Shown here in pieces: positions 1 through 58,450 of a DNA stretch of 58,450 nucleotides. Source of the stretch: Marmoricola sp. (GTDB lineage Bacteria > Actinomycetota > Actinomycetes > Propionibacteriales > Nocardioidaceae); contig JAOPYE010000023.1 in the NCBI GenBank assembly GCA_025964775.1, positions 1 through 58,450 of the forward strand, in the 5' to 3' direction. The notes beneath the pieces are model-generated. The model worked only from the letters and a program-made list of their open reading frames with translations, had not been told where the DNA came from and did no database searches. How positions within the stretch are numbered: position 1 is the stretch's first letter; every line of letters begins with the position of its first letter. The position numbers were made by a program, and so were the translations under genes.

Positions 1-2
1 GG

Positions 3-281
3 CTGCTGCGATCGGTGCACGAGCCCGACGACCTGCTGGAGGCGGCGTACGGATTGGCGCGCAGCTTCGTCGTCGGTCGGTCCCCGGTCGCGCTCGCCCT
101 GGCCAAGCAGATGCTCTACCGGAACTCCTCGCTGGAACACCCGCTCGAAGCGCACCGGGCCGACAGCCTGGCGATGTGGCACTCCTCGATCGGTGACGGC
201 AAGGAGGGCGTGGCGGCGTTCCTCGAGAAGCGTGACCCGGTCTTCACCGGCAAGGCGAGCGAGACCCCCACCATCTACTGA
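3..281 (+). CDS. Enoyl-CoA hydratase/isomerase (crotonase family), C-terminal part
   Basis: The reading frame is open from the window edge, so only the last 92 or so residues are present. The stretch with FVVGRSPVALALAKQMLYR followed by an acidic helix, DGKEGVAAFLEKR and a PVFTGK end is the typical C-terminal helical region of crotonase-fold enoyl-CoA hydratases, which hydrate 2-enoyl-CoA in beta-oxidation. The oxyanion-hole and catalytic glutamates lie outside the window, so substrate cannot be inferred and the protein could equally be an isomerase of the same fold. It converges on the dienelactone hydrolase gene that follows. Confidence 0.8.
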   Translation: MLRSVHEPDDLLEAAYGLARSFVVGRSPVALALAKQMLYRNSSLEHPLEAHRADSLAMWHSSIGDGKEGVAAFLEKRDPVFTGKASETPTIY

Positions 282-311
282 GCTCTCGCGCCGCTGTGGA
301 TCTGACCCGAC

Positions 312-1049
312 TCAGAGCGTCCGGGCGAACAGCTCCTGCAGCTCGGCGAACTGGCGCTCGGCGCCGGTGCGGTCATACATCGAGGTGTCCGACATGACGT
401 ACCCGTGCGGCGATCCCGGGAAGATCTCGTTGGTGTGCTCGAGTCCTGCGGCAGTCAACGCCTCGCCCAGGGCAGCCACTGCTTCGGGTGACATCGAGCC
501 GTCGTTGTCGGCGTGGCCGAAGACGAAGGCCGCGCGGGCACGCTGCAGGCCCAGGTGCGGACTGTCCTCGGCATCGGTGACGATGTTGCCACCGTGGAAG
601 CCGCCGACCGCGGCCACGTGCTCGGGATCGATCGCAGCAGCCCGTACGGCGAGCCGTGCACCCAGGCAGTAGCCGGTGACGCCCAGCGATCCCGGACGGA
701 CGCCGTCGAGCCCGATCAGGGCCGAGAGGTACGCGGCGATGTCGCGCTCGGCGTTCTCGGTGGTCAGACCGCCCATGCGCGGGCCGACGGTCGCAAAGAA
801 CGCATCGCGTTCCCCGGGCTGCGTGAGGTCGCCGGTCGGGGCGAGCTCGGCCGCCGTACCGGTGCGGTAGAAGAGGTTCGGCGCCAGCACGACGTATCCC
901 CAGGCGGCGATCCGGTCGGCGATGCGCTCGATCTCGGGGCGCAGGCCGATCGCGTCGATCAGGAGAAGCACTCCCGGATGGTCAGCGGCGTCGTCGGGTC
1001 GGCTCAGCCACGCTTCCACGTCTCCGTCGGGGGCAGCAATCTCGATCAT
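312..1049 (-). CDS. Dienelactone hydrolase family protein
   Basis: The 245-residue product is an alpha/beta hydrolase of the dienelactone hydrolase family, which opens lactones or cleaves esters in the cytoplasm using a Cys-Asp-His triad. The nucleophile elbow is GYCLGA (Cys), the acid lies in the HADNDGSM stretch and the histidine in GSPHGYVM near the end. Length matches the family (about 230-250). I chose the ATG at 1049, where the protein opens MIEIAAPDGDVEAW; a GTG two codons upstream is an alternative, and the longer frame to 1199 overlaps the divergent gene and reads as low-complexity arginine-rich sequence. No signal peptide is seen. The true substrate is unknown. Confidence 0.85.
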   Translation of the reverse strand: MIEIAAPDGDVEAWLSRPDDAADHPGVLLLIDAIGLRPEIERIADRIAAWGYVVLAPNLFYRTGTAAELAPTGDLTQPGERDAFFATVGPRMGGLTTENAERDIAAYLSALIGLDGVRPGSLGVTGYCLGARLAVRAAAIDPEHVAAVGGFHGGNIVTDAEDSPHLGLQRARAAFVFGHADNDGSMSPEAVAALGEALTAAGLEHTNEIFPGSPHGYVMSDTSMYDRTGAERQFAELQELFARTL

Positions 1050-1120
1050 CGTCACGAGCGTCAGGCTAACCAGAACCCGAAAACGTGTATCAACCGCGTG
1101 GCAGCCGTCTCTGAACCGGT

Positions 1121-1567
1121 GTGAGCAACCAGGACCCGAATCCCCCGCCCAGCGAGCTGAGTCTCGACGACGAGCTCGCCGAGCTCGTCGCCGAAGCACT
1201 CGCCGAGGAGCACGGTGTCTTCACCGATCTCTCCGATCGCTCGTTCGCCGGTGTCCGGAGCATCGCCGCCGTGGGCGCGGCCCAGGAGATCGGCACCTGG
1301 GCGCTGGAGTACCTCGGGCCAGGTTTCCACGTGCAGCTGAGGATCGCGCGCCGCAACCGGCAGGCACGCGTGGATGGCTGGATGTCGCCTGCCCGGCCCA
1401 TGAAGGTCCTGCTCTCCTCACTGCTGCGCCACCCGGTGATCCTCGAGGCCGAGGTCGGTGAGTCCGGCCGCTTCGAGTTCCCGATCGCACCGTCGGGTGC
1501 CTGCCGGATGAGCTTCCTGACCGACACCCATGGCCGCCCCCCGGCGACCCCGCCGTTCTGGATCTGA
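1121..1567 (+). CDS. Small beta-rich protein, paralogue of the protein at 2324-2821
   Basis: This 148-residue acidic protein starts at GTG 1121. From residue 43 on it aligns without large gaps to residues 59-165 of the protein at 2324-2821: shared blocks are AGVRS, EIGTW-LEYLGPGF, DGW--PA-PM, GRFEFP, GACR and the identical C-terminus TPPFWI. The pattern of short strands with a DGW turn and GRFEF strand resembles transthyretin- or carboxypeptidase-regulatory-like beta sandwiches, but that is an inference. The N-terminal 40 residues are acidic and helical (DDELAELVAEALAEE). It has no signal peptide. It lies 154 bp upstream of a sigma factor that heads the S8/CHAT operon, suggesting a regulator, adaptor or protease substrate. 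I know no established function. Confidence 0.75.
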   Translation: MSNQDPNPPPSELSLDDELAELVAEALAEEHGVFTDLSDRSFAGVRSIAAVGAAQEIGTWALEYLGPGFHVQLRIARRNRQARVDGWMSPARPMKVLLSSLLRHPVILEAEVGESGRFEFPIAPSGACRMSFLTDTHGRPPATPPFWI

Positions 1568-1721
1568 TCCGACCGGTCGGCATGGGGAGACCGGGGAATG
1601 GTGCGGACACGCACCTTCCGTGGCGTTCCGGACAAACTGGCCAATGCTGGTGGCGCACCGCTCGCCTCCACTAGATTTCACCTGGCTGTATCAGGAGCAG
1701 GATCCGCGCCTCTACAGGGAT

Positions 1722-2324
1722 GTGATCAACGTTTCCGAAGTGCCTGGAACCCAGGATGCCGAGCCCGGCGCTCGCTGGTCCGCGTCCGCGGCTGCGTTCG
1801 TGGCGTGGCGCGACGGCGATCAGGCGGCGCTCGAGGAACTCGTCCGGCTGCTCAGCCCGACGCTGTGGCAGGTCGCCCGCGCTGCGGGGCTCGACCGCTC
1901 GCACGCCGAGGACGTCGTCCAGACGACCTGGCTGGCCCTGATGGATCACGCGGACTCGATCGCCCACCCGATGGCAGTGGCCGGCTGGTTGTGCACCAGC
2001 GCCCGCCGGGAGAGCTGGCGCGTGAGCAAGCGCGTACGCCGCGAGCGACCCACCGATGACGACGTCCTGCACCCGACGCTGCCCACCGCCGAGGGCCCTG
2101 AGACCGAGGTCGTCCTGGCCGACGACCACCTGCGGCTGCGGCTGTGCCTGGATCGGCTCACCGAGCGCTGCCAGACCCTCCTGCGCATGCTGGCTGCCGG
2201 ACCACGGCCCGAGTACGCCGAAGTCTCGGCCGCGCTCGGCATGGCCGTCGGCAGCATCGGCCCCACGCGCGCCCGCTGCCTGGACAAGCTCCGCCGTGAA
2301 CTGATCTCGGAAGGCAGCCTCTGA
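1722..2324 (+). CDS. RNA polymerase sigma-70-family (ECF-like) factor
   Basis: About 200 residues with a region-2 block (LVRLLSPTLWQVARAAGL...AEDVVQTTWLALMDH) and a C-terminal region-4 helix-turn-helix (LDRLTERCQTLLRML then YAEVSAALGMAVGSIGPTRARCLDKLRREL). It should direct core RNA polymerase to a small regulon. The start is uncertain: GTG 1722 and GTG 1740 are both possible and neither has a clean ribosome-binding site; the frame runs open to 1530. Its stop shares one base with the next start (TGATG), implying translational coupling. No classical zinc-binding anti-sigma factor is encoded next to it; the small protein following is the positional candidate. Confidence 0.85.
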   Translation: MINVSEVPGTQDAEPGARWSASAAAFVAWRDGDQAALEELVRLLSPTLWQVARAAGLDRSHAEDVVQTTWLALMDHADSIAHPMAVAGWLCTSARRESWRVSKRVRRERPTDDDVLHPTLPTAEGPETEVVLADDHLRLRLCLDRLTERCQTLLRMLAAGPRPEYAEVSAALGMAVGSIGPTRARCLDKLRRELISEGSL

Positions 2325-2821
2325 TGGCCGATCCTCTGGACCCGATCTCGGACGACCAGATCCTCGATGCCGTCGCCGGGCTCTGGGAAGCACTCGACCC
2401 GCCGCCGGACGACCTGGCCGAAGGTGTCCTGGCGCGCCTGGACGCCAACGACCTCGATGCCGAGCTGCTGACCCTGGTCGAGTTCGACAAGGAGCTCGCC
2501 GGCGTCCGGTCCACCACGATGCTGCGCGCACCGAACGAGATCGGTACGTGGTCGCTGGAGTACCTCGGGCCAGGCTTCCGGGTCCAGGTGCGCATCTCCC
2601 GCAGCCAGCGTGAGGCTCGCCTCGACGGTTGGGTCGTCCCTGCCCAGCCGATGACGGTCTACCTCACCTCGATGGGCAGCAAGGACAGCACCACCGAAAC
2701 ACAGGTCGGCGACTCGGGTCGCTTCGAGTTCCCGGTGACACCCACCGGAGCTTGCCGACTCACCTTCGTCTCGGATCCCACCAGCACCCGTCCTCTCGTC
2801 ACCCCTCCGTTCTGGATCTGA
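2324..2821 (+). CDS. Small protein of the S8/CHAT operon (helical N-terminus, beta-rich C-terminus)
   Basis: The 165-residue product has an acidic helical N-terminal segment (ILDAVAGLWEALDPPPDDLAEGVLARLD...LLTLVEFDKELAGVR, residues 13-62) and a beta-rich C-terminal domain homologous to the protein at 1121-1567, ending in the same TPPFWI. The gene sits between the sigma factor (1-base overlap) and the S8 protease (10-bp gap), the place an anti-sigma factor usually takes. No transmembrane segment or Cys/His zinc motif is visible, so anti-sigma function is an inference from position only. The beta domain could be a binding module or a cleavage substrate for the neighbouring proteases. Confidence 0.75.
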   Translation: MADPLDPISDDQILDAVAGLWEALDPPPDDLAEGVLARLDANDLDAELLTLVEFDKELAGVRSTTMLRAPNEIGTWSLEYLGPGFRVQVRISRSQREARLDGWVVPAQPMTVYLTSMGSKDSTTETQVGDSGRFEFPVTPTGACRLTFVSDPTSTRPLVTPPFWI

Positions 2822-2831
2822 GGTTCCTGCT

Positions 2832-4460
2832 ATGACCGACGAAAGTTTTGCGCGCCCCGTTCGCGTCAACCTCGAAGGAATCGAGGCCATCCCACCCCAG
2901 GGCGCCGAGGAGACCGAGCGCCAGGCGGCGCTGAAGCAAAAGATCCTCGACGAGGTCGCACCACGGTTCCTCGACCCGAGCACCACGCTCAAGGTCGACG
3001 GGATCTCGGCGCTCCCGACGTTCTACGCCGGCCAGCGTCTGCTGATCGCGCGCCAGTCCGTGACCCCGGAGCTGATCGAGGAGTTCACGACGGTGGCACG
3101 CAATCTCGGATGGGACCTGGAGACCTCCGACGCCACGAACCGCGATCATCCGTCGCACGTGCTGGCCACTGGCGTGGCGCGGGTGCGGCTCACCTCCACG
3201 GACCCGACGGCAACGACCCCGCCCGATGCATGGACGTTCCTCCAGCAGGTACGGGCCGCGCGGGTCGCGGCGGGAGGCTCGCCCACGATTCCTGGGGTGA
3301 GCCTGGACCACCTCCTGGTCATTGGCACCTTCACGTCGGGCCACACCTTCACGTCCGGCCACACCTTCACGTCCGGGCACCCGTGGACCGATGACGGCGG
3401 CGGCGGTGCGGTCGACACCTACGCGTATGCAGGGACCGGCGGTCGCCAGCCCATCGCGTACGTGGGCCCTGACCTTCCGCGCAGGGACGACGGCGAATTC
3501 ACCACCGAGCGGCGCCCGGTCGTTGCCATGCTTGACACCGGGTGCGGGCAGCACCCCTGGCTGACTCCCTTCGTGCGCCGCGACGTGACGATCGACGGAC
3601 AGCTGATCGGGTACGACGACCCGGCCACGGATCCGGAACGACACCCCGACCAATCCGGCCCGCTCGACGGCGACATCGACACCTACTCCGGCCACGGAAC
3701 CTTCGAGGCGGGGCTGGTCCGTCAGGCCTGCCCGGACGCCGACCTCATCGCCTGGCGCATCATGCCCTCGGCCGGACCGATCACCGAAGGCGACCTGATC
3801 GACGCCCTGACCCACATTGCCGAGCTCGCTCGTCGCCACCGCGCCGGCGAGCCCGGCGGCGAGGCGATTGACGTCCTGAACCTGTCGCTCGGGTACTACC
3901 ACGAGACCATCGACGACCTGAAGACCGACCCGAAGATCTACGACTCCCTCAAGATCCTGGGCCAGAACGGTGTCACCGTGATCTGCTCGGCGGGCAACGA
4001 CTCCACGACCCGGCCGTGCTTCCCGGCTGCGTTCTCACCGTGGTCCAAGGGTCAGGGGCCTTACACCGTCGATCCGAACATCGTGCCGGTCGTCTCGGTC
4101 GGAGCCCTCAACCCGAACGGCAGCGACGCCCTGTTCACCAATGCCGGGCCCTGGGTGCGTGCGCATGCGGTCGGTGCGTCGGTCATGAGCACGGTACCGC
4201 CGTACTTCCAGGGCGGTTACCTGGCGGCCGCTGAGGTCGAGCTCGACAGGCGGACACGGCAGTCGATCGATCCGGACGACTACCGCGGCGGCTTCGGGCT
4301 CTGGAGCGGCACCTCGTTCGCGGCTCCGATCTTCGCCGGCCAGGTCGCCGAGGAACTGGGGCCGATCCCGAAGAATGCCGACGATGCCAAGGCCGCGGTG
4401 GCCCGGGCGTGGGACGCAGTGGTCAAGGGATCCGACCCACACCCCAAGCTGCTGCCGTGA
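2832..4460 (+). CDS. S8 family (subtilisin-like) serine peptidase, cytoplasmic type
   Basis: A 542-residue protein with a complete subtilase triad: Asp235 in VAMLDTGCG, His288 in YSGHGTFEAG and Ser495 in SGTSFAAP, with oxyanion Asn389 in CSAGND. There is no signal peptide or inhibitor-type I9 propeptide, so the enzyme probably acts inside the cell. The first 200 residues form a family-specific N-terminal region containing the sequence TFTSGH repeated three times (residues 166-183), encoded by an 18-bp tandem repeat. It lies 10 bp after the small protein gene and 6 bp before the CHAT gene, so two proteases are co-expressed. In similar actinobacterial loci S8 and CHAT proteins also pair; targets are unknown. 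Confidence 0.92.
   Translation: MTDESFARPVRVNLEGIEAIPPQGAEETERQAALKQKILDEVAPRFLDPSTTLKVDGISALPTFYAGQRLLIARQSVTPELIEEFTTVARNLGWDLETSDATNRDHPSHVLATGVARVRLTSTDPTATTPPDAWTFLQQVRAARVAAGGSPTIPGVSLDHLLVIGTFTSGHTFTSGHTFTSGHPWTDDGGGGAVDTYAYAGTGGRQPIAYVGPDLPRRDDGEFTTERRPVVAMLDTGCGQHPWLTPFVRRDVTIDGQLIGYDDPATDPERHPDQSGPLDGDIDTYSGHGTFEAGLVRQACPDADLIAWRIMPSAGPITEGDLIDALTHIAELARRHRAGEPGGEAIDVLNLSLGYYHETIDDLKTDPKIYDSLKILGQNGVTVICSAGNDSTTRPCFPAAFSPWSKGQGPYTVDPNIVPVVSVGALNPNGSDALFTNAGPWVRAHAVGASVMSTVPPYFQGGYLAAAEVELDRRTRQSIDPDDYRGGFGLWSGTSFAAPIFAGQVAEELGPIPKNADDAKAAVARAWDAVVKGSDPHPKLLP
3327..3380 (+). repeat. Three tandem 18-bp repeats inside the S8 protease gene
   Basis: Three adjacent copies of an 18-bp unit encode Thr-Phe-Thr-Ser-Gly-His each. 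The copies differ only by synonymous third-position changes (TCG/TCC, GGC/GGG). The repeat is a multiple of three, so copy-number change would keep the frame and alter a His-rich linker just before the catalytic domain. Confidence 0.95.
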
Positions 4461-4466
4461 GGTCGC

Positions 4467-6905
4467 GTGGACGACGCTGAACACCTCCACCAGCTGGCGG
4501 TCGCTGCCGGACGCGAGAACAGCTACCCGCGAGCCCTCGAGCTCGTCGCGGAGGCGCGCGCCCGGACGACCGACCCGAACCTGCTGGCCCGACTCGATGT
4601 CACGGCGGCGTACGGCGAGGCGGAGACCGGCAATCTTGCTCGAGCCATCGCGTTGTGCGAGGGGGTCCTCGAAAGCGACGGCGTCGAACCGCTCACGATC
4701 GGCCTCGCGCTCGGTCAGCTCGGGTTGCTGCACACCCGCAACGGCGATGCAGCCGAAGCCGAGCGGCGGCTCACCGCGGCGATCGCCCAACTCACGGGAG
4801 TACCGGAACATCTCGGCGTCGCGTCGCTGAACCGCGGCGTCATGTTCCTGGAGCACGGGAACGCTGACCGGGCGGCCGAGGACTTCACGACCGCGGCCGA
4901 GCAGTTCGCCCTGGCCGGCATCCCGACCGAACGCGCGAAAGCGATCTACAACCTCGGCTGCGCCCAGCTCCAGCGCAACGACCTGATCGCCGCGATGAAG
5001 GGGATGGACGAGGCCGGCCCGACCCTGGCGGCGCTGTCGCCGGTCAACAGCGCGATCGTCGCCCAGGACCGTGCGGAGATGCTCGTCGCCGCCGGGCGGG
5101 CACACGAGGCGATCGAGGCGCTCCAGTCCGCTGCGGCAGCCTTCGGACGCGAGGGTCTGCGACGCTTCCAGGCCGAGTGCGAGTTCGACCTGGCGCGCAC
5201 GCTGCTGGCCCAGGACCCGGCTCGCAGCAAGTCGGTGGCCCAGCACGCTGCGCGGGTGTTCGGCGCGCAGGGCAGCACGTCGTGGGCGGCTCGAGCCAAG
5301 GCCATCGCGATCGAAGCCGAGATCCAGGACGGCGCCACGGGCAAGGATCTGCTCACACGCGGGGATGTCCTGGCCACCGAGCTCACCGGCTCCGGCCTGC
5401 GACCGGAGGCGCACCGGCTCGGTTTGAACCTCGCCCGGCTCGCACTGCGGCGCAAGGACCTGCCCGGCGCCGCCTTACGGCTCGCCAAGATCCCGGTCAC
5501 GACCGACTCGGCGATCACCACCCGTCTGCTCGCACGCGAGGTCCGCGCCGAATTGGCCGCCGCCCGCGGTCAGGACGGCCGGGCCCGGATGTATGCCCGC
5601 AACGGCCTGGCCGAGCTCCACGCCTGGCAGGCGACCTTCGGCAGTCTGGACCTGCAGACCTCGGCTGCCGGCCACGGGCAGCACCTGGCCCGTCTCGGCC
5701 TGCGCGCGGCGATGCACGACGGCAACCCCGAGGTGGTCTTCGAGTGGTCCGAACGCGCGCGAGCCCTCGCCTCCAGGGTCTCGGCGCTCCGCCCTCCCCC
5801 GGACCCCGAGCTCGCTGCCGACCTCACCGCCCTGCGGGTCGCCGACCCCAAGGACCTGGCGACCCGGCGGATGCTGCGCGACCGGATCCGTGCACACAGC
5901 TGGTTCGCGGCGCAGGGCACGATCGGCGAGCCCACCGATCTCGCCACGCTGCAGGCCAGGCTGGCCGCTGACGACAGTGCCCTGATCGCTCATGTCGTCC
6001 TCGACGGCACCCTGACGGCGCTCGCGGCAACCGGGACCGACGCTGCCGTGATCCCGCTCGGTGACGCTGTCGCCGTTCGTACGCTTCTCGACCGGATCGC
6101 TGCCGACCTGGACTTCGCGGCCCAGAACCGGGACGGCGGCATGGCGGCAGCGATCCGCACATCGCTTCGCGCCGATCTGGCCCAGCTCGCCGATGTCCTG
6201 GTCCGGCCGGTGCTCGCGACCGTCGGTTACCGCCGTCTGGTGCTCACGCCCTCGGCGCTGCTCTCCGGTACTCCGTGGACCGAGCTGCCCGGACTCATCG
6301 GACGACCGATCACGGTGCCGACCTCGGCGACCCGGTGGGTCCAGCAGGCGGCCGAGCCGATCGCTGCGGTTCGTGAGGTCGGCTTCCTCGCAGGGCCACG
6401 ACTCTCACGCAGCCAGGAGGAGGTCCAGCGCGCCAAGCAATCCTGGCCACGAGGTCATGTCCTGGGCGGTGACGAGGCCGACGCCGCCCGTGCCGGCTGG
6501 CTTGCGGCTCGCGTCGATCTGCTGCACATCGCGGGACACGGCAGCCACCCCGGCGACCACCCGCTTTTCGCCGCAGTCGAGCTGGCCGACGGACCCTGGT
6601 TCGGGCACGACATCGACCTTCTTCCGCGGGTCCCTGAGGTGGTGGTGCTGTCGGCCTGCGACCTCGGCCAGATCTCGGTCGTGCACGGCGAGGAGTCGGT
6701 CGGGATGAGCGCGGTCTGGCTCCATACCGGCACCCGCGCGGTCGTCTCCTCACTCGCACTGCTCTCCGATGACCTGGCCTGCGAGGTGTTCGCCTCCTGG
6801 CACCACCTCGTCTCGACCGGCGTCGCTCCGGCGGACGCCCTGGCCCAGGTCAGCGCCGCCACCGACGACGTACTGCCGCTGCTGTGCTTCGGCGCCGGCT
6901 GGTGA
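4467..6905 (+). CDS. CHAT domain protein with N-terminal TPR-like repeats
   Basis: The 812-residue product starts at GTG 4467. Residues 1 to about 430 are alpha-helical with TPR-like repeats (for example ALGQLGLLHTRNGDAAEAER and ASLNRGVMFLEHGNADRAAEDF). The C-terminal half is a CHAT domain, a caspase/separase-related cysteine protease: His691 in LLHIAGHGSH and Cys731 in VVLSACDLGQ form the expected dyad, and the protein ends in CFGAGW. TPR-CHAT proteins are known effectors, for example the Csx29 protease of type III-E CRISPR systems; here no CRISPR locus is present. Being last in an operon with a sigma factor and an S8 protease, it may act in a regulated proteolytic switch. Substrate and trigger are unknown. 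Confidence 0.9.
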   Translation: MDDAEHLHQLAVAAGRENSYPRALELVAEARARTTDPNLLARLDVTAAYGEAETGNLARAIALCEGVLESDGVEPLTIGLALGQLGLLHTRNGDAAEAERRLTAAIAQLTGVPEHLGVASLNRGVMFLEHGNADRAAEDFTTAAEQFALAGIPTERAKAIYNLGCAQLQRNDLIAAMKGMDEAGPTLAALSPVNSAIVAQDRAEMLVAAGRAHEAIEALQSAAAAFGREGLRRFQAECEFDLARTLLAQDPARSKSVAQHAARVFGAQGSTSWAARAKAIAIEAEIQDGATGKDLLTRGDVLATELTGSGLRPEAHRLGLNLARLALRRKDLPGAALRLAKIPVTTDSAITTRLLAREVRAELAAARGQDGRARMYARNGLAELHAWQATFGSLDLQTSAAGHGQHLARLGLRAAMHDGNPEVVFEWSERARALASRVSALRPPPDPELAADLTALRVADPKDLATRRMLRDRIRAHSWFAAQGTIGEPTDLATLQARLAADDSALIAHVVLDGTLTALAATGTDAAVIPLGDAVAVRTLLDRIAADLDFAAQNRDGGMAAAIRTSLRADLAQLADVLVRPVLATVGYRRLVLTPSALLSGTPWTELPGLIGRPITVPTSATRWVQQAAEPIAAVREVGFLAGPRLSRSQEEVQRAKQSWPRGHVLGGDEADAARAGWLAARVDLLHIAGHGSHPGDHPLFAAVELADGPWFGHDIDLLPRVPEVVVLSACDLGQISVVHGEESVGMSAVWLHTGTRAVVSSLALLSDDLACEVFASWHHLVSTGVAPADALAQVSAATDDVLPLLCFGAGW

Positions 6906-7089
6906 GAATTCACCGCCCGGGGTGTATCACCGGGAACTGACGCGCCTCTTCACCGCTGCAGGGCGGATTCACCCGGGACGGCGGTTGGGGGTTTCGACCT
7001 CAGTCCCGCGTGAACGACTCCTGACGGCGAGGCGGGTCGGACACACAGATGTCGGGCCCGTCTCGTCCGCCGCGCCTGCTGGTCGTTGC
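6906..7089. other. Intergenic gap between convergent genes
   Basis: 184 bp between the CHAT gene and the convergent acyl-CoA dehydrogenase gene. I see no gene and no strong hairpin with a T-tract in it. It probably holds the transcription ends of both flanking units. Confidence 0.5.
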
Positions 7090-8262
7090 TCAGATCATCG
7101 ACTGGACGCCGGCGAGCAGCTGACGTGCCATCACGATGCGCTGGACCTGGTTGGTGCCTTCGTAGATCTGGGTGATCTTGGCATCGCGCATCATCCGCTC
7201 GACCGGGTAGTCGCGGGTGTAGCCGTAGCCGCCGAGGACCTGGACGGCGTTGGTCGTGACCTCCATCGCGACGTCGGAGGCGAAGCACTTCGCGGCCGCA
7301 CCGAAGAACGTCAAGTCAGTGTCACCACGCTCCGAGCGACCGGCCGCGGCATAGGTGAGCTGGCGCGCGGCCTCGACCTTCATGCCCATGTCGGCGAGCA
7401 GGAACTGCATGCCCTGGAAGTCGGCGATCGACTTGCCGAACTGCTGACGCTCGATGGCGTACTCCAGGGCGTAGTCGAGCGCGCCCTGGGCCACGCCGAC
7501 AGCCTGGGCAGCGATCGTGACCCGGGTGTGGTCGAGCGTGCGCATCGCCGTCTCGAAGCCGGTGCCCTCGTCGCCGATGATCCGGTCCGCCGGGATCCGG
7601 ACGTTGTCGAGGTACACCTCCTTCGTCGGAGAGCCCTTGATGCCGAGCTTCTTCTCCGGCGCCCCGAAGGACACGCCTTCGTCGGACTTCTCCACCACGA
7701 AGGCGGAGATGCCGCGGGTCCGGGAATCCGGGTCGGTCACGGCCATCACCGTGTAGTACTCCGACTCGCCGGCATTGGTGATCCAGCGCTTGACGCCGTT
7801 GAGCACGTAGCTGTCACCGTCGCGAACTGCGCGCGTCGTCATCCCACCCGCGTCCGATCCGGCATCGGGCTCGGAGAGGCAGTAGGAGAAGCCGCCTTCG
7901 CCGGCAGCCAGCTTGGTGAGGTATTTCGTCTTGAGCTCCTCGGAACCCGCGATCTGCACCGGGAGCGAGCCGAGCTTGTTGACCGCCGGGATCAGGCTGG
8001 AGGACACGCAGACGCGCGCGATCTCCTCGATCACCAGCACCGTCGCGAGCGCGTCAGCACCCGCGCCGCCGTACTGCTCGGGCACGTGCGGGGCGTGGAA
8101 GTCGGAGGCCAGCAGCGCAACGGCTGCCTCCTTCGGGTAACGCGCTTCCTCGTCGACGACAGCGGCGAACGGGGCGATCTTCGCCTCGGCGATGTCCCGG
8201 ACCACCTTGCGGATCTCGCGGTGTTCTTCGGACAGGCCGTACAGCGGGAAGTCGGAATCCAT
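7090..8262 (-). CDS. Acyl-CoA dehydrogenase (FadE25-like)
   Basis: A 390-residue flavin enzyme that introduces a trans-2,3 double bond into acyl-CoA and passes electrons to ETF. Family hallmarks are [15 protein letters not shown] (flavin/substrate loop), [21 protein letters not shown], and the C-terminal [32 protein letters not shown] containing the catalytic Glu of YEGT. I chose ATG 8262 ([10 protein letters not shown]) because a TAGTAT -10 box ends 7 nt upstream, implying a leaderless mRNA; ATG 8271 is the alternative. It lies next to purE/purK as in mycobacteria, where the equivalent is fadE25. The preferred chain (short or branched) is not readable. Confidence 0.93.
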
Positions 8263-8269
8263 GGGTCCC

Positions 8270-8275
8270 ATACTA
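8270..8275 (-). promoter_or_regulatory. -10 box (TAGTAT) of the acyl-CoA dehydrogenase gene
   Basis: On the minus strand TAGTAT is followed by 7 nt (GGGACCC) and then the ATG at 8262. This fits the actinobacterial TANNNT -10 and a leaderless transcript. Confidence 0.55.
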
Positions 8276-8359
8276 AATCTCAGGTGAATGCCCGTTAACC
8301 GCCGCGGTGGTGATCTCTGTCTCGGGAACAGGCGTCCGGCGACTGGCGTTACGTCCGTT

Positions 8360-8782
8360 GTGAGCAGCAGCTGGCAGGACCGCGCGACCGTCGAGGAGAT
8401 GCTCGACGAATCGAAGACCTGGGCGATCGTGGGACTGTCCGGCGACCCGGGCAGGACGGCGTACCAGGTCGCCGCCGCGCTCCAGCGGGCCGGCAAGCGG
8501 ATCGTCCCGATCCATCCGGCCGCACCGACCGTCCTGGGCGAGCAGGGCTACGCGACGTTGGCGGACGTCCCGTTCCCGATCGATGTCGTCGACGTGTTCC
8601 GCCGTTCGCAGGCTGCCGGTCAGTTCGCCGACGAAGCCGTCGCGATCGGCGCTGGCGGGGTCTGGTTCCAGCTCGGCGTCATCGACGAGGACGCGTTCGA
8701 GCGCACCCGTGCTGCGGGAGTGCCGATGGTGATGGACACCTGTCCGTTGATCGAGTGGCGCCGAGTTTCGAGACAGGCCTGA
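8360..8782 (+). CDS. CoA-binding protein (Rossmann-type, YccU-like)
   Basis: A 140-residue protein of the small CoA-binding domain family: [21 protein letters not shown] is the glycine-rich dinucleotide/CoA-binding loop, followed by [39 protein letters not shown] and a terminal [14 protein letters not shown] 8360 is the likely start; longer versions extend into the divergent promoter region. The last residues after the usual EW(RR) end, VSRQA, and the stop codon are encoded by a copy of an intergenic inverted-repeat element (TTTCGAGACAGG...), so the C-terminus seems to have been extended or replaced by the repeat. The precise cellular role of this family is not established. Confidence 0.85.
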
Positions 8783-8803
8783 CGGCCTTCCTCAACCACC
8801 GTC
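8764..8803. repeat. Half copy of the TTTCGAGAC/CTCAACCACC repeat element
   Basis: The sequence AGTTTCGAGACAGGCCTGAC followed by GGCCTTCCTCAACCACCG matches the left half of the complete element at 49360-49436. It overlaps the 3' end of the CoA-binding protein gene and reaches the 3' end of purE, leaving no other spacer between these convergent genes. Confidence 0.8.
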
Positions 8804-9335
8804 AGAAGCCGAGTCTGCGCGGCGCCGTCGCCGCCTGGTCGCGCACGACCTTGCCCTTGTCGCGGGCAGTCGTCCGCAGGGTCTCCTGGAACTCGACCAT
8901 CTTCTGCTGGAGCACCGGATCACCCGCCGCCAGGATCCGGACGGCGAGCAGCCCGGCATTGCGGGCGTTGCCGACGGCGACCGTGGCGACCGGCACGCCG
9001 GCCGGCATCTGCACGATCGAGAGCAGCGAGTCCATACCGTCGAGGTACTTCAGCGGGACCGGTACGCCGATCACCGGCAGCGGCGTGACCGACGCGAGCA
9101 TGCCGGGCAGGTGCGCGGCTCCCCCGGCTCCGGCGATGATCACCTTCAGCCCCCGACCGGCGGCCTCGCGCCCGTAGGCGAGCATCTCGTCCGGCATCCG
9201 GTGCGCGGACACGACGTCGGCCTCCAGCGCGATGTCGAACTCGGCCAGTGCCTCGGCAGCCGCCTTCATCACCGGCCAGTCGGAGTCGGACCCCATCACG
9301 ATGCCAACAACGGGGCCAGCGGTCGCGTCGCTCAT
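8802..9335 (-). CDS. purE: N5-carboxyaminoimidazole ribonucleotide mutase PurE
   Basis: A 177-residue class I PurE, which moves the carboxyl group of N5-CAIR to C4 to give CAIR in de novo purine synthesis. Hallmarks are [13 protein letters not shown] at the N-terminus, [11 protein letters not shown] (the substrate-binding SAHR), [17 protein letters not shown] and [30 protein letters not shown]. The ATG at 9335 overlaps the purK stop by four bases (ATGA), so the pair is translationally coupled. A repeat element lies immediately beyond its stop codon. Confidence 0.97.
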
Positions 9336-10492
9336 TCGCTCTCTTCTCCTAGGTCGCCTGCGAACCATGCTGCCGCATGGCGGGCACGTTCCAGGCAGTC
9401 ATCCAGATCATCGCCGTAGGCGTTGACGTGACCGACCTTGCGACCCGGACGCATCGCCTTGCCGTACAGGTGCACGCGCAGCCGCGGGTCGCGGGCCAGC
9501 GCATGGGGGTACCCGTCGTACAGGCGTGCGGTGAGCTCGGTGGAACCGAGGATGTTGACCATCACCGTCCACGGCGCACGCGCGTCCGGCGCGCCGAGCG
9601 GGAGATCCAGGACGGCCCGCAGGTGGTTCTCGAACTGCGAGGTCACCGCGCCGTCCTGGGTCCAGTGGCCGGTGTTGTGCGGGCGCATCGCGAGCTCGTT
9701 GACCAGCACGCGACCATCGGTGGTCTCGAACAGCTCGACGGCGAGCACCCCGATGACGTCGAGCTCGCCGGCGATCCGCATCGCGATCTGCTGTGCCTGC
9801 ACGGCCAGACCGGCGTCCAGGTCGGGGGCCGGCGCGATCACCTCGCGACAGACACCGTCGCGCTGCTCGCTGGCCACCACCGGCCACGCGGCGACCTGCC
9901 CCGACGGCGAGCGGGCCACCAGGGCGGAGAGCTCGCGGCGGAAGTCGACGAGCTCCTCGGCCAGGATCTCGACCCCCGCGGTGCCCGCGACCGCGAACGC
10001 CTCGGCGCACTCGGCCTCGGACCGGACGAACCAGACTCCCTTGCCGTCGTACCCGCCGCGGGTCGTCTTGAGCACGCACGGCAACCCGAAGGCGACCGCC
10101 TCGGCGGCGTCGACGACGAGCGCGTTGCGCGGGCACGGGACGCCCAGCTTGCCCAGGGCTCGGCGCATCACGCCCTTGTCCTGCGCGTGCACCAGGGCTT
10201 CCGGTCCCGGCCGTACGGCGATCCCGTCGGACTCGAGCGCGTGCAGGTGGGCGCTCGGCACGTGCTCGTGGTCGAAGGTGACCACGGCGCAACCCTTCGT
10301 GATCCGGCGCAGGTCGGCGAGATCCGTGTAGTCGCCGACCTCGTGGTCGACGATCACCTGGGCTGCCGAGACGCCCTCGGCCTCAGCCAGCAGCCGGAGC
10401 GGGATCCCCATCGCTGCGGCCGGTTCGGCCATCATCCGGGCCAGCTGGCCCCCGCCGATGACGGCGATCGTGGGCGCAAGATCCTCAGGCAC
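9332..10492 (-). CDS. purK: N5-carboxyaminoimidazole ribonucleotide synthase PurK
   Basis: A 386-residue ATP-grasp enzyme that carboxylates AIR with ATP and bicarbonate, feeding PurE. It has the N-terminal [17 protein letters not shown] loop, [10 protein letters not shown], the ATP-grasp [13 protein letters not shown] segment, and [35 protein letters not shown] typical of PurK. Length is normal. The ATG start follows the cyclase gene by 32 bp on the same strand, and its stop overlaps the purE start. Confidence 0.97.
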
Positions 10493-10524
10493 CCTTCGAC
10501 CCTATCCGGGACCGTGTCGGGGAC

Positions 10525-11541
10525 CTATCTGGGGCGGACGCGCCGGACGGTGACCGGTTCGATGTCGCCGAAGCCGCGGATCGGCCGGGCCGGCAGGGGC
10601 CTGGTCTCGAACTCGGCGGGGGAGAGGAGCTCGGCGGTGCGCTCGTCGATGATCACGCGGTTGCGCCGGGCCACCGCGGTGAACCGTGCGGCCAGGTTGA
10701 CCGGCGGGCCGTAGACGTCGCCCATCCGCAGCACGACCGGTCCCGTCGCGAGCCCGATCCGTACGTCGGGCAGCCGCTCGTCGCCACCGATGACGCGGAT
10801 GATGTCCAGCGCGATGTCGATCGCCTGGGCGGGATCCGACTCCAGGAACAGCACCGAGTCGCCGAGCGTCTTGATCACCCGCCCGTTGTGCTCGGAGATG
10901 ACATCGGAGCAACGCGTCTCGAAGACCTCCACCAGATCGCCGATCTCGTGTTCGTCGAGCTCGTTGCTCAGCGCCGTGAACGACACCAGGTCGGCGAACC
11001 CGACGGTGGCCTGCGGGACGTGCAGGTCCTCCTCGTTCGCGCCGAGCAGCTCGATCCGGCTGACAGCGGCCGCCAGGTGCCGGCGCCAGGCGTAGACCAG
11101 CAGCCCGTCGAAGTGCGGCGCCAGCGCATCGATCAGGTCGAGGGCGGAATGCATCGCGTGCGGCGCGTTCGGGGAAGCGGTCGAGAAGTCGTCGATCGCG
11201 GTCGAGAGCGTGGCCACCTCCCAGTCGGCGAGCCGGGCGACGGTGTGCCCCACCGCGCGGATCACCCGCAGCATCGTCTCCATGTCGATGCCGGCGTCCT
11301 TCGCGGCACGGTCGACCAGGGCGAGCGCGTCGACGTCGGCGTGCGTGAAGGCCGGCTGGTTCGCGGTGTCCGGGAAGCCGAGCGCGCGCCAGAGGCGGCG
11401 CGCATCGCCCAGCGAGACTCCGCTGGCCGTCGCCACCTCGCTGCCGCGCAGGCTCGGGACCTCGCCGAGGATGGCCCGTTCGAGATCAGCGACGGTGGGC
11501 GGTTCGGTCCGCGCTCCGCGTTCGGGCTCAGGCTCCTGCAT
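10525..11541 (-). CDS. Class III adenylate/guanylate cyclase with N-terminal regulatory domain
   Basis: A 338-residue cytoplasmic protein. The C-terminal half is a class III cyclase homology domain: VGFADLVSFTALS (first metal Asp), VIKTLGDSVLF (with Lys and the second metal Asp region) and GPPVNLAARF. The N-terminal half (PPTVADLERAIL...LWRALGFPDTANQPAFTHADVDAL...METMLRVIRAVGHTVARLADWEV) resembles the regulatory domain of mycobacterial cyclases such as Rv1264. It should make cAMP, though base specificity cannot be read safely. Its start overlaps the PH-domain gene upstream by 14 bp, so these genes are cotranscribed. A cyclic-nucleotide-binding protein is encoded at 34533-34973. Confidence 0.88.
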   Translation of the reverse strand: MQEPEPERGARTEPPTVADLERAILGEVPSLRGSEVATASGVSLGDARRLWRALGFPDTANQPAFTHADVDALALVDRAAKDAGIDMETMLRVIRAVGHTVARLADWEVATLSTAIDDFSTASPNAPHAMHSALDLIDALAPHFDGLLVYAWRRHLAAAVSRIELLGANEEDLHVPQATVGFADLVSFTALSNELDEHEIGDLVEVFETRCSDVISEHNGRVIKTLGDSVLFLESDPAQAIDIALDIIRVIGGDERLPDVRIGLATGPVVLRMGDVYGPPVNLAARFTAVARRNRVIIDERTAELLSPAEFETRPLPARPIRGFGDIEPVTVRRVRPR

Positions 11542-12046
11542 CGCGTTGGGAGTCCTGGAACAGGAGCTCCGAGAGGATCCTCTGCTTCTCCTCGACGCCG
11601 GGAACGTCGGGCAGCCGCACGCCGAGTTCGCTCGCGTCCTTGATGATCAGCGTGCCGCACCCGAGGATCCGGTCCAGGATCCCCTTCTCGTAGGACACGT
11701 CGCTGATCCTGGAGAGCTGGATGTCGTGGCCGGTGCGGGACAGCACGCCCTGGTGGGTGGTCAGGCGACGGTCGGTCACCGTGTAGGTCGCGGTCAGCCA
11801 GTTCAGGAACGGCCGCACGCAGAACCAGAGGATCAGCACGCCGGCGACGACCGCGATCGCGATGTAGAAGGCGTTCTTGTGCTTGGTGTCGCTGCTCGGC
11901 ACGCTGGCGAGGTAGCCGGAGACCCCGGCCACGACGAGGAGGATGAGCGCAGGCAGGGCCAGGGCCTTGATGTGGGTCCGGGTGCTGAAGACCACCCGTT
12001 CGCCCGGGTTCAGGAGCTTCTTGTTGATCACCACGCCTCGGATCAT
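11528..12046 (-). CDS. PH domain-containing membrane protein
   Basis: A 172-residue protein with two N-terminal membrane helices (ALALPALILLVVAGVSGYL and FYIAIAVVAGVLILWFCVRPF) followed by a bacterial PH domain (TYTVTDRRLTTHQGVLSRTGHDIQLSRISDVSYEKGILDRILGCGTLII). The ATG at 12046 is chosen since the upstream extension lies inside birA in another frame. Gene order birA - PH protein - (cyclase) - purK matches the mycobacterial region apart from the cyclase. The function of this family is unknown; membrane-associated scaffolding is a guess. Confidence 0.85.
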   Translation of the reverse strand: MIRGVVINKKLLNPGERVVFSTRTHIKALALPALILLVVAGVSGYLASVPSSDTKHKNAFYIAIAVVAGVLILWFCVRPFLNWLTATYTVTDRRLTTHQGVLSRTGHDIQLSRISDVSYEKGILDRILGCGTLIIKDASELGVRLPDVPGVEEKQRILSELLFQDSQRDAGA

Positions 12047-12047
12047 G

Positions 12048-12818
12048 TCACGCCGGGCGGACGTGCACGACGTCTCCGGCGCCGATTGTGGATTCCCCCA
12101 CGACCAGTCGGCCGTGCCGGTCGATCCCGCTCGCCGTACCGACCAGCAGCTCCCCGTCGGGCAGGTGCACCTCGACCTCGCGCCCGATGGTGTCGCACTC
12201 GGACCGGTACCGCTCGAGCACCGCACTCGGTTCGCTGCGCAGCGCGGTCAGGATCGCCCCCAGCGCCGGCACCACGGCCGCGAAGACCGCTGTCCGGTCG
12301 ACGTCGGCCCCGGCGATCCGCAGCGAGGTGGCGGTCGGCACCGGCAGGTCCTCGACGTCCAGCCCGACGTTGATCCCGATACCGATGATGGCCAGCGGCC
12401 GATCGGCCTGCACCCGTTCGAGCAGGATCCCGGCGACCTTGGCCCCCTCGATGAGCAGGTCGTTGGGCCACTTGACGGCCACCGACACCCCTGCCGCGGT
12501 GCGCAGCCCGTCGGCCACGGCCAGGGCGACCGCGAGTGGCAGCAGCGGCCAGTCGTGGTCGGCCAGTCCCGGGTCGACCACGGCGCTGAACGTCAGCGCC
12601 GTCCCGGGCGGGGTCTCCCAGGTCCGGTCGAGGCGTCCACGTCCGGCGGTCTGGTGATCGGCGACGACCAGTGAGTCCGCCACGGGATCGAGGGCAGCGA
12701 GCTCGTTGGTCGAGGTCGCCTCCGGGTGCAGGCTCACCGACCAGCCGGGTCCTGCCGCGGCGGCGAGCGCGTCGGGTTCGAGGGGTGACCAGTCGGATTC
12801 AGGTGTCGGCACAGGCAC
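12048..12818 (-). CDS. birA: Biotin-[acetyl-CoA-carboxylase] ligase BirA
   Basis: A 256-residue monofunctional biotin protein ligase that makes biotinyl-AMP and attaches biotin to the carrier lysine of acyl-CoA carboxylase. Visible motifs are the biotin-binding region [43 protein letters not shown] and GIGINVGL, with a C-terminal SH3-like end. No N-terminal helix-turn-helix is present, so it is not a repressor. The start is GTG 12818 or GTG 12812; the frame upstream overlaps the divergent carboxylase gene. Its likely substrate, the carboxylase alpha subunit with EAMKMEQ, is encoded at 25922-27706, and the beta subunit divergently next door. Confidence 0.95.
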
Positions 12819-12824
12819 TAGATT
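12819..12824 (+). promoter_or_regulatory. Putative -10 box (TAGATT) for the carboxylase beta gene
   Basis: TAGATT in the birA-accD intergenic region would start transcription near 12831 and give a leader of about 50 nt ending in the strong Shine-Dalgarno GAGAAGGAG before GTG 12880. Confidence 0.35.
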
Positions 12825-12879
12825 GGCCCACGATCCACCCCGTGGCCAGCAGACGGCCGGCCTGAGAAGGAGTCCCAGC

Positions 12880-14514
12880 GTGAGTGCACATCCCGGTGAG
12901 GGCACCGACGTGCCCGCTGACATCGACATCCACACCACGGCGGGCAAGCTCGCCGACCTGGAGCGTCGCATCGACGAGGCCGTGCACGCAGGTTCCGAGA
13001 AGGCCATCGAGAAGCAGCACGCCAAGGGCAAGAAGACTGCCCGCGAGCGCATCGAGACGCTGTTCGACGAGGGCTCCTTCGTCGAGCTCGACGAGCTGGC
13101 CCGGCACCGCTCGGTCGCCTTCGGCCTGGAGAAGAACCGACCGTACGGCGACGGTGTGATCACCGGGTTCGGCACGATCGACGGCCGCCAGGCCTGCGTG
13201 TTCTCCCAGGACTTCAGCATCTTCGGCGGATCGCTCGGCGAGGTGTACGGCGAGAAGATCACCAAGGTGATGGACCTGGCGATGAAGATGGGCTGCCCCA
13301 TCATCGGGATCAACGAAGGCGCCGGTGCACGCATCCAGGAAGGCGTCGTCAGCCTCGGCCTGTACGGCGAGATCTTCCGCCGCAACGTGCACGCCTCCGG
13401 CGTCATCCCGCAGATCAGCCTGATCATGGGCTCGTGCGCCGGCGGCCACGTCTACTCCCCCGCCGTCACCGACTTCACCATCATGGTCGACGGCACCTCC
13501 AACATGTTCATCACTGGACCCGACGTGATCAAGACCGTCACCGGCGAGGACGTCACGATGGAGGACCTCGGCGGCGCCCGGACCCACAACACGAAGTCCG
13601 GCAACGCGCACTACATGGGCACCGACGAGGACGACGCGATCGAGTACGTCAAGGCGCTGCTGTCCTACCTGCCGCAGAACAACCTCGACCCGGCGCCGTC
13701 GTTCGACGCTGGGTTGAATGGATTTGGCGCCGACCTGGAGGTCAGCGACCTCGACCGCTCGCTGGACACGATCATCCCGGACTCCCCGAACCAGCCCTAC
13801 GACATGCACACCGTCATCGAGGCCGTCCTGGACGACGAGGAGTTCCTCGAGGTGATGCCGCTGTTCGCCCCGAACATCCTGATCGGCTACGGCCGGATCG
13901 AGGGCAAGTCGGTCGGCGTGGTGGCGAACCAGCCGATGCAGTTCGCGGGCTGCCTGGACATCAACGCCTCCGAGAAGGCGGCGCGGTTCGTGCGCACCTG
14001 CGACGCGTTCAACATCCCGGTGATCACCTTCGTCGACGTCCCCGGTTTCCTGCCCGGCACCGACCAGGAGTGGAACGGGATCATCCGCCGCGGCGCGAAG
14101 CTCATCTACGCCTACGCCGAGGCCACCGTGCCGCTGATCACCCTGATCACCCGCAAGGCCTACGGCGGCGCGTACGACGTGATGGCCTCCAAGCACCTCG
14201 GTGCCGACATCAACCTGGCCTGGCCGACCGCCCAGATCGCCGTGATGGGCGCCCAGGGTGCGGCGAACATCATCCACCGCAAGGAGCTGCACCAGGTCGA
14301 GGCCGACGGCGGCGACGTCGAGGCCCGGCGCGCCCAGCTGATCAGCGAGTACGAAGACACCCTGGCCAACCCGTACATCGCCGCCGAGCGCGGCTACATC
14401 GACGCCGTCGTCTCCCCGCACGAGACCCGGATCGAGATCGTCCGGGCCATGCGCCTGCTCGCCTCGAAGCGCGAGACGCTGCCGCCGCGCAAGCACGGGA
14501 ACATCCCCCTGTGA
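12880..14514 (+). CDS. accD5: Acyl-CoA (propionyl/acetyl-CoA) carboxylase beta subunit
   Basis: A 544-residue carboxyltransferase that moves CO2 from carboxybiotin to acyl-CoA. It has the [20 protein letters not shown] start, the two crotonase-like halves with oxyanion-hole glycines ([27 protein letters not shown]) and [40 protein letters not shown]. The GTG at 12880 has a GAGAAGGAG ribosome-binding site 7 nt upstream. It overlaps the epsilon-subunit start, and order birA-accD5-accE5-maf matches mycobacteria. Whether propionyl-CoA or acetyl-CoA is preferred depends on a residue I cannot assign with certainty; the symbol follows the mycobacterial orthologue. Confidence 0.95.
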
Positions 14515-14726
14515 CCGAGGACCAGCAGGCACCGGCCCTGCGGATCGTCACGCCCGACGCCACGCCCGAGGAGATCGCGGCACTGGTTGCGGTCTTCGCC
14601 GCGCTCGAGACGGCCGCGGTGCCGGTGAAGAAGCCGGCCGCGGCCTGGTCGGACAACCACCGCCGGCTGCGCCCCCAGCACCCGCACGGGCCCGGTGGCT
14701 GGCGCGCGAGCAGCCTGCCCCGATGA
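14511..14726 (+). CDS. Acyl-CoA carboxylase epsilon subunit
   Basis: A 71-residue protein with the standard epsilon pattern: [24 protein letters not shown], a proline/alanine linker and a C-terminal [10 protein letters not shown]...[12 protein letters not shown]. It binds and stimulates the alpha/beta carboxylase core in actinobacteria. GTG 14511 overlaps the beta-subunit stop by four bases, and its own stop overlaps the maf start (ATGA), so three proteins are translationally coupled. Confidence 0.9.
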
Positions 14727-15322
14727 CTCCCGCCCGGCTGATCCTGGCATCGGCGAGCCCTGCCAGGCTCGCCACCCTGCGCGCGGCCGGCCTGGATCCC
14801 GAGGTGGTCGTCAGCGGGGTCGACGAGGACTCCGTCGAGATCACCGACGCGTCGTCGTACGCGCTGCGGCTGGCCCAGCTCAAGGCGGTGGCGGTCGCGG
14901 CCGACCAGCCGCGCGCCGTGGTGATCGGCTGCGACTCGGTGCTCGAGTTCGACGGCGAGGTGCTGGGCAAGCCTCGCGACGCTGCCGACGCGACCGCACG
15001 CTGGCAGCGGATGCGCGGCAACTCCGGCGTGCTGCACACCGGCCACTGCGTGATCGACACCCACCGGGAGGTCTGGCTTGCCAGGTCGGCAGCGACCCAG
15101 GTCAGGTTCGCTCCGATCAGCGACGACGAGATCGCCGCGTACGTCGGCACGGGAGAACCACTGCGAGTGGCCGGGGCGTTCACCCTCGACGGCCTCGGGT
15201 CGGCGTACGTGTCCGGGATCACCGGCGACCCGCACAACGTCGTCGGCATCAGCGTGCCGTTGCTGCGCGTGATGCTCGACGAGCTCGGCTTCGTCTGGCA
15301 CGAGTTCTGGCACCAACCCTGA
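14723..15322 (+). CDS. maf: Maf family nucleoside triphosphate pyrophosphatase
   Basis: A 199-residue Maf protein, which hydrolyses non-canonical or canonical nucleoside triphosphates to monophosphates and PPi. Signatures are LILASASPARLATLRAAGL at the N-terminus, VVIGCDSVLEFDGEVLGKP (catalytic Asp) and ISDDEIAAYVGTGEPLRVAGAFTLDGLGSAYVSGITGDPHNVVGI. Start ATG 14723 overlaps the epsilon gene stop. The Mycobacterium locus has the same order, after which a rhodanese gene follows; here a glycan island begins instead. Confidence 0.95.
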   Translation: MTPARLILASASPARLATLRAAGLDPEVVVSGVDEDSVEITDASSYALRLAQLKAVAVAADQPRAVVIGCDSVLEFDGEVLGKPRDAADATARWQRMRGNSGVLHTGHCVIDTHREVWLARSAATQVRFAPISDDEIAAYVGTGEPLRVAGAFTLDGLGSAYVSGITGDPHNVVGISVPLLRVMLDELGFVWHEFWHQP

Positions 15323-15345
15323 CTGTCCCCAGGTCGACCCTCCGT

Positions 15346-15351
15346 TAGGGT
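15346..15351 (+). promoter_or_regulatory. Putative -10 box (TAGGGT) at the head of the glycan island
   Basis: TAGGGT lies 34 nt before the TTG start at 15386. The leader carries AGAGGA, a good Shine-Dalgarno, about 10 nt before that start. Confidence 0.35.
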
Positions 15352-15385
15352 TGGCGCGACCTTCCACCTGCACAGAGGACCAACG

Positions 15386-16003
15386 TTGAAATCCCTGAAG
15401 TCCGCTCTCTCGATGGTTCCTGCCTACGTCGGCCTGCAGAAGGTGGTGGGCGCCGACCTGCTGCGCTACCGCTCGATCGAGGCCCTGGCACTCAAGCCCG
15501 GTGACACCGTGATCGACGTCGGCTGTGGTCCGGCGTACTACTTCAACCGCCTTCCGAATCCGCTGACCTACCACGGGTTCGACACCGACCAGCGCTACAT
15601 CGACCACGCGACCCGCAAGTACGGCGACCGCGGCACCTTCCACGTCGGCATCTTCGACTCCGCCGCGGCCGCCGACCTGCCTGCACCTGACGCCGTCCTG
15701 CTCCTCGGCCTCCTCCACCACCTGACCGACGACGAGTCCCGCGCCCTCCTCGAACTCTCGGCCAGCATCCTCGCGCCGGGCGGCCGGGTGGTCAGCGTGG
15801 ACACCGCGTTCGTCCCCGACCAGGGCCGGGTGTCGCGCTGGATGTCGGAGAACGATCGTGGCGAGTACGTCCGCGAACCGGAGGGTTTCGTCGGACTCGC
15901 GGACGACTACTTCGATGAGATCGACGGCGAGGTCGTCTCCGGGCAGGGTCGGATACCCGGTGCCTACTGGCTCATGCGCATGACAGCACCGAAGAGCGCT
16001 TGA
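15386..16003 (+). CDS. Class I SAM-dependent methyltransferase
   Basis: A 205-residue methyltransferase with motif [16 protein letters not shown], an acidic residue at GFDTDQRYI (ribose binding) and [35 protein letters not shown]. It starts at TTG 15386 after AGAGGA. The C-terminal part ([30 protein letters not shown]) resembles methyltransferases found in glycan or lipid gene clusters. It is 4 bp upstream of rmlA, suggesting a sugar- or polyprenyl-linked substrate, but that is inferred from position. Confidence 0.85.
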
Positions 16004-16007
16004 CCCC

Positions 16008-16883
16008 GTGCGCGGAATCATCCTTGCCGGAGGTACCGGTTCCCGGCTCCACCCGATCACCCTGGTGACGAGCAAGCAGCTCGTCCCGGTCTACGACAAA
16101 CCGATGATCTACTACCCGTTGTCGACCCTGATGATGGCGGGCATCCGCGACATCCTGATCATCACCTCGCCCTCAGAGGCCGGCCGCTTCGCCGAGCTTC
16201 TCGGCGACGGAAGCTCCTTCGGCATCAACATCAGCTACGCCCAGCAGCCGAAGCCCGAGGGCCTCGCGCAGGCGTTCACCATCGGCGAGGAGTTCATCGG
16301 CACCGACACCTGTGCGCTCGCGCTCGGTGACAACCTGTTCCACGGCCCCACCTTCGGACGCAGTTTCCGGGAGGTCCAGGAAGTCGACGGGGCGACGATC
16401 TTCGCCTACTGGGTCGCCGAGCCCGAGGCGTACGGCGTGGTCGAGTTCGACGAGGACCGTAAGGCCATCTCGCTGGAGGAGAAGCCCGAGAAGCCCCGCA
16501 GCCACTACGCGGTGCCCGGGCTCTACTTCTACGACAACGACGTCGTCGAGATCGCCAAGGAGCTCAAGCCCTCGGCGCGTGGCGAGTACGAGATCACCGA
16601 CGTCAACCGGACCTACCTCGAGCAGGGCAGGCTCAACGTCCGGGTGCTGCCGCGCGGCACGGCCTGGCTGGACACCGGGACGTTCGAGACCCTGAACGAG
16701 GCCAGCAACTACATCCGCACGGTCGAGAAGCGCCAGGGTCTCAAGGTCGGCGCCCCTGAGGAAGTCGCCTGGCGCCAGGGCTTCCTGAACGACGACCAGC
16801 TGCGCGAGCGCGGTCTGGCCCTGGAGAAGTCCGGGTACGGCAAGTACCTGCTCCAGCTCCTGGAGTCGGACGACTACCGCTGA
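16008..16883 (+). CDS. rfbA: Glucose-1-phosphate thymidylyltransferase RmlA
   Basis: A 291-residue nucleotidyltransferase making dTDP-glucose from dTTP and glucose-1-phosphate, the first step of dTDP-deoxysugar synthesis. It opens [38 protein letters not shown], the complete RmlA signature, and contains [48 protein letters not shown] and the [29 protein letters not shown] end. Start is GTG 16008, 4 bp after the methyltransferase. Its partner RmlB is encoded at 17390-18379; no RmlC or RmlD gene is in the window. Confidence 0.97.
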
Positions 16884-16884
16884 A

Positions 16885-17382
16885 TCAGGGGTGCTCGCCC
16901 TTTGAGGCGTCGGATCCGGCCACGTGCTCCAGGATCAGCGGCGACCTGCCGGTGAAGACGAAGCGGCGGAACGCCCAGAACCTGAAGACGTTGCCGAGGA
17001 TCGCACCGATCACGTTGCCTGAGAGGTTGTCGGCGTAGATCGTGTCCCACCCGAACACGTTGCGCGAGACGAACAGGCAGGTGATCGGGATGACGAACGA
17101 CGCCAGGTTGATCACCACGTAGTTGATCAGCCCGTTGCCGACGCCCTCGACCTGCCGGTGCTTGAACGCGTAGAACCGGGCGCCGTAGTAGCTGACGAAC
17201 ATGCCGACGCTGTTGGCCAGCAGGTAGCCCGTGATCGGGTTGCCGTTCATCGGAGGGGCGAACCAGCCGGTGATGCCGTGGACGAGTGCGTTGAACAGGA
17301 CCAGCGCGATCGCGGTGGCCACGATGTTCACCGCCGAGAAACGGGCCACCTCTCCGGTGATCCTTCGCAAGCGCCGGCCCAT
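16885..17382 (-). CDS. GtrA family membrane protein (first copy)
   Basis: A 165-residue protein with four predicted membrane helices (FSAVNIVATAIALVLFNALV; GYLLANSVGMFVSYYGARF; GLINYVVINLASFVIPITCLF; LSGNVIGAILGNVFRFWAF). GtrA proteins are thought to help flip polyprenyl-phosphate-linked sugars across the membrane. It is 7 bp downstream of rmlB on the same strand, so probably cotranscribed, and its stop lies one base from the rmlA stop (TGAATCA) in convergent arrangement. Confidence 0.85.
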   Translation of the reverse strand: MGRRLRRITGEVARFSAVNIVATAIALVLFNALVHGITGWFAPPMNGNPITGYLLANSVGMFVSYYGARFYAFKHRQVEGVGNGLINYVVINLASFVIPITCLFVSRNVFGWDTIYADNLSGNVIGAILGNVFRFWAFRRFVFTGRSPLILEHVAGSDASKGEHP

Positions 17383-17389
17383 GCAGCCC

Positions 17390-18379
17390 TCAGCGCCCCA
17401 GTGCTGCGCGAGCCTTGAGCGGTTCCCACCACTCGCGGTGGTTGCGGTACCAGTCCACCGTGTCGGCCAGGCCCTGCTCGAAGTCGACCTGCGGGGTGTA
17501 GCCCAGTTCTTCGGTGATCTTGGAGATGTCGACGGAGTAGCGCAGGTCGTGGCCGAGCCGGTCGGTGACGCGGTCGACCCGGTCCCAGTCAGCTCCGGTG
17601 GCCGCCAGGAGCAGACCGGTCAGCTCCTTGTTGGTCAGCTCGGTCCCGCCGCCGATGTTGTAGGTCTCGCCCACCCGTCCGCGCAGCAGCACCAGGTGGA
17701 TGCCCCGGCAGTGGTCGTCGACGTGGAGCCAGTCGCGGACGTTGGTGCCCTCGCCGTACAGCGGGACGTTCGCGCCGTCGATCAGGTTGGTCACGAACAG
17801 CGGGATGACCTTCTCGGGGAACTGGTACGGCCCGTAGTTGTTCGAACAGCGCGTGATGCTCACGGGTACGCCGTGGGTTCGGTGGTACGCGCGGGCCAGC
17901 AGGTCGCTGGAAGCCTTCGAGGCCGAGTACGGCGAGTTCGGCAGCAACGGCTCGTCCTCGTCCCAGCTGCCCTCGGGGATGGACCCGTAGACCTCGTCGG
18001 TCGAGACGTGCACGAACTTGTCGATCCCGAGCCCGAGCGCGGAGTCGAGCAGCGTCTGTGTGCCGACCGCGTTGGTCATCACGAAGTCACGCGCGCCGAG
18101 GATCGAGCGGTCGACATGGCTCTCGGCGGCGAAGTGGACCACCGCGTCGGCCTGCCCGATGAGCTTGTCGACCAGCTCGCGGTCGAGGATGTCGCCCTCG
18201 ACGACCCGCAGCCGCTCGTCGTCCCGGACCGGAGCGAGGTTCTCGATGTTGCCGGCGTAGGTGAACTTGTCGAGCACCACGACCTCGTCGGGTTCGCCGA
18301 GCCCCCAGGCCCCGTCGAGGACCGTGCGGACGTAGTGGCTGCCGATGAATCCGGCGCCACCGGTGACCAAGAGCTTCAT
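17390..18379 (-). CDS. rfbB: dTDP-glucose 4,6-dehydratase RmlB
   Basis: A 329-residue short-chain dehydrogenase-type enzyme converting dTDP-glucose to dTDP-4-keto-6-deoxyglucose. It has the NAD-binding GGAGFIGSHYVR loop, FAAESHVDRSI, the VSTDEVYG segment, the catalytic YSASK and NNYGPYQFPEKVIPLFV. ATG 18379 is chosen, with GGAAGG upstream on the minus strand; a longer start at 18400 adds seven residues. The 4-keto product may be the substrate of the epimerase/reductase at 19014-19946. Confidence 0.97.
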   Translation of the reverse strand: MKLLVTGGAGFIGSHYVRTVLDGAWGLGEPDEVVVLDKFTYAGNIENLAPVRDDERLRVVEGDILDRELVDKLIGQADAVVHFAAESHVDRSILGARDFVMTNAVGTQTLLDSALGLGIDKFVHVSTDEVYGSIPEGSWDEDEPLLPNSPYSASKASSDLLARAYHRTHGVPVSITRCSNNYGPYQFPEKVIPLFVTNLIDGANVPLYGEGTNVRDWLHVDDHCRGIHLVLLRGRVGETYNIGGGTELTNKELTGLLLAATGADWDRVDRVTDRLGHDLRYSVDISKITEELGYTPQVDFEQGLADTVDWYRNHREWWEPLKARAALGR

Positions 18380-18465
18380 GCCCTGCCTTCCATCAAACAC
18401 AGACTCCCACGGGACACCGAAGCGTAACGTCGTCGTCCCGGCTCCCGGGCCGCGGGCGCGACCGG

Positions 18466-18473
18466 ACTATAGT
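18466..18473. promoter_or_regulatory. Symmetric -10 box ACTATAGT between divergent rmlB and GtrA genes
   Basis: The palindrome (G)ACTATAGT(C) gives TATAGT on both strands, so one site could serve transcription in both directions. It lies about 87 bp from each flanking start codon. The same 10-bp palindrome occurs at 20948-20957 in another divergent gap of this island. Confidence 0.5.
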
Positions 18474-18558
18474 CTCAGCGCGGGATCCGAGCCGGACGAC
18501 CGGGACCGGACAACGGACTGCGCGTGTTGCGCCCTGATGAGGAGGATCGACCGTCTCG

Positions 18559-19017
18559 ATGCCCCTTGTCACGAGTTCACCCCGGACCCGGCTCATCGAA
18601 CTGATCCGGACCGCCTGGCTTCGCCGTGAGGTCCGCTTCCTGGTCGTCGGCGGCGGGAACGCGGTACTCGCCCTGGGGCTGTTCATCGTCTTCCACGCCC
18701 TGTTGGGCCACCACGTCCAGTACCTGGTGCTCCTGGTGCCGACCTACGGGTGCAGCGTCCCGATCGCGTTCGCCGCGCAGCGGATCATCGTCTTCGACAC
18801 GCACGGCAACGCCTGGGTCGACTTCACGCGCTACTGCATCGTCCAGCTCGGCGGCATCGGCGTGAACGCGGTCGTGCTTGCGCTCGCGGTCGAAGTGGTC
18901 GGTCTGCCGGTCGTGATCGGACAGCTGGTCGCCCTGGTCGTGACGATCGTGCTGACGTACTTCAGCCACAAGCTGTTCAGCTTCCGGCGCCCGGCGCGAC
19001 CCGCGGACGCGCCCTAG
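18559..19017 (+). CDS. GtrA family membrane protein (second copy)
   Basis: A 152-residue GtrA-type protein with four membrane helices (VRFLVVGGGNAVLALGLFIVF; YLVLLVPTYGCSVPIAFAAQ; YCIVQLGGIGVNAVVLALAV; VIGQLVALVVTIVLTYFSH) and the typical KLFSF end. It is distinct in sequence from the copy at 16885-17382. ATG 18559 is about 15 nt after AGGAGG, a rather long spacing, so a nearby alternative start cannot be excluded. Two GtrA proteins near one GT2 enzyme suggest two lipid-sugar substrates or a heteromer. Confidence 0.82.
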   Translation: MPLVTSSPRTRLIELIRTAWLRREVRFLVVGGGNAVLALGLFIVFHALLGHHVQYLVLLVPTYGCSVPIAFAAQRIIVFDTHGNAWVDFTRYCIVQLGGIGVNAVVLALAVEVVGLPVVIGQLVALVVTIVLTYFSHKLFSFRRPARPADAP

Positions 19018-19946
19018 GACGAGGCGGGGAGGCGGATCGACGCCTCGATCGACGCGAGACAGTTCCCCACCCCGACCGCGAACGGCGTCCGTGCGTACTC
19101 GCGCAGCGACGGCTCGACGACCGAGCGCATCCGGAGGTCGGCACTCTGGAACCGCGCGGTTGCCGACGGGAACACGACCAGAGGAGGACGCCGCCGGGTG
19201 ATCCGTCGGATCTCGCCGATCACACCGGCGATCGTGTACGACTGCTCGCTGGCCAGGATCTTGGTGCGCGAGACCCGGTCAGCCGCGACATGCTCGAGGC
19301 CCGCCAGCACCATCGCGGCGGCGTCGTCGACGTACAGGTAGTCGCGCATGGTGTCGAGCGAGACGTAGATGTCCAGGGGTACGCCGGTCAGGTGCGCCCG
19401 CAGCAGCAGCGAGATCAGCCCCTGCCCCTTGGAGAGGTCCTGGCCGGGGCCGTACAGGTTGGAGAACCGCCCGGTGAACAGTGGCACGCCGGCGCGCTCC
19501 GCGAAGTCGGCGAAGAGCGCTTCGGACCGTAGCTTGGTCTCCCCGTACGGCGAGAGCGGGACCGGCACGGTCTCCTCGGTGAACGGCGGCGCCGACGAAC
19601 CTGCGTAGACCCCGCCGGCGGACGAGGCCAGGAAGACCGCTCCGTCCGCGCCGGGGCGCCACTGCTCGAGGAACCGGCCGAGCACGTCGAGCTCGGCGGC
19701 GAGCTTGTCCGGCGAGCTCCCGACCACGCCTGAGCCCGCGCACCACAGCATCCGCCAGTCGTGTCCTGGAAGCGCGGACGCCCCGCGGACGAGGGCCTCG
19801 ACGGCGGCGTCCGGGTCGTGCCACGGGATCGCGGTCAGGTGCAGCCGGTCGCCACGATCGGCGGCGGCATGCAGTACCGCGGTCCCGAGCAGTCCGGACG
19901 CGCCGACGACCCAGGTCGTGCGCACCGCCTCAGGACTTCCGGTCAC
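19014..19946 (-). CDS. NAD-dependent sugar epimerase/reductase (extended SDR)
   Basis: A 310-residue extended short-chain dehydrogenase. The NAD(P) loop is VVGASGLLGTAVLHAA, the catalytic region ASSAGGVYAG then SPYGETKLRSE (YxxxK), followed by GRFSNLYGPGQDLSKGQGLI and a nucleotide-sugar binding end. It should epimerise or reduce an NDP-sugar; given RmlA/RmlB nearby, a dTDP-4-keto-6-deoxysugar is a reasonable but unproved substrate. The GTG start at 19946 overlaps the GT2 gene by 17 bp. Its stop shares a CTAG palindrome with the convergent GtrA stop. Confidence 0.85.
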   Translation of the reverse strand: MTGSPEAVRTTWVVGASGLLGTAVLHAAADRGDRLHLTAIPWHDPDAAVEALVRGASALPGHDWRMLWCAGSGVVGSSPDKLAAELDVLGRFLEQWRPGADGAVFLASSAGGVYAGSSAPPFTEETVPVPLSPYGETKLRSEALFADFAERAGVPLFTGRFSNLYGPGQDLSKGQGLISLLLRAHLTGVPLDIYVSLDTMRDYLYVDDAAAMVLAGLEHVAADRVSRTKILASEQSYTIAGVIGEIRRITRRRPPLVVFPSATARFQSADLRMRSVVEPSLREYARTPFAVGVGNCLASIEASIRLPASS

Positions 19947-20940
19947 GCCCGAGCGGTCCCTCCGCGGGGTCCTGGGTCAACAGGTACAGCGGCTTGCCGA
20001 GAGCTGTGTTCACCGCGACGCCGATGTACTCGGCGATCACTGCGAGCGAGAACAACAGGGCGCCGGAGCTGATCAGGATGACCACGACGGTCGACGACCA
20101 GCCCTGCACTGCGGTCGGGCTCACCAGCTGGTCCGCGGCGATCACGGCCGCGAGCACCAGTCCGAGGAGCCCGAACACGACGCCGAGCAGACCCACGATC
20201 CGCAGTCCGCGGGTGCCTCCGGTCAGGATCATCCGCAGGAAGTGCCCGAGCAGGCGCCGCAACGAATAGCTGGAAGTGCGGTCGTCCCCCTCCGGGCGCA
20301 GCTCGACCGGCGTGGTCGCGGCCCTGCCGACGACCCAGCCGAGTGCGACATCGAGGTACACCCCCGACCCCGCGTACGCCGCGATGCTCCGGCCGATCTC
20401 GCCGAGGATGAGCCGGTAGCTCTGGAACTGGGTCGCGTCGGCGGCGCCGGAGAGCATGTTGATCATCCGCTTGGCGCTGCGCGAGCTCGCGTTGCGGAAC
20501 GCGCTGTGGTGCGGAGGGTTGATCGGCTTGGCATAGACGACCTTGGCCTGCTGCGAGACGGCGACGTCGATCATGTCCGGGATGTAGCGCGGGTCGTGCT
20601 GCCCGTCCTCGTCCATCGTGACGACCCAGTCGCCGCCCGAGCCGGCGATCCCGGCGAGCGTCGCAGCGTGCTGCCCGAAGTTGCGGCTCATCCACAGGGG
20701 CCGGACGAAGGGGTAGCGGGCTGCCAGCTCACGCATCACCCGTGGCGAGTCGTCGTGCCCGCCGTCGTGGACCAGGATCACTTCGCTGACCCGGTACGGG
20801 CGCCCGCCGGGCGTCGACGAGAGCTCGGCGTACGGGGCGAGTTCGTCCACCACGGCTGCCAGGTGGTCCTGTCCTCCGTACACCGGGATCACGACCGAAA
20901 TCTGGTGCTCGCGGACGGGGTGGTCTTCGTGGGCGGTCAC
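19930..20940 (-). CDS. Glycosyltransferase family 2 with C-terminal membrane helices
   Basis: A 336-residue dolichol-phosphate-sugar-synthase-like GT2. The GT-A domain shows ISVVIPVYGGQDHLAAVVDEL, the MDEDGQHDPRYIPDMI metal site and a basic MSRNFGQHAATLAG. Two membrane helices follow (GLLGVVFGLLGLVLAAVIAA; TVVVILISSGALLFSLAVIAEYIG). Enzymes of this build load a sugar from an NDP-sugar on polyprenyl phosphate at the inner membrane face, matching the two GtrA proteins. It starts at GTG 20940, 8 nt downstream of a minus-strand TATAGT, indicating a leaderless mRNA, and it overlaps the epimerase gene. Confidence 0.9.
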   Translation of the reverse strand: MTAHEDHPVREHQISVVIPVYGGQDHLAAVVDELAPYAELSSTPGGRPYRVSEVILVHDGGHDDSPRVMRELAARYPFVRPLWMSRNFGQHAATLAGIAGSGGDWVVTMDEDGQHDPRYIPDMIDVAVSQQAKVVYAKPINPPHHSAFRNASSRSAKRMINMLSGAADATQFQSYRLILGEIGRSIAAYAGSGVYLDVALGWVVGRAATTPVELRPEGDDRTSSYSLRRLLGHFLRMILTGGTRGLRIVGLLGVVFGLLGLVLAAVIAADQLVSPTAVQGWSSTVVVILISSGALLFSLAVIAEYIGVAVNTALGKPLYLLTQDPAEGPLGRDRKS

Positions 20941-20942
20941 GG

Positions 20943-20965
20943 CACCCGACTATAGTCACCGGGTG
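20943..20965. promoter_or_regulatory. Bidirectional promoter with palindromic -10 (ACTATAGT)
   Basis: ACTATAGT at 20949-20956 reads as TATAGT on both strands. Plus strand: the box ends at 20956 and the GTG start of the membrane-protein gene is at 20963 (6-nt spacer). Minus strand: the box ends at 20949 and the GT2 GTG is at 20940 (8-nt spacer). Both mRNAs would be leaderless. The core is flanked by CACCCG and CGGGTG, an outer inverted repeat that could bind a regulator. Confidence 0.6.
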
Positions 20966-23332
20966 TCCGGATCCGAGCAGACCCTGATCTCAAAGCCCTC
21001 CCGAACTGATCCGAGCGACACGATCTCGGTGCTGGACCGCGTTCGTTCCCTGCTGCTGTCGGGCTGGATCCCGTTCGCTCTGGTGGTCCTCGGGTTCGTC
21101 GGGGTCGTCCACATCTCCGCCGCAGTGTCTCTGGTCGACGCGGCCAAGTTCGTCGGCTACCTCGCGGTCTGGGTGACCTTCCCGGGCACCGTGATCTGGC
21201 GCCTGGTCGACCCGAGGGGCGGCCGCGGTGCCGGTTCCGCGGGGCGCCGTCACGTCGGCGAGGACCTGCTGATCGGCTCCCTGGTCGGCTACGTGGTCGA
21301 GTTCCCGATCTACATGGCCTGCCTTGCCCTGGGACACCCGCACGGCTACCTCCTCTGGCCGCTCGTGCCACTCGCCCTGCTGCTGTCACCCGTCGGCCGG
21401 AGCGCGCGCCACCTGGGCAGCGGCAGGCTGCCGCTGTGGTGGTCCTGGTCGGCCGGCGTCGCCGGCCTGTACCTGGTGTCGTGGTTCGGACATTTCGTGT
21501 GGCGGACCACCTCCGTGCGTCCGGAGGCCCTCCGGGCGCCGTACGTCGACGAGCCGTTCCACCTCGCCCTCGCGAGCGGCCTGAAGCACTTCTTCCCGCC
21601 GCGGATCACCTACGTCGCCGACACCCCGCTGAACTACCACTACCTGTCGCACGTGCACGTGGCGGCGTCCTCCTGGGTCACCGGCATCGAGCCGATCGTC
21701 CTGCTCCGGGCGCTGGCGCTGCCTGCGCTGGCGATCATCGTGGTGCTCGCGGCCGCGTTCATCGTCGTCCGTCTCAGCGGCGCGCTGTGGACGGCTCTGG
21801 TCCTGTTTGCCACCGTCCTGATCGCGCCGGCGGCCTTCGGCGGGTGGGGATCGGGCGCCGGCGAGGGGCTGATCAGCACGCGACTGATCGCCTCACCCAG
21901 CGCGGGGTTCGTCAACGCCGCCCTGCTGCTGGGCGTGCTGCTGTGCATGGAGCTGCTGACGCTGCCGCGGCGCGCTTACGGCGCCACTGCTCTCGTGTTC
22001 GTCGTGTTCGTGGCCATGGCCGGGGCCAAGTCCACCTCGCTCCCGACGGTCCTGGCCGGACTCGCCGCGGCGACCGTGATCACCAGCCTCGCCGCGCGCA
22101 AGGTGAACGTGCGCGCGGGAGTGCTGACCATCGGTGCCGGGATCGCCTTCGAGGTCGCGAAGATCATCTTCTTCGGCCCCGGCTCGCACGGGCTGGCCCT
22201 GGACCCGCTGGCGCTGAGCACCTCACGTCTGACGTCGTACCCGGGACTCGCGGGCGCCGACGGCACCATGTCGTTCGGCGTGCGGGCGATCGTGGCGACC
22301 TTCATGCTGGCCTACCTGACCCTGGGGGTCGCCGGGTTGGCCCTGCTCAGCCGCCGGGGCTGGGCGAAACCGGCGAACGTGTTCCTGGTCGCCACCTGCG
22401 CCGCCGGGATCGGCGCCGGACTGACGTTCCACCAGTCCAGCTTCAGCGAGTACTACTTCATCTACGTCGTCGCGCTGCCCATGATGCTCGCCGCGACCCT
22501 CGGCATCCACCACCTCGTGGACGGGCCGCACCTCGCGCGGTTCGCCGGACCCGGCCTGGCGGCGCTTGCGGCCGGCGTGCTCGGGACCTGGGCCTTCCAC
22601 GAGTTCGCCGTCCACGAGGCGCCGCACAACCTGCACGGGTCACCCGCCTCGCTCGCGCTGCGGCTGTTTGCGCTGCCGGAGGCGCTCTGGGTGGTGTTCG
22701 TGCTCGTGCTGGGCGGGCTGGTCCTCGCAGGCCGTTGGCTCCTCGTGCGCGGGACACCTGCCCTGCCCGGAGTGTCGCTCCTGGTCATCGCTGTGGTCTT
22801 CGTGGGCTTCGGGACCGGTCCGTTCGTCCGGACGGCGGTTCCCGGGATCCTGGGCGATCCGATCTCCCGACCGGTCGCGTCGACGAACTCGACCCTGATC
22901 GGCAAGGGTGGGATCGAGGCGGCACGCTGGTTGCGGGCGCACAGCCGCACCGGCGATCTCCTCGCCACGAACGTGCACTGCCAGTGGGCCACCGCCGTGC
23001 CCTGCGTCCCGCGGAGCTTCTGGATCGCTGGGTACGCCGAGCGACAGGTCCTCGTCGAGGGCTGGTCCTACGTGTCCCGGTGGAGCATCGGCGAGCACCC
23101 GCCCGCCGACGAGAACGTGACCAAGGGTCCGTTCTGGGATCCCGTGCGGCTCCGGAACAACGACGCGGCGTTCAACCACCCGTCGCCATCGACGATCGGC
23201 CTCCTGCGCCAGCACTACGGCGTGCGCTGGCTGTTCGTCGACACGCGCTACCCGGCGGACGTGGCCGGTCTGGAGAAGTACACGACCATCGCCTACCAGC
23301 AGGGCCGCTACCTCGTCCTGAAGCTCGGCTGA
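20963..23332 (+). CDS. Large polytopic membrane protein, possible GT-C glycosyltransferase
   Basis: A 789-residue protein with some 12-14 hydrophobic helices across residues 35-620 and a soluble C-terminal domain of about 150 residues. After the early helices is a conserved-looking external loop with YVDEPFHLALASGLKHFFP and PLNYHYLSHVHVAASSW; an acidic pair in the first large outer loop is the hallmark of GT-C enzymes that use polyprenyl-phosphate sugars. The end (GIEAARWLRAHSRTGDLLATNVH...LRQHYGVRWLFVDTRYP) resembles C-terminal domains of other large membrane glycan proteins. It is divergent from the GT2 gene under a shared promoter. Function is inferred; I do not recognise a named family. 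Confidence 0.7.
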   Translation: MSGSEQTLISKPSRTDPSDTISVLDRVRSLLLSGWIPFALVVLGFVGVVHISAAVSLVDAAKFVGYLAVWVTFPGTVIWRLVDPRGGRGAGSAGRRHVGEDLLIGSLVGYVVEFPIYMACLALGHPHGYLLWPLVPLALLLSPVGRSARHLGSGRLPLWWSWSAGVAGLYLVSWFGHFVWRTTSVRPEALRAPYVDEPFHLALASGLKHFFPPRITYVADTPLNYHYLSHVHVAASSWVTGIEPIVLLRALALPALAIIVVLAAAFIVVRLSGALWTALVLFATVLIAPAAFGGWGSGAGEGLISTRLIASPSAGFVNAALLLGVLLCMELLTLPRRAYGATALVFVVFVAMAGAKSTSLPTVLAGLAAATVITSLAARKVNVRAGVLTIGAGIAFEVAKIIFFGPGSHGLALDPLALSTSRLTSYPGLAGADGTMSFGVRAIVATFMLAYLTLGVAGLALLSRRGWAKPANVFLVATCAAGIGAGLTFHQSSFSEYYFIYVVALPMMLAATLGIHHLVDGPHLARFAGPGLAALAAGVLGTWAFHEFAVHEAPHNLHGSPASLALRLFALPEALWVVFVLVLGGLVLAGRWLLVRGTPALPGVSLLVIAVVFVGFGTGPFVRTAVPGILGDPISRPVASTNSTLIGKGGIEAARWLRAHSRTGDLLATNVHCQWATAVPCVPRSFWIAGYAERQVLVEGWSYVSRWSIGEHPPADENVTKGPFWDPVRLRNNDAAFNHPSPSTIGLLRQHYGVRWLFVDTRYPADVAGLEKYTTIAYQQGRYLVLKLG

Positions 23333-23346
23333 CCTCAGCCGGGCTT
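23321..23346. terminator. Hairpin spanning both stop codons of convergent genes
   Basis: Arms AAGCTCGGCTGA (23321-23332) and TCAGCCGGGCTT (23335-23346) pair over 12 positions with one G-T type mismatch and a 2-nt loop. The arms contain the TGA of the upstream gene and the stop of the minus-strand methyltransferase, so a bidirectional terminator is built from the coding ends. No T-tract follows. Confidence 0.5.
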
Positions 23347-24051
23347 GGTCGCGACCGCGACCACCGAGGACCCGAACGGCAGGTTCCGCGTGCGCAGGAT
23401 CCGCCCGTCCACGTTGCACAGGCCCAGCAGGATGCGCTCCGCGACCGTCGAGATCTGCGGGAGCCCGGTGTCGGGCCCGGTCGGCTCCTTGCGCACCTTG
23501 CGGGCCAGTCGTTCGGCGGTGAACATCGGCAAGGTGCCGGCGAACATGTAGGTGGAGCGCTGGACCTCCAGGCCCGCCGCCTCCAGCGCCCGGACCAGCC
23601 GCTTGCGGGTGTAGCGGCGGTGGTGGCCGATGTCCCGGTCGAAGGACGTCCACGCCCACTGGTACGCCGGCACGGCGATCAGCAGCCGCCCGCCGGGCCG
23701 CAGCACCCTCGCGATCTCCTCGACCGCCCGCGACTCGGGCTCGCAGTGCTCCAGGACGTCGAACGCCGCCACCAGGTCGAAGGACCCGTCTCCGAAGGGC
23801 ATGTCGAGCGCCGAGGCACACACGTCACCCGGACCCAGCGCCTCGAAGTCGAGGTCGAGTGCGACCCGGTGGCCCCGCTGGCGCATCCAGCCGACGCTGG
23901 GGCCGTCGGCGCTACCGACGTCGAGCACCGTCGCGGGATCGCCGATGAACGGCTCCACGATCGTGCGCAGCAGCTCCGAACGTGCCCGGTACCACCAGTA
24001 GTCCGGCTGGGCCATGGACGGGGACGGGGGCTGAACCATGGACTCGGTCAT
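23335..24051 (-). CDS. Class I SAM-dependent methyltransferase
   Basis: A 238-residue methyltransferase: motif I VLDVGSADGPSVGWM, LDLDFEALGPGDVCASALDMPF, motif IV FDLVAAFDVLEHCEPES and post-motif VLRPGGRLLIAVPAYQWAWTSFDRDIGHHRRYTRKRL. The H-HHRRYTR segment is common in methyltransferases linked to cell-envelope glycan clusters. ATG 24051 gives MTESMVQPPS; ATG at 24036 or 24015 is possible. It is the last gene of the glycan island and converges on the polytopic membrane protein gene. Confidence 0.85.
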   Translation of the reverse strand: MTESMVQPPSPSMAQPDYWWYRARSELLRTIVEPFIGDPATVLDVGSADGPSVGWMRQRGHRVALDLDFEALGPGDVCASALDMPFGDGSFDLVAAFDVLEHCEPESRAVEEIARVLRPGGRLLIAVPAYQWAWTSFDRDIGHHRRYTRKRLVRALEAAGLEVQRSTYMFAGTLPMFTAERLARKVRKEPTGPDTGLPQISTVAERILLGLCNVDGRILRTRNLPFGSSVVAVATKPG

Positions 24052-24063
24052 CTGCGGTGGTCA

Positions 24064-24096
24064 ATCCCTTCGAGTGGTCTACGACGTCGAAGGGAT
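24064..24096 (-). terminator. Inverted repeat after the second acyl-CoA dehydrogenase gene
   Basis: ATCCCTTCGA (24064-24073) and TCGAAGGGAT (24087-24096) are perfect 10-bp arms separated by 13 nt. The repeat starts at the stop codon of the dehydrogenase gene and lies before the downstream methyltransferase start, so it could be a terminator or an operator for the methyltransferase. Confidence 0.45.
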
Positions 24097-25274
24097 CATT
24101 CCACGGGTAGGCCAAGTCCCCGTGCGATCAGCATCCGCTGGACCTCCGAGGTGCCCTCACCGATCTCGAGGATCTTGGCGTCGCGGTACAGCCGGGCGAC
24201 CGGGTACTCCTCCATGAACCCGTAGCCGCCGAAGATCTGGGTCGCGATCCGGGTGGCGGTCACCGCCGACTCCGAGGCGTACAGCTTGGCGATCGAGGCC
24301 GCCTGCTTGAACGCAGCGCGCGGCGCGCCGGCGTCCTTCATGGCGGCAGCCCGGTAGGTCAGTGCGCGACTCGCGGCGAGCATCACCTCGAGATCGGCGA
24401 TCTGGAACGCGACACCCTGCTTGCGTCCGATCGGTACGCCGAAGGTGGTGCGCTCGCCGGCGTACCTGACGCTGTGCTCCAGGCAGGCCTGGATGCAGCC
24501 GACGGCGACCGCCGCGATCGCCACCCGGCCGTCGTCGAGGGTCGCGAGGAACTGGGCGTAGCCGCGACCGCGCTCACCGAGCAGGTTCGCCTCCGGCACC
24601 CGGGCGTCCTCGAAGCTCAGGGGGTGGGTGTCCGAGGCGTGCCAGCCGAGCTTGTCGTAGGCCTTCTCGGCAACGAAGCCGGGAGTACCGGCAGGCACGA
24701 TGATCGCCGAGATCTCGGGCTTACCGTCGACCTCACCGGTCCGCGCGGTGACCGTGACCAGCGAGGTGATCTCGGAGCCCGAGTTGGTGATGAACTGCTT
24801 GGAGCCGTTGATCACCCACTCGCCGTCGGCCAGCGTCGCGCGGGTCTTCGTCGCGGACGCGTCCGAACCGGCGCCCGGTTCAGTCAGGCCGAACCCGGCC
24901 AGGGTCCGGCCGGCGACCAGGTCGGGCAGCCAGGTCTGCTTCTGCTCCTCGGTGCCGTAGGTCAGGATCGGGTTGATGCCGAGACCGACCGCGGCTTCCA
25001 GGGTGACGGCCATCGACTGGTCGACCCGACCGATCTCCTCGATCGCGAGGCAGAGGCTGGTGAAGCCACCTTCCTCGCCACTGAGTCCGGCGCCGCCGAA
25101 CTCCTCGGGGGCCGTCAGGCCGAAGAGCCCGAGATCACCCATCTTGCCCATGAGGTCCACCGGGAAGTGGTGATCGCGATCCCACTGTGCTGCGTGCGGC
25201 GCGATCTCCTTGTCGGCGAAGTCACGGACGGTACGACGGAACTGCTCGTGCTCGGCAGACAATTCGAAGCTCAT
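24096..25274 (-). CDS. Acyl-CoA dehydrogenase (second)
   Basis: A 392-residue FAD enzyme of beta-oxidation or branched-chain acyl-CoA oxidation. Motifs: GFGLTEPGAGSDASATKT, QFITNSGSEITSL, DKLGWHASDTHPLSFEDARVP and GGYGFMEEYPVARLYRDAKILEIGEGTSEVQR, where catalytic Glu is expected in IGEGTSE or on the other family position. The start ATG 25274 lies 6 nt after TACGAT on the minus strand (leaderless). It differs clearly from the first enzyme at 7090-8262, so the two probably have different substrates. It is next to the carboxylase alpha gene, hinting at a branched-chain or short-chain role. Confidence 0.92.
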   Translation of the reverse strand: MSFELSAEHEQFRRTVRDFADKEIAPHAAQWDRDHHFPVDLMGKMGDLGLFGLTAPEEFGGAGLSGEEGGFTSLCLAIEEIGRVDQSMAVTLEAAVGLGINPILTYGTEEQKQTWLPDLVAGRTLAGFGLTEPGAGSDASATKTRATLADGEWVINGSKQFITNSGSEITSLVTVTARTGEVDGKPEISAIIVPAGTPGFVAEKAYDKLGWHASDTHPLSFEDARVPEANLLGERGRGYAQFLATLDDGRVAIAAVAVGCIQACLEHSVRYAGERTTFGVPIGRKQGVAFQIADLEVMLAASRALTYRAAAMKDAGAPRAAFKQAASIAKLYASESAVTATRIATQIFGGYGFMEEYPVARLYRDAKILEIGEGTSEVQRMLIARGLGLPVE

Positions 25275-25280
25275 GGACCC

Positions 25281-25286
25281 ATCGTA
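25281..25286 (-). promoter_or_regulatory. -10 box (TACGAT) of the second acyl-CoA dehydrogenase gene
   Basis: Minus-strand TACGAT, then GGGTCC (6 nt), then the ATG at 25274. This is a leaderless arrangement very like that of the first dehydrogenase gene and of the SDR gene at 30463. Confidence 0.55.
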
Positions 25287-25369
25287 GACACTCTGGTTAG
25301 CGTTTGTTAACCCGAGCGCCCACCGAAGGCGGCCCGAACCCACCCTCCGACCTCGAGGAGGGTCCGGCG

Positions 25370-25375
25370 TAATCT
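25370..25375 (+). promoter_or_regulatory. -10 box (TAATCT) of the small membrane protein gene
   Basis: TAATCT is followed by 7 nt and then GTG 25383, indicating a leaderless mRNA. Confidence 0.5.
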
Positions 25376-25382
25376 CTGCGAC

Positions 25383-25826
25383 GTGTACAACATCCTCTTC
25401 GCCCTGCACCTGTTGACCGCGATCTTCGCCGTCGGACCCCTGGTCCACGTCGTGACGACCGCCTCCCGCGGCCTGCGCACGGCCGACGCCGGCGCCACGG
25501 CAGCCTCGGCGCGGACCGCGCGCCTGTACGCCTACGTCTCGGTCCTGGTGGTGATCTTCGGGATGGGGGTGATGTCCTCGAAGCAGGACGGGAAGACGGT
25601 CGCGACGTTCTCCGATCCCTACATCTGGATCTCACTGCTGCTCTGGCTGGTCGCCATGGCGCTCACGCTCGCGCTGATCGTCCCGGCGCTCCAACAGGCC
25701 ACCACCCGGATCGGTGCCGGCGAGGCGGTCGACAACCTGACCGCGAAGGTGGCCGCGTCCGGCGGTGTCGTCGGCCTGATCTTCGCCGGGATCGTGTTCC
25801 TGATGGTCTACAAGCCCGGCAGCTGA
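25383..25826 (+). CDS. Small integral membrane protein (DUF2269-like)
   Basis: A 147-residue protein with four hydrophobic helices: ILFALHLLTAIFAVGPLVHVV, LYAYVSVLVVIFGMGVM, YIWISLLLWLVAMALTLALIV and ASGGVVGLIFAGIVFLMVY. The first helix with HLLTAIFAVGP recalls the predicted membrane family DUF2269. GTG 25383 is supported by the -10 box 7 nt upstream. It stands alone between a divergent acyl-CoA dehydrogenase gene and the carboxylase alpha gene. No function is known. Confidence 0.75.
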   Translation: MYNILFALHLLTAIFAVGPLVHVVTTASRGLRTADAGATAASARTARLYAYVSVLVVIFGMGVMSSKQDGKTVATFSDPYIWISLLLWLVAMALTLALIVPALQQATTRIGAGEAVDNLTAKVAASGGVVGLIFAGIVFLMVYKPGS

Positions 25827-25883
25827 GGGCAGGCCGGATGCGGCCTAACTGAGACCCCGGGGCGACCGGAACGCGGCGACCAA

Positions 25884-25889
25884 TAGACT
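25884..25889 (+). promoter_or_regulatory. Putative -10 box (TAGACT) of the carboxylase alpha gene
   Basis: TAGACT is 32 nt before GTG 25922. The short leader contains CAGGAGAG, a good ribosome-binding site about 6-8 nt before the start. Confidence 0.45.
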
Positions 25890-25921
25890 CCCGAAGGATT
25901 CAAGAGACTTCAGGAGAGCGC

Positions 25922-27706
25922 GTGCCCGAGAACGCTGGTTTGCAGAAGGTTCTGATCGCCAACCGTGGCGAGATCGCTGTACGCGTGGTGCGTGCGTGCA
26001 AGGACGCCGGCATCGGAAGCGTGGCCGTGTACGCCGATCCCGACCGCGACGCTCTGTTCGTGCGGCTGGCGGACGAGGCGTACGCCCTCGGTGGCACCAC
26101 CCCGGCGGAGACCTACCTCGACATCGCCAAGATCATCGACATCGCCCGGACCAGCGGCGCCGACTCGGTCCACCCCGGCTACGGCTTCCTGGCCGAGAAC
26201 GCGATGTTCGCCCAGGCCGTGCTGGACGCCGGACTGATCTGGATCGGGCCCTCCCCCGCGGCGATCGACGCGCTCGGCGACAAGGCCAAGGCCAAGCAGA
26301 TCGCCCTCGCGGCGGGTGCGCCTCTCGCCCCGGGCCTCAAGGACGCCGTCAAGGACGCCGACGAGATCGTCGAGTTCGCCAAGGCGAACGGCCTGCCCGT
26401 CGCCATCAAGGCCGTCTTCGGCGGTGGTGGCCGCGGACTGAAGGTGGCACGCACGCTCGAGGAGATCCCGGAGCTCTACGAGTCCGCTGTCCGCGAGGCG
26501 ATCAGCGCCTTCGGCCGCGGCGAGTGCCTGGTCGAGAAGTTCCTCGACAAGCCGCGGCACGTCGAGACCCAGTGCCTGGCCGACCAGCACGGCAACGTCG
26601 TGGTGGTCTCGACCCGCGACTGCTCGTTGCAGCGCCGGCACCAGAAGCTCGTCGAGGAAGCACCGGCACCGTTCCTCACCGACGACCAGGTCAAGCGCCT
26701 CTACGACTCCTCCAAGGCGATCCTCAAGGAGGCCGGCTACGTCGGCGCGGGAACCTGCGAGTTCCTGGTCGCGGCGGACGGCACCATCTCGTTCCTCGAG
26801 GTCAACACCCGGTTGCAGGTCGAACACTGCGTCTCCGAGGAGGTCACCGGGATCGACCTGGTCCGGGAGATGTTCCGGATCGCTGCCGGCGAAGAGCTCG
26901 GCTACGACGACCCGGCCATCATCGGGCACTCGATCGAGTTCCGGATCAACGCCGAGGACGGCGGCCGCAACTTCATGCCGGCCCCGGGCACGTTGACCGA
27001 GTGGAGCCCGCCGCAAGGACCCGGCGTCCGCGTCGACGGCGGCTACGAGAAGGGCGAGACCGTCCCCGGTGCGTTCGACTCGCTGATCGCCAAGCTGATC
27101 ATCACCGGACGCGACCGCACCCAGGCGATCGAACGGTCGCGGCGCGCGCTGTCGGAGTTCGTCGTCGACGGGATGCCGACCGCGATCACCTTCCACGAGG
27201 CGATCGTCAACGACCCGGCCTGGGTCGGGGCCTCGAACCCGAGCGGTGAAGGTCAGTTCACGGTCTACACGACCTGGATCGAGACCGACTTCGACAACCA
27301 GATCACCCCGTACGGCGGCGAGACCGGCGAAGCAGAGGAGCCGGCCGAGCGGCAGAAGGTCACCGTCGAGGTCGGCGGCCGGCGTCTCGAGGTGATCCTG
27401 CCCGGTGGCCTCGGTGGCATCGGTTCGGCCCCTGCAGCCAAGAAGCCCAAGCGCAGCGCCGGCAGGAAGGCCGGCTCGGCCGCCTCCGGGGACGCGGTCA
27501 CCAGCCCGATGCAGGGCACCATCGTCAAGGTCGCCGTCGAGGAGGGCGCCGTCGTAGCCGAGGGCGACGTGGTGGTGGTCCTCGAGGCCATGAAGATGGA
27601 GCAGCCCCTCAAGGCGCACAAGGCCGGCACCATCACCGGCCTGACCGCTGAGGTCGGCGCCACGGTCGGCAACGGCGAGGTGCTCGCGGAGATCAAGGAC
27701 GCCTAG
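25922..27706 (+). CDS. accA3: Biotin-dependent acyl-CoA carboxylase alpha subunit
   Basis: A 594-residue fusion of biotin carboxylase and biotin carboxyl carrier protein. The first 450 residues carry [23 protein letters not shown], the ATP-grasp loop [24 protein letters not shown] and [22 protein letters not shown]. The C-terminal biotinyl domain has EAMKMEQPL with the biotin-accepting Lys558, and an alanine/lysine-rich linker lies before it. It carboxylates biotin with ATP and bicarbonate and works with the beta (12880-14514) and epsilon subunits and BirA. In Mycobacterium the orthologue is close to accD5; here the glycan island separates them. Confidence 0.96.
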
Positions 27707-27713
27707 GAGCGTT

Positions 27714-28319
27714 CTACGCGGTGAGCCCGAGGGACAGGACCCCGGCGACCAGGTCGATCAGGTGCTCGGCATCGAGCTCCGCGGGCTTCTCCAGGGCGAT
27801 CCGCAGGCAGCTGCTCAGCGTGATACCCATGGCCAGGTAGATCCGCGCCTCCAGTTCCCCCCGGGACATGTCGGGTGCCCGCTGGATGACGTACAGGCGG
27901 GTGAACTGGGCCAGCCCGCGCTCGACCTCGGGCAGCGCGTTGGTGTGCGAACCGAGCGGGACCTCGTTGATCATGGCGCTGATCAGCGGCCCGCGGGCAC
28001 GCAGGGAGTCGACGAGGGTCGCGACCACGTGCCGGGTGCCCTCGTAGGCCGGGAGCAGCGCCGCATCGGTCATCGCCGTGGTCAGCTCATCGACGATGCC
28101 GTCGGAGGCCCGGGCCTGCAGCTCGGCGATGATCTCGTCCTTGTCGGCGAAGTAGCGGTAGAGCGAACCGATGCTCACCTCGGCCTCGTCGGCCACCCGG
28201 TTGGTGCTCATCTGCGCGTACCCGCTGGTTGCCAGAACGCGAGTCGCCCCATCGAGAATGCGCTCGACCATCGCCTTCGAGCGCGCCTGGACCGGGCTGG
28301 TACGCCGGGATGCGGCCAT
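27714..28319 (-). CDS. TetR family transcriptional regulator
   Basis: A 201-residue repressor with an N-terminal TetR DNA-binding domain (MVERILDGATRVLATSGYAQMSTNRVADEAEVSIGSLYRYFADKDEIIAEL) and an all-helical ligand domain. It is divergent from the MpaB-type gene at 28381, with a 61-bp shared promoter gap containing ATTTACTCACTTTAGCC, so it probably controls that gene and itself. A perfect operator palindrome is not evident. It converges on the carboxylase alpha gene with only 7 bp between stops. Confidence 0.9.
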   Translation of the reverse strand: MAASRRTSPVQARSKAMVERILDGATRVLATSGYAQMSTNRVADEAEVSIGSLYRYFADKDEIIAELQARASDGIVDELTTAMTDAALLPAYEGTRHVVATLVDSLRARGPLISAMINEVPLGSHTNALPEVERGLAQFTRLYVIQRAPDMSRGELEARIYLAMGITLSSCLRIALEKPAELDAEHLIDLVAGVLSLGLTA

Positions 28320-28367
28320 GCTCAGCGGCCCATGAAACGCGAGTAGAAGTCGAGCATTTACTCACTT

Positions 28368-28373
28368 TAGCCT
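28368..28373 (+). promoter_or_regulatory. -10 box (TAGCCT) of the MpaB-type gene
   Basis: TAGCCT is followed by 7 nt (GAGAGGC) and ATG 28381, a leaderless arrangement. The GAGAGG between them could instead act as a weak ribosome-binding site. It lies within the likely TetR operator region. Confidence 0.5.
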
Positions 28374-28380
28374 GAGAGGC

Positions 28381-29580
28381 ATGACATCCGACGTGATCAC
28401 GGTCCCGACCCGCTACGGAGCCGGCGGCGACTGGTCCGAGCGCTTCGCCCGACCCATGCTGCGCCTGGCCGGGCCCGGTGCACGGATGCGCGGCGAGGAG
28501 CTCGAGGACCTGAAGGCGGGGCTGCTACGGCGCGACGAGCTGGCCGACGCCTTCGTGCGGTCCGTGCGCGAGGACCACGTCGTCACGATGCCGCAATTCC
28601 GTGCGGCACTCGTCGACGGCCTCGGAACGGTTCCCGACGTCCCTCTGCCGCTGCGCACGCTGTTCGAGCAGCTCGAGGACCGGCCCACCTGGGTCGACGA
28701 CGACCTGCTGGAGCAGGGCGGGGCCGCAGCGCGTCGTATCGGCGGCGACGGCTTCGACATCCTCGCCTTCGGGTCGCTGCTCGGCGGGTACCGCAGCGGC
28801 GGCGCTCTCCAGCCGCTGGTGCGCACCGGGCGGATCGGCCAGGACACCCTCACCCGGGTCGGCGAGACCGGCCAGTGGTGGCTCGGGGTCACCTCGCCCG
28901 GCGGGATGGCTCGCCAGGGCGAGGGCTGGAAGCTCAGCGTGCACGTCCGGATCATGCACGGCTTCGTGAACTACCAGCTCGAGCGCGAGGCCGACTGGGA
29001 CTGGGCCTTCCGCGGCGTACCGATCAACGCCTACGACCGGGCCGGGACGATCGGGTCGTTCTCCACCAGCTACCTGCTCCAGGCCCGCGCCCTCGGCATC
29101 CGGATCCCCCGCGAGGACGCCGCCGCGATCATGCACCTGTGGTCCTACGTCGGCTGGTTGATGGGCGTCGACGAGCGCTGGCTGCCGCGCACCGAGCGCC
29201 GGGGTCGCCGGGTCCTGGGCAATGTCATCGCCGGCTTCTCAGGTCCCGAGGAGTCCAGCCGCCAGCTCGGGGCCGGCCTGATCCACATGCACGACCACGC
29301 ACCCCGGATCTCGCGCCTGCGTCGGACCTATGAGCGCGAGCGGTCGTTGAGCGTCGCGACGTACCTCAACCTGGGCTACGGGATGCGCGACGTCGGCCAG
29401 CCGGCCCGTCCGCCGTGGTACCCGGCGCTGCGGATCGCCTCGAACGTGTTCTGGTCCCAGCTGGTCGGACGATTCCCGGGTGGCACGGCCATCCTCGACC
29501 GCCGGGCCGAACGCGCGCTGGTCCGGATGGAACGGCTCCAGTACGCCGGCGTGCGACCGCCGATCGCGCCCGTTGGTTGA
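28381..29580 (+). CDS. MpaB/DUF2236 family oxygenase-like protein (long form)
   Basis: A 399-residue protein of the DUF2236 family, which includes fungal MpaB and the latex clearing protein Lcp, haem-type oxygenases. The ALGIRIPREDAAAIMHLWSYVGWLMGVDERWLP region and RIMHGFVNYQLEREADWDW are typical, with histidines available for haem ligation. No signal peptide is seen. Expression is probably set by the divergent TetR gene. Its last codons lie in a large inverted repeat (29576-29660). A second, shorter member at 46828-47763 is also paired with a TetR gene. The substrate is unknown. Confidence 0.82.
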   Translation: MTSDVITVPTRYGAGGDWSERFARPMLRLAGPGARMRGEELEDLKAGLLRRDELADAFVRSVREDHVVTMPQFRAALVDGLGTVPDVPLPLRTLFEQLEDRPTWVDDDLLEQGGAAARRIGGDGFDILAFGSLLGGYRSGGALQPLVRTGRIGQDTLTRVGETGQWWLGVTSPGGMARQGEGWKLSVHVRIMHGFVNYQLEREADWDWAFRGVPINAYDRAGTIGSFSTSYLLQARALGIRIPREDAAAIMHLWSYVGWLMGVDERWLPRTERRGRRVLGNVIAGFSGPEESSRQLGAGLIHMHDHAPRISRLRRTYERERSLSVATYLNLGYGMRDVGQPARPPWYPALRIASNVFWSQLVGRFPGGTAILDRRAERALVRMERLQYAGVRPPIAPVG

Positions 29581-29660
29581 ACGGGCCCTATTTGTCGGTT
29601 GAGTGGGCCCAGTTAGGCGAAAAAGAAGCCCGTTCAACCGACAAATACGGCCCGTTCAAC
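29576..29660. repeat. Large inverted repeat (two 33-bp arms, 19-nt loop)
   Basis: Arms 29576-29608 and 29628-29660 are complementary at 30 of 33 positions and contain TATTTGTCGGTTGA and its complement. The loop (29609-29627) is A-rich on its 3' side. The left arm includes the stop codon of the MpaB-type gene and the right arm ends 2 bp before the SDR stop. It would serve both convergent genes as a terminator, but its length and internal repeats (GTTGAACGGGC / GGTTGAGTGGGC) suggest a mobile palindromic element. Confidence 0.85.
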
Positions 29661-29662
29661 GT

Positions 29663-30463
29663 TTACTTCAAACCCGGGTGCTGACGGGCCAGCACCGGCA
29701 GCAGCAGGCGGGTCGGGGTCATCTTGGCGAACGCCGCACCCATCTTGTTGCCGACACCGGGGATGACGACGAGCTTGCCGGAGGCGAGGCCGTCGAGGGC
29801 CGTGATCGCCACCTTGTCCGCGGCGACCCACATGAACGCCGGCAGTGCCTCGTCGGCCTGCTCCTTGGTGAAGCCGGCCGTCTCACCGAAGCCGGTGTCG
29901 ACGGGTCCCGGGCAGAGCACGGTGACGTGGACGCCCTTGCCCTTGAGCTCGGCCGAGAGGCTCTGCGTGTAGGACAGCACGAAGACCTTCCCGGCGCCGT
30001 ACCCGGCCTGGCCCGGCAGCGGCTGGAACGCCGCAGTGGACGCGACGTTGAGAACGGCCCCACGGCCGCGCGCGACCATGCCGGGAAGGAAACGGCTGCA
30101 CAGGTCGACGACCGCCATGACGTCGACCTCGACCATCCTCATCTCGGCCTCGGGATCACTCGCGTGCACCGGGCCGAGCGTGGACAGGCCGGCGTTGTTG
30201 ATCAGGATGTCCGGCTCGAGCCCGAGCTCCGTGATGCGCCCCAGCAGGCCGGCGCGCGCGGCGCGGTCGGAGAGGTCAGCGGCCAGGACATGGGCTCCCT
30301 CGCCGAGCTCGGCAGCCAGCTCGGCGAGCTTCGACTCGGTGCGTGCGACAAGGACCACCTGGTGGCCGCGGCGGACGAGCTCGCGCGCGAACTCGGCACC
30401 GATGCCCGAGGAGGCCCCCGTGACGACGGCGGTGCGGTCGGGTGCGGGTGCGGGCAGGCTCAT
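29663..30463 (-). CDS. Short-chain dehydrogenase/reductase
   Basis: A 266-residue classical SDR: TAVVTGASSGIGAEFARELVRRG (TGxxxGIG), ILINNAGLSTLG (NNAG), the catalytic Ser in NVASTAAFQPLPGQAGYGAGKVF and YxxxK as YGAGK, then CPGPVDTGF. It reduces or oxidises an unknown carbonyl or alcohol with NAD(P)H. ATG 30463 sits 6 nt after minus-strand TACGGT, so the mRNA is probably leaderless; a longer frame to 30613 overlaps the SpoIID gene. It converges on the MpaB-type gene across the inverted repeat. Confidence 0.9.
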   Translation of the reverse strand: MSLPAPAPDRTAVVTGASSGIGAEFARELVRRGHQVVLVARTESKLAELAAELGEGAHVLAADLSDRAARAGLLGRITELGLEPDILINNAGLSTLGPVHASDPEAEMRMVEVDVMAVVDLCSRFLPGMVARGRGAVLNVASTAAFQPLPGQAGYGAGKVFVLSYTQSLSAELKGKGVHVTVLCPGPVDTGFGETAGFTKEQADEALPAFMWVAADKVAITALDGLASGKLVVIPGVGNKMGAAFAKMTPTRLLLPVLARQHPGLK

Positions 30464-30469
30464 GGACCA

Positions 30470-30475
30470 ACCGTA
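30470..30475 (-). promoter_or_regulatory. -10 box (TACGGT) of the SDR gene
   Basis: Minus-strand TACGGT, spacer TGGTCC, then ATG at 30463. The box lies 15 bp past the end of the SpoIID-like gene on the same strand. The start region TACGRTKGGTCCATGAGC is shared with the dehydrogenase gene at 25274. Confidence 0.5.
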
Positions 30476-30489
30476 CTGGTCCCCGGGGC

Positions 30490-31668
30490 CTACGGCGTGA
30501 GGGTGAACAGGCTCGACCGCAGGCCGAACTGGGAGCGGAAAAGCGATCCGGAGATCGTCTGCGGCTGGCCGGTCGTGAACCTGATCCTGATCGAGGTGAC
30601 CCGCCCACCCCACTCGCCGTTGCCGTCACGCGCGAGGATCTGCAGGCTCACCGGCGCTCCCTGACCGGGGTACGCCGCCTGCAGCGCGGCCGGGGTGACC
30701 GTCTTGGTCCAGTGCCGGTAGGCCATGTCCCACGGATCGGCCTGGGCGATCAGGTACGGATGTCCCCCGGCGACCGAATAGCCGCCGTTGCTGGCCGAGA
30801 ACTGGGTGAACGCCGGAGCACCGCCCGAGGTCTGGATCCACCCGGACGTCGCGGCGACCGCAGCATTGGTGCTCGGCTGCTCGGCCGAGTAACCGTTGTA
30901 GACCTGGCACGCGCTGGTGTCGCAGATCTGGTACCTGCTGGTGAGGTTCGCCGCCCGCTCGAACGCCGCGTAGGTGCGCGCGGCCACGGCCTGGGCGCGC
31001 AGGGCCTCGGACTGCCACAGCGCCGGCATCTCCGAGGGGATGACGCCCTTGAGGTAGTTCTCCAGGTTCAGCGCGTTCACGGTGTGCCCGCCGGCCAGCC
31101 GCATCCCGCCACGATAGACGTGATCGGCACCGCCGTACACGAGCGTGATCAGGCCCGACTTCGTCCGGAACTCCCCGACGCCGCTGAGTACCTTGCCGCC
31201 CGGCAGGTACGTGTGCCAGACCCCTGCGCGTCGCCAGGAGACCCTCGTCTTGCCCGCGACCACGTCGAGCCGCCAGGCATTCGCGTTGTTCGCGGTCGGC
31301 AACAGGTACGCCCTGCCGGTGGCGAGGTTCGTCAGCCTGAGACCCGGCGCCGCTCGCACGATGGTGTTGTGGTCGCTGTCCCTGCTGATGAGCACCCTCA
31401 CCATGGCGGTCAGGCTGCTGCGAGCGGTGCCGGGGTAGTAGAAGGCGATGATCGTCGCGGCCGTGCGGTTCGCCTGTGCCTGGGCCTGGGCGCCGTACTG
31501 GGACAGGCCGATGCCGTGGCCGAAGCCGTCACCGGTGATGGTGACGCCGGCGCTGGTGACCGGGACGACCGGCTCGGGAGGAGCCGTCGTGCGGGCTTGC
31601 GCCCCGGGGGCGAGGACGACACTGGACGTCAGAAGCAGTCCGACGGCTGAAGCCAAGAGTGGACGCAT
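30490..31668 (-). CDS. Secreted SpoIID/LytB domain protein
   Basis: A 392-residue protein with a signal peptide (MRPLLASAVGLLLTSSVVLAPGAQA, cleavage likely after AQA). The SpoIID domain is recognisable from VNALNLENYLKGVIPSEMPALWQSEALRAQAVAARTYA (with the catalytic-type Glu of PSEM) and the later YSVAGGHPYL segment; GFGHGIGLSQYGAQAQA near the N-terminus resembles the SpoIID C-terminal HGVGMSQYGA block. SpoIID enzymes are lytic transglycosylases acting on peptidoglycan; non-sporulating actinobacteria carry related secreted proteins. The substrate is presumably the cell wall. Confidence 0.85.
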   Translation of the reverse strand: MRPLLASAVGLLLTSSVVLAPGAQARTTAPPEPVVPVTSAGVTITGDGFGHGIGLSQYGAQAQAQANRTAATIIAFYYPGTARSSLTAMVRVLISRDSDHNTIVRAAPGLRLTNLATGRAYLLPTANNANAWRLDVVAGKTRVSWRRAGVWHTYLPGGKVLSGVGEFRTKSGLITLVYGGADHVYRGGMRLAGGHTVNALNLENYLKGVIPSEMPALWQSEALRAQAVAARTYAAFERAANLTSRYQICDTSACQVYNGYSAEQPSTNAAVAATSGWIQTSGGAPAFTQFSASNGGYSVAGGHPYLIAQADPWDMAYRHWTKTVTPAALQAAYPGQGAPVSLQILARDGNGEWGGRVTSIRIRFTTGQPQTISGSLFRSQFGLRSSLFTLTP

Positions 31669-31771
31669 GAGTCACCTGTTGCAGTTGGGGTCCGAGTCAA
31701 CCCGATGGTAGCCCGGCAACCTCATCGAGAACTGGTGAACGAATTCCCGCGCAATAACTACACGACTGACG

Positions 31772-33169
31772 TTAGGTCTGCGGGTGGTGGAGGCGTCGGG
31801 CGGCCTCGGCGATCGAGCCGCTGTTGGACGGGTAGACGGTGAAGGCGTTGGCGAGCTGGTCGGCGGTCAGCGACTCGGCGACCGCGATCGAGACCGGGTG
31901 GATCAGCTCGCTGGCCCGCGGCCCGACCACGACACCGCCGACGATGATCCCCGTCCCCGGACGGCAGAACAGCTTCACGAAGCCGTCCCGCACGCCCTGC
32001 ATCTTCGCCCGCGGGTTCCCGGACAGCTCGAGCCGGACCACCTCGGCCACGATGTCGCCGGCGTCGACGGCCCGCTGCGACCAGCCAACGGTGGCGATCT
32101 CGGGGGCGGTGAAGACGTTCGAGGAGACCTTCTTGAGGTCCAGTGGCGCCACCGCGTCGCCGAGGAAGTGCCACATCGCGATCCGGCCCTGCATCGCCGC
32201 CACCGAGGCGAGCATGAGGACTCCGGTGCAGTCGCCGGCGGCGTACACACCCCGGGCGCTCGTGCGGGAGACCCGGTCGACGGTGATGAAGCCGCCCTCG
32301 TCGACCGCGACGCCGGCCTCGTCCAGGCCGATGCCGGCCGTCTTGGGGATCGATCCGAGTGCCAGCAGGCAGTGCGAGCCGGAGACCGAACGGCCGTCGG
32401 TCAAGTTGACCGTGACCACGTCGCCGTCGCGGGTGACCGAGTCCATCCGGGACCGGTCCATGACGGTCATGCCGCGCCGAGTCAGCACGTCCTCGAGCAC
32501 CGTGGCCGCGTCGGCGTCCTCGCCGGGCAGCACGCGATCGCGCGAGGAGACGAGGACGACCTCGATCCCCAGGGCCATGTAGGCGCTGGCGAACTCGGCG
32601 CCGGTGACTCCGGAGCCGACGACGATCAGCTTCTCCGGGGTCTCGGTCAGGTCGTAGACCTGCTCCCAAGTCAGGATGCGCTCGCCGTCGGGCTCGGCTG
32701 TCGGCAGGGTGCGCGGCGCTGCTCCGGTGGCGATCAGCACCGCATCGGCGGGCAGGTCCTCGGTCGAGCCGTCCGGCAGCTCGACCAGGACGCGCTCCGC
32801 GCTGACCAGGCGACCCCGGCCGGTGACGACCCGGACGCCCTCACGCTCCAGGCGTCGGCCGATGTCGCGGGACTGCTCGGCAGCCAGTCGCAGCACCCGG
32901 GCGTTGATGCGGGCCAGGTCGATCTCGACCCGGGACGCGTCGTCGCCGTCGGAGTCGATCAGACCGATCCCGAGCTCCGGCGCCGCGGTCAGCTCGGTCA
33001 TCAGCTCGGCGGTCGCGATCAGGGTCTTGCTGGGGACGCAGTCGGTCAGGACGGCCGATCCGCCCAAGCCGTCGGAGTCCACCACGACCACCTCGGCGCC
33101 CAGCTGGGCCGCCACCAGCGCCGATTCGTAGCCGCCGGGTCCGCCACCGATGATCACCACACGAGTCAC
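31772..33169 (-). CDS. lpdA: NAD(P)H:quinone reductase of the LpdA type (flavoprotein disulfide reductase family)
   Basis: A 465-residue FAD protein with RVVIIGGGPGGYESALVAAQLGAEV, second NAD(P) loop VVGSGVTGAEFASAYMALG and the FAD motif GVYAAGDCTG. The disulfide region reads GGSAVLTDCVPSKTL: only one of the two redox cysteines is present, and the C-terminal catalytic His-Glu is replaced (TVYPSNSGSIAEA). Mycobacterial LpdA (Rv3303c) has the same kind of losses and works as an NAD(P)H:quinone reductase rather than lipoamide dehydrogenase, so that role is likely. The GTG at 33169 is chosen; the upstream frame overlaps the divergent gene. Confidence 0.88.
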   Translation of the reverse strand: MTRVVIIGGGPGGYESALVAAQLGAEVVVVDSDGLGGSAVLTDCVPSKTLIATAELMTELTAAPELGIGLIDSDGDDASRVEIDLARINARVLRLAAEQSRDIGRRLEREGVRVVTGRGRLVSAERVLVELPDGSTEDLPADAVLIATGAAPRTLPTAEPDGERILTWEQVYDLTETPEKLIVVGSGVTGAEFASAYMALGIEVVLVSSRDRVLPGEDADAATVLEDVLTRRGMTVMDRSRMDSVTRDGDVVTVNLTDGRSVSGSHCLLALGSIPKTAGIGLDEAGVAVDEGGFITVDRVSRTSARGVYAAGDCTGVLMLASVAAMQGRIAMWHFLGDAVAPLDLKKVSSNVFTAPEIATVGWSQRAVDAGDIVAEVVRLELSGNPRAKMQGVRDGFVKLFCRPGTGIIVGGVVVGPRASELIHPVSIAVAESLTADQLANAFTVYPSNSGSIAEAARRLHHPQT

Positions 33170-33211
33170 CGGGTCATTGTGTCGTACGTCGGCGGCGGTA
33201 CCTGACTCCCC

Positions 33212-33217
33212 TACGCT
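33212..33217 (+). promoter_or_regulatory. -10 box (TACGCT) of the gamma-glutamylcyclotransferase gene
   Basis: TACGCT, 6-nt spacer, GTG 33224: a leaderless arrangement which also decides between the two close GTG starts (33218 and 33224). Confidence 0.5.
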
Positions 33218-33223
33218 GTGCGC

Positions 33224-33679
33224 GTGACTCTCTACGCCGCCTACGGGACCAATCTGGACCCGGCCCGGATGAGTGAGCGCTGCCCGCACTCCCCCCTGCG
33301 CGGCACGGGCTGGCTGGAAGGCTGGCGCCTGACGTTCGGCGGCGAGGAGCACGGCTGGGACGGCGCGCTCGCCACGATCGTCCAGGACCCGTTCGAGCAG
33401 GTCTTCGTCGCGCTCTACGACATCACCGACGACGACGTCGCCGTCCTGGACAGCTGGGACTCGGCCGACACCGGGCTCTTCCGCAAGACCAAGGTCCGCG
33501 TTGCCACCCTGACCGACGAGGTCGTCGCCTGGGTCTACGTCCTGGACGCGTTCGAGGGCGGTCTGCCGTCGGCGACCTACCTCGGCGTGCTGGCCGACGC
33601 GGCCGAGGCCGCCGATGCGCCGGCGGACTACGTGGCCGACCTGCGGCGGCGTGAATGCCGCAGCACCTTCGGCGGTTAG
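33224..33679 (+). CDS. Gamma-glutamylcyclotransferase-like protein
   Basis: A 151-residue protein with the GGCT-fold signature [21 protein letters not shown] (the YGTNL substrate loop) and a conserved acidic residue region in [30 protein letters not shown]. Members cyclise gamma-glutamyl groups to 5-oxoproline or act on related amides. The position next to lpdA matches Rv3303c-Rv3304 in Mycobacterium. The 5-oxoproline activity is inferred from fold alone. It is followed after 28 bp by the purine nucleoside phosphorylase gene with its own promoter. Confidence 0.8.
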
Positions 33680-33693
33680 GGCCCCCGAGCGAC

Positions 33694-33699
33694 TACGCT
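33694..33699 (+). promoter_or_regulatory. -10 box (TACGCT) of the purine nucleoside phosphorylase gene
   Basis: TACGCT followed by 8 nt and GTG 33708, supporting that start and a leaderless mRNA. The same hexamer serves the preceding gene. Confidence 0.5.
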
Positions 33700-33707
33700 C
33701 GAGCACC

Positions 33708-34517
33708 GTGACCAGCACCCCGTCGAGAACACCGGCAGAAGCAGCCGCGGAAGCCGCCGCCGTCCTGGCAGAGAAGACCGGCGTGGCCCGGCACGACATC
33801 GCCCTGGTGATGGGCTCGGGCTGGCTTCCTGCCGTCGATGCCCTCGGCGAGGCCGTCGCCGAGATCTCCACGACCGACCTGCCCGGCTTCGCTGCTCCTG
33901 CCGTCGCCGGCCACGCGGGCAAGATCCGCTCGGTGCGCTCGGGTGAGCGCACCCTGCTGGTCTTCCTCGGCCGTACCCACTTCTACGAGGGCCTCGGGGT
34001 CGCCGCCGTCGTCCACGGCGTGCGCACGGCGGCCGCAGCCGGCTGCTCGACGATCGTGCTCACCAACGGCTGCGGCGGCCTCAAGGAGACCTGGTCGCCG
34101 GGGACCCCGGTGCTGATCAGCGACCACATCAACCTCACCGCGACCTCCCCGATCGCAGGCGCCAACTTCGTCGACCTCACGAATCTCTACAGCCCACGGC
34201 TGCGGGCCCTGTGCCAGGAGATCGATCCGGGCCTCGACGAGGGCGTCTACGTGCAGTTCCCGGGCCCGCACTACGAGACGCCGGCCGAGATCGGCATGGT
34301 CCGCGCGATCGGTGGACACCTGGTCGGGATGAGCACGACGCTCGAGGCGATCGCCGCGCGCGAGGCCGGGATGGAGGTCCTCGGGATCTCGCTGGTCACC
34401 AACCTCGCTGCCGGCATGACGGGCGAACCTCTGAACCATGCCGAGGTGCTCGAGGCCGGCAACGCCGCCGCGACCCGCATGGGTCAATTGCTCGGCGCCA
34501 TCGTGCCGCGGATCTGA
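33708..34517 (+). CDS. punA: Purine nucleoside phosphorylase
   Basis: A 269-residue trimeric-type PNP that splits inosine, guanosine and deoxy forms with phosphate into base and (deoxy)ribose-1-phosphate. It shows [16 protein letters not shown] (phosphate-binding Ser/Gly loop), [52 protein letters not shown] and [30 protein letters not shown], the full family pattern. GTG 33708 is set by the -10 box. In the salvage scheme it delivers sugar phosphate to the mutase and DeoC encoded downstream. Confidence 0.95.
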
Positions 34518-34532
34518 ACCCGAGCGCACACA

Positions 34533-34973
34533 TCAGGCGCTCTTGCGCAGGACCGCCTCGCCGACCAGGGCGCGGAAGTACGGCTGGGTGTCGTGGAGGA
34601 GCTCGAAGGCCTCCCTGCTCAGGTGCAGCACCGTCGCCTCCGAGCGGGTCACCACGGTCGCGGTGCGCAGCCGACGGTGCACGATGCCGAGCTCGCCCAG
34701 GATCTCGCCGGGCCGACAGCGGCCGAGGTCCACACCCCCACGGTGGACCTCGACATCGCCGTCGAGCAGGACATAGGCCTTCTCCGGGGCAGTGTGCTCG
34801 TGGAGCAGTGCCCAACCCGGCTTGATCATCACCACGTGACCGGCCTCGACCAGGGCGGCGAGCACGGCACCCGGAGCGTCGGTGAAACTCGGAACGCTGC
34901 CGAGCAGCCGCATCTCGGCGCGGAAGTCACCGCGAGGTGGCGGGCAGTACGTGGTCATGAATCGCTTCGACAT
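34533..34973 (-). CDS. Cyclic nucleotide-binding domain protein
   Basis: A 146-residue protein that is essentially one cyclic-nucleotide-binding domain: HVVMIKPGWALLHEHTAPEKAYVLLDGDVEVHRGGVDLGRCRPGEILGELGIVHRRLRTATVVTRSEATVLHLSREAF, where the PGEILGELGI...RTATV phosphate-binding cassette (Glu and Arg contacts) is intact. There is no helix-turn-helix, so it is not a Crp-type regulator and may be a cAMP-responsive adaptor. The start is ATG 34973 (AAGGGG upstream) or 34958. A cyclase that could supply the ligand is encoded at 10525-11541. Confidence 0.85.
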   Translation of the reverse strand: MSKRFMTTYCPPPRGDFRAEMRLLGSVPSFTDAPGAVLAALVEAGHVVMIKPGWALLHEHTAPEKAYVLLDGDVEVHRGGVDLGRCRPGEILGELGIVHRRLRTATVVTRSEATVLHLSREAFELLHDTQPYFRALVGEAVLRKSA

Positions 34974-35058
34974 CGCCGGTACCCCTTACGAAAGCGGCTG
35001 GTACGAGTGCGGGTGTTGCCCCTCAAGAGCAGGCTCGCCGGGTCCTGATACATCGGCC

Positions 35059-35089
35059 TTGACTTGGAGTGCACTCGAAGGGTGAAGAT
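35059..35089 (+). promoter_or_regulatory. MerR-type promoter and operator of the merR gene
   Basis: A -35 TTGACT (35059-35064), a 19-bp spacer and a -10-like GAAGAT (35084-35089), 6 nt before GTG 35096. An 18-bp near-palindrome CTTGGAGTGCACTCGAAG (35063-35080) fills the long spacer, as in promoters activated by MerR-family twisting. An identical operator precedes the aldo/keto reductase gene. Confidence 0.7.
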
Positions 35090-35095
35090 GGCCCG

Positions 35096-35470
35096 GTGAC
35101 CTCCCTGACCATCGCCGAGGCGGCCGAGAAGACCGGTCTGACCGCCCACACCCTGCGGTACTACGAGCGTGACGGGCTCATGCTCGGGGCGGTCGACCGG
35201 TCGGCTTCCGGGCACCGGCGCTACAGCGCGCAGGACCTGACCTGGATCCAGCTGATCACCCGGCTCCGCTCCACCGGGATGCCGATTCGCGACGTACGCC
35301 GGTACGCCGGGCTGGTACGCGCCGGCGCCGGGAACGAAGGTGAGCGTCTCGCCATTCTCAAGGGTCACCGCGACCGGGTCCAGTCTCAACTGGCAGAGAC
35401 TGCCAGGCACCTGCGGGCGATCGACCACAAGATCGGGATCTACGAAGGCCAGGTCGGCGCCGTCGCTTGA
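35096..35470 (+). CDS. MerR family transcriptional regulator
   Basis: A 124-residue regulator: N-terminal winged helix LTIAEAAEKTGLTAHTLRYYERDGLMLGAVDRSASGHRRYSAQDLTWIQLITRLRSTGMPI, then a dimerising coiled coil ending in RHLRAIDHKIGIYEGQ. No cysteine is present in the C-terminal part, so it is not a metal or SoxR-type sensor; it resembles the aldehyde/stress group that controls aldo/keto reductases. GTG 35096 is preferred, being 6 nt after the -10. Its stop codon TGA lies within the -35 box of the next promoter. Confidence 0.88.
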   Translation: MTSLTIAEAAEKTGLTAHTLRYYERDGLMLGAVDRSASGHRRYSAQDLTWIQLITRLRSTGMPIRDVRRYAGLVRAGAGNEGERLAILKGHRDRVQSQLAETARHLRAIDHKIGIYEGQVGAVA

Positions 35471-35497
35471 CTTGGAGTGCACTCGAAGGCGTTGAGT
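35467..35497 (+). promoter_or_regulatory. MerR-type promoter and operator of the aldo/keto reductase gene
   Basis: TTGACT (35467-35472), 19-bp spacer with the same operator CTTGGAGTGCACTCGAAG (35471-35488) and -10-like TTGAGT (35492-35497), 6 nt before ATG 35504. The stop of merR (35468-35470) falls inside the -35 box. Confidence 0.7.
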
Positions 35498-35503
35498 GGA
35501 TCC

Positions 35504-36499
35504 ATGACTGAATTGAGCACACGCACTCTCGGAACCGTCTCACCGCTGACCGTCTCGACCCTCGGCCTGGGCTGCATGGGCATGTCGGAGTTCTACGGCG
35601 CGACCGACGAGGCCGCCGGGATCGCCACGATCCATCGCGCCCTCGACCTCGGTGTCACCTTCCTCGACACGGCCGACATGTACGGCCCCTTCACCAACGA
35701 GCAGCTGGTCGGCAAGGCGATCGCGGGTCGCAGCGACGAGGTCCAGCTCGCGACCAAGTTCGGCAACGAGCGAGCCCCCGACGGCACCCGCATCGGGATC
35801 AACGGCAGCCCGGAGTACGTGCGGTCGGCGTGCGACGCCTCGCTGGCCCGGCTCGGGGTCGACCACATCGACCTCTACTACCAGCACCGCGTCGACAAGT
35901 CCGTCCCGATCGAGGAGACCGTCGGTGCCATGGCCGAGCTCGTCGAGGCCGGCAAGGTCCGCCACCTCGGACTCTCCGAGGCGTCCGCCACCAACATCCG
36001 CAAGGCGCACGCGACCCACCCGATCACCGCCCTGCAGACCGAGTACTCGCTGTTCACGCGCGACCTGGAGGACGAGATCCTCGGCGTCATCCGCGAGCTC
36101 GGCATCGGTCTGGTGCCCTACTCGCCGCTCGGCCGCGGCATGCTGACCGGCAAGCAGGAGTGGACCACGCTAGAGGACGGCGACGGTCGCGCGTCGGCGT
36201 ACTTCCCGCGCTTCCAGGGCGACGCGCTCGAGGCGAACCTGAAGCTGGTCGACGCGATCGGCAAGGTCGCCGCCGACAAGGGCTGCACCCCCGGTCAGCT
36301 CGCGCTGGCGTGGGTCCTGGCCCAGGGCGATGACGTGGTCCCGATCCCCGGCACGAAGCGGGTCAAGTACCTCGAGGAGAACGTCGCCGCGGCCGCGGTC
36401 ACCCTGACGCCCGAGGACCTCGCCCATCTCGACCAGGTCGTCCCCCGCGACGCCGTCCTCGGAGACCGGTACGGCGACATGACCCACATCGATCGCTAG
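35504..36499 (+). CDS. Aldo/keto reductase
   Basis: A 331-residue NADPH-dependent reductase of the AKR superfamily: [34 protein letters not shown] (catalytic Asp and Tyr), [10 protein letters not shown] (Lys), [10 protein letters not shown] (His), [18 protein letters not shown] and the cofactor region [16 protein letters not shown]. It reduces aldehydes or ketones, probably toxic ones, and is controlled by the adjacent MerR regulator through the shared operator. The start ATG 35504 is fixed by the promoter and the ordinary protein start [11 protein letters not shown] strong hairpin follows its stop. Confidence 0.93.
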
Positions 36500-36510
36500 A
36501 CGACATCTCC

Positions 36511-36546
36511 CGCAGTGGCCCCGCGTCGTGCGCCGGGGCCACTGCG
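36511..36546. terminator. Hairpin after the aldo/keto reductase gene
   Basis: CGCAGTGGCCCC (36511-36522) and GGGGCCACTGCG (36535-36546) are perfect 12-bp arms around a 12-nt loop, 11 bp past the stop codon and just before the thiol peroxidase gene. There is no T-tract, as is common in high-GC terminators. Confidence 0.75.
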
Positions 36547-36560
36547 TGTAGAAAGGGCGC

Positions 36561-37055
36561 ATGGCAACCATTGCGTTCGGTGACTCAGAAGCACACACCG
36601 TCGGTGACATCCCCGCGAAGGGCGCGAAGGCACCGTCCTTCACCCTCGTCGGCGCCGACCTCTCCGACCTGTCCTCGGCCGACCTGACCGGTCGCACCGT
36701 CATCAGCATCTTCCCGAGCATCGGCACCGGCGTCTGCCAGGCCAGCGTCCGGAAGTTCAACGAGCTGGCCGCCGGGCTCGAGGACACAGAAGTCCTCAAC
36801 GTCTCGATGGACCTGCCGTTCGCCCTGGGTGGCTTCTGCGCGGCCGAGGGACTGGAGAACGTCACGGTGGCCTCGGGCTTCCGCTCGACGTTCGGACAGG
36901 ACTACGGCATCACGTTGACGGACAGCAAGTTCGCCGGCCTGTACGGCCGCGCCGTCGTGGTCGTCGACACCGACGGCACCGTGCTGCACAGCGAGCTCGT
37001 CCCGGCCGTCGGCCAGGAGCCGGACTACGACGCCGCGATCGCGGCGCTCGGCTAG
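36561..37055 (+). CDS. tpx: Thiol peroxidase (Tpx)
   Basis: A 164-residue atypical 2-Cys peroxiredoxin that reduces alkyl hydroperoxides using thioredoxin. The peroxidatic motif PSIGTGVC gives P52, T56 and C59; the resolving cysteine is C93 in GGFCAAEG. The start ATG 36561 has GAAAGGG 6-8 nt upstream. Convergent with the SRPBCC gene, whose stop shares the CTAG tetranucleotide with the Tpx stop. Confidence 0.95.
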   Translation: MATIAFGDSEAHTVGDIPAKGAKAPSFTLVGADLSDLSSADLTGRTVISIFPSIGTGVCQASVRKFNELAAGLEDTEVLNVSMDLPFALGGFCAAEGLENVTVASGFRSTFGQDYGITLTDSKFAGLYGRAVVVVDTDGTVLHSELVPAVGQEPDYDAAIAALG

Positions 37056-37492
37056 AGCGACCCGAACCGGGTGGCCAGTCCGTCCTCGGCGCCGCGCATC
37101 ATCGCGTGGTGGTTCCACCTCAGCAGCGGCTTGACAAGCGCTGAGGCGAGGGCGAACAGCGGATCGGTGGCGCGCACGCGCTGCTCGAACTCGAGCCGGG
37201 TGCCGCCGGGGACCGGCGTCAGCCGCCACTGCGCCGTTCCGCTGATCGGGCCGCCGATGGCGACCCGCAACAGCTGCGGATCGCGGCTCTCGGCGTGCAG
37301 GTGCAGCTCGAGGTCGTAGGGCAGGCGCGAGCGACAGATCACGAGCGCGTCCTCGGGCCCCAGGCTCGCCACGGCGACGACCTGGGGCCACCAGGACCCG
37401 AAGTTCTCCAGGTCGACCAGCAGCGCGTGCACCTGCTCGGGGGGTGCGGCCACATCGGTGGTGTGGCTGAAGAAGTAGTCCCGGACGCTCAC
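37052..37492 (-). CDS. SRPBCC family (START-like) protein
   Basis: A 146-residue hydrophobic-ligand-binding fold protein: TTDVAAPPEQVHALLVDLENFGSWWPQVVAVASL at the start, a curved sheet (GTAQWRLTPVPGGTRLEFEQRV) and a long C-terminal helix. Such proteins bind lipids or polyketides or act as aromatase/cyclase relatives; the ligand is unknown. GTG 37492 is supported by minus-strand TAGCGT ending 7 nt upstream. It is divergent from the phosphosugar mutase gene. Confidence 0.83.
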   Translation of the reverse strand: MSVRDYFFSHTTDVAAPPEQVHALLVDLENFGSWWPQVVAVASLGPEDALVICRSRLPYDLELHLHAESRDPQLLRVAIGGPISGTAQWRLTPVPGGTRLEFEQRVRATDPLFALASALVKPLLRWNHHAMMRGAEDGLATRFGSL

Positions 37493-37499
37493 CCCCACG

Positions 37500-37505
37500 A
37501 CGCTA
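37500..37505 (-). promoter_or_regulatory. -10 box (TAGCGT) of the SRPBCC gene
   Basis: Minus-strand TAGCGT, 7-nt spacer, GTG at 37492: leaderless. It lies 14 bp from the plus-strand box of the divergent mutase gene. Confidence 0.5.
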
Positions 37506-37519
37506 GTACGTCGTGCCAC

Positions 37520-37525
37520 TAGTCT
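37520..37525 (+). promoter_or_regulatory. -10 box (TAGTCT) of the phosphosugar mutase gene
   Basis: TAGTCT, 7-nt spacer, ATG at 37533: leaderless. Confidence 0.5.
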
Positions 37526-37532
37526 CGCGATC

Positions 37533-39182
37533 ATGAGTGCAGACCTCCTTGCCTCCGCTCGCGCCTGGGCCGCTGCGGACCCCGACCCGCAAACGCGCGC
37601 CGAGCTCGAGGACCTGATCGCTGCCGAGGACCTCGACGAGATCGCCGACCGTTTCGACGGCACCCTGGAGTTCGGGACCGCCGGCCTGCGTGGTGCCCTC
37701 GGTGCCGGCCCGAACCGGATGAACCGGGTTGTCGTCCTGCGTGCGGCCGCCGGGCTCGCGGCGTACCTGAAGGACCGCGGCGCGGGCAGCAGCGACGCCG
37801 TGGTGATCGGGTACGACGCCCGCCACAACTCCGACGTGTTCGCCCGCGACACCGCCGAGGTGATGACCGGGGCGGGCCTGCGGGCCCTGCTGCTCCCCCG
37901 GCCGCTGCCGACGCCGCTCCTGGCCTTCGCGATCCGCGAGCTCGAGTGCGTCGCCGGCGTGATGGTGACTGCCAGCCACAATCCTCCGCAGGACAACGGC
38001 TACAAGGTCTACCTCGGCGACGGCAGCCAGATCGTGCCCCCGGCCGATCACGACATCGCGGCCCGCATCGCCGCCGTCGGCCCGGTGGCCGACATCGCGC
38101 GCGGGACCGACGCCGTCGTCCTCGACGAGGCCGTGATCGAACGCTACGAACGATCGATCGCCGCCCTGGTCGGGCCCGGCCCGCGCGACCTCCGGATGGT
38201 CTACACGCCTCTGCACGGCGTCGGCGGTACGACGGTCCAGCGGGTGCTGGAGCTGGCCGGCTTCGCGGCGCCGTACGAGCCTCCGGCGCAGTCGGACCCG
38301 GACCCGGACTTCCCGACCGTGGCGTTCCCGAACCCCGAGGAGCCCGGGGCGATGGCCCTGGCGATGGCCCTGGCAGCCGAGGTCGACGCCGACATCGTGG
38401 TCGCGAACGATCCCGACGCCGACCGGTGCGCGGTCGCGGTGCCCCCCAGGAAGGGGTACGAGTCGCACGGCTGGCGGATGCTGCGCGGCGACGAGGTCGG
38501 CGTCCTGCTGGCCCGACACCTGCTGGCCCGGGGCAAGCAGGGCGTCTACGCGGCCTCGATCGTCTCCTCCAGCCTGCTCGGCGCGATGGCCGAGGAGGCC
38601 GGACAACCACATCAGGTGACGCTGACCGGCTTCAAGTGGATCGGCAGGATCCCCGGTCTGGCGTTCGGGTACGAGGAGGCGCTGGGCTACTGCGTCGACC
38701 CGGATCACGTGAAGGACAAGGACGGTGTCTCCGCGTTGCTGCTGGTCTGCGAGATGGCGGCTGCCGCCAAGGACGAGGGCCTGGACCTTCGCGACCTCCT
38801 CGACGACCTGGCCCGGACCCACGGTCTGCACGCGACCGACCAGCTCAGCGTCCGGTTCACCGACGTGGCCCAGATCCCGGCGACGATGGCACGGCTGCGC
38901 GAGAGCCCGCCGCAGACCCTCGGCGGCCTCCGGGTCGAGACCGTGGTCGACCTCGCCGCCGGCTCCGCGGACCTGCCACCGACCGACGGCCTGCGATTCA
39001 CGCTCGCCGATCGGGCCCGCGTGATCGTGCGGCCCTCGGGGACCGAGCCGAAGGTGAAGTGCTACCTCGAGGTGGTCGTCCCGGTGGAGCCTGTCGAGGA
39101 CGGTGTGGATGCCGCACGGATCGTCGCAGCCGGTCGGCTGGACGCGATCCGCGCCGACCTGTCGAAGGCGGCGGGTCTGTGA
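37533..39182 (+). CDS. pmmB: Phosphoglucomutase/phosphomannomutase family (phosphopentomutase-like)
   Basis: A 549-residue alpha-D-phosphohexomutase. The phosphoserine loop is TASHNPPQDNGYKVY with Ser148, the Mg-binding loop DPDADR at about 292-297, sugar-binding ALGYC/GFKWIGRIPG-type segments and the C-terminal phosphate-binding PSGTEPKVKCY. It interconverts sugar 1- and 6- (or 1- and 5-) phosphates. Located between PNP and DeoC genes as in the mycobacterial punA-pmmB region, it may convert (deoxy)ribose-1-phosphate to the 5-phosphate; that substrate is inferred from context, and the symbol from the mycobacterial orthologue. Confidence 0.9.
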   Translation: MSADLLASARAWAAADPDPQTRAELEDLIAAEDLDEIADRFDGTLEFGTAGLRGALGAGPNRMNRVVVLRAAAGLAAYLKDRGAGSSDAVVIGYDARHNSDVFARDTAEVMTGAGLRALLLPRPLPTPLLAFAIRELECVAGVMVTASHNPPQDNGYKVYLGDGSQIVPPADHDIAARIAAVGPVADIARGTDAVVLDEAVIERYERSIAALVGPGPRDLRMVYTPLHGVGGTTVQRVLELAGFAAPYEPPAQSDPDPDFPTVAFPNPEEPGAMALAMALAAEVDADIVVANDPDADRCAVAVPPRKGYESHGWRMLRGDEVGVLLARHLLARGKQGVYAASIVSSSLLGAMAEEAGQPHQVTLTGFKWIGRIPGLAFGYEEALGYCVDPDHVKDKDGVSALLLVCEMAAAAKDEGLDLRDLLDDLARTHGLHATDQLSVRFTDVAQIPATMARLRESPPQTLGGLRVETVVDLAAGSADLPPTDGLRFTLADRARVIVRPSGTEPKVKCYLEVVVPVEPVEDGVDAARIVAAGRLDAIRADLSKAAGL

Positions 39183-39820
39183 GTCTCGGCGATCGGGTCG
39201 CCGGTCTCTGGAACGAGCACCTGCTCCCGCGCGCGGTCGAGGTCACCTGCTCGGAGCGGGCGACCGGGAAGTGGCGTCACCAGGTCTGCGCCCCGGTCTC
39301 CGGTGAGGTGCTGGAGGTCGGGTTCGGATCGGGCACCAATCTTGCCCACTACCCGGCTGCGGTCTCGACCGTCCTGGCCGTCGAGCCGTCGGACCTCGCG
39401 TGGAGACGCGCGCAGGACGCCGTGCGCGACTTCGATCGACCGGTTGTCCGGGTGGGCCTCGACGGGGCCTCGCTCGCGATGTCCGACGCATCGGTCGATG
39501 CCGTCGTGTCGTCCTACACGATGTGCACGATCGGGGACGTGGCCTCGGCGCTGAGCGAGTTCCGCCGGGTGCTGCGGCCGGGCGGACGACTGCACTTCGT
39601 CGAGCACTCCCTGTCGCCCGACGACCCGGTCGCTGCCCGGCAACGTCGCTGGCAACCGCGCTGGGAGAAGGTCGCCGGCGGCTGCCACCTGGACCGCGAC
39701 ATCCCCGGACTCGTGTCCGCCGCCGGGTTCACGATCGCCGACCTCGAGGCCTTCTACGCTCCGGGCCCGGCGTTCGCACGCCCCTTCGGCTGGCTCACGA
39801 TCGGGACCGCAACCCCCTGA
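39179..39820 (+). CDS. Class I SAM-dependent methyltransferase (UbiE-like)
   Basis: A 213-residue methyltransferase: ATGKWRHQVCAPVSGEVLEVGFGSGTNLAHYP (motif I), VLAVEPSDLAWRRA, SVDAVVSSYTMCTIGDVASALSEFRRVLRPGGRLHFVEHSLSPDDPVAARQRRWQPRWEKVAGGCHLDRDI. This VEH and GGCHL pattern occurs in a group of small-molecule methyltransferases. GTG 39179 overlaps the mutase stop (GTGA), so translation is coupled. The substrate is unknown. Its stop abuts that of the next convergent gene (TGATCA). Confidence 0.87.
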   Translation: MSLGDRVAGLWNEHLLPRAVEVTCSERATGKWRHQVCAPVSGEVLEVGFGSGTNLAHYPAAVSTVLAVEPSDLAWRRAQDAVRDFDRPVVRVGLDGASLAMSDASVDAVVSSYTMCTIGDVASALSEFRRVLRPGGRLHFVEHSLSPDDPVAARQRRWQPRWEKVAGGCHLDRDIPGLVSAAGFTIADLEAFYAPGPAFARPFGWLTIGTATP

Positions 39821-40450
39821 TCAGACCAGCCAGGTCAGCGCCAGGGCCACCAGCATCGCGCCGATCAGCACCAGCTCCAGGATCGCCCAGTCCCGGCGTA
39901 CGCCTACGTCGGCGGTGCGGGCCTCCCGGGCCCGGGCCGCCGCAGCGAGGATCTGCTCGATCATCAGGTCGGCGATCGCGTCGGGTCCGTTGGTGCGTGC
40001 GTACTTGGGCTTGACCGACGTCGGTTCGGGCGCGAGCTCGACGCGACCGCCGAAGCCCCCGATGCCGAAGGACCGCCTCTGTTTGCGACCGGCCAGGGTC
40101 CTGATCGGTCGTCCGACCGCGACCGCGTCGTACGAGCCGCCGGAGGTGGTCCGGACCCGGGTGACCGCCCGGACCTGCACGGCGTCGACCTCAGCCAGCC
40201 CCAGCAGCCACGAGGAGAGCGGGTTGCGCAGCTCGAGGGTCCCGTCCTTGACGATGATCCGTGGCCGGAGCATGAAGGACCAGAGCAGGACCGCGGCCGC
40301 ACCGGCGCCCAGGGACCAGCGGGTCGTCAGCAGATCGTGACCGGCGAACGGCAGCCCCACCGCCAGAACCAGGCAGCCGAGGACCCCCAGCATCCCGGTG
40401 ATCGCCCCCGACGTGGGCCCGTAACGCTGCTCGACCTTCGCCTTCGCCAT
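39821..40450 (-). CDS. PH domain membrane protein
   Basis: A 209-residue protein with two N-terminal helices (ITGMLGVLGCLVLAVGLPFAG; WSLGAGAAAVLLWSFML), a PH-like beta region (RIIVKDGTLELRNPLSSWLLGLAEVDAVQVRAVTRVRTTSGGSYDAVAVG) and one C-terminal helix (WAILELVLIGAMLVALALTWLV). It belongs to the actinobacterial bacterial-PH membrane proteins of unknown function. ATG 40450 follows minus-strand TAGGCT by 6 nt. It lies divergent from deoC. Confidence 0.78.
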   Translation of the reverse strand: MAKAKVEQRYGPTSGAITGMLGVLGCLVLAVGLPFAGHDLLTTRWSLGAGAAAVLLWSFMLRPRIIVKDGTLELRNPLSSWLLGLAEVDAVQVRAVTRVRTTSGGSYDAVAVGRPIRTLAGRKQRRSFGIGGFGGRVELAPEPTSVKPKYARTNGPDAIADLMIEQILAAAARAREARTADVGVRRDWAILELVLIGAMLVALALTWLV

Positions 40451-40456
40451 CCGGCC

Positions 40457-40462
40457 AGCCTA
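40457..40462 (-). promoter_or_regulatory. -10 box (TAGGCT) of the PH membrane protein gene
   Basis: Minus-strand TAGGCT, 6-nt spacer GGCCGG, ATG at 40450: leaderless. Confidence 0.5.
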
Positions 40463-40512
40463 AGCGGACCCTTGCCCGAACCCGGGATTGGCCGGGGACG
40501 CGAGAACGCTCC

Positions 40513-40518
40513 TAGACT
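40513..40518 (+). promoter_or_regulatory. -10 box (TAGACT) of deoC
   Basis: TAGACT, 6-nt spacer GCTGAG, ATG at 40525: leaderless. It drives the deoC-aldehyde dehydrogenase operon. Confidence 0.55.
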
Positions 40519-40524
40519 GCTGAG

Positions 40525-41520
40525 ATGACCACCCTGAAGGCAACGGCGCCTCCGGTCGGGCCAGACCCCTCGGCAGCGTTCGCGGACGCGACCGCCTCGG
40601 AGTCGGCGCTCCGGCGCTTCCTGCACGGACTGCCCGGCGTGGACCAGGTGGGTGCCGAACAGCGCGCCGCAGCCCTCGGGACCCGGTCCATCAAGACCAC
40701 TGCCAAGGCGTTCGCGCTGGACCTCGCCATCAGGATGGTCGACCTGACCACGCTCGAGGGGATGGACACCCACGGCAAGGTCAAGGCGCTGTGCGCCAAG
40801 GCGATGCACCCCGACCCGACCGATCCCGGATGCCCCTCGACGGCCGCCGTCTGCGTCTACCCCGACATGGTCGCGACCGCGAAGAAGGCCCTCGGCTCCT
40901 CGGAGGTGCACGTCGCCGCGGTGGCGACAGCCTTCCCCAGCGGCCGGGCAGCCCTCGACATCAAGCTTGCCGACACCGCCGACGCGGTCGAGGCCGGTGC
41001 CGATGAGATCGACATGGTGATCGACCGCGGCGCCTTCCTCTCGGGCCGTTACCTGGAGGTCTTCGAGGAGATCCTCGCCGTCCGCGCGGCGTGTGCCAGG
41101 CCCGACGGCGGGCACGCGCACCTGAAGGTGATCTTCGAGACCGGCGAGCTCCAGACCTACGACAACGTACGTCGTGCTAGCTGGCTGGCGATGATGGCCG
41201 GCGCGCACTTCATCAAGACCTCCACCGGCAAGGTGCAGCCGGCCGCGACCCTGCCGGTCACGATGATCATGCTCGAGGCGGTCCGCGACTTCCGGGAGGC
41301 GACCGGCCAGATGGTCGGTGTGAAGCCGGCCGGCGGGATCCGGCACAGCAAGGACGCCATCAAGTACCTCGTGACGGTCAACGAGATCGCCGGCGAGGAC
41401 TGGCTCGATCCGGACTGGTTCCGCTTCGGGGCCTCGACACTTCTCAACGACCTGCTGATGCAGCGGTCCAGGATGAGGACCGGACACTACTCCGGCCCCG
41501 ACTACGTGACGTTGGACTGA
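40525..41520 (+). CDS. deoC: Deoxyribose-phosphate aldolase DeoC
   Basis: A 331-residue DERA, which cleaves 2-deoxyribose-5-phosphate to glyceraldehyde-3-phosphate and acetaldehyde. The Schiff-base lysine is Lys231 in HFIKTSTGK; VDLTTLEGMDT, AAVCVYPDMV, DEIDMVIDRGAFL and VKPAGGIRHSKDAIKYLV complete the family pattern. It is about 70-100 residues longer than the E. coli enzyme, with an N-terminal extension common in actinobacteria. Five bp downstream begins an aldehyde dehydrogenase gene, suitable for disposing of the acetaldehyde. Confidence 0.96.
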   Translation: MTTLKATAPPVGPDPSAAFADATASESALRRFLHGLPGVDQVGAEQRAAALGTRSIKTTAKAFALDLAIRMVDLTTLEGMDTHGKVKALCAKAMHPDPTDPGCPSTAAVCVYPDMVATAKKALGSSEVHVAAVATAFPSGRAALDIKLADTADAVEAGADEIDMVIDRGAFLSGRYLEVFEEILAVRAACARPDGGHAHLKVIFETGELQTYDNVRRASWLAMMAGAHFIKTSTGKVQPAATLPVTMIMLEAVRDFREATGQMVGVKPAGGIRHSKDAIKYLVTVNEIAGEDWLDPDWFRFGASTLLNDLLMQRSRMRTGHYSGPDYVTLD

Positions 41521-41525
41521 GGACG

Positions 41526-42983
41526 ATGCCAAACAACTCAGCGCAGTTCGAATACGCCCCGGCTCCGGAGTCGCCCGCGATCGTCGACATCAAGCCGTCC
41601 TACGGCCTGTTCATCGACGGTGAGTTCGTCGACGGGCACGGCAAGTCGTTCAAGACGATCAGCCCGAGCACCGAGGAGGTGCTGGCCGAGGTCGCCGAGG
41701 CGAACGACGCCGACGTCGACCTGGCCGTGAAGGCGGCGCGCCGCGCGTACACCCGGGTCTGGTCGAAGATGTCCGGAGCCGAACGCGGCAAGTACCTCTT
41801 CCGGATCGCGCGGATCATCCAGGAGCGGGCCCGCGAGTTCGCGGTCCTGGAGTCGATCGACAACGGCAAGCCGATCAAGGAGACCCGCGACGTCGACATC
41901 CCGCTGGTCGCTGCGCACTTCTTCTACTACGGCGGCTGGGCCGACAAGCTCGAGTACGCGCTGCCAGGAAACGGGAACCGCGGCGCCGATCCCCAGCCGC
42001 TCGGGGTTGCCGGCCAGGTCATCCCGTGGAACTTCCCGCTGCTGATGCTGGCGTGGAAGATCGCGCCGGCACTGGCGTGCGGCAACACCGTCGTGCTGAA
42101 GCCGGCCGAGACCACGCCGCTGACTGCGCTGCTGTTCGCGGAGGTCTGCCAGCAGGCCGACCTACCGCCCGGCGTCGTCAACATCATCACCGGCGCTGGC
42201 GAGACCGGACGCGCGATCGTCGCGCACCCGGGAGTCGACAAGGTCGCCTTCACCGGTTCGACCGATGTCGGCCGGGCGATCGCCAAGGCCGTCGCCGGGA
42301 CGAACAAGCGGGTCACCCTGGAGCTCGGTGGCAAGGCCGCCAACATCGTGTTCGACGACGCGCCGCTGGACCAGGCGATCGAGGGCATCGTCAACGGCAT
42401 CTTCTTCAACCAGGGCCATGTCTGCTGTGCCGGGTCGCGGCTGCTGGTCCAGGAGTCGGTGGCCGACGAGGTGATCGCCAAACTGAAGCGCCGGATGAAG
42501 ACCCTGCGGGTCGGTGACCCGCTGGACAAGAACACCGACATCGGCGCGATCAACTCCGCAGAGCAGCTCGCCAAGATCCGCGAGCTCTCCGACATCGGCG
42601 AGGCCGAGGGCGCCGGCCGCTGGTCGCCGGCGTGTGACCTGCCCCAGACCGGCTTCTGGTTCCCGCCGACGATCTTCACCGGCGTCAGCCAGGCGCACCG
42701 GATCGCCCGCGAGGAGATCTTCGGTCCTGTGTTGTCGATCCTGACCTTCCGGACGCCGAAGGAGGCGGTCGAGAAGGCGAACAACACCCCCTTCGGGCTG
42801 TCCGCGGGCATCTGGACCGACAAGGGCTCGCGGATCCTCTGGATGGCCTCGCAGCTGCGCGCCGGCGTGGTGTGGTCCAACACGTTCAACCGCTTCGACC
42901 CGGCCTCGCCGTTCGGCGGGTACAAGGAGTCGGGCTACGGCCGCGAGGGCGGCCGTCACGGACTGGAGGCCTACCTGCGATGA
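41526..42983 (+). CDS. Aldehyde dehydrogenase
   Basis: A 485-residue NAD(P)-dependent aldehyde dehydrogenase. It carries the cofactor region QVIPWNFPLLMLAWKIAPALACGNTVVLKPAE, the TGSTDVGRAIAK loop, the catalytic Glu in VTLELGGKAANIVF and the nucleophile Cys in FFNQGHVCCAGSRL, and EEIFGPVLSILTF at the end. Cotranscribed with deoC, it probably oxidises acetaldehyde formed from deoxyribose phosphate. The last codons overlap the start of a second, half-length family member (ATGA). Confidence 0.95.
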   Translation: MPNNSAQFEYAPAPESPAIVDIKPSYGLFIDGEFVDGHGKSFKTISPSTEEVLAEVAEANDADVDLAVKAARRAYTRVWSKMSGAERGKYLFRIARIIQERAREFAVLESIDNGKPIKETRDVDIPLVAAHFFYYGGWADKLEYALPGNGNRGADPQPLGVAGQVIPWNFPLLMLAWKIAPALACGNTVVLKPAETTPLTALLFAEVCQQADLPPGVVNIITGAGETGRAIVAHPGVDKVAFTGSTDVGRAIAKAVAGTNKRVTLELGGKAANIVFDDAPLDQAIEGIVNGIFFNQGHVCCAGSRLLVQESVADEVIAKLKRRMKTLRVGDPLDKNTDIGAINSAEQLAKIRELSDIGEAEGAGRWSPACDLPQTGFWFPPTIFTGVSQAHRIAREEIFGPVLSILTFRTPKEAVEKANNTPFGLSAGIWTDKGSRILWMASQLRAGVVWSNTFNRFDPASPFGGYKESGYGREGGRHGLEAYLR

Positions 42984-43840
42984 GCGCGCGCCTTGATGTG
43001 AAGAAGACCTACAAGCTCTACATCGACGGGGAGTTCCCGCGTTCGGAGTCGGGCCGCAGCTACGTCGTCGCCGACGCCAAGGGCGGCTTCCTCGCGAACG
43101 CGTCCCAGGCCTCGCGCAAGGACGCCCGTGACGCCGTACGGGCTGCACGGTCGGCCTTCGGCGGCTGGTCGGGGCGGACGGCGTACAACCGCGGACAGGT
43201 CGTCTACCGGATCGCCGAGGTGCTCGAGTCCCGCCGTGACCAGTTCGAGGCCGAGCTGCGCAGCAGCGAGGGCGTCACGCCCGCCAAGGCACGAACGTTC
43301 GTGGACGCGGCCATCGACCGGCTCGTCTGGTACGCCGGCTGGGCGGACAAGATCGCCCAGGTCGTCGGCGGTGCCAACCCGGTCGCCGGCCCGTACTTCA
43401 ACCACTCCGCGCCCGAGCCGAGCGGGGTGATCGCGATCATCGCCCCCGCCGGCCCGCTCCTCGGTCTGGTGAGCGTGGTCGCTCCGGTGATCGCATGCGG
43501 CAACACCTGCGTCGTGATCGCCAGCGAGCCGCATCCGCTGACGGCGATCACGCTCGCCGAGGTGATGGCGACCAGCGACCTGCCCGGCGGCGTGGTCAAC
43601 GTGCTCACCGGGTCGGTGGCCGAGATCGCCCCGTGGCTCGCCTCGCACTCGGACGTCAACGGCATCGACCTGACCGGGGTGAACGACCCGGACCTGGGCC
43701 GCACGCTGGAGGAGGCGGCCGCCGAGAACCTCAAGCGGGTACGCCGCCCCGGCCTCGAGGACCTGCTGGCGACACCCGCCCTGGACCGGATGACGAAGTT
43801 CCTGGAGACCAAGACGGTCTGGCACCCGATGGGTCTGTGA
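42980..43840 (+). CDS. Half-length aldehyde dehydrogenase homologue lacking the catalytic domain
   Basis: A 286-residue protein aligned with the first half of aldehyde dehydrogenases: KLYIDGEFPRSESGRSYVV, ARDAVRAARSAFGGWSGRTAYNRGQVVYRIAEVLESR, GVIAIIAPAGPLLGLVSVVAPVIACGNTCVVIASE and SDLPGGVVNVLTG. The protein then ends in a unique tail (RRPGLEDLLATPALDRMTKFLETKTVWHP), with no ELGGK Glu or catalytic Cys. The frame is clean and the start overlaps the full-length gene, so it is not a simple truncation by frameshift. It may form a mixed oligomer with the partner enzyme or channel a product. Function is unproved. Confidence 0.85.
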   Translation: MSARLDVKKTYKLYIDGEFPRSESGRSYVVADAKGGFLANASQASRKDARDAVRAARSAFGGWSGRTAYNRGQVVYRIAEVLESRRDQFEAELRSSEGVTPAKARTFVDAAIDRLVWYAGWADKIAQVVGGANPVAGPYFNHSAPEPSGVIAIIAPAGPLLGLVSVVAPVIACGNTCVVIASEPHPLTAITLAEVMATSDLPGGVVNVLTGSVAEIAPWLASHSDVNGIDLTGVNDPDLGRTLEEAAAENLKRVRRPGLEDLLATPALDRMTKFLETKTVWHPMGL

Positions 43841-43856
43841 ACGAGGGTCTGGGAGG

Positions 43857-44420
43857 TTGCCTCAGGTCATCGTCGTCGCCGGGCCGTCCGGCTCCGGGAA
43901 GTCGCGGCTCTGCCGGCGGCTCGGACTGCCCACCCTGAACCTCGACGACTTCTACAAGGACGGCGACGACCCGAACGTCGACTGGGACTCCCCCGAATCG
44001 TGGAACGCGGCAGATGCCGTGGCAGCCATCGTCGAGCTGGCAACGTCGGGGACCGCCGAGGTGCCGACGTACGACATCGCCACGAGTCGGCGTACCGGCC
44101 TGCACCGGCTCGACCTCGCCGGCGCTCAGTACTTCCTCGCCGAGGGCATCTTCGCTCCCGAGATCGTCAGCGACTGCCGCCGCCTCGGGCTCCTCGCCGA
44201 CGCGGTCTGCGTCACACAGCACCCGGCTCTCACCTTCGTACGACGGCTCGGTCGCGACCTTCGTGAGCACCGCAAGCCACCGCTCGTGCTCGTGCGTCGT
44301 GGCCTCCGACTCGCACTGAACCAACGTCGGGTGGTGGATCTGGCGGTGGCGTCGGGATGTCGGGCGGCATCTCCTCAGGACGCGTACAACGAGATATTCC
44401 ACCGAGCCATGACCCACTGA
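43857..44420 (+). CDS. P-loop kinase, uridine kinase-like
   Basis: A 187-residue kinase with Walker A VVAGPSGSGKSRLCRRLG, an acidic LNLDDFYKDGDDPNVDWDSPESWNAA (the uridine/phosphoribulokinase DDFY substrate motif), TYDIATSRRTG and EGIFAPEIV. It probably phosphorylates a nucleoside such as uridine, consistent with the nearby salvage genes. Start TTG 43857 follows GGGAGG by 3 nt, close but workable. It lies 16 bp after the half-ALDH gene on the same strand. The length is shorter than classic Udk (about 210). Confidence 0.85.
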   Translation: MPQVIVVAGPSGSGKSRLCRRLGLPTLNLDDFYKDGDDPNVDWDSPESWNAADAVAAIVELATSGTAEVPTYDIATSRRTGLHRLDLAGAQYFLAEGIFAPEIVSDCRRLGLLADAVCVTQHPALTFVRRLGRDLREHRKPPLVLVRRGLRLALNQRRVVDLAVASGCRAASPQDAYNEIFHRAMTH

Positions 44421-44430
44421 GGAGCCTCGG

Positions 44431-44640
44431 TCAGCTCCTGCGGCTCCTGCGTACGACTCGTAGCGCCACACCAAGAAGTGCGATGACTCAGATCCCCAGG
44501 GGTAGCAAGCCGACCGGCCCCCAAGCCCACATAACAATCGCTGCACCGAAGTAGACCAGCACCAAAGCGACCAGGCCCACCATCGCGGCGAGTGCAAATG
44601 GAACGACTCGTTGAGCGGGAGTAAGGGCTTGGCGGTTCAC
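44431..44640 (-). pseudogene. Small membrane protein gene interrupted by an in-frame TGA
   Basis: On the minus strand a GTG at 44640 lies 7 nt after TACATT and opens a 50-codon frame (MNRQALTPAQRVVPFALAAM..., one membrane helix VGLVALVLVYFGAAIVMWAW) ending at TGA 44488-44490. The same frame continues after the TGA with VIALLGVALRVVRRSRRS, a second hydrophobic segment with a basic tail, to TGA 44431-44433. The join PLGI-stop-VIALLG reads like a two-helix protein of about 69 residues with a Trp (TGG) changed to TGA. It may be a recent nonsense mutation, a sequencing error or a genuine 50-residue protein. No family is recognised. Confidence 0.5.
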
Positions 44641-44882
44641 ACGGGCGAATGTATCCAAGCATCGGCTGACCTGACGAAGGTCCTAGAACGCCTATGGATC
44701 AGCGTCGTCGACCCGATCAGCGGCAAACTGGCCGAAGTACGTTAGTACGGAGAAGGTCCTATCGGCGACCCGACGACATCGTGCATCGCGAGGTCCGCGC
44801 CCCGGCGATGTCGGTTCAGAAATAGTTCGAGCAATTTCTTCCGAAGGCCCTGTTTGACGGGGTTTCTGTCGGTGGGGGTTCC
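44641..44882. other. Gap upstream of the DUF222-HNH gene
   Basis: About 240 bp with slightly lower GC content than the surroundings. Apart from the divergent -10 boxes at its two ends I see no gene. A short open plus-strand stretch ends at the TAG at about 44743, but without a supported start, so it is not called. Confidence 0.4.
44648..44653 (-). promoter_or_regulatory. -10 box (TACATT) of the interrupted small gene
   Basis: Minus-strand TACATT, 7-nt spacer, GTG at 44640: leaderless. The promoter being intact argues that the gene was functional recently. Confidence 0.45.
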
Positions 44883-44888
44883 TAGAAT
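44883..44888 (+). promoter_or_regulatory. -10 box (TAGAAT) of the DUF222-HNH gene
   Basis: TAGAAT, 6-nt spacer (T-rich), ATG at 44895: leaderless. Confidence 0.55.
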
Positions 44889-44894
44889 TTTTTC

Positions 44895-46151
44895 ATGACC
44901 TCGACCACCGCCCTCGCGTCCTCGCGGGTGCTGGCGGCTGCGCGGCGGTTCCGGGCTGAGGCGGATGCGGCTGAGGTCGGGGTGTTCGTGGAGGCGTTGG
45001 CCTGGGCTCGGCTGCATGTTGTGACCGACCCGGAGGACTCGGCGACCTGGGGAGACAGCCCGGTGCCGCTGGCCGGTGATGGCGCCCCGATGGTCAGCGA
45101 GTTCTGCGTCTCCGAGCTCGCGGCCGCGTTGGGGATGTCGCGCGAGTCCGGTCGGTTCCTGCTGGCCCACGCGTTGGAGATCGCCTACCGGCTCCCGAAG
45201 GTCTGGGTGCGGGTGCAGACCGGGGAGCTCCCGGTGTGGCGGGCTCGGCGGATAGCGGAGAAGACCCTGCACCTGAGCCTTGAGGCGGCCGGGTTCGTCG
45301 ATGACCAGATCGCCGGGTTCGCGCACCGGATCGGACCGGCGGCGACCGAGCGGCTCGTTGATGAGGCGGTCGCCCGGTTCATGCCCGAGGAAGCCGCGAA
45401 GATCGCTGCGGCGGCCGCGGATGGTCGGTTCGTGACGATCGATCACACCCAGCAGTCCTTCGCCGCGACCTCGCTGATCCGCGGCGAGCTCGATCGGGCC
45501 GACGCGCTCGACCTCGACCAAGCCTTGATCCGGGGTGCCGAGACCCTGAAAGCCGCCGGCTCCGAGGACTCCCTCGATGCCCGCCGGTCCATGGCGCTGG
45601 GCGCGCTGGCCCGTGGCGAGGACGGGCTCAGCCTGCAGACTGCCCGCTCGGTGACCCTGTTCGTCCACCTCGCCCCAGATGCGCACCAGAGCGGCCTCGC
45701 GACCGTGGAGAACAAGGGACCGAACCTGGTCACCCTCGAGCAGGTCAAGACCTGGTGTGCCGAGGCGAACGTGACCCTCCGACCGGTCATCGACCTCAAC
45801 ACGTCCATCACCAGCACCGGCTACCAGCCCTCGAAGACCATCCGCGAGCAGGTGATCGTGCGCGACAAGACCTGCGTGTTCGCCTACTGCAACCGGTCAG
45901 CACGCTCAGCCGACCTCGACCACATCGAGCCCTACGACCCCGACAAACCACCCGACCAGACCACCACCAGCAACCTCGCTTCCCTGTGCCGGCCCCACCA
46001 CCGGCTCAAGACCTTCGGCGGCTGGAACTACACCCAGATCGAACCCGGCACCTACCTCTGGCGCTCACCCCACGGCTACCAGTACCTCCGCGATTCCGAC
46101 GGCGGCACCCAAGACGTCACCCCCAGACCGGTCGATCCCCCAGGTTCTTGA
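44895..46151 (+). CDS. DUF222 and HNH endonuclease domain protein
   Basis: A 418-residue protein with an N-terminal DUF222 region (FCVSELAAALGMSRESGRFLLAHALEIAYRLPKVWVRVQTGELPVWRARRIAEKT) and a C-terminal HNH motif: CVFAYCNRSARSADLDHIEPYD...TSNLASLCRPHHRLKTFGGW, with the metal and catalytic histidines in LDHI and CRPHH. These genes occur in many copies in actinobacteria, often in variable loci and sometimes with intein-like or mobile behaviour, but no defined function is agreed. It sits between an interrupted gene and a TetR gene, a likely variable site. The ATG 44895 is set by the -10 box. Confidence 0.85.
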   Translation: MTSTTALASSRVLAAARRFRAEADAAEVGVFVEALAWARLHVVTDPEDSATWGDSPVPLAGDGAPMVSEFCVSELAAALGMSRESGRFLLAHALEIAYRLPKVWVRVQTGELPVWRARRIAEKTLHLSLEAAGFVDDQIAGFAHRIGPAATERLVDEAVARFMPEEAAKIAAAAADGRFVTIDHTQQSFAATSLIRGELDRADALDLDQALIRGAETLKAAGSEDSLDARRSMALGALARGEDGLSLQTARSVTLFVHLAPDAHQSGLATVENKGPNLVTLEQVKTWCAEANVTLRPVIDLNTSITSTGYQPSKTIREQVIVRDKTCVFAYCNRSARSADLDHIEPYDPDKPPDQTTTSNLASLCRPHHRLKTFGGWNYTQIEPGTYLWRSPHGYQYLRDSDGGTQDVTPRPVDPPGS

Positions 46152-46158
46152 CTGCTCC

Positions 46159-46195
46159 TTGAATGAATGAGAAAGTTTTCGTACTTTCTCTCATT
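46159..46195 (+). promoter_or_regulatory. Promoter and palindromic operator of the tetR-mpaB operon
   Basis: -35 TTGAAT (46159-46164), 17-bp spacer, -10 TACTTT (46182-46187). Overlapping them is the inverted repeat AATGA-GAAAGT (46166-46176) / ACTTTC-TC-TCATT (46183-46195), a likely binding site for the TetR protein encoded just after it, which would autorepress. Confidence 0.65.
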
Positions 46196-46204
46196 GGGGC
46201 AACC

Positions 46205-46831
46205 ATGACCGCCACCCAGCTCGAGACCACCGGGGCCAGGCCATCGACCGACGGTCGGCGACCGGTGCTCGACGCTGCCCTCTCGGCGTTCCTGGACTTC
46301 GGCGTGCGCCGGACCAACATGGCTGACATCGCCCGTCGTGCCGGGATCAGCCCGGCGACGTTGTACCGCCGCTACGCGCAGAAGTCCGACCTGGTGATGG
46401 CCGTCGGGATGCGCGAGGCCGAGCGGATCCTCGCTCATCTCGAGGAGTGCATCGACGTGACAGCTCCCCCGCTCGAACAGCTGACCCGGCTGCACCTCGA
46501 GGTCACCGGCCAGCTGCGCTCGAACGAGCTGCTGCACCGCGTGCTGGCGACCGAACCGGAGAGCGTGCTCCCGAAGCTCACCGTCGACGCCGACCCGATC
46601 CTCGAGATCGGTCGTGGCTACCTGGCCAGCTTCCTCATCCGACTCCAGGCCGAAGGGCACGTGCCGGCGTACGACGTGGCACCGGTGGCCGACTGGATGG
46701 CACGGCTGGTGCAATCCGAGATCCTCACCCCGTCGAAGGTCCCCCTGACCGACAGCCAGGTCGCGGCGTTCGTCCGCGACCACCTCGCCCCGTTCATCCG
46801 ACTCTCTCCGACCGAAGGAACTGATCGATGA
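46205..46831 (+). CDS. TetR family transcriptional regulator
   Basis: A 208-residue regulator: LDAALSAFLDFGVRRTNMADIARRAGISPATLYRRYAQKSDLVMAVGMREAERIL is the DNA-binding domain, followed by the helical ligand domain. ATG 46205 (MTATQLETTG) is preferred over ATG 46163, since the latter would start inside the -35/operator region. The stop overlaps the next start (ATGA), so regulator and MpaB-type protein form an autoregulated operon. Inducer unknown. Confidence 0.9.
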   Translation: MTATQLETTGARPSTDGRRPVLDAALSAFLDFGVRRTNMADIARRAGISPATLYRRYAQKSDLVMAVGMREAERILAHLEECIDVTAPPLEQLTRLHLEVTGQLRSNELLHRVLATEPESVLPKLTVDADPILEIGRGYLASFLIRLQAEGHVPAYDVAPVADWMARLVQSEILTPSKVPLTDSQVAAFVRDHLAPFIRLSPTEGTDR

Positions 46832-47763
46832 CCAGCACCCTGCCCGCAGGATTCCGACAGGCTCCGTCGCCGGACGCGGACGAGCGGCCGGCGCCCGAGC
46901 GGCCCCGCCGCTGCGCGGAGCCCGGTGGCGTCCTGTGGGACGGGGTCGGGATGATCACGTTCTCGTTCACCAGCGGCAGCGCGTTCCTGCTTCAGACGAT
47001 GGAGCCGTCGATCGCCGCCGTCGTCGACAAGCACTCCACCTTCCGGACCGACCCGATCGGCCGCGGCCTGCGCAGCCTTGCGTCGGTGATGATGTGGGTC
47101 TACGCCGACGAGGAATCGCTGGCCGAGGTCGAACGACTCCGCGAGATGCACTCGACCCTCGACGCCGTCGACGCCAACGGTGTGCGGCACACCGCACTGT
47201 CCTCGGGCCCGTGGGCGTGGGTGCTCCTGACCGGCGTGCACGCCTTCACCGTGGGCGAGAAGTACTTCGGCACCCATCGAGGCGGCAGCGACGTCGATGT
47301 GATGTACGAGGAGATGAAGCAGCTGATGCGCGGCTTCAAGGTCGCCGAGAAGGAGATCCCCCCGACGTACGCCGAGTTCGTGACCTTCTTCGATGCCAAG
47401 ATCGCCGAGCAGCTCGACACCAACAACGTCGCACAGGACTTCCTGGTCGGCGTGCGCCATCCGGGCCCGCCGCTGGGCACACCGCGCTGGCTGCGCCCGC
47501 TGTGGAACGCGCTGATCAACCCGATCGGGTACGTGCAGTACCTCTCCGTGGTCGGCACCCTGCCCGAGGTGGCCCGCACGAAGCTTGGTGTCGGTTGGAG
47601 CCGGCGTCAGGAGGCCCAGCTGCGGATCTTCGGCTGGATCGTGGCGCGCACCGTCCCGTTGCTCCCCGAGCGGCTGCGCTACTTCCCGATCGCCTACGAG
47701 GCCCGCCGCCTCGAGCGCGACCGTCAGCGCCTTCGGAAGGTCATCGACCTCCGTCCGATGTGA
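46828..47763 (+). CDS. MpaB/DUF2236 family oxygenase-like protein (short form)
   Basis: A 311-residue DUF2236 protein: AEPGGVLWDGVGMITFSFTSGSAFLLQTMEPSIAAVVDKHSTFRTDPIGR, the WAWVLLTGVHAFTVGEKYFG histidine-containing helix and PPTYAEFVTFFDAKIAEQL. The family includes haem-dependent oxygenases, and other members are of unknown role. It is coupled to the TetR gene before it. Only 1 base separates the stop codons of this gene and the convergent add gene in fact none: TGA and TCA abut. Compared with the 399-residue member at 28381, overall identity looks low. Confidence 0.82.
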   Translation: MTSTLPAGFRQAPSPDADERPAPERPRRCAEPGGVLWDGVGMITFSFTSGSAFLLQTMEPSIAAVVDKHSTFRTDPIGRGLRSLASVMMWVYADEESLAEVERLREMHSTLDAVDANGVRHTALSSGPWAWVLLTGVHAFTVGEKYFGTHRGGSDVDVMYEEMKQLMRGFKVAEKEIPPTYAEFVTFFDAKIAEQLDTNNVAQDFLVGVRHPGPPLGTPRWLRPLWNALINPIGYVQYLSVVGTLPEVARTKLGVGWSRRQEAQLRIFGWIVARTVPLLPERLRYFPIAYEARRLERDRQRLRKVIDLRPM

Positions 47764-48864
47764 TCAGCGCAGCGCCGCGTAGCCGGGCTTGATCACGGTG
47801 TTGATCAGCGCGAGCCTCTCCTCGAACCCGAGGAAGGCCGACTTCATCGCGTTGACCGTCATCCACTGGAGGTCGTCCAGCCCGTAGCCGAAGGCGTCGA
47901 CCAGTGCGCCCATCTCACGACTCATCGACGTCCCGCTCATCAACCGGTTGTCGGTGTTCAGGGTGACCCGGAAGCGCAGCTTGACCAGCAGTCCGATCGG
48001 GTGCTCGGCGATCGAGGCGGCGGCACCGGTCTGGATGTTGGAGTGCGGGCACAGCTCGAGCGGGATCCGCTTGTCCCGCACGTACGCCGCCAGACGCCCC
48101 AATTTCACCACTTGTCCTGAGCCTGTCGAAGGGTCCGGCTCCACGGTGATGTCGTCGATGATCCGCACCCCGTGTCCCAGCCGGTCGGCCCCGCACCACT
48201 GGATCGCCTCCCAGATCGAGGGCAACCCGAAGGCCTCGCCGGCGTGGATGGTGAAGTGCGCGTTCTCGCGCTGCAGGTACTCGAACGCATCCAGGTGCCG
48301 GGTCGGCGGATAACCAGCCTCGGCGCCGGCGATGTCGAACCCGACCACACCACGATCCCGGTAGGCGACGACCAGCTCGGCGATCTCGCGGGAGTTCGCC
48401 TGGTGCCGCATCGCGGTCAGGAGCTGGCGTACGACGATCGGCCTCCCACGAGCGCGCAGCGCGGCCGACTGCCCGTCCTCGAAGCCGGCCTGCACGGCCT
48501 CCACGACCTCGGCGAGCGTGAGTCCGCCCTCGAGGTGCTGCTCGGGGGCGTACCGGATCTCGGCGTACACGACACCGTCGGCGGCCAGGTCCTCGACGCA
48601 CTCACGCGCCACCCTGCGCAGGTTCTCGGCCGACTGCATCACCGCGACGGTGTGCTGGAAGGTCTCGAGGTAGCGCACCAGCGAGCCAGAATCCGCGGAT
48701 TCGGTGAACCAGCGCCCGAGTGACTCGGCATCCGCCGCCGGCAGCTCGTGCCCGATCTCCGCGGCCAGCTCGACGATCGTTGCTGGTCTCAGTCCGCCGT
48801 CGAGGTGATCATGGAGCAAGACCTTGGGGACCAGACCGAGGGCCGCAGCGGTAAGTTCTGCCAT
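47764..48864 (-). CDS. add: Adenosine deaminase
   Basis: A 366-residue zinc enzyme converting adenosine and deoxyadenosine to inosine forms, upstream of PNP in salvage. Motifs: [15 protein letters not shown] (two zinc His), [15 protein letters not shown] (catalytic Glu), [20 protein letters not shown] and [11 protein letters not shown] (zinc Asp). Between DDITVEPD and [11 protein letters not shown] is an insert, PSTGSGQVV, which is encoded by a widespread short palindromic repeat (48111-48131) inserted in frame. The reading frame stays intact, so the protein probably tolerates it in a surface loop. Confidence 0.94.
48111..48131. repeat. Short dispersed repeat (TTGTCCTGAGCCTGTCGAAG) inside add
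   Basis: This 21-bp sequence with imperfect dyad symmetry is, from memory, a dispersed repeat in many high-GC bacterial genomes. Here it lies within the adenosine deaminase gene and, on the coding strand, encodes PSTGSGQ in frame. Confidence 0.75.
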
Positions 48865-48900
48865 GCCTCATCCAAGCATCCCGATCCAGGAGCGTCACCC

Positions 48901-49353
48901 ATGCGTGTGTTCACCACCTTCGAGGAGATCGAAGCCGCAGTCGGCCACGAGATCGGTACCACCGACTGGGTCACGATCACCCAGAAACGTGTCAACGAGT
49001 TCGCCGACGCCACGGGCGACCACCAGTGGATCCACGTGGACGTCGAGAAGGCCAAGGGCGGCCCGTTCGGCGGCTCCATCGCGCACGGGTACCTGACCCT
49101 GTCCCTGATCCCGTGGCTCGGATCGATGCTGTTCAACCTGCAGACGCCCGGCGCGAAGCTGAACTACGGCGTCAACAAGGTGCGGTTCCCGAACCCGGTG
49201 CTGGTCGGCTCCCGGATCCGCTCCACGGTCACCATCAACGCCGTCATCGACATCCCGGCCGGCAAGCAGCTCACGGTCGGCCACGTCGTGGAGATCGAGG
49301 GCCAGTCCAAGCCTGCCTGCGTCGCCGAGACGGTGGTTCTGCTGCTGTCCTGA
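48901..49353 (+). CDS. MaoC family (R)-specific enoyl-CoA hydratase-like protein
   Basis: A 150-residue hot-dog-fold protein: ITQKRVNEFADATGDHQWIHVDVEKAKGGPFGGSIAHGYLTLSLIPWL carries the catalytic Asp and His (FADATGDHQWIH) and the overhanging segment of MaoC/NodN-type hydratases, followed by YGVNKVRFPNPVLVGSRI. It probably hydrates an enoyl-CoA, though NodN-like relatives have no proven substrate. The ATG 48901 has GGAGCG about 7 nt upstream. It is divergent from add. The dispersed repeat at 49360 begins 6 bp past its stop. Confidence 0.88.
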   Translation: MRVFTTFEEIEAAVGHEIGTTDWVTITQKRVNEFADATGDHQWIHVDVEKAKGGPFGGSIAHGYLTLSLIPWLGSMLFNLQTPGAKLNYGVNKVRFPNPVLVGSRIRSTVTINAVIDIPAGKQLTVGHVVEIEGQSKPACVAETVVLLLS

Positions 49354-49359
49354 CGTCAG

Positions 49360-49436
49360 GGTTTCGAGACAGGCGCCAGAGCGCCTTCCTCAACCACCGG
49401 TGGTTGAGGAGCTTGTGCAGCAAGCGTCTCGAAACC
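49360..49436. repeat. 77-bp palindromic repeat element
   Basis: The element begins GGTTTCGAGAC and ends GTCTCGAAACC, with a 22-bp perfect palindrome centred on ACCGGT (49388-49409) inside. The whole can fold into a long hairpin. It fills the gap between the convergent maoC-like gene and deoA, ending exactly at the deoA stop codon. A half copy is at 8764-8803. This looks like a REP-type or similar dispersed element and may act as a bidirectional terminator. Confidence 0.85.
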
Positions 49437-50723
49437 TCAGCTCAGTCGTTCGATCACCAGCGGGAACGGCTCGTAGGCCGTCCCGGCGGCGTCGATGTCG
49501 AAGCCGCCGGACAGTGCCTCCAGCGCCCGGTCGAAGCGCTCGGGTTCGTCGGTGTGCAAGGTCAGCAATGGCTGGCCCCCGGTGACGTCGTCCCCGGGAC
49601 GCGCGTGCCAGACCACACCGGCGCCGTCCTGCACCGGGTCGCCGAGGGCCGCCCGTCCGGCACCGAGCCGCCAGGAGGCGAGCCCGACCGCCATCGCGTC
49701 GAGCCGGGTCAGCACGCCGGACGACGGTGCTGCCACGACGTGGGTCTCGCGCGCGACAGGAAGCGGCGCACCGGGGTCTCCTCCCTGGGCGCGGATCATC
49801 GCGTTCCACGAGTCCATCGCCGCGCCGGACGCGAGGACCGCCGCTGGATCCACGTCACCGCGGCCGGCTCCGGCGAGCATCTCGGTCGCCAGCGCCAGGG
49901 TCAGCTCGACGACGTCGGCCGGTCCACCGCCGGCGAGCACCTCGACCGACTCCCGGACCTCCAGGGCGTTGCCGGCGGTGAGTCCGAGCGGCGTCGACAT
50001 GTCGGTCAGCAGCGCCACCGTGGGCATGCCAGCGTCGGTCCCGAGAGCGACCATCGTCTCGGCCAGCTCGCGGGCGCGGGCAAGGTCCTTCATGAAGGCG
50101 CCGGTCCCGACCTTGACGTCCAGGACCAGTGACCCCGAGCCCTCGGCGATCTTCTTGCTCATGATCGAGCTCGCGATCAGCGGGATCGCCTCGACGGTGC
50201 CGGTGACGTCACGCAGCGCGTACAGCTTCTTGTCGGCCGGCGCGAGCCCCGCGCCGGCCGCGCAGATCACGGCGCCGACCTTCTCGAGCTGCGCGCTGAA
50301 CTCCTCGTTGGTCAGGGAGGCCCTCCACCCGCTGATCGACTCGAGCTTGTCCAAGGTGCCGCCGGTGTGTCCCAGGCCCCGCCCGGAGAGCTGAGGGACC
50401 GCGACCCCGCACGCAGCGACCAGCGGAGCGAGCGGGAGGGTGATCTTGTCCCCGACACCACCGGTCGAGTGCTTGTCGGCGGTCGGTCGGGAGATCGCGG
50501 AGAGGTCCATCCGCTCCCCCGACGCGATCATCGCCGCGGTCCAGCGGGCGATCTCGTGCCTGGTCATCCCGTTGAGCAGGATCGCCATCGCCAGTGCCGA
50601 CATCTGCTCGTCACGCACGACGCCGCGCGTGTAGGCATCGACGACCCAGTCGATCTGGGAGTCGGTGAGCTCGCCGCCGTCCCGCTTGGCGGTGATCACC
50701 TCGATGGCGTCGTGCTCGCTCAT
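49437..50723 (-). CDS. deoA: Thymidine phosphorylase
   Basis: A 428-residue pyrimidine nucleoside phosphorylase that splits thymidine and deoxyuridine with phosphate to base and deoxyribose-1-phosphate. It has the glycine-rich DKHSTGGVGDKITLPLAPLVAACG, GRGLGHTGGTLDKLESI, the substrate region ALRDVTGTVEAIPLIASSIMSKKIAEG and LVLDVKVGTGAFMK. ATG 50723 has CGGAGGATGAC upstream. One base separates it from the cdd stop, so the two are one operon. Confidence 0.96.
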   Translation of the reverse strand: MSEHDAIEVITAKRDGGELTDSQIDWVVDAYTRGVVRDEQMSALAMAILLNGMTRHEIARWTAAMIASGERMDLSAISRPTADKHSTGGVGDKITLPLAPLVAACGVAVPQLSGRGLGHTGGTLDKLESISGWRASLTNEEFSAQLEKVGAVICAAGAGLAPADKKLYALRDVTGTVEAIPLIASSIMSKKIAEGSGSLVLDVKVGTGAFMKDLARARELAETMVALGTDAGMPTVALLTDMSTPLGLTAGNALEVRESVEVLAGGGPADVVELTLALATEMLAGAGRGDVDPAAVLASGAAMDSWNAMIRAQGGDPGAPLPVARETHVVAAPSSGVLTRLDAMAVGLASWRLGAGRAALGDPVQDGAGVVWHARPGDDVTGGQPLLTLHTDEPERFDRALEALSGGFDIDAAGTAYEPFPLVIERLS

Positions 50724-50724
50724 G

Positions 50725-51126
50725 TCATCCTCCGCCGGAGATGTGCAGGTCATCGGCACCGAACGCGTCGGGGAGCACCTCGTCCATCCGTCGTACGCCG
50801 GTCGCGGTCAGCACCTCGAGCTCGGGCCCGCCGTGCTCCCAGAGCAGCTGCCGGCAACGCCCGCACGGCATCAGCACCTCGCCGTGCCCGTTGACGCAGA
50901 CGAAGTGGGTCAGCCGGCCGCCGCCGCTGAGCACGAGCTGCGAGATGAGCCCGCACTCGGCGCACAGCGTCACGCCGTACGCCGCGTTCTCGACGTTGCA
51001 GCCGGTCACGAACCGACCGTCGGTGACCCGGGCAGCCGCACCCACCGGGAATTTCGAGTACGGCGCATAGGCGTTCTGCCTCGCCTTGATGGCAGCGCTG
51101 ACCAGCACGTCCCAGTCGAAGTTCAT
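50725..51126 (-). CDS. cdd: Cytidine deaminase
   Basis: A 133-residue homotetrameric-type zinc deaminase converting cytidine and deoxycytidine to uridines. FPVGAAARVTDGRFVTGCNVENAAYGVTLCAEC (catalytic Glu and a zinc Cys) and MPCGRCRQLLWE (two zinc Cys) are intact. It is 39 bp downstream of the permease gene and one base before deoA, probably in one transcript with the importer. Confidence 0.96.
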   Translation of the reverse strand: MNFDWDVLVSAAIKARQNAYAPYSKFPVGAAARVTDGRFVTGCNVENAAYGVTLCAECGLISQLVLSGGGRLTHFVCVNGHGEVLMPCGRCRQLLWEHGGPELEVLTATGVRRMDEVLPDAFGADDLHISGGG

Positions 51127-51165
51127 ACCGCGAATCCCTTCCGGTGCGCCCGGGCGTCGACCGGC

Positions 51166-52467
51166 TCAGTCCTTGACATAGGGCTCACCGTCGGCCGCCG
51201 GGGCGCGGACCCTGCCGACCAGCCCCGCGACGGCGACGATCGTCGCGACGTACGGCAGCATCTGCAGGAAGTTCGACGGGATCGACGGCACCGTGATCGA
51301 CAGCATCACCTGCAGTGCCTGGGCGAACCCGAAGAGCAGCGCTGCGGCCACCGCGCCGCGGGGGCTCCACCGGCCGAAGATGAGGGCGGCCAAGGCGATG
51401 AAGCCGTTGCCCGACGTGATGTTCTTCGAGAAGCCACCCACGGAGCCGACCGTGAAGTATGCGCCGCCGAGACCGGCGATCGCGCCGCCTATCACGACGT
51501 TGCGGTACCGCATCGCGAGCACGTTGATGCCCACGGTGTCGGCTGCCTTGGGGTGCTCGCCGACGGCACGGGTGCGCAGACCCCAGCGGGTCCGGAACAG
51601 CGCCACGTCGACGACGATGATGAGCACGTACGCGAGGTAGACCACGAGGTTGGCCTGGAACAGCAATGGACCGATCACGGGGAGGTGGCTGAGCACGGGC
51701 AGGTCGATCTCGCCGAGCACCTTCGGCGTGTTCAGGGACGCGGTGTTCGACTGCATGAACGCGTCGTAGAAGAACCCGGTCAGCCCCAGGGCGAAGACGT
51801 TGAGCACCACCCCGAGGACGACCTGGTTGACCAGGTAGCGGATCGCGAAGACCGCCAGGAGAAGTCCCATGAGCCCGCCGGCGACGGCCGCCGAGACCAG
51901 TCCGAGCACACTGCCCAGGACGGTGCCGAACAGGGCCGCGGCCCAGGCGCCCGCGAGCATCTGGCCCTCGATCGCCACGTTGATCACGCCCGACCGCTCA
52001 CACATGACACCGGCCAGCGCACCGAGGATCAGCGGCACGGCGAGCCCGATCGAGTTCTGCATCAGCCCGAGCACGTCGACCTGGGTGCCTTGGGCCCTTG
52101 CCGAGACCCAGCACAGGAACGCGAGCATGAAGGCGAGTCCGACGACCGCGGTCGCGATCGGCAGCGTGCCCTTGCTGAACCCGCGCAGCGCCTGCCAGAG
52201 GCCGAGCAGCACGACGATCACGCCGAGGGCAATGATCACCGCCCGGCCGGGTAGGTCGATGTTGTGCACCGAGAAGTAGGTGTTCGGGGCGTCGAACTTC
52301 AGGGCCGTCTTGTGCCCGGCACGCACGGCGGTGCCGAGCGCCCAGATCGTCACGATGCCGAGGGCGATGAACACCCCGCCGGTGCCGAGTCGACGGGCAA
52401 CGGTGCGGGTGGTGTCGACCACGTCGTGCTCGACGACGACGCCCTCGGTGCTGGCCAGGGTGGTCAT
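51166..52467 (-). CDS. Nucleoside ABC transporter permease (second)
   Basis: A 433-residue inner-membrane permease of the BPD-type family used by ribose/nucleoside importers. It has about 10 hydrophobic helices and the conserved segment SVGGFSKNITSGNGFIALAALIFGRWSPRG (contact loop with the ATPase) plus ERSGVINVAIEGQMLAGAWAAALFG. The ATG 52467 overlaps the upstream permease stop (ATGA); ATG 52476 would overlap more. It pairs with the other permease in a heterodimer. Confidence 0.93.
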   Translation of the reverse strand: MTTLASTEGVVVEHDVVDTTRTVARRLGTGGVFIALGIVTIWALGTAVRAGHKTALKFDAPNTYFSVHNIDLPGRAVIIALGVIVVLLGLWQALRGFSKGTLPIATAVVGLAFMLAFLCWVSARAQGTQVDVLGLMQNSIGLAVPLILGALAGVMCERSGVINVAIEGQMLAGAWAAALFGTVLGSVLGLVSAAVAGGLMGLLLAVFAIRYLVNQVVLGVVLNVFALGLTGFFYDAFMQSNTASLNTPKVLGEIDLPVLSHLPVIGPLLFQANLVVYLAYVLIIVVDVALFRTRWGLRTRAVGEHPKAADTVGINVLAMRYRNVVIGGAIAGLGGAYFTVGSVGGFSKNITSGNGFIALAALIFGRWSPRGAVAAALLFGFAQALQVMLSITVPSIPSNFLQMLPYVATIVAVAGLVGRVRAPAADGEPYVKD

Positions 52468-53747
52468 CCGTTCCATCCCTTCGCCAGCGCGGCCCCACTG
52501 GAGCCGGTGGTGGCCTTGATCCGGTACAGCGCGCGGATCAACGCCGGTGCCGCGATGAACAGCACGATCAGGGACTGAAGGACCTGGACCAGGTCGATCG
52601 GGGTGTAGGCCTGCATCGTGGAGCCGCCGGCGTGCAGCGCCCCGAACAGCAGCCCGGCGAACACGATGCCGACGGCATTGGCCCGGCCGAGCAGCGCCAC
52701 CGTGATCGCGTCGAACCCGATGCCGGCATCGATGTCACCGGTGATCTGGGTGTTAGTCCCGAGGATCTGGCTGACACCGGCCAGGCCGCACAGCGCCCCG
52801 GCGATGAACATCACGGTGACGTAGGAGTTCTCGACCCCCATGCCTGCCGTACGGGCGGCGAACGGGTTCGCCCCGACTGCGCGCAGCTTGAAGCCGAGCG
52901 TGGAGTACTTCAGCAGCCACCACACGAACGCCGACGCACCGAGGGCGAGCAGCAGCCCGGCGTGCACCCGCATGCTCGAGCCCAGCAGCGGCCAGAGGTG
53001 GACGTTGCCGTCGACCGGGTTCGAGATCGCCTGGCCGTACGGCGGCGCCTGGAACCCGCGCACCGACAACAGGTAGGCGAGGGTGAAGAAGGCGATGTAG
53101 TTGAGCATGATCGTGGTGATCACCTCGTGCGCGCCGGTGCGCGCCTTCAGCAGGCCGGCGAGCCCGCCCCACAACCCGCCGCCCAGCATGCCGGCCAGGA
53201 TCGCCAGGACGACGTGGAAGGGCGCGCTCATGTGCCAGTGGAAGCCGACGTAGCCCGCGAAGATCGCACCCATGATGATCTGGCCCTGGCCACCGATGTT
53301 GAACAGGCCGGCCCGGAAGGCGAGCCCGACCGAGAGCCCGCCGGCGATCAGCGGCGTCGCGTTGACGAGCGTTTCGGAGATCGGGCCGAGATACCCCGCC
53401 GCCGTGTGGTTCGCCGCCGTGTGCGGGTTGTAGATCGCACCCTCGAACAGCGCCTTGTAGGCGTTCCCGATCGCCGATCCGGCCCGGGAGAACGTGTCCC
53501 AGGGGTAGGAGAAGAAGTACGACGCCGCGTCGCGGGTCGACTGGTCGGAGACGGCGATCAGGATCGCGCCGATCGCCAGCGCGGTCACGAAGGCGAGGAG
53601 CGTGACCAGGATCGTGCCGCCCACCGTCGAGCGCGGCGAGGACCCGGAGCCCGGTGGGACCACGGGCGGATCCGCCGGCGCCGCGACCTCCGCGGTTGCC
53701 GACGCCTCCGCCGGTACGTCGTCCGGTACAGCTCCCGAGTCGGTCAT
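52464..53747 (-). CDS. Nucleoside ABC transporter permease (first)
   Basis: A 427-residue permease with an N-terminal Ala/Pro-rich cytoplasmic tail (residues 1-40) and around 9-10 helices, including FRAGLFNIGGQGQIIMGAIFAGYVG and GIGFDAITVALLGRANAVGIVFAGLLFGAL, both typical for the BMP-linked nucleoside permeases. The start overlaps the ATPase gene stop (ATGA) and its stop overlaps the second permease start. It is part of the BmpA-type importer. Confidence 0.93.
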   Translation of the reverse strand: MTDSGAVPDDVPAEASATAEVAAPADPPVVPPGSGSSPRSTVGGTILVTLLAFVTALAIGAILIAVSDQSTRDAASYFFSYPWDTFSRAGSAIGNAYKALFEGAIYNPHTAANHTAAGYLGPISETLVNATPLIAGGLSVGLAFRAGLFNIGGQGQIIMGAIFAGYVGFHWHMSAPFHVVLAILAGMLGGGLWGGLAGLLKARTGAHEVITTIMLNYIAFFTLAYLLSVRGFQAPPYGQAISNPVDGNVHLWPLLGSSMRVHAGLLLALGASAFVWWLLKYSTLGFKLRAVGANPFAARTAGMGVENSYVTVMFIAGALCGLAGVSQILGTNTQITGDIDAGIGFDAITVALLGRANAVGIVFAGLLFGALHAGGSTMQAYTPIDLVQVLQSLIVLFIAAPALIRALYRIKATTGSSGAALAKGWNG

Positions 53748-55264
53748 GACACCTCCTGCGCCTGGTCGAGCCGGGTACCGGCCATCAGCAGCCCGATCTC
53801 CTCGGGTGCGGAGCCGCCGGGAAGCTCGCCGATGATCTTGCCGCGGTACATCACCGCGATCCGGTCGGCGAGCCCGAGCACCTCGTCGAGCTCGGTCGAG
53901 ATCAGGATCACCGCGGCACCGTTGTCGCGCTCGCGGACGATCTGCTTGTGCACGAACTCCATCGAGCCGACGTCGAGGCCGCGGGTCGGCTGCGCCACGA
54001 TCAGCAGCTTCAACGGCCTGGACAGCTCGCGGGCGAGCACGACCTTCTGCTGGTTGCCCCCGGACAGCGTCGAGGCCGTGTGGTCGATCGAGCCGGTGCG
54101 GACGTCGTACTCCGAGATCCGCTGCTCGGCGTTCTCGGCGATCTTGCCCAGGTCGAGGCTGCCTGCCCGCGAGAACGGCGCCCGGTCGTACAGGTCCAGG
54201 ACCAGGTTCTCGGCGACCGTGAAGCTGCTCACCAGCCCGTCGTGCAGCCTGTCCTCGGGGACGTACCCGACCCCGCTCTCCAGGATGCTGTCGACGTGGG
54301 CCCGGGTGACGTCACGGCCGTCGAGCGTGATCTTCCCGGACTTCACCTGTGTCAGGCCGACCAGGGCCTCGGTGAGCTCGGTCTGGCCGTTGCCCTGCAC
54401 CCCCGCGAGCGCGTAGATCTCGCCGGCGTGCACGGTGAAGCTGACGCCGTCGACGATCAGTGCGCCGCCCCCGTCGATGATGCTGACGTCCTCGACCTTC
54501 ACGACCTCGGTGCCGGGCTTGGCCGGGGACTTGTCGATGTTGAGCTGCACCGGGCGGCCCACCATCATCGACGCGAGCTCAGCCGCGGTCGAGGTGGGAT
54601 CGGCCTCCCCGACGACCTTGCCGCGCCGGATGACGGTGATCCGGTCGGCGACGGCACGGACCTCGCGGAGCTTGTGGGTGATGAACACGATGGAGGTGCC
54701 GGCCGCCTTGAGCGTCCGCATCACCTCCATCAGGTCGTCGGTCTCCTGGGGCGTCAGCACGGCGGTGGGCTCGTCCAGGATCAGCACCTTGGCGTTCCGG
54801 ACCAGCGCCTTGAGGATCTCCACGCGCTGCTGCACCCCCACCGGGAGGTCCTGGACGAGTGCGTCGACCGGCACGTGCAAGCCGTAGCGCTGCGCCACTT
54901 CCTCGACCTCGCGACGGGCGCTGCGACGGTCGAGGAACCCGAACCGCTTGGTGCGCTCGTGGCCGAGCTCGACGTTCTCCGCGACGGTGAAGACCGGGAT
55001 CAGCATGAAGTGCTGGTGCACCATCCCGATGCCGGCCGCCATCGCGTCACCCGGGCCGGAGAACTTCACCGGGACGTCGTCGATCAGGATCTCGCCCTCG
55101 TCGGGCTGGTAGAGCCCGTAGAGCGTGTTCATCAGCGTGCTCTTGCCGGCACCGTTCTCCCCCAGCAGGGCGTGGATCTCGCCGGGCTCGACCACCAGGT
55201 CGATGGAGTCGTTGGCGGTGAGCGTGCCGAACCGCTTGGTGATGCCGCGCAACTCCAGCTTCAC
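53744..55264 (-). CDS. Nucleoside ABC transporter ATP-binding protein (two NBDs)
   Basis: A 506-residue ATPase with two nucleotide-binding domains. First: Walker A GENGAGKST, signature LPVGVQQRVEILKAL, Walker B VLILDEPTAVL. Second: degenerate Walker A GVQGNGQTE, signature LSGGNQQKVVLAREL and Walker B-like LLIVAQPTRGLD, the usual layout of sugar/nucleoside importers with one active site. It follows the substrate-binding protein gene, separated by a strong hairpin, and couples to both permeases. Confidence 0.95.
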   Translation of the reverse strand: MKLELRGITKRFGTLTANDSIDLVVEPGEIHALLGENGAGKSTLMNTLYGLYQPDEGEILIDDVPVKFSGPGDAMAAGIGMVHQHFMLIPVFTVAENVELGHERTKRFGFLDRRSARREVEEVAQRYGLHVPVDALVQDLPVGVQQRVEILKALVRNAKVLILDEPTAVLTPQETDDLMEVMRTLKAAGTSIVFITHKLREVRAVADRITVIRRGKVVGEADPTSTAAELASMMVGRPVQLNIDKSPAKPGTEVVKVEDVSIIDGGGALIVDGVSFTVHAGEIYALAGVQGNGQTELTEALVGLTQVKSGKITLDGRDVTRAHVDSILESGVGYVPEDRLHDGLVSSFTVAENLVLDLYDRAPFSRAGSLDLGKIAENAEQRISEYDVRTGSIDHTASTLSGGNQQKVVLARELSRPLKLLIVAQPTRGLDVGSMEFVHKQIVRERDNGAAVILISTELDEVLGLADRIAVMYRGKIIGELPGGSAPEEIGLLMAGTRLDQAQEVS

Positions 55265-55347
55265 GAACGTCCCCTCTCAAGCGTCGCGTTTCACCCTAGT
55301 CGTGCTGCCCGACCGACAGTCGACCATCAACGGGCAGAAGGCGGCAA

Positions 55348-55379
55348 CAGGGGAGCACCAGCGAACTGGTGCTCCCCTG
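55348..55379 (-). terminator. Perfect 14-bp hairpin between the bmp gene and the ABC transporter genes
   Basis: Arms CAGGGGAGCACCAG (55348-55361) and CTGGTGCTCCCCTG (55366-55379) with a TTCG loop on the transcribed strand, 37 bp after the bmp stop. There is no T-tract. It could partly terminate transcription or stabilise the bmp mRNA, giving more binding protein than transporter. Confidence 0.75.
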
Positions 55380-55415
55380 CTGCTCGTGCTTCGGTTCAGC
55401 GGCTTCCGGAGTCGA

Positions 55416-56495
55416 TCACTTCGGCTGGCTCGGCGAGGTGATCTTGATGGTGCCGTTCTCGATGCCGGTGGTGATGGCAGCGAGCTCGGTCTTGGTGGAC
55501 GCCGGCACGACCGAGTCGAAGTTGTGGAACGGCGCCAGGCCGGTGCCACCGTTCTTCAGGGTGCCGATGTAGCTCCCGCTCGGGAAGGTGCCGCCGGCAA
55601 CCGCGTTGGCGTAGGTCGTGACCGAGGAGGCCAGGCCCTTGGTGACGCTGGTCAGGAAGTACTTCGCGTACTGCGGAGCACTCACGAAGCCGTCGGTGTC
55701 GACCCAGATCACCGAGACCTTGCCGCCCGAGGCGGCCGCAGCAGCTCCGGAGCCGAGGCCGGTGCCACCGGCGACCGGGAAGATGATGTCCGCACCCTGC
55801 TGGATGAAGGCGTTGGAGATCGTCTTGCCCTTGTTCAGGTCGGTGAAGGAAGCCGCGAAGGTGCCGGCCTTCTGGTTCTTCTCGTTCCAGCCGAGGACCT
55901 TGACGTCCTTGTGCTTCTGGGCGTTGTAGTACTGCACGCCCTCCCAGAAGCCGTCCATGTAGATCGTGACCGGCGGGATGTTGAGTCCGCCGTACGTCGC
56001 GACCTTGCCGGTCTTGGTCATGGCTGCGGCCAGGTAGCCGCCGAGGAACCCGCCCTGCGCGGTGTTGTACTGCAGGCCGTAGACGTTGGCCAGGCCCTGG
56101 TTGGAGTTGTCGATCTCGGCGTAGTGCTGGTTCGGGTTGGCCTTCGCGATCGTCGCGACGGCCTGGTACATCAGGCCACCGACGGCGATGACCGTGTCGC
56201 AGTTCGCGTTGGTCTCGGCCGTCAGGTTCGGCGTGTAGTCGTTCTGCGAGTTCGACGCCACGTAGGACACCTTGATGTTCGGGTTCGCCGCGGCCGCTGC
56301 GGTCAGGCCGGCGTACGAGGACTGGTTGAACGAGTGGTCGTCGACGCCGCCGGTGTCGAGCACCATGCAAGCGCTGATCTTCTTCCCGGAGTTGGTCGGG
56401 TTGTTGCTGCTGTTCGACGCGGGCTTGCTGCCGCATCCGGCAGCGACCAGCAGTACGGCGCTGGTCAGGGCCACGATCTTGGTTGCGTGACGCAA
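55416..56495 (-). CDS. BMP family nucleoside-binding lipoprotein
   Basis: A 359-residue periplasmic-type binding protein anchored as a lipoprotein: signal LTSAVLLVAAGC with the lipobox Cys, a Ser/Asn-rich linker, then ACMVLDTGGVDDHSFNQSSYAGL, VIAVGGLMYQAVATIAKANP and GGFLGGYLAAAMTK, IIFPVAGGTGLGSGAAAAA, all typical of Bmp/Med proteins that bind nucleosides for import. I chose TTG 56495 because GAGGAGAAG lies just before it and the frame upstream lacks a hydrophobic signal. It leads the transporter-cdd-deoA transcription unit. Confidence 0.92.
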   Translation of the reverse strand: MRHATKIVALTSAVLLVAAGCGSKPASNSSNNPTNSGKKISACMVLDTGGVDDHSFNQSSYAGLTAAAAANPNIKVSYVASNSQNDYTPNLTAETNANCDTVIAVGGLMYQAVATIAKANPNQHYAEIDNSNQGLANVYGLQYNTAQGGFLGGYLAAAMTKTGKVATYGGLNIPPVTIYMDGFWEGVQYYNAQKHKDVKVLGWNEKNQKAGTFAASFTDLNKGKTISNAFIQQGADIIFPVAGGTGLGSGAAAAASGGKVSVIWVDTDGFVSAPQYAKYFLTSVTKGLASSVTTYANAVAGGTFPSGSYIGTLKNGGTGLAPFHNFDSVVPASTKTELAAITTGIENGTIKITSPSQPK

Positions 56496-56544
56496 GGGCT
56501 TCTCCTCAATTGGGACGCCCGGCGGCGTCGCGAAACGATGGCCC

Positions 56545-56550
56545 ACCCTA
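56545..56550 (-). promoter_or_regulatory. Putative -10 box (TAGGGT) of the bmp operon
   Basis: Minus-strand TAGGGT lies 49 nt before the TTG start at 56495. The predicted leader of about 43 nt has GAGGAGAAG next to the start. Confidence 0.4.
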
Positions 56551-56589
56551 ATCACACAATCAGGCTCCACCCGGGCCGCGACACATTTG

Positions 56590-57801
56590 TTATCGGTCGG
56601 TGACCTCAGCGCCCACCGCGGTCGACGCGAGCACCTTGGCGCCGATCGCGACCGCGCGTTCGTCGACCCGCAGATCCCCCTGGTGGAGGTCGTACGTCGG
56701 CCCTCCCGGCGTCCGGGTCCCCAGGCGTCCGAGCGCTCCCGGCACGTGCTCGAGATACCAGGCGAAATCCTCGCCTCCGAGGCTCTGGGCGGTCGGGACC
56801 AGCCCATCCTCCCCGGTCGAGGCGACGACCGCGCGAGCCATGGCGGCGGTCGCGCCCGGAGCGTTCACGACCGGCGGAACACCCCGGACGTAGGTGATCT
56901 CGGTGGTCACCCCGTAGGGGAGCATCAGCTGGCCGATCGCCTCGGTGACGACCGCTTCCGCGTCGGCCCACGCCAGCGCATCGAGCATCCGGACGGTGCC
57001 GACCGCGCGCCCCACCGACGGGATCACGTTCGCCGCCGACCCCGCCTGGACCAGGCCCCAGACCACGCTCACCCCGGACCGCGGGTCGAGGCGGCGCGAC
57101 AGCACGGCCGGCAGGTCGGTGACGAGCTTGCCGAGGGCGAAGGTGAGGTCCTCGGTCAGGTGTGGCCGCGAGGTGTGGCCGCCGCGGCCGCTGAGCACCA
57201 CGCTGAGCGAGTCGGCCGCTCCGGTCTGGGGCCCCTCGCGCAGGCCCACCAGGCCCACGTCCGTGGCGGGGTCGCAGTGCAGCATGAAGAGCGCCTCGAC
57301 GTCCTTCAGGGCCCCCGCCTCGATCATCGCCAGTGCGCCGCCGGGCATGATCTCCTCGGCAGGCTGGAAGATCAGGCGGACCCGCGTGGTCAGCCGGTCG
57401 GCCACCGCGGCGAGCGCGATCCCGGCCCCGAGCAGCGAGCTCGTGTGCACGTCGTGCCCGCACGCGTGCGCCACGCCGTCGACCGTGCTGCGCCACGGGT
57501 CCGGAGTCAGGTCCGGCACCGGCAGCGCGTCCAGGTCCGCGCGCAGCGCCACGACCGGTGCGTCGGGCGGACCGATGTCGACGATCAGGCCCGAGGCGCC
57601 GACCCGTGACGGCGTCAGGCCGGCCGCGACGAGCCGGTCGGCAACGCGTCCCGCGGTGCGTTCCTCGTGCCAGGAGAGCTCGGGGTGGGCGTGCAGGTCG
57701 CGGCGGAACTCGATCAGCTCCTCGGCCACGGCGTCGATCCGGGCACGGACCAGGTCGCCGAGTTCGTCAGCGGGAGCAGGCGCACGGGAGGACACGGACA
57801 C
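56590..57801 (-). CDS. M20 family amidohydrolase
   Basis: A 403-residue zinc amidohydrolase/aminoacylase: the DLHAHPELSWHEERTA opening, HACGHDVHTS (metal ligands), the QPAEEIMPGGALAMIEAG Glu pair, HCDP and C-terminal GGEDFAWYLEHVPGALGRLGTR, as in AmiA/AmiB hippurate-hydrolase-like enzymes. It hydrolyses an N-acyl or amide bond in the cytoplasm. GTG 57801 is the long start; minus-strand TAACCT ends 8 nt before GTG 57795, which may be the real start. Mycobacteria carry two such genes near punA/pmmB. Confidence 0.92.
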   Translation of the reverse strand: MSVSSRAPAPADELGDLVRARIDAVAEELIEFRRDLHAHPELSWHEERTAGRVADRLVAAGLTPSRVGASGLIVDIGPPDAPVVALRADLDALPVPDLTPDPWRSTVDGVAHACGHDVHTSSLLGAGIALAAVADRLTTRVRLIFQPAEEIMPGGALAMIEAGALKDVEALFMLHCDPATDVGLVGLREGPQTGAADSLSVVLSGRGGHTSRPHLTEDLTFALGKLVTDLPAVLSRRLDPRSGVSVVWGLVQAGSAANVIPSVGRAVGTVRMLDALAWADAEAVVTEAIGQLMLPYGVTTEITYVRGVPPVVNAPGATAAMARAVVASTGEDGLVPTAQSLGGEDFAWYLEHVPGALGRLGTRTPGGPTYDLHQGDLRVDERAVAIGAKVLASTAVGAEVTDR

Positions 57802-57834
57802 CGAGGTTACCCGCAGTGGCAGCCCCCGGGGCGT

Positions 57835-58450
57835 TCAGTCCCCGTCGTACGCGGCCAGCAGTCGGTCCGCTGCCACCGGAGCGGTCAGCTCACCGGCCAG
57901 GACGGCGTCGCGCACGTCGTCCCGGATCCTCGCCACCCCTGGGGAGCGTCGCAGCCGTTCGGCGAGCTCGTCGCGCACCAGTGCCCAGGTGAACTCGAGC
58001 TGCTGCCCGGCACGCTTGGTCGCGAGCCCCTGCTCGCCGAGGGAGGAACGGTGGTCGACGACGCGCTGCCAGACCGTGTCGACGTCGACTCCGTGCAGGC
58101 CGGAGCAGGTGAGCACCGGCGGCACCCAGGCCTCGGTGCCGGAGTAGACCAGGCGCAGCGCACCGGCGAGCTCGCGAGCAGCCGATTTCGCCTCCAGCTC
58201 GCGATCACCGTCGGCCTTGTTCACCGCGATGACGTCGGCGATCTCGAGGATGCCTTTCTTGATGCCCTGGAGCTGGTCACCGGTCCGGGCGAGGGTTATG
58301 AACAATAAGGTGTCGACCAGGCACGCCACCGTGATCTCGGACTGACCGACGCCGACGGTCTCGACGAGCACGACGTCGTACCCGGCTGCTTCGAGGACCA
58401 GCATCGCCTGGGTCGTCGTCCGGGCGACACCGCCGAGCGTGCCCGCCGAC
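57835..58450 (-). CDS. meaB: MeaB/ArgK-like GTPase of the methylmalonyl-CoA mutase system (5' truncated)
   Basis: The frame is open to the window edge, so the N-terminus with the P-loop is missing; about 204 residues remain. [42 protein letters not shown] (the [10 protein letters not shown] switch), VNKADGD (guanine specificity NKAD) and the C-terminal helical dimerisation region are characteristic. MeaB guards and reloads adenosylcobalamin-dependent methylmalonyl-CoA mutase, which would follow propionyl-CoA carboxylase. The mutase genes, if present, lie outside the window. Confidence 0.92.

Follow-up and report, generated by a model that had tools for sequence, protein, structure and literature searches.

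A conserved actinobacterial operon of a sigma factor, a small protein, a subtilisin with a hexapeptide array and a TPR-CHAT protease: a possible peptide-gated switch

What could a sigma factor, a small protein and two proteases do together in one operon? We asked this question of a stretch of 58,450 nucleotides from Marmoricola sp. (contig JAOPYE010000023.1), which is called the window here. Four genes adjoin one another in it, with gaps of -1, 10 and 6 bp, and encode a sigma factor, a small protein, an S8 subtilisin and a TPR-CHAT protease. An earlier, sequence-only reading of the same DNA had described these four genes and gaps correctly but had missed a fifth gene at the start of its interval, a paralogue of the small protein (1121-1567); the hexapeptide array and the shared motif were absent from it as well. 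The features are as follows.

1087..1111, + strand: promoter-like site GTATCA-N16-CTC ahead of the paralogue gene (PWM score 14.9; GTG start 9 nt after CTC)
1121..1567, + strand: paralogue of the small protein, 148 aa, 53% identity to it
1688..1712, + strand: the sigma operon's promoter-like site, GTATCA-N16-CTC (score 21.9)
1722..2324, + strand: ECF-type sigma factor, 200 aa from the likely start GTG 1722; frame open from 1530
2324..2821, + strand: small protein, 165 aa; its start shares 1 nt with the sigma stop
2832..4460, + strand: S8 subtilisin, 542 aa, Asp235/His288/Ser495, without signal peptide by hydropathy
3327..3380, + strand: hexapeptide array, TFTSGH in three copies (S8 residues 166-183)
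4467..6905, + strand: TPR-CHAT protease, 812 aa, TPR superhelix followed by the CHAT domain, His691/Cys731
6924..6948, + strand: second promoter-like site of the sigma-operon type (score 20.8), 18 nt after the CHAT stop, same position in relatives
6957..7072, + strand: predicted short non-coding transcript with a strong terminal hairpin, ends estimated by eye

The sigma factor matches TIGR02937, the subtilisin PF00082 (69.4 bits) and the CHAT protease PF12770 (56.9 bits), all above cut-off. For comparison, 86 complete loci were aligned, including the window and excluding those in which S8 or CHAT is broken or short; among 65 extra loci two without sigma were dropped and 31 were duplicates, and the length filter then removed one of the other 32, leaving 31. 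Asp235/His288/Asn389/Ser495 of S8, where Asn389 is the oxyanion Asn, and the His691/Cys731 dyad of CHAT are invariant in 86/86 loci, and the catalytic residues of both proteases are complete, as had been claimed. Hydropathy finds no signal peptide and no membrane segment in the window proteins, again as claimed for the two proteases, nor in the first 70 residues of 86 small, 86 CHAT and 85 S8 proteins of the 86 loci. The module proteins look cytosolic, a location that counts against the peptide-gated reading given below.

Is the association of these genes constant? In loci found through S8 alone, the order sigma, small protein, S8, CHAT was present in 70 of 80, and all four genes in 71 of 80; these 80 are the matches listed, out of 448 S8 relatives. 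All four genes were also found in 20/20 loci drawn from high to low ranks of a list of 74 genomes that encode a relative of the small protein. Such recurrence (20/20 and 71/80) means that the four-gene association is not a matter of chance, and the survey proposed in the sequence-only reading has found the same gene order conserved across genomes. Of 296 class-level genomes 79 have the small protein, as do 43 of 114 genera. The operon is conserved among soil actinobacteria.

Within it, sigma and the small protein form the closest pair of neighbours to consider. The sigma factor likely starts at GTG 1722, judging from its position behind the motif, as in relatives. The small-protein gene follows it directly with an overlapping start in 61/73 loci, and a small-protein gene still adjoins sigma in four genomes where sigma lies apart from the proteases; the earlier view of one conserved unit with a tightly coupled small protein is borne out. 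Loci L111 and L126 have no sigma, and neither was taken as a case of sigma in trans: the edge of a contig cuts L111, and the contig with sigma in that genome breaks off within the start of an S8 gene, while L126 consists of S8 alone and shares its genome with L063. No fused sigma-small proteins were found among the 80 S8-seeded loci.

The model of the small protein has two N-terminal helices, a low-confidence linker and a beta-sandwich. A weak match (13/56 members) links it to PF13620, a carboxypeptidase regulatory-like fold and not a peptidase. A fold search gave nothing at E < 0.001, its weaker matches being mostly Ig/FN3-like, and no known anti-sigma domain was matched by the module proteins in Pfam or NCBIfam. 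In the paralogue the beta-domain is retained and the N-terminal helix pair is not recognisable; its gene also lies behind a promoter-like motif of the sigma-operon type. Extra small-protein copies lie upstream of sigma in L056 and L057, and one stands directly behind the motif in L174. We consider the small protein to be probably an inhibitor of sigma.

A different role has been published. According to a review (PMC8999054), ECF54 sigma factors have conserved gene neighbours annotated as subtilase, CHAT and 'carboxypeptidase', so the gene set is not as new as the sequence-only reading had supposed; the 'carboxypeptidase' would correspond to our small protein, and the ECF54 link of the window's sigma rests on gene neighbours. 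The proposal stated there is that no anti-sigma factor exists, that the proteases degrade sigma and so switch it off, and that the third gene encodes another proteolytic enzyme. We regard this mechanism as improbable for the present operon, since the third protein resembles, if weakly, a regulatory fold and not a peptidase, and its gene stays beside sigma in genomes that have the proteases at another place.

The conserved promoter-like motif, GTATCA-N16-CTCCT, precedes sigma, and 32 loci have a second copy close behind CHAT. The window's sigma-operon site reads CTCTA and therefore misses the stricter CTCNT pattern. Behind the window's post-CHAT site no ORF with an ATG or GTG start reaches 30 aa, and the transcript predicted there matched no Rfam family at cut-off. 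In 25 post-CHAT sequences 31 G-loop hairpins were counted against 16.6 +/- 3.7 (maximum 27) in shuffled ones, and 20 of the 25 carry at least one (shuffled mean 12.1), which is a modest excess. Nocardioides proteins of about 100 aa encoded after CHAT were considered as chagasin-like inhibitors and rejected: of 14 aligned, only that of L080 passes the I42 cut-off. The window's genome has no I42 match. A genome-wide regulon was also sought there; the loose motif gave 31 sites versus 21 in controls, not a clear enrichment, and hence single distant sites are not claimed.

The subtilisin carries a further element. Between its N-terminal region, which has no Pfam match, and its catalytic domain, the linker contains one hexapeptide repeated in tandem, with 2 to 11 perfect copies per array and 60 distinct units in 75 arrays. 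The copies are alike within one protein (pN/pS 0.066, where detection of arrays by residue identity lowers pN) and different between species; within arrays, the codons vary at synonymous sites and the encoded residues stay the same. In 53/60 distinct units Pro is followed by a large hydrophobic or aromatic residue, and most units read ...Pro-Phe/Tyr/Leu, a subtilisin-like cleavage preference. The HNxPxP arrays of the N. luteus group are without the hydrophobic residue expected for subtilisin cleavage, and the window's TFTSGH is atypical, having no Pro and three copies.

If the hexapeptide differs between species, then we can ask: Which operon components change with it? In 33 disjoint locus pairs, hexapeptide divergence goes in step with the N-terminal TPRs of CHAT (TPR1; rho -0.79). 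The array is also tracked by S8cat (rho -0.68), S8pro (rho -0.54) and TPR2 (rho -0.37), and the small protein and sigma are not in step with it; in triplets, sigma sides with the array-sharing partner in 49/93. TPR1 tracks the array better than S8cat, which lies between the two, in triplets (31/44 vs 12/44) and by partial correlations in two of three pairings; in the third, p = 0.051 for TPR1 given S8cat. Pairs with different arrays have more substitutions on the B helices (0.45) than on the A helices (0.32), which counts against the peptide-gated reading. The pair tests reuse 55 loci, 54 or near that number already present in the exploration, and they are not independent of it because CHAT residues 1-240 were picked there. 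New loci alone (13 pairs, one of them with the same array) give the same direction without significance (TPR1, rho -0.29, p 0.33; S8cat, rho -0.46, p 0.11), in a test that is underpowered. The mis-extracted sigma of L303 (identities 0.21-0.29) falls outside the pairs, with their 0.70 threshold, and inside the nearest-neighbour row for sigma.

A partial Mantel test of array against CHAT, strong at first (0/300), was dropped as proof of covariation and replaced by the disjoint pairs. Entropy-matched control columns reached the signal of the whole TPR part in 10 to 35 of 200 draws and that of residues 1-240, picked after a scan, in 2/2000; with the choice of residue range allowed for, they did so in 84/1000. 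The array of our locus and that of L294 are one residue apart, yet their TPR1 identity is just 0.55. On the sequence comparisons taken together, it is quite likely that the array and the N-terminal TPRs recognise each other.

Could the covariation come from linkage only? Recombination, or diversifying pressure from elsewhere, might have swapped S8 and the 5' part of the CHAT gene as one DNA block. Because the array, S8 and TPR1 lie next to one another, replacement as a block contributes to the signal, and a comparison of our locus with its closest relative, L057, shows such a block: the flanks are mostly 90-97% identical and sigma and the small protein 98-99%, whereas S8 (30-64% aa) and CHAT 1-360 (52-56% aa) have diverged together; the CHAT protease part (81-83%) has also changed more than sigma and the small protein have. 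That S8cat and S8pro follow the array too also fits. Linkage by itself, however, leaves unexplained the better tracking by TPR1 than by the intervening S8cat and the residues kept against synonymous change within arrays, and we judge it quite unlikely as the whole explanation.

Alternatively, the array may be a multivalent docking and cleavage site in an S8 zymogen, with no released ligand. CHAT would bind it through its N-terminal TPRs and cut there, which would remove the N-terminal region of S8, and active S8 would destroy the small protein or other targets. Such a cascade explains the co-divergence of array and TPR1, the array's position and its copy number, but not the hydrophobic or aromatic residue after Pro; the N-terminal region would have to be an inhibitory prodomain and the cleavage site is hypothetical. 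We hold this route to be rather unlikely.

The model of CHAT, a TPR superhelix with a protease domain, is closest to separase, the eukaryotic cohesin protease, and to Csx29. Its N-terminal TPRs align at 2.4 A to residues 72-286 of PlcR, from the RRNPP peptide receptor system PlcR-PapR; this is weak evidence because many TPR proteins score alike. As the array changes in step with part of CHAT, we predict, as the best of the readings considered, a peptide-gated proteolytic switch that frees sigma, with the CHAT TPRs reading the hexapeptide of S8. Its basis at the sequence level is the gene order, the catalytic residues, the adjacency of sigma and the small protein, the motif, the arrays and their comparison with CHAT 1-240, and we give it a little less than an even chance. 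S8 would cut its own array and release hexapeptides; the N-terminal TPRs would bind those of their own species, and peptide-bound CHAT would turn active. The small protein would hold sigma through its helix pair until activated CHAT cuts it as its substrate, and free sigma would then transcribe its own operon and the post-CHAT gene or RNA, a positive feedback. The whole chain, from array release through TPR binding, CHAT activation and the cut of the small protein to sigma feedback, is tentative. To the same tentative degree, S8 may carry a lineage-specific peptide signal with the CHAT TPRs as receptor, allele pairs ('pherotypes') gating sigma.

For what purpose? As in Craspase, infection might activate CHAT, and the sigma response might arm proteases for immunity or cell death, which can hold together with a peptide-gated switch. 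The likeness of the CHAT model to Csx29 and separase speaks for it, as do sigma-type sites before protease genes in single relatives, namely C1 (L114), M4 (L179) and other S8 (L185, L204). On the other hand, the window's genome (94% complete) has no match to the RAMP family PF03787, the small protein has none in plasmid and phage records, and the chromosomal flanks are shared with the closest relative. We find this purpose unlikely, and the invasion trigger suggested in the sequence-only reading has gained nothing from these data. A mobile or defence island was likewise rejected, given the lack of plasmid or phage matches for the small protein and a PADLOC result of one weak, generic subtilase match and nothing else.

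New here are the motif, the adjacency of sigma and the small protein without the proteases, the hexapeptide array and its co-divergence with the TPRs. If the peptide-gated switch is right, bacterial caspase-like proteases would be under the control of short, self-encoded peptides whose alleles match theirs, and peptide signalling, proteolytic cascades and transcription would be joined in one operon. Relatives with near-identical sigma and partner proteins would use different peptide languages, a mechanism would be at hand for a sigma group known until now from its gene neighbours, and natural allele pairs would be available for binding tests. What would then make such pairs diversify: recognition of kin, escape from inhibitors or the need to avoid crosstalk?

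Among known systems, separase has the same combination of a helical-repeat superhelix with a caspase-like protease fold as the CHAT model, without a sigma or S8 partner. The TPRs of RRNPP receptors may resemble those at the N-terminus of CHAT, as the fold match weakly suggests; the output of these receptors is an HTH DNA-binding domain, whereas here the TPRs are fused to a protease domain, and their peptide comes from a secreted pro-peptide, whereas here it would come from a protease linker. The ECF54 neighbourhood has, as here, subtilase, CHAT and a 'carboxypeptidase' annotation beside sigma; the review's passage on this group speaks of proteolysis without an anti-sigma factor and does not mention an array, a promoter or a partner role (PMC8999054). 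In Craspase, the type III-E system of Csx29, Csx30 and CASP-sigma, the protease Csx29, also TPR-CHAT, is described as cutting a sigma inhibitor (PMC10028731), and the TPR-CHAT fold, an ECF-type sigma and a further protein beside sigma are common to both systems. No RAMP (Cas7-11) was found here, our operon is not known to respond to RNA, S8 with its array is added, and the small-protein profile matched no Csx30 chain among PDB sequences. In ComQXPA, as outlined in PMC4008528, the signal and the N-terminal part of the sensor are variable and the sensor's output domain is conserved, as here. ComQXPA uses a secreted ComX precursor and a membrane histidine kinase; our operon has a cytosolic protease array and a CHAT protease, with no kinase among the Pfam matches of the module. 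The array, as the putative signal, and TPR1 co-diverge within conserved surroundings, in the manner of ComQXPA-type pherotypes.

The four contiguous genes for sigma, small protein, S8 subtilisin and TPR-CHAT protease were verified in the window with the gaps of -1, 10 and 6 bp that the sequence-only reading had reported. The catalytic residues named there (Asp235/His288/Ser495 in S8, His691/Cys731 in CHAT) are correct and are invariant in 86/86 complete loci, and the sigma, S8 and CHAT assignments are backed by Pfam and NCBIfam. A fifth gene (1121-1567) codes for a small-protein paralogue, which has retained the beta-domain and whose N-terminal part has no recognisable helix pair.

A survey across genomes, as that reading had suggested, found the co-occurrence kept. 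In a GTDB scan seeded with S8 alone, which gave 80 loci out of 448 relatives, 70 loci had the window's order, one had CHAT before S8 (SIG-small-CHAT-S8) and nine were partial. Relatives of the small protein were detected in 74/293 order-level genomes, and a sample of loci spread over the ranking of these 74 genomes contained all four genes in 20/20 cases, with the window's order in 17 and S8 first in three. At class level the small protein occurs in 79/296 genomes and 43/114 genera; plasmid and phage records gave 0 matches to it. In L052, L053 and L054 the S8 gene precedes sigma, a second and more distant form of the module. The family also includes many more divergent CHAT proteins, seen as lower-scoring matches in the search that supplied additional loci. 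The CHAT gene of L078 and the S8 gene of L083 are each split over two reading frames, which may be assembly error or decay.

In 61/73 loci the small gene has an available start codon that overlaps the end of the sigma gene by 4 or 1 nt. In four genomes (L095, L097, L104, L107) sigma lies apart from S8-CHAT; two further sigma-less S8 loci, L111 at a contig edge and L126 with a lone S8 copy, were set aside. In those four genomes and in all seven sigma loci examined, a small-protein ORF comes after the sigma ORF or overlaps it. Since the small protein stays with sigma even when this is separate, yet is also retained at S8-CHAT in 3/4 of these genomes, it is tied to both sides. In its AlphaFold model (mean pLDDT 78) a low-confidence linker (44-58) separates two helices from a beta-sandwich. 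Known anti-sigma domains gave no match to the small protein, and 13/56 members match weakly a carboxypeptidase regulatory-like fold in Pfam, which probably explains the "carboxypeptidase" mentioned in a review (PMC8999054).

Perfect tandem hexapeptides, in 2 to 11 copies, lie at the junction of the N-terminal region and the catalytic domain in 75/79 S8 proteins. A looser search gave 76 S8 proteins with arrays, 75 of these with Pro, and 60 distinct units. Adjacent units differ with pS 0.684 and pN 0.0455, so residues were kept while synonymous sites drifted, pN being depressed by array detection through residue identity. The unit consensus is hydrophobic-x-x-[SPGT]-[NH]-Pro; the window (TFTSGH, without Pro) departs from it, as do the HNxPxP arrays found in the N. 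luteus group. In 53/60 units a large hydrophobic or aromatic residue follows Pro, which fits the preference of subtilisins.

Does the array vary together with CHAT? The first covariation tests were not significant once the choice of sequence window was corrected for (84/1000 controls). The window and its relative L057 are 98% identical in sigma, 99% in the small protein and mostly 90-97% in the flanking DNA (0.82 in a single end bin), against 30% in the S8 N-terminal region, 64% in the S8 catalytic part and 52-56% in CHAT 1-360; CHAT 361-812, at 81-83%, is likewise more diverged than the flanks.

After removal of duplicates, 32 further loci were added, of which 31 could be used. This brought the total to 86 loci and 69 arrays, and 33 disjoint pairs with sigma identity of at least 0.70 were compared. 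The identity of TPR1 (CHAT residues 1-240) minus that of the CHAT domain was +0.044 in same-array pairs (n=9) vs -0.215 in different-array pairs (n=24; p = 1.7e-5). Correlation with array difference was strongest for TPR1 (rho -0.79), followed by the S8 catalytic domain (-0.68), S8 N-terminal region (-0.54), the further TPR region TPR2 (-0.37), sigma (-0.21) and small protein (-0.09). The partial correlation of TPR1 given the S8 catalytic domain was -0.56 (p 0.0006), that of the catalytic domain given TPR1 0.03; two other pairings gave -0.65 (p 0.0002) and -0.30 (p 0.051) for the former. In triplets where sigma, small protein and CHAT domain all placed the array-sharing partner further away (the tested region being omitted from these criteria), TPR1 still sided with that partner in 31/44 triplets, which derive from only 5 pairs, the S8 catalytic domain in 12/44, TPR2 and the S8 N-terminal region in 3/44 each, the small protein in 5/49, the CHAT domain in 10/54 and sigma in 49/93. 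The nearest neighbour by TPR1 had the same array in 27/28 cases; when neighbours were chosen on other regions, this held for 17 to 22.

Arrays FTRGAP and LTRGNP (L304/L050, L308/L309) cut across sigma relationships within one genus, and L050 and L309 are 98% identical in sigma and 39% in TPR1. B helices change more (0.45) than A helices (0.32) in different-array pairs; same-array pairs show little change on the A helices of repeats 1-6 (0.09). Restricted to the new loci, the comparison had 13 pairs, of which one shared its array, and pointed in the same direction without significance (rho -0.29 for TPR1, -0.46 for the S8 catalytic domain). One counter-example is the window with L294, whose arrays are one residue apart, yet TPR1 identity is 0.55.

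The sigma upstreams have a common motif, GTATC[AT]-N16/17-CTCNT, usually a few nt 5' of a GTG start, in 56/71 cases vs a shuffled mean of 0.04; the window's site, with CTCTA, is one of the 15 misses of this pattern. A weight matrix built from these sites and scanned over 1.28 Mb recovered the sigma site in 60/72 loci and 63 other sites, vs 1 in reversed/complemented controls; the "other" site of L122 looks like a sigma site placed further off. Sites outside the sigma upstream, with genes that they precede, include the following.

6924, window: sigma-type site behind CHAT (weight matrix)
35021-35054, minus strand, window: sigma-type site with a high score (29.8), upstream of the gene at 34533-34973
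34533-34973, minus strand, window: cyclic nucleotide-binding domain protein (PF00027, Pfam)
L109 5451-7634, L113 5818-7563, and L177: PLP decarboxylases (Orn/DAP/Arg) preceded by sigma-type sites

The decarboxylase gene of L109 runs into the sigma gene. By our count of matrix matches, a site lies no more than 150 nt past the CHAT stop in 32/80 loci. It precedes an I42 chagasin family protein in L080, a papain-family protease in L114 and proteins of about 100 aa without family assignment in 13 Nocardioides loci, and a few other genes lie behind it in L061 and L076. Behind the window's site there is no convincing ORF; a hairpin-rich short RNA is predicted, and the stretch matched no Rfam family at cut-off. 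Such ORF-less stretches also occur in L073, L089-L091, L099 and L124-L134, with small hairpins carrying runs of at least four G in the loop, modestly enriched vs shuffles. Where sigma is separate (L095, L097, L104, L107), a sigma-type site precedes the S8 or small gene. In single relatives such sites also stand before an M4 protease (L179) and other S8 proteases (L185, L204). The loose motif showed no clear enrichment in the window's own genome. The strict motif stands before one same short leaderless frame in that genome (L151/L170, G000:C23:25493-25529), where a 140-aa protein without Pfam match begins directly behind it, and in a genus relative (L172, G349:C19).

Among the open-access matches listed, no title or abstract describes the array, the array-CHAT link or the promoter, and PMC8999054 is the sole paper with both "ECF54" and "ECF sigma factor"; ECF classification work may already give a promoter motif for this sigma group.

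In Craspase (type III-E), according to PMC10028731, Csx29 cleaves Csx30, an inhibitor of CASP-sigma. Our module likewise has a TPR-CHAT protein, a small protein adjoining sigma and an ECF-type sigma. The input of Craspase is RNA, and no RAMP protein was found in the window's genome; we propose that the array peptide would take the place of this RNA input, and we infer all catalytic and binding steps of such a mechanism. Pherotype loci combine a variable signal and sensor N-terminus with a conserved output domain (PMC4008528), and the module shows a similar pattern.
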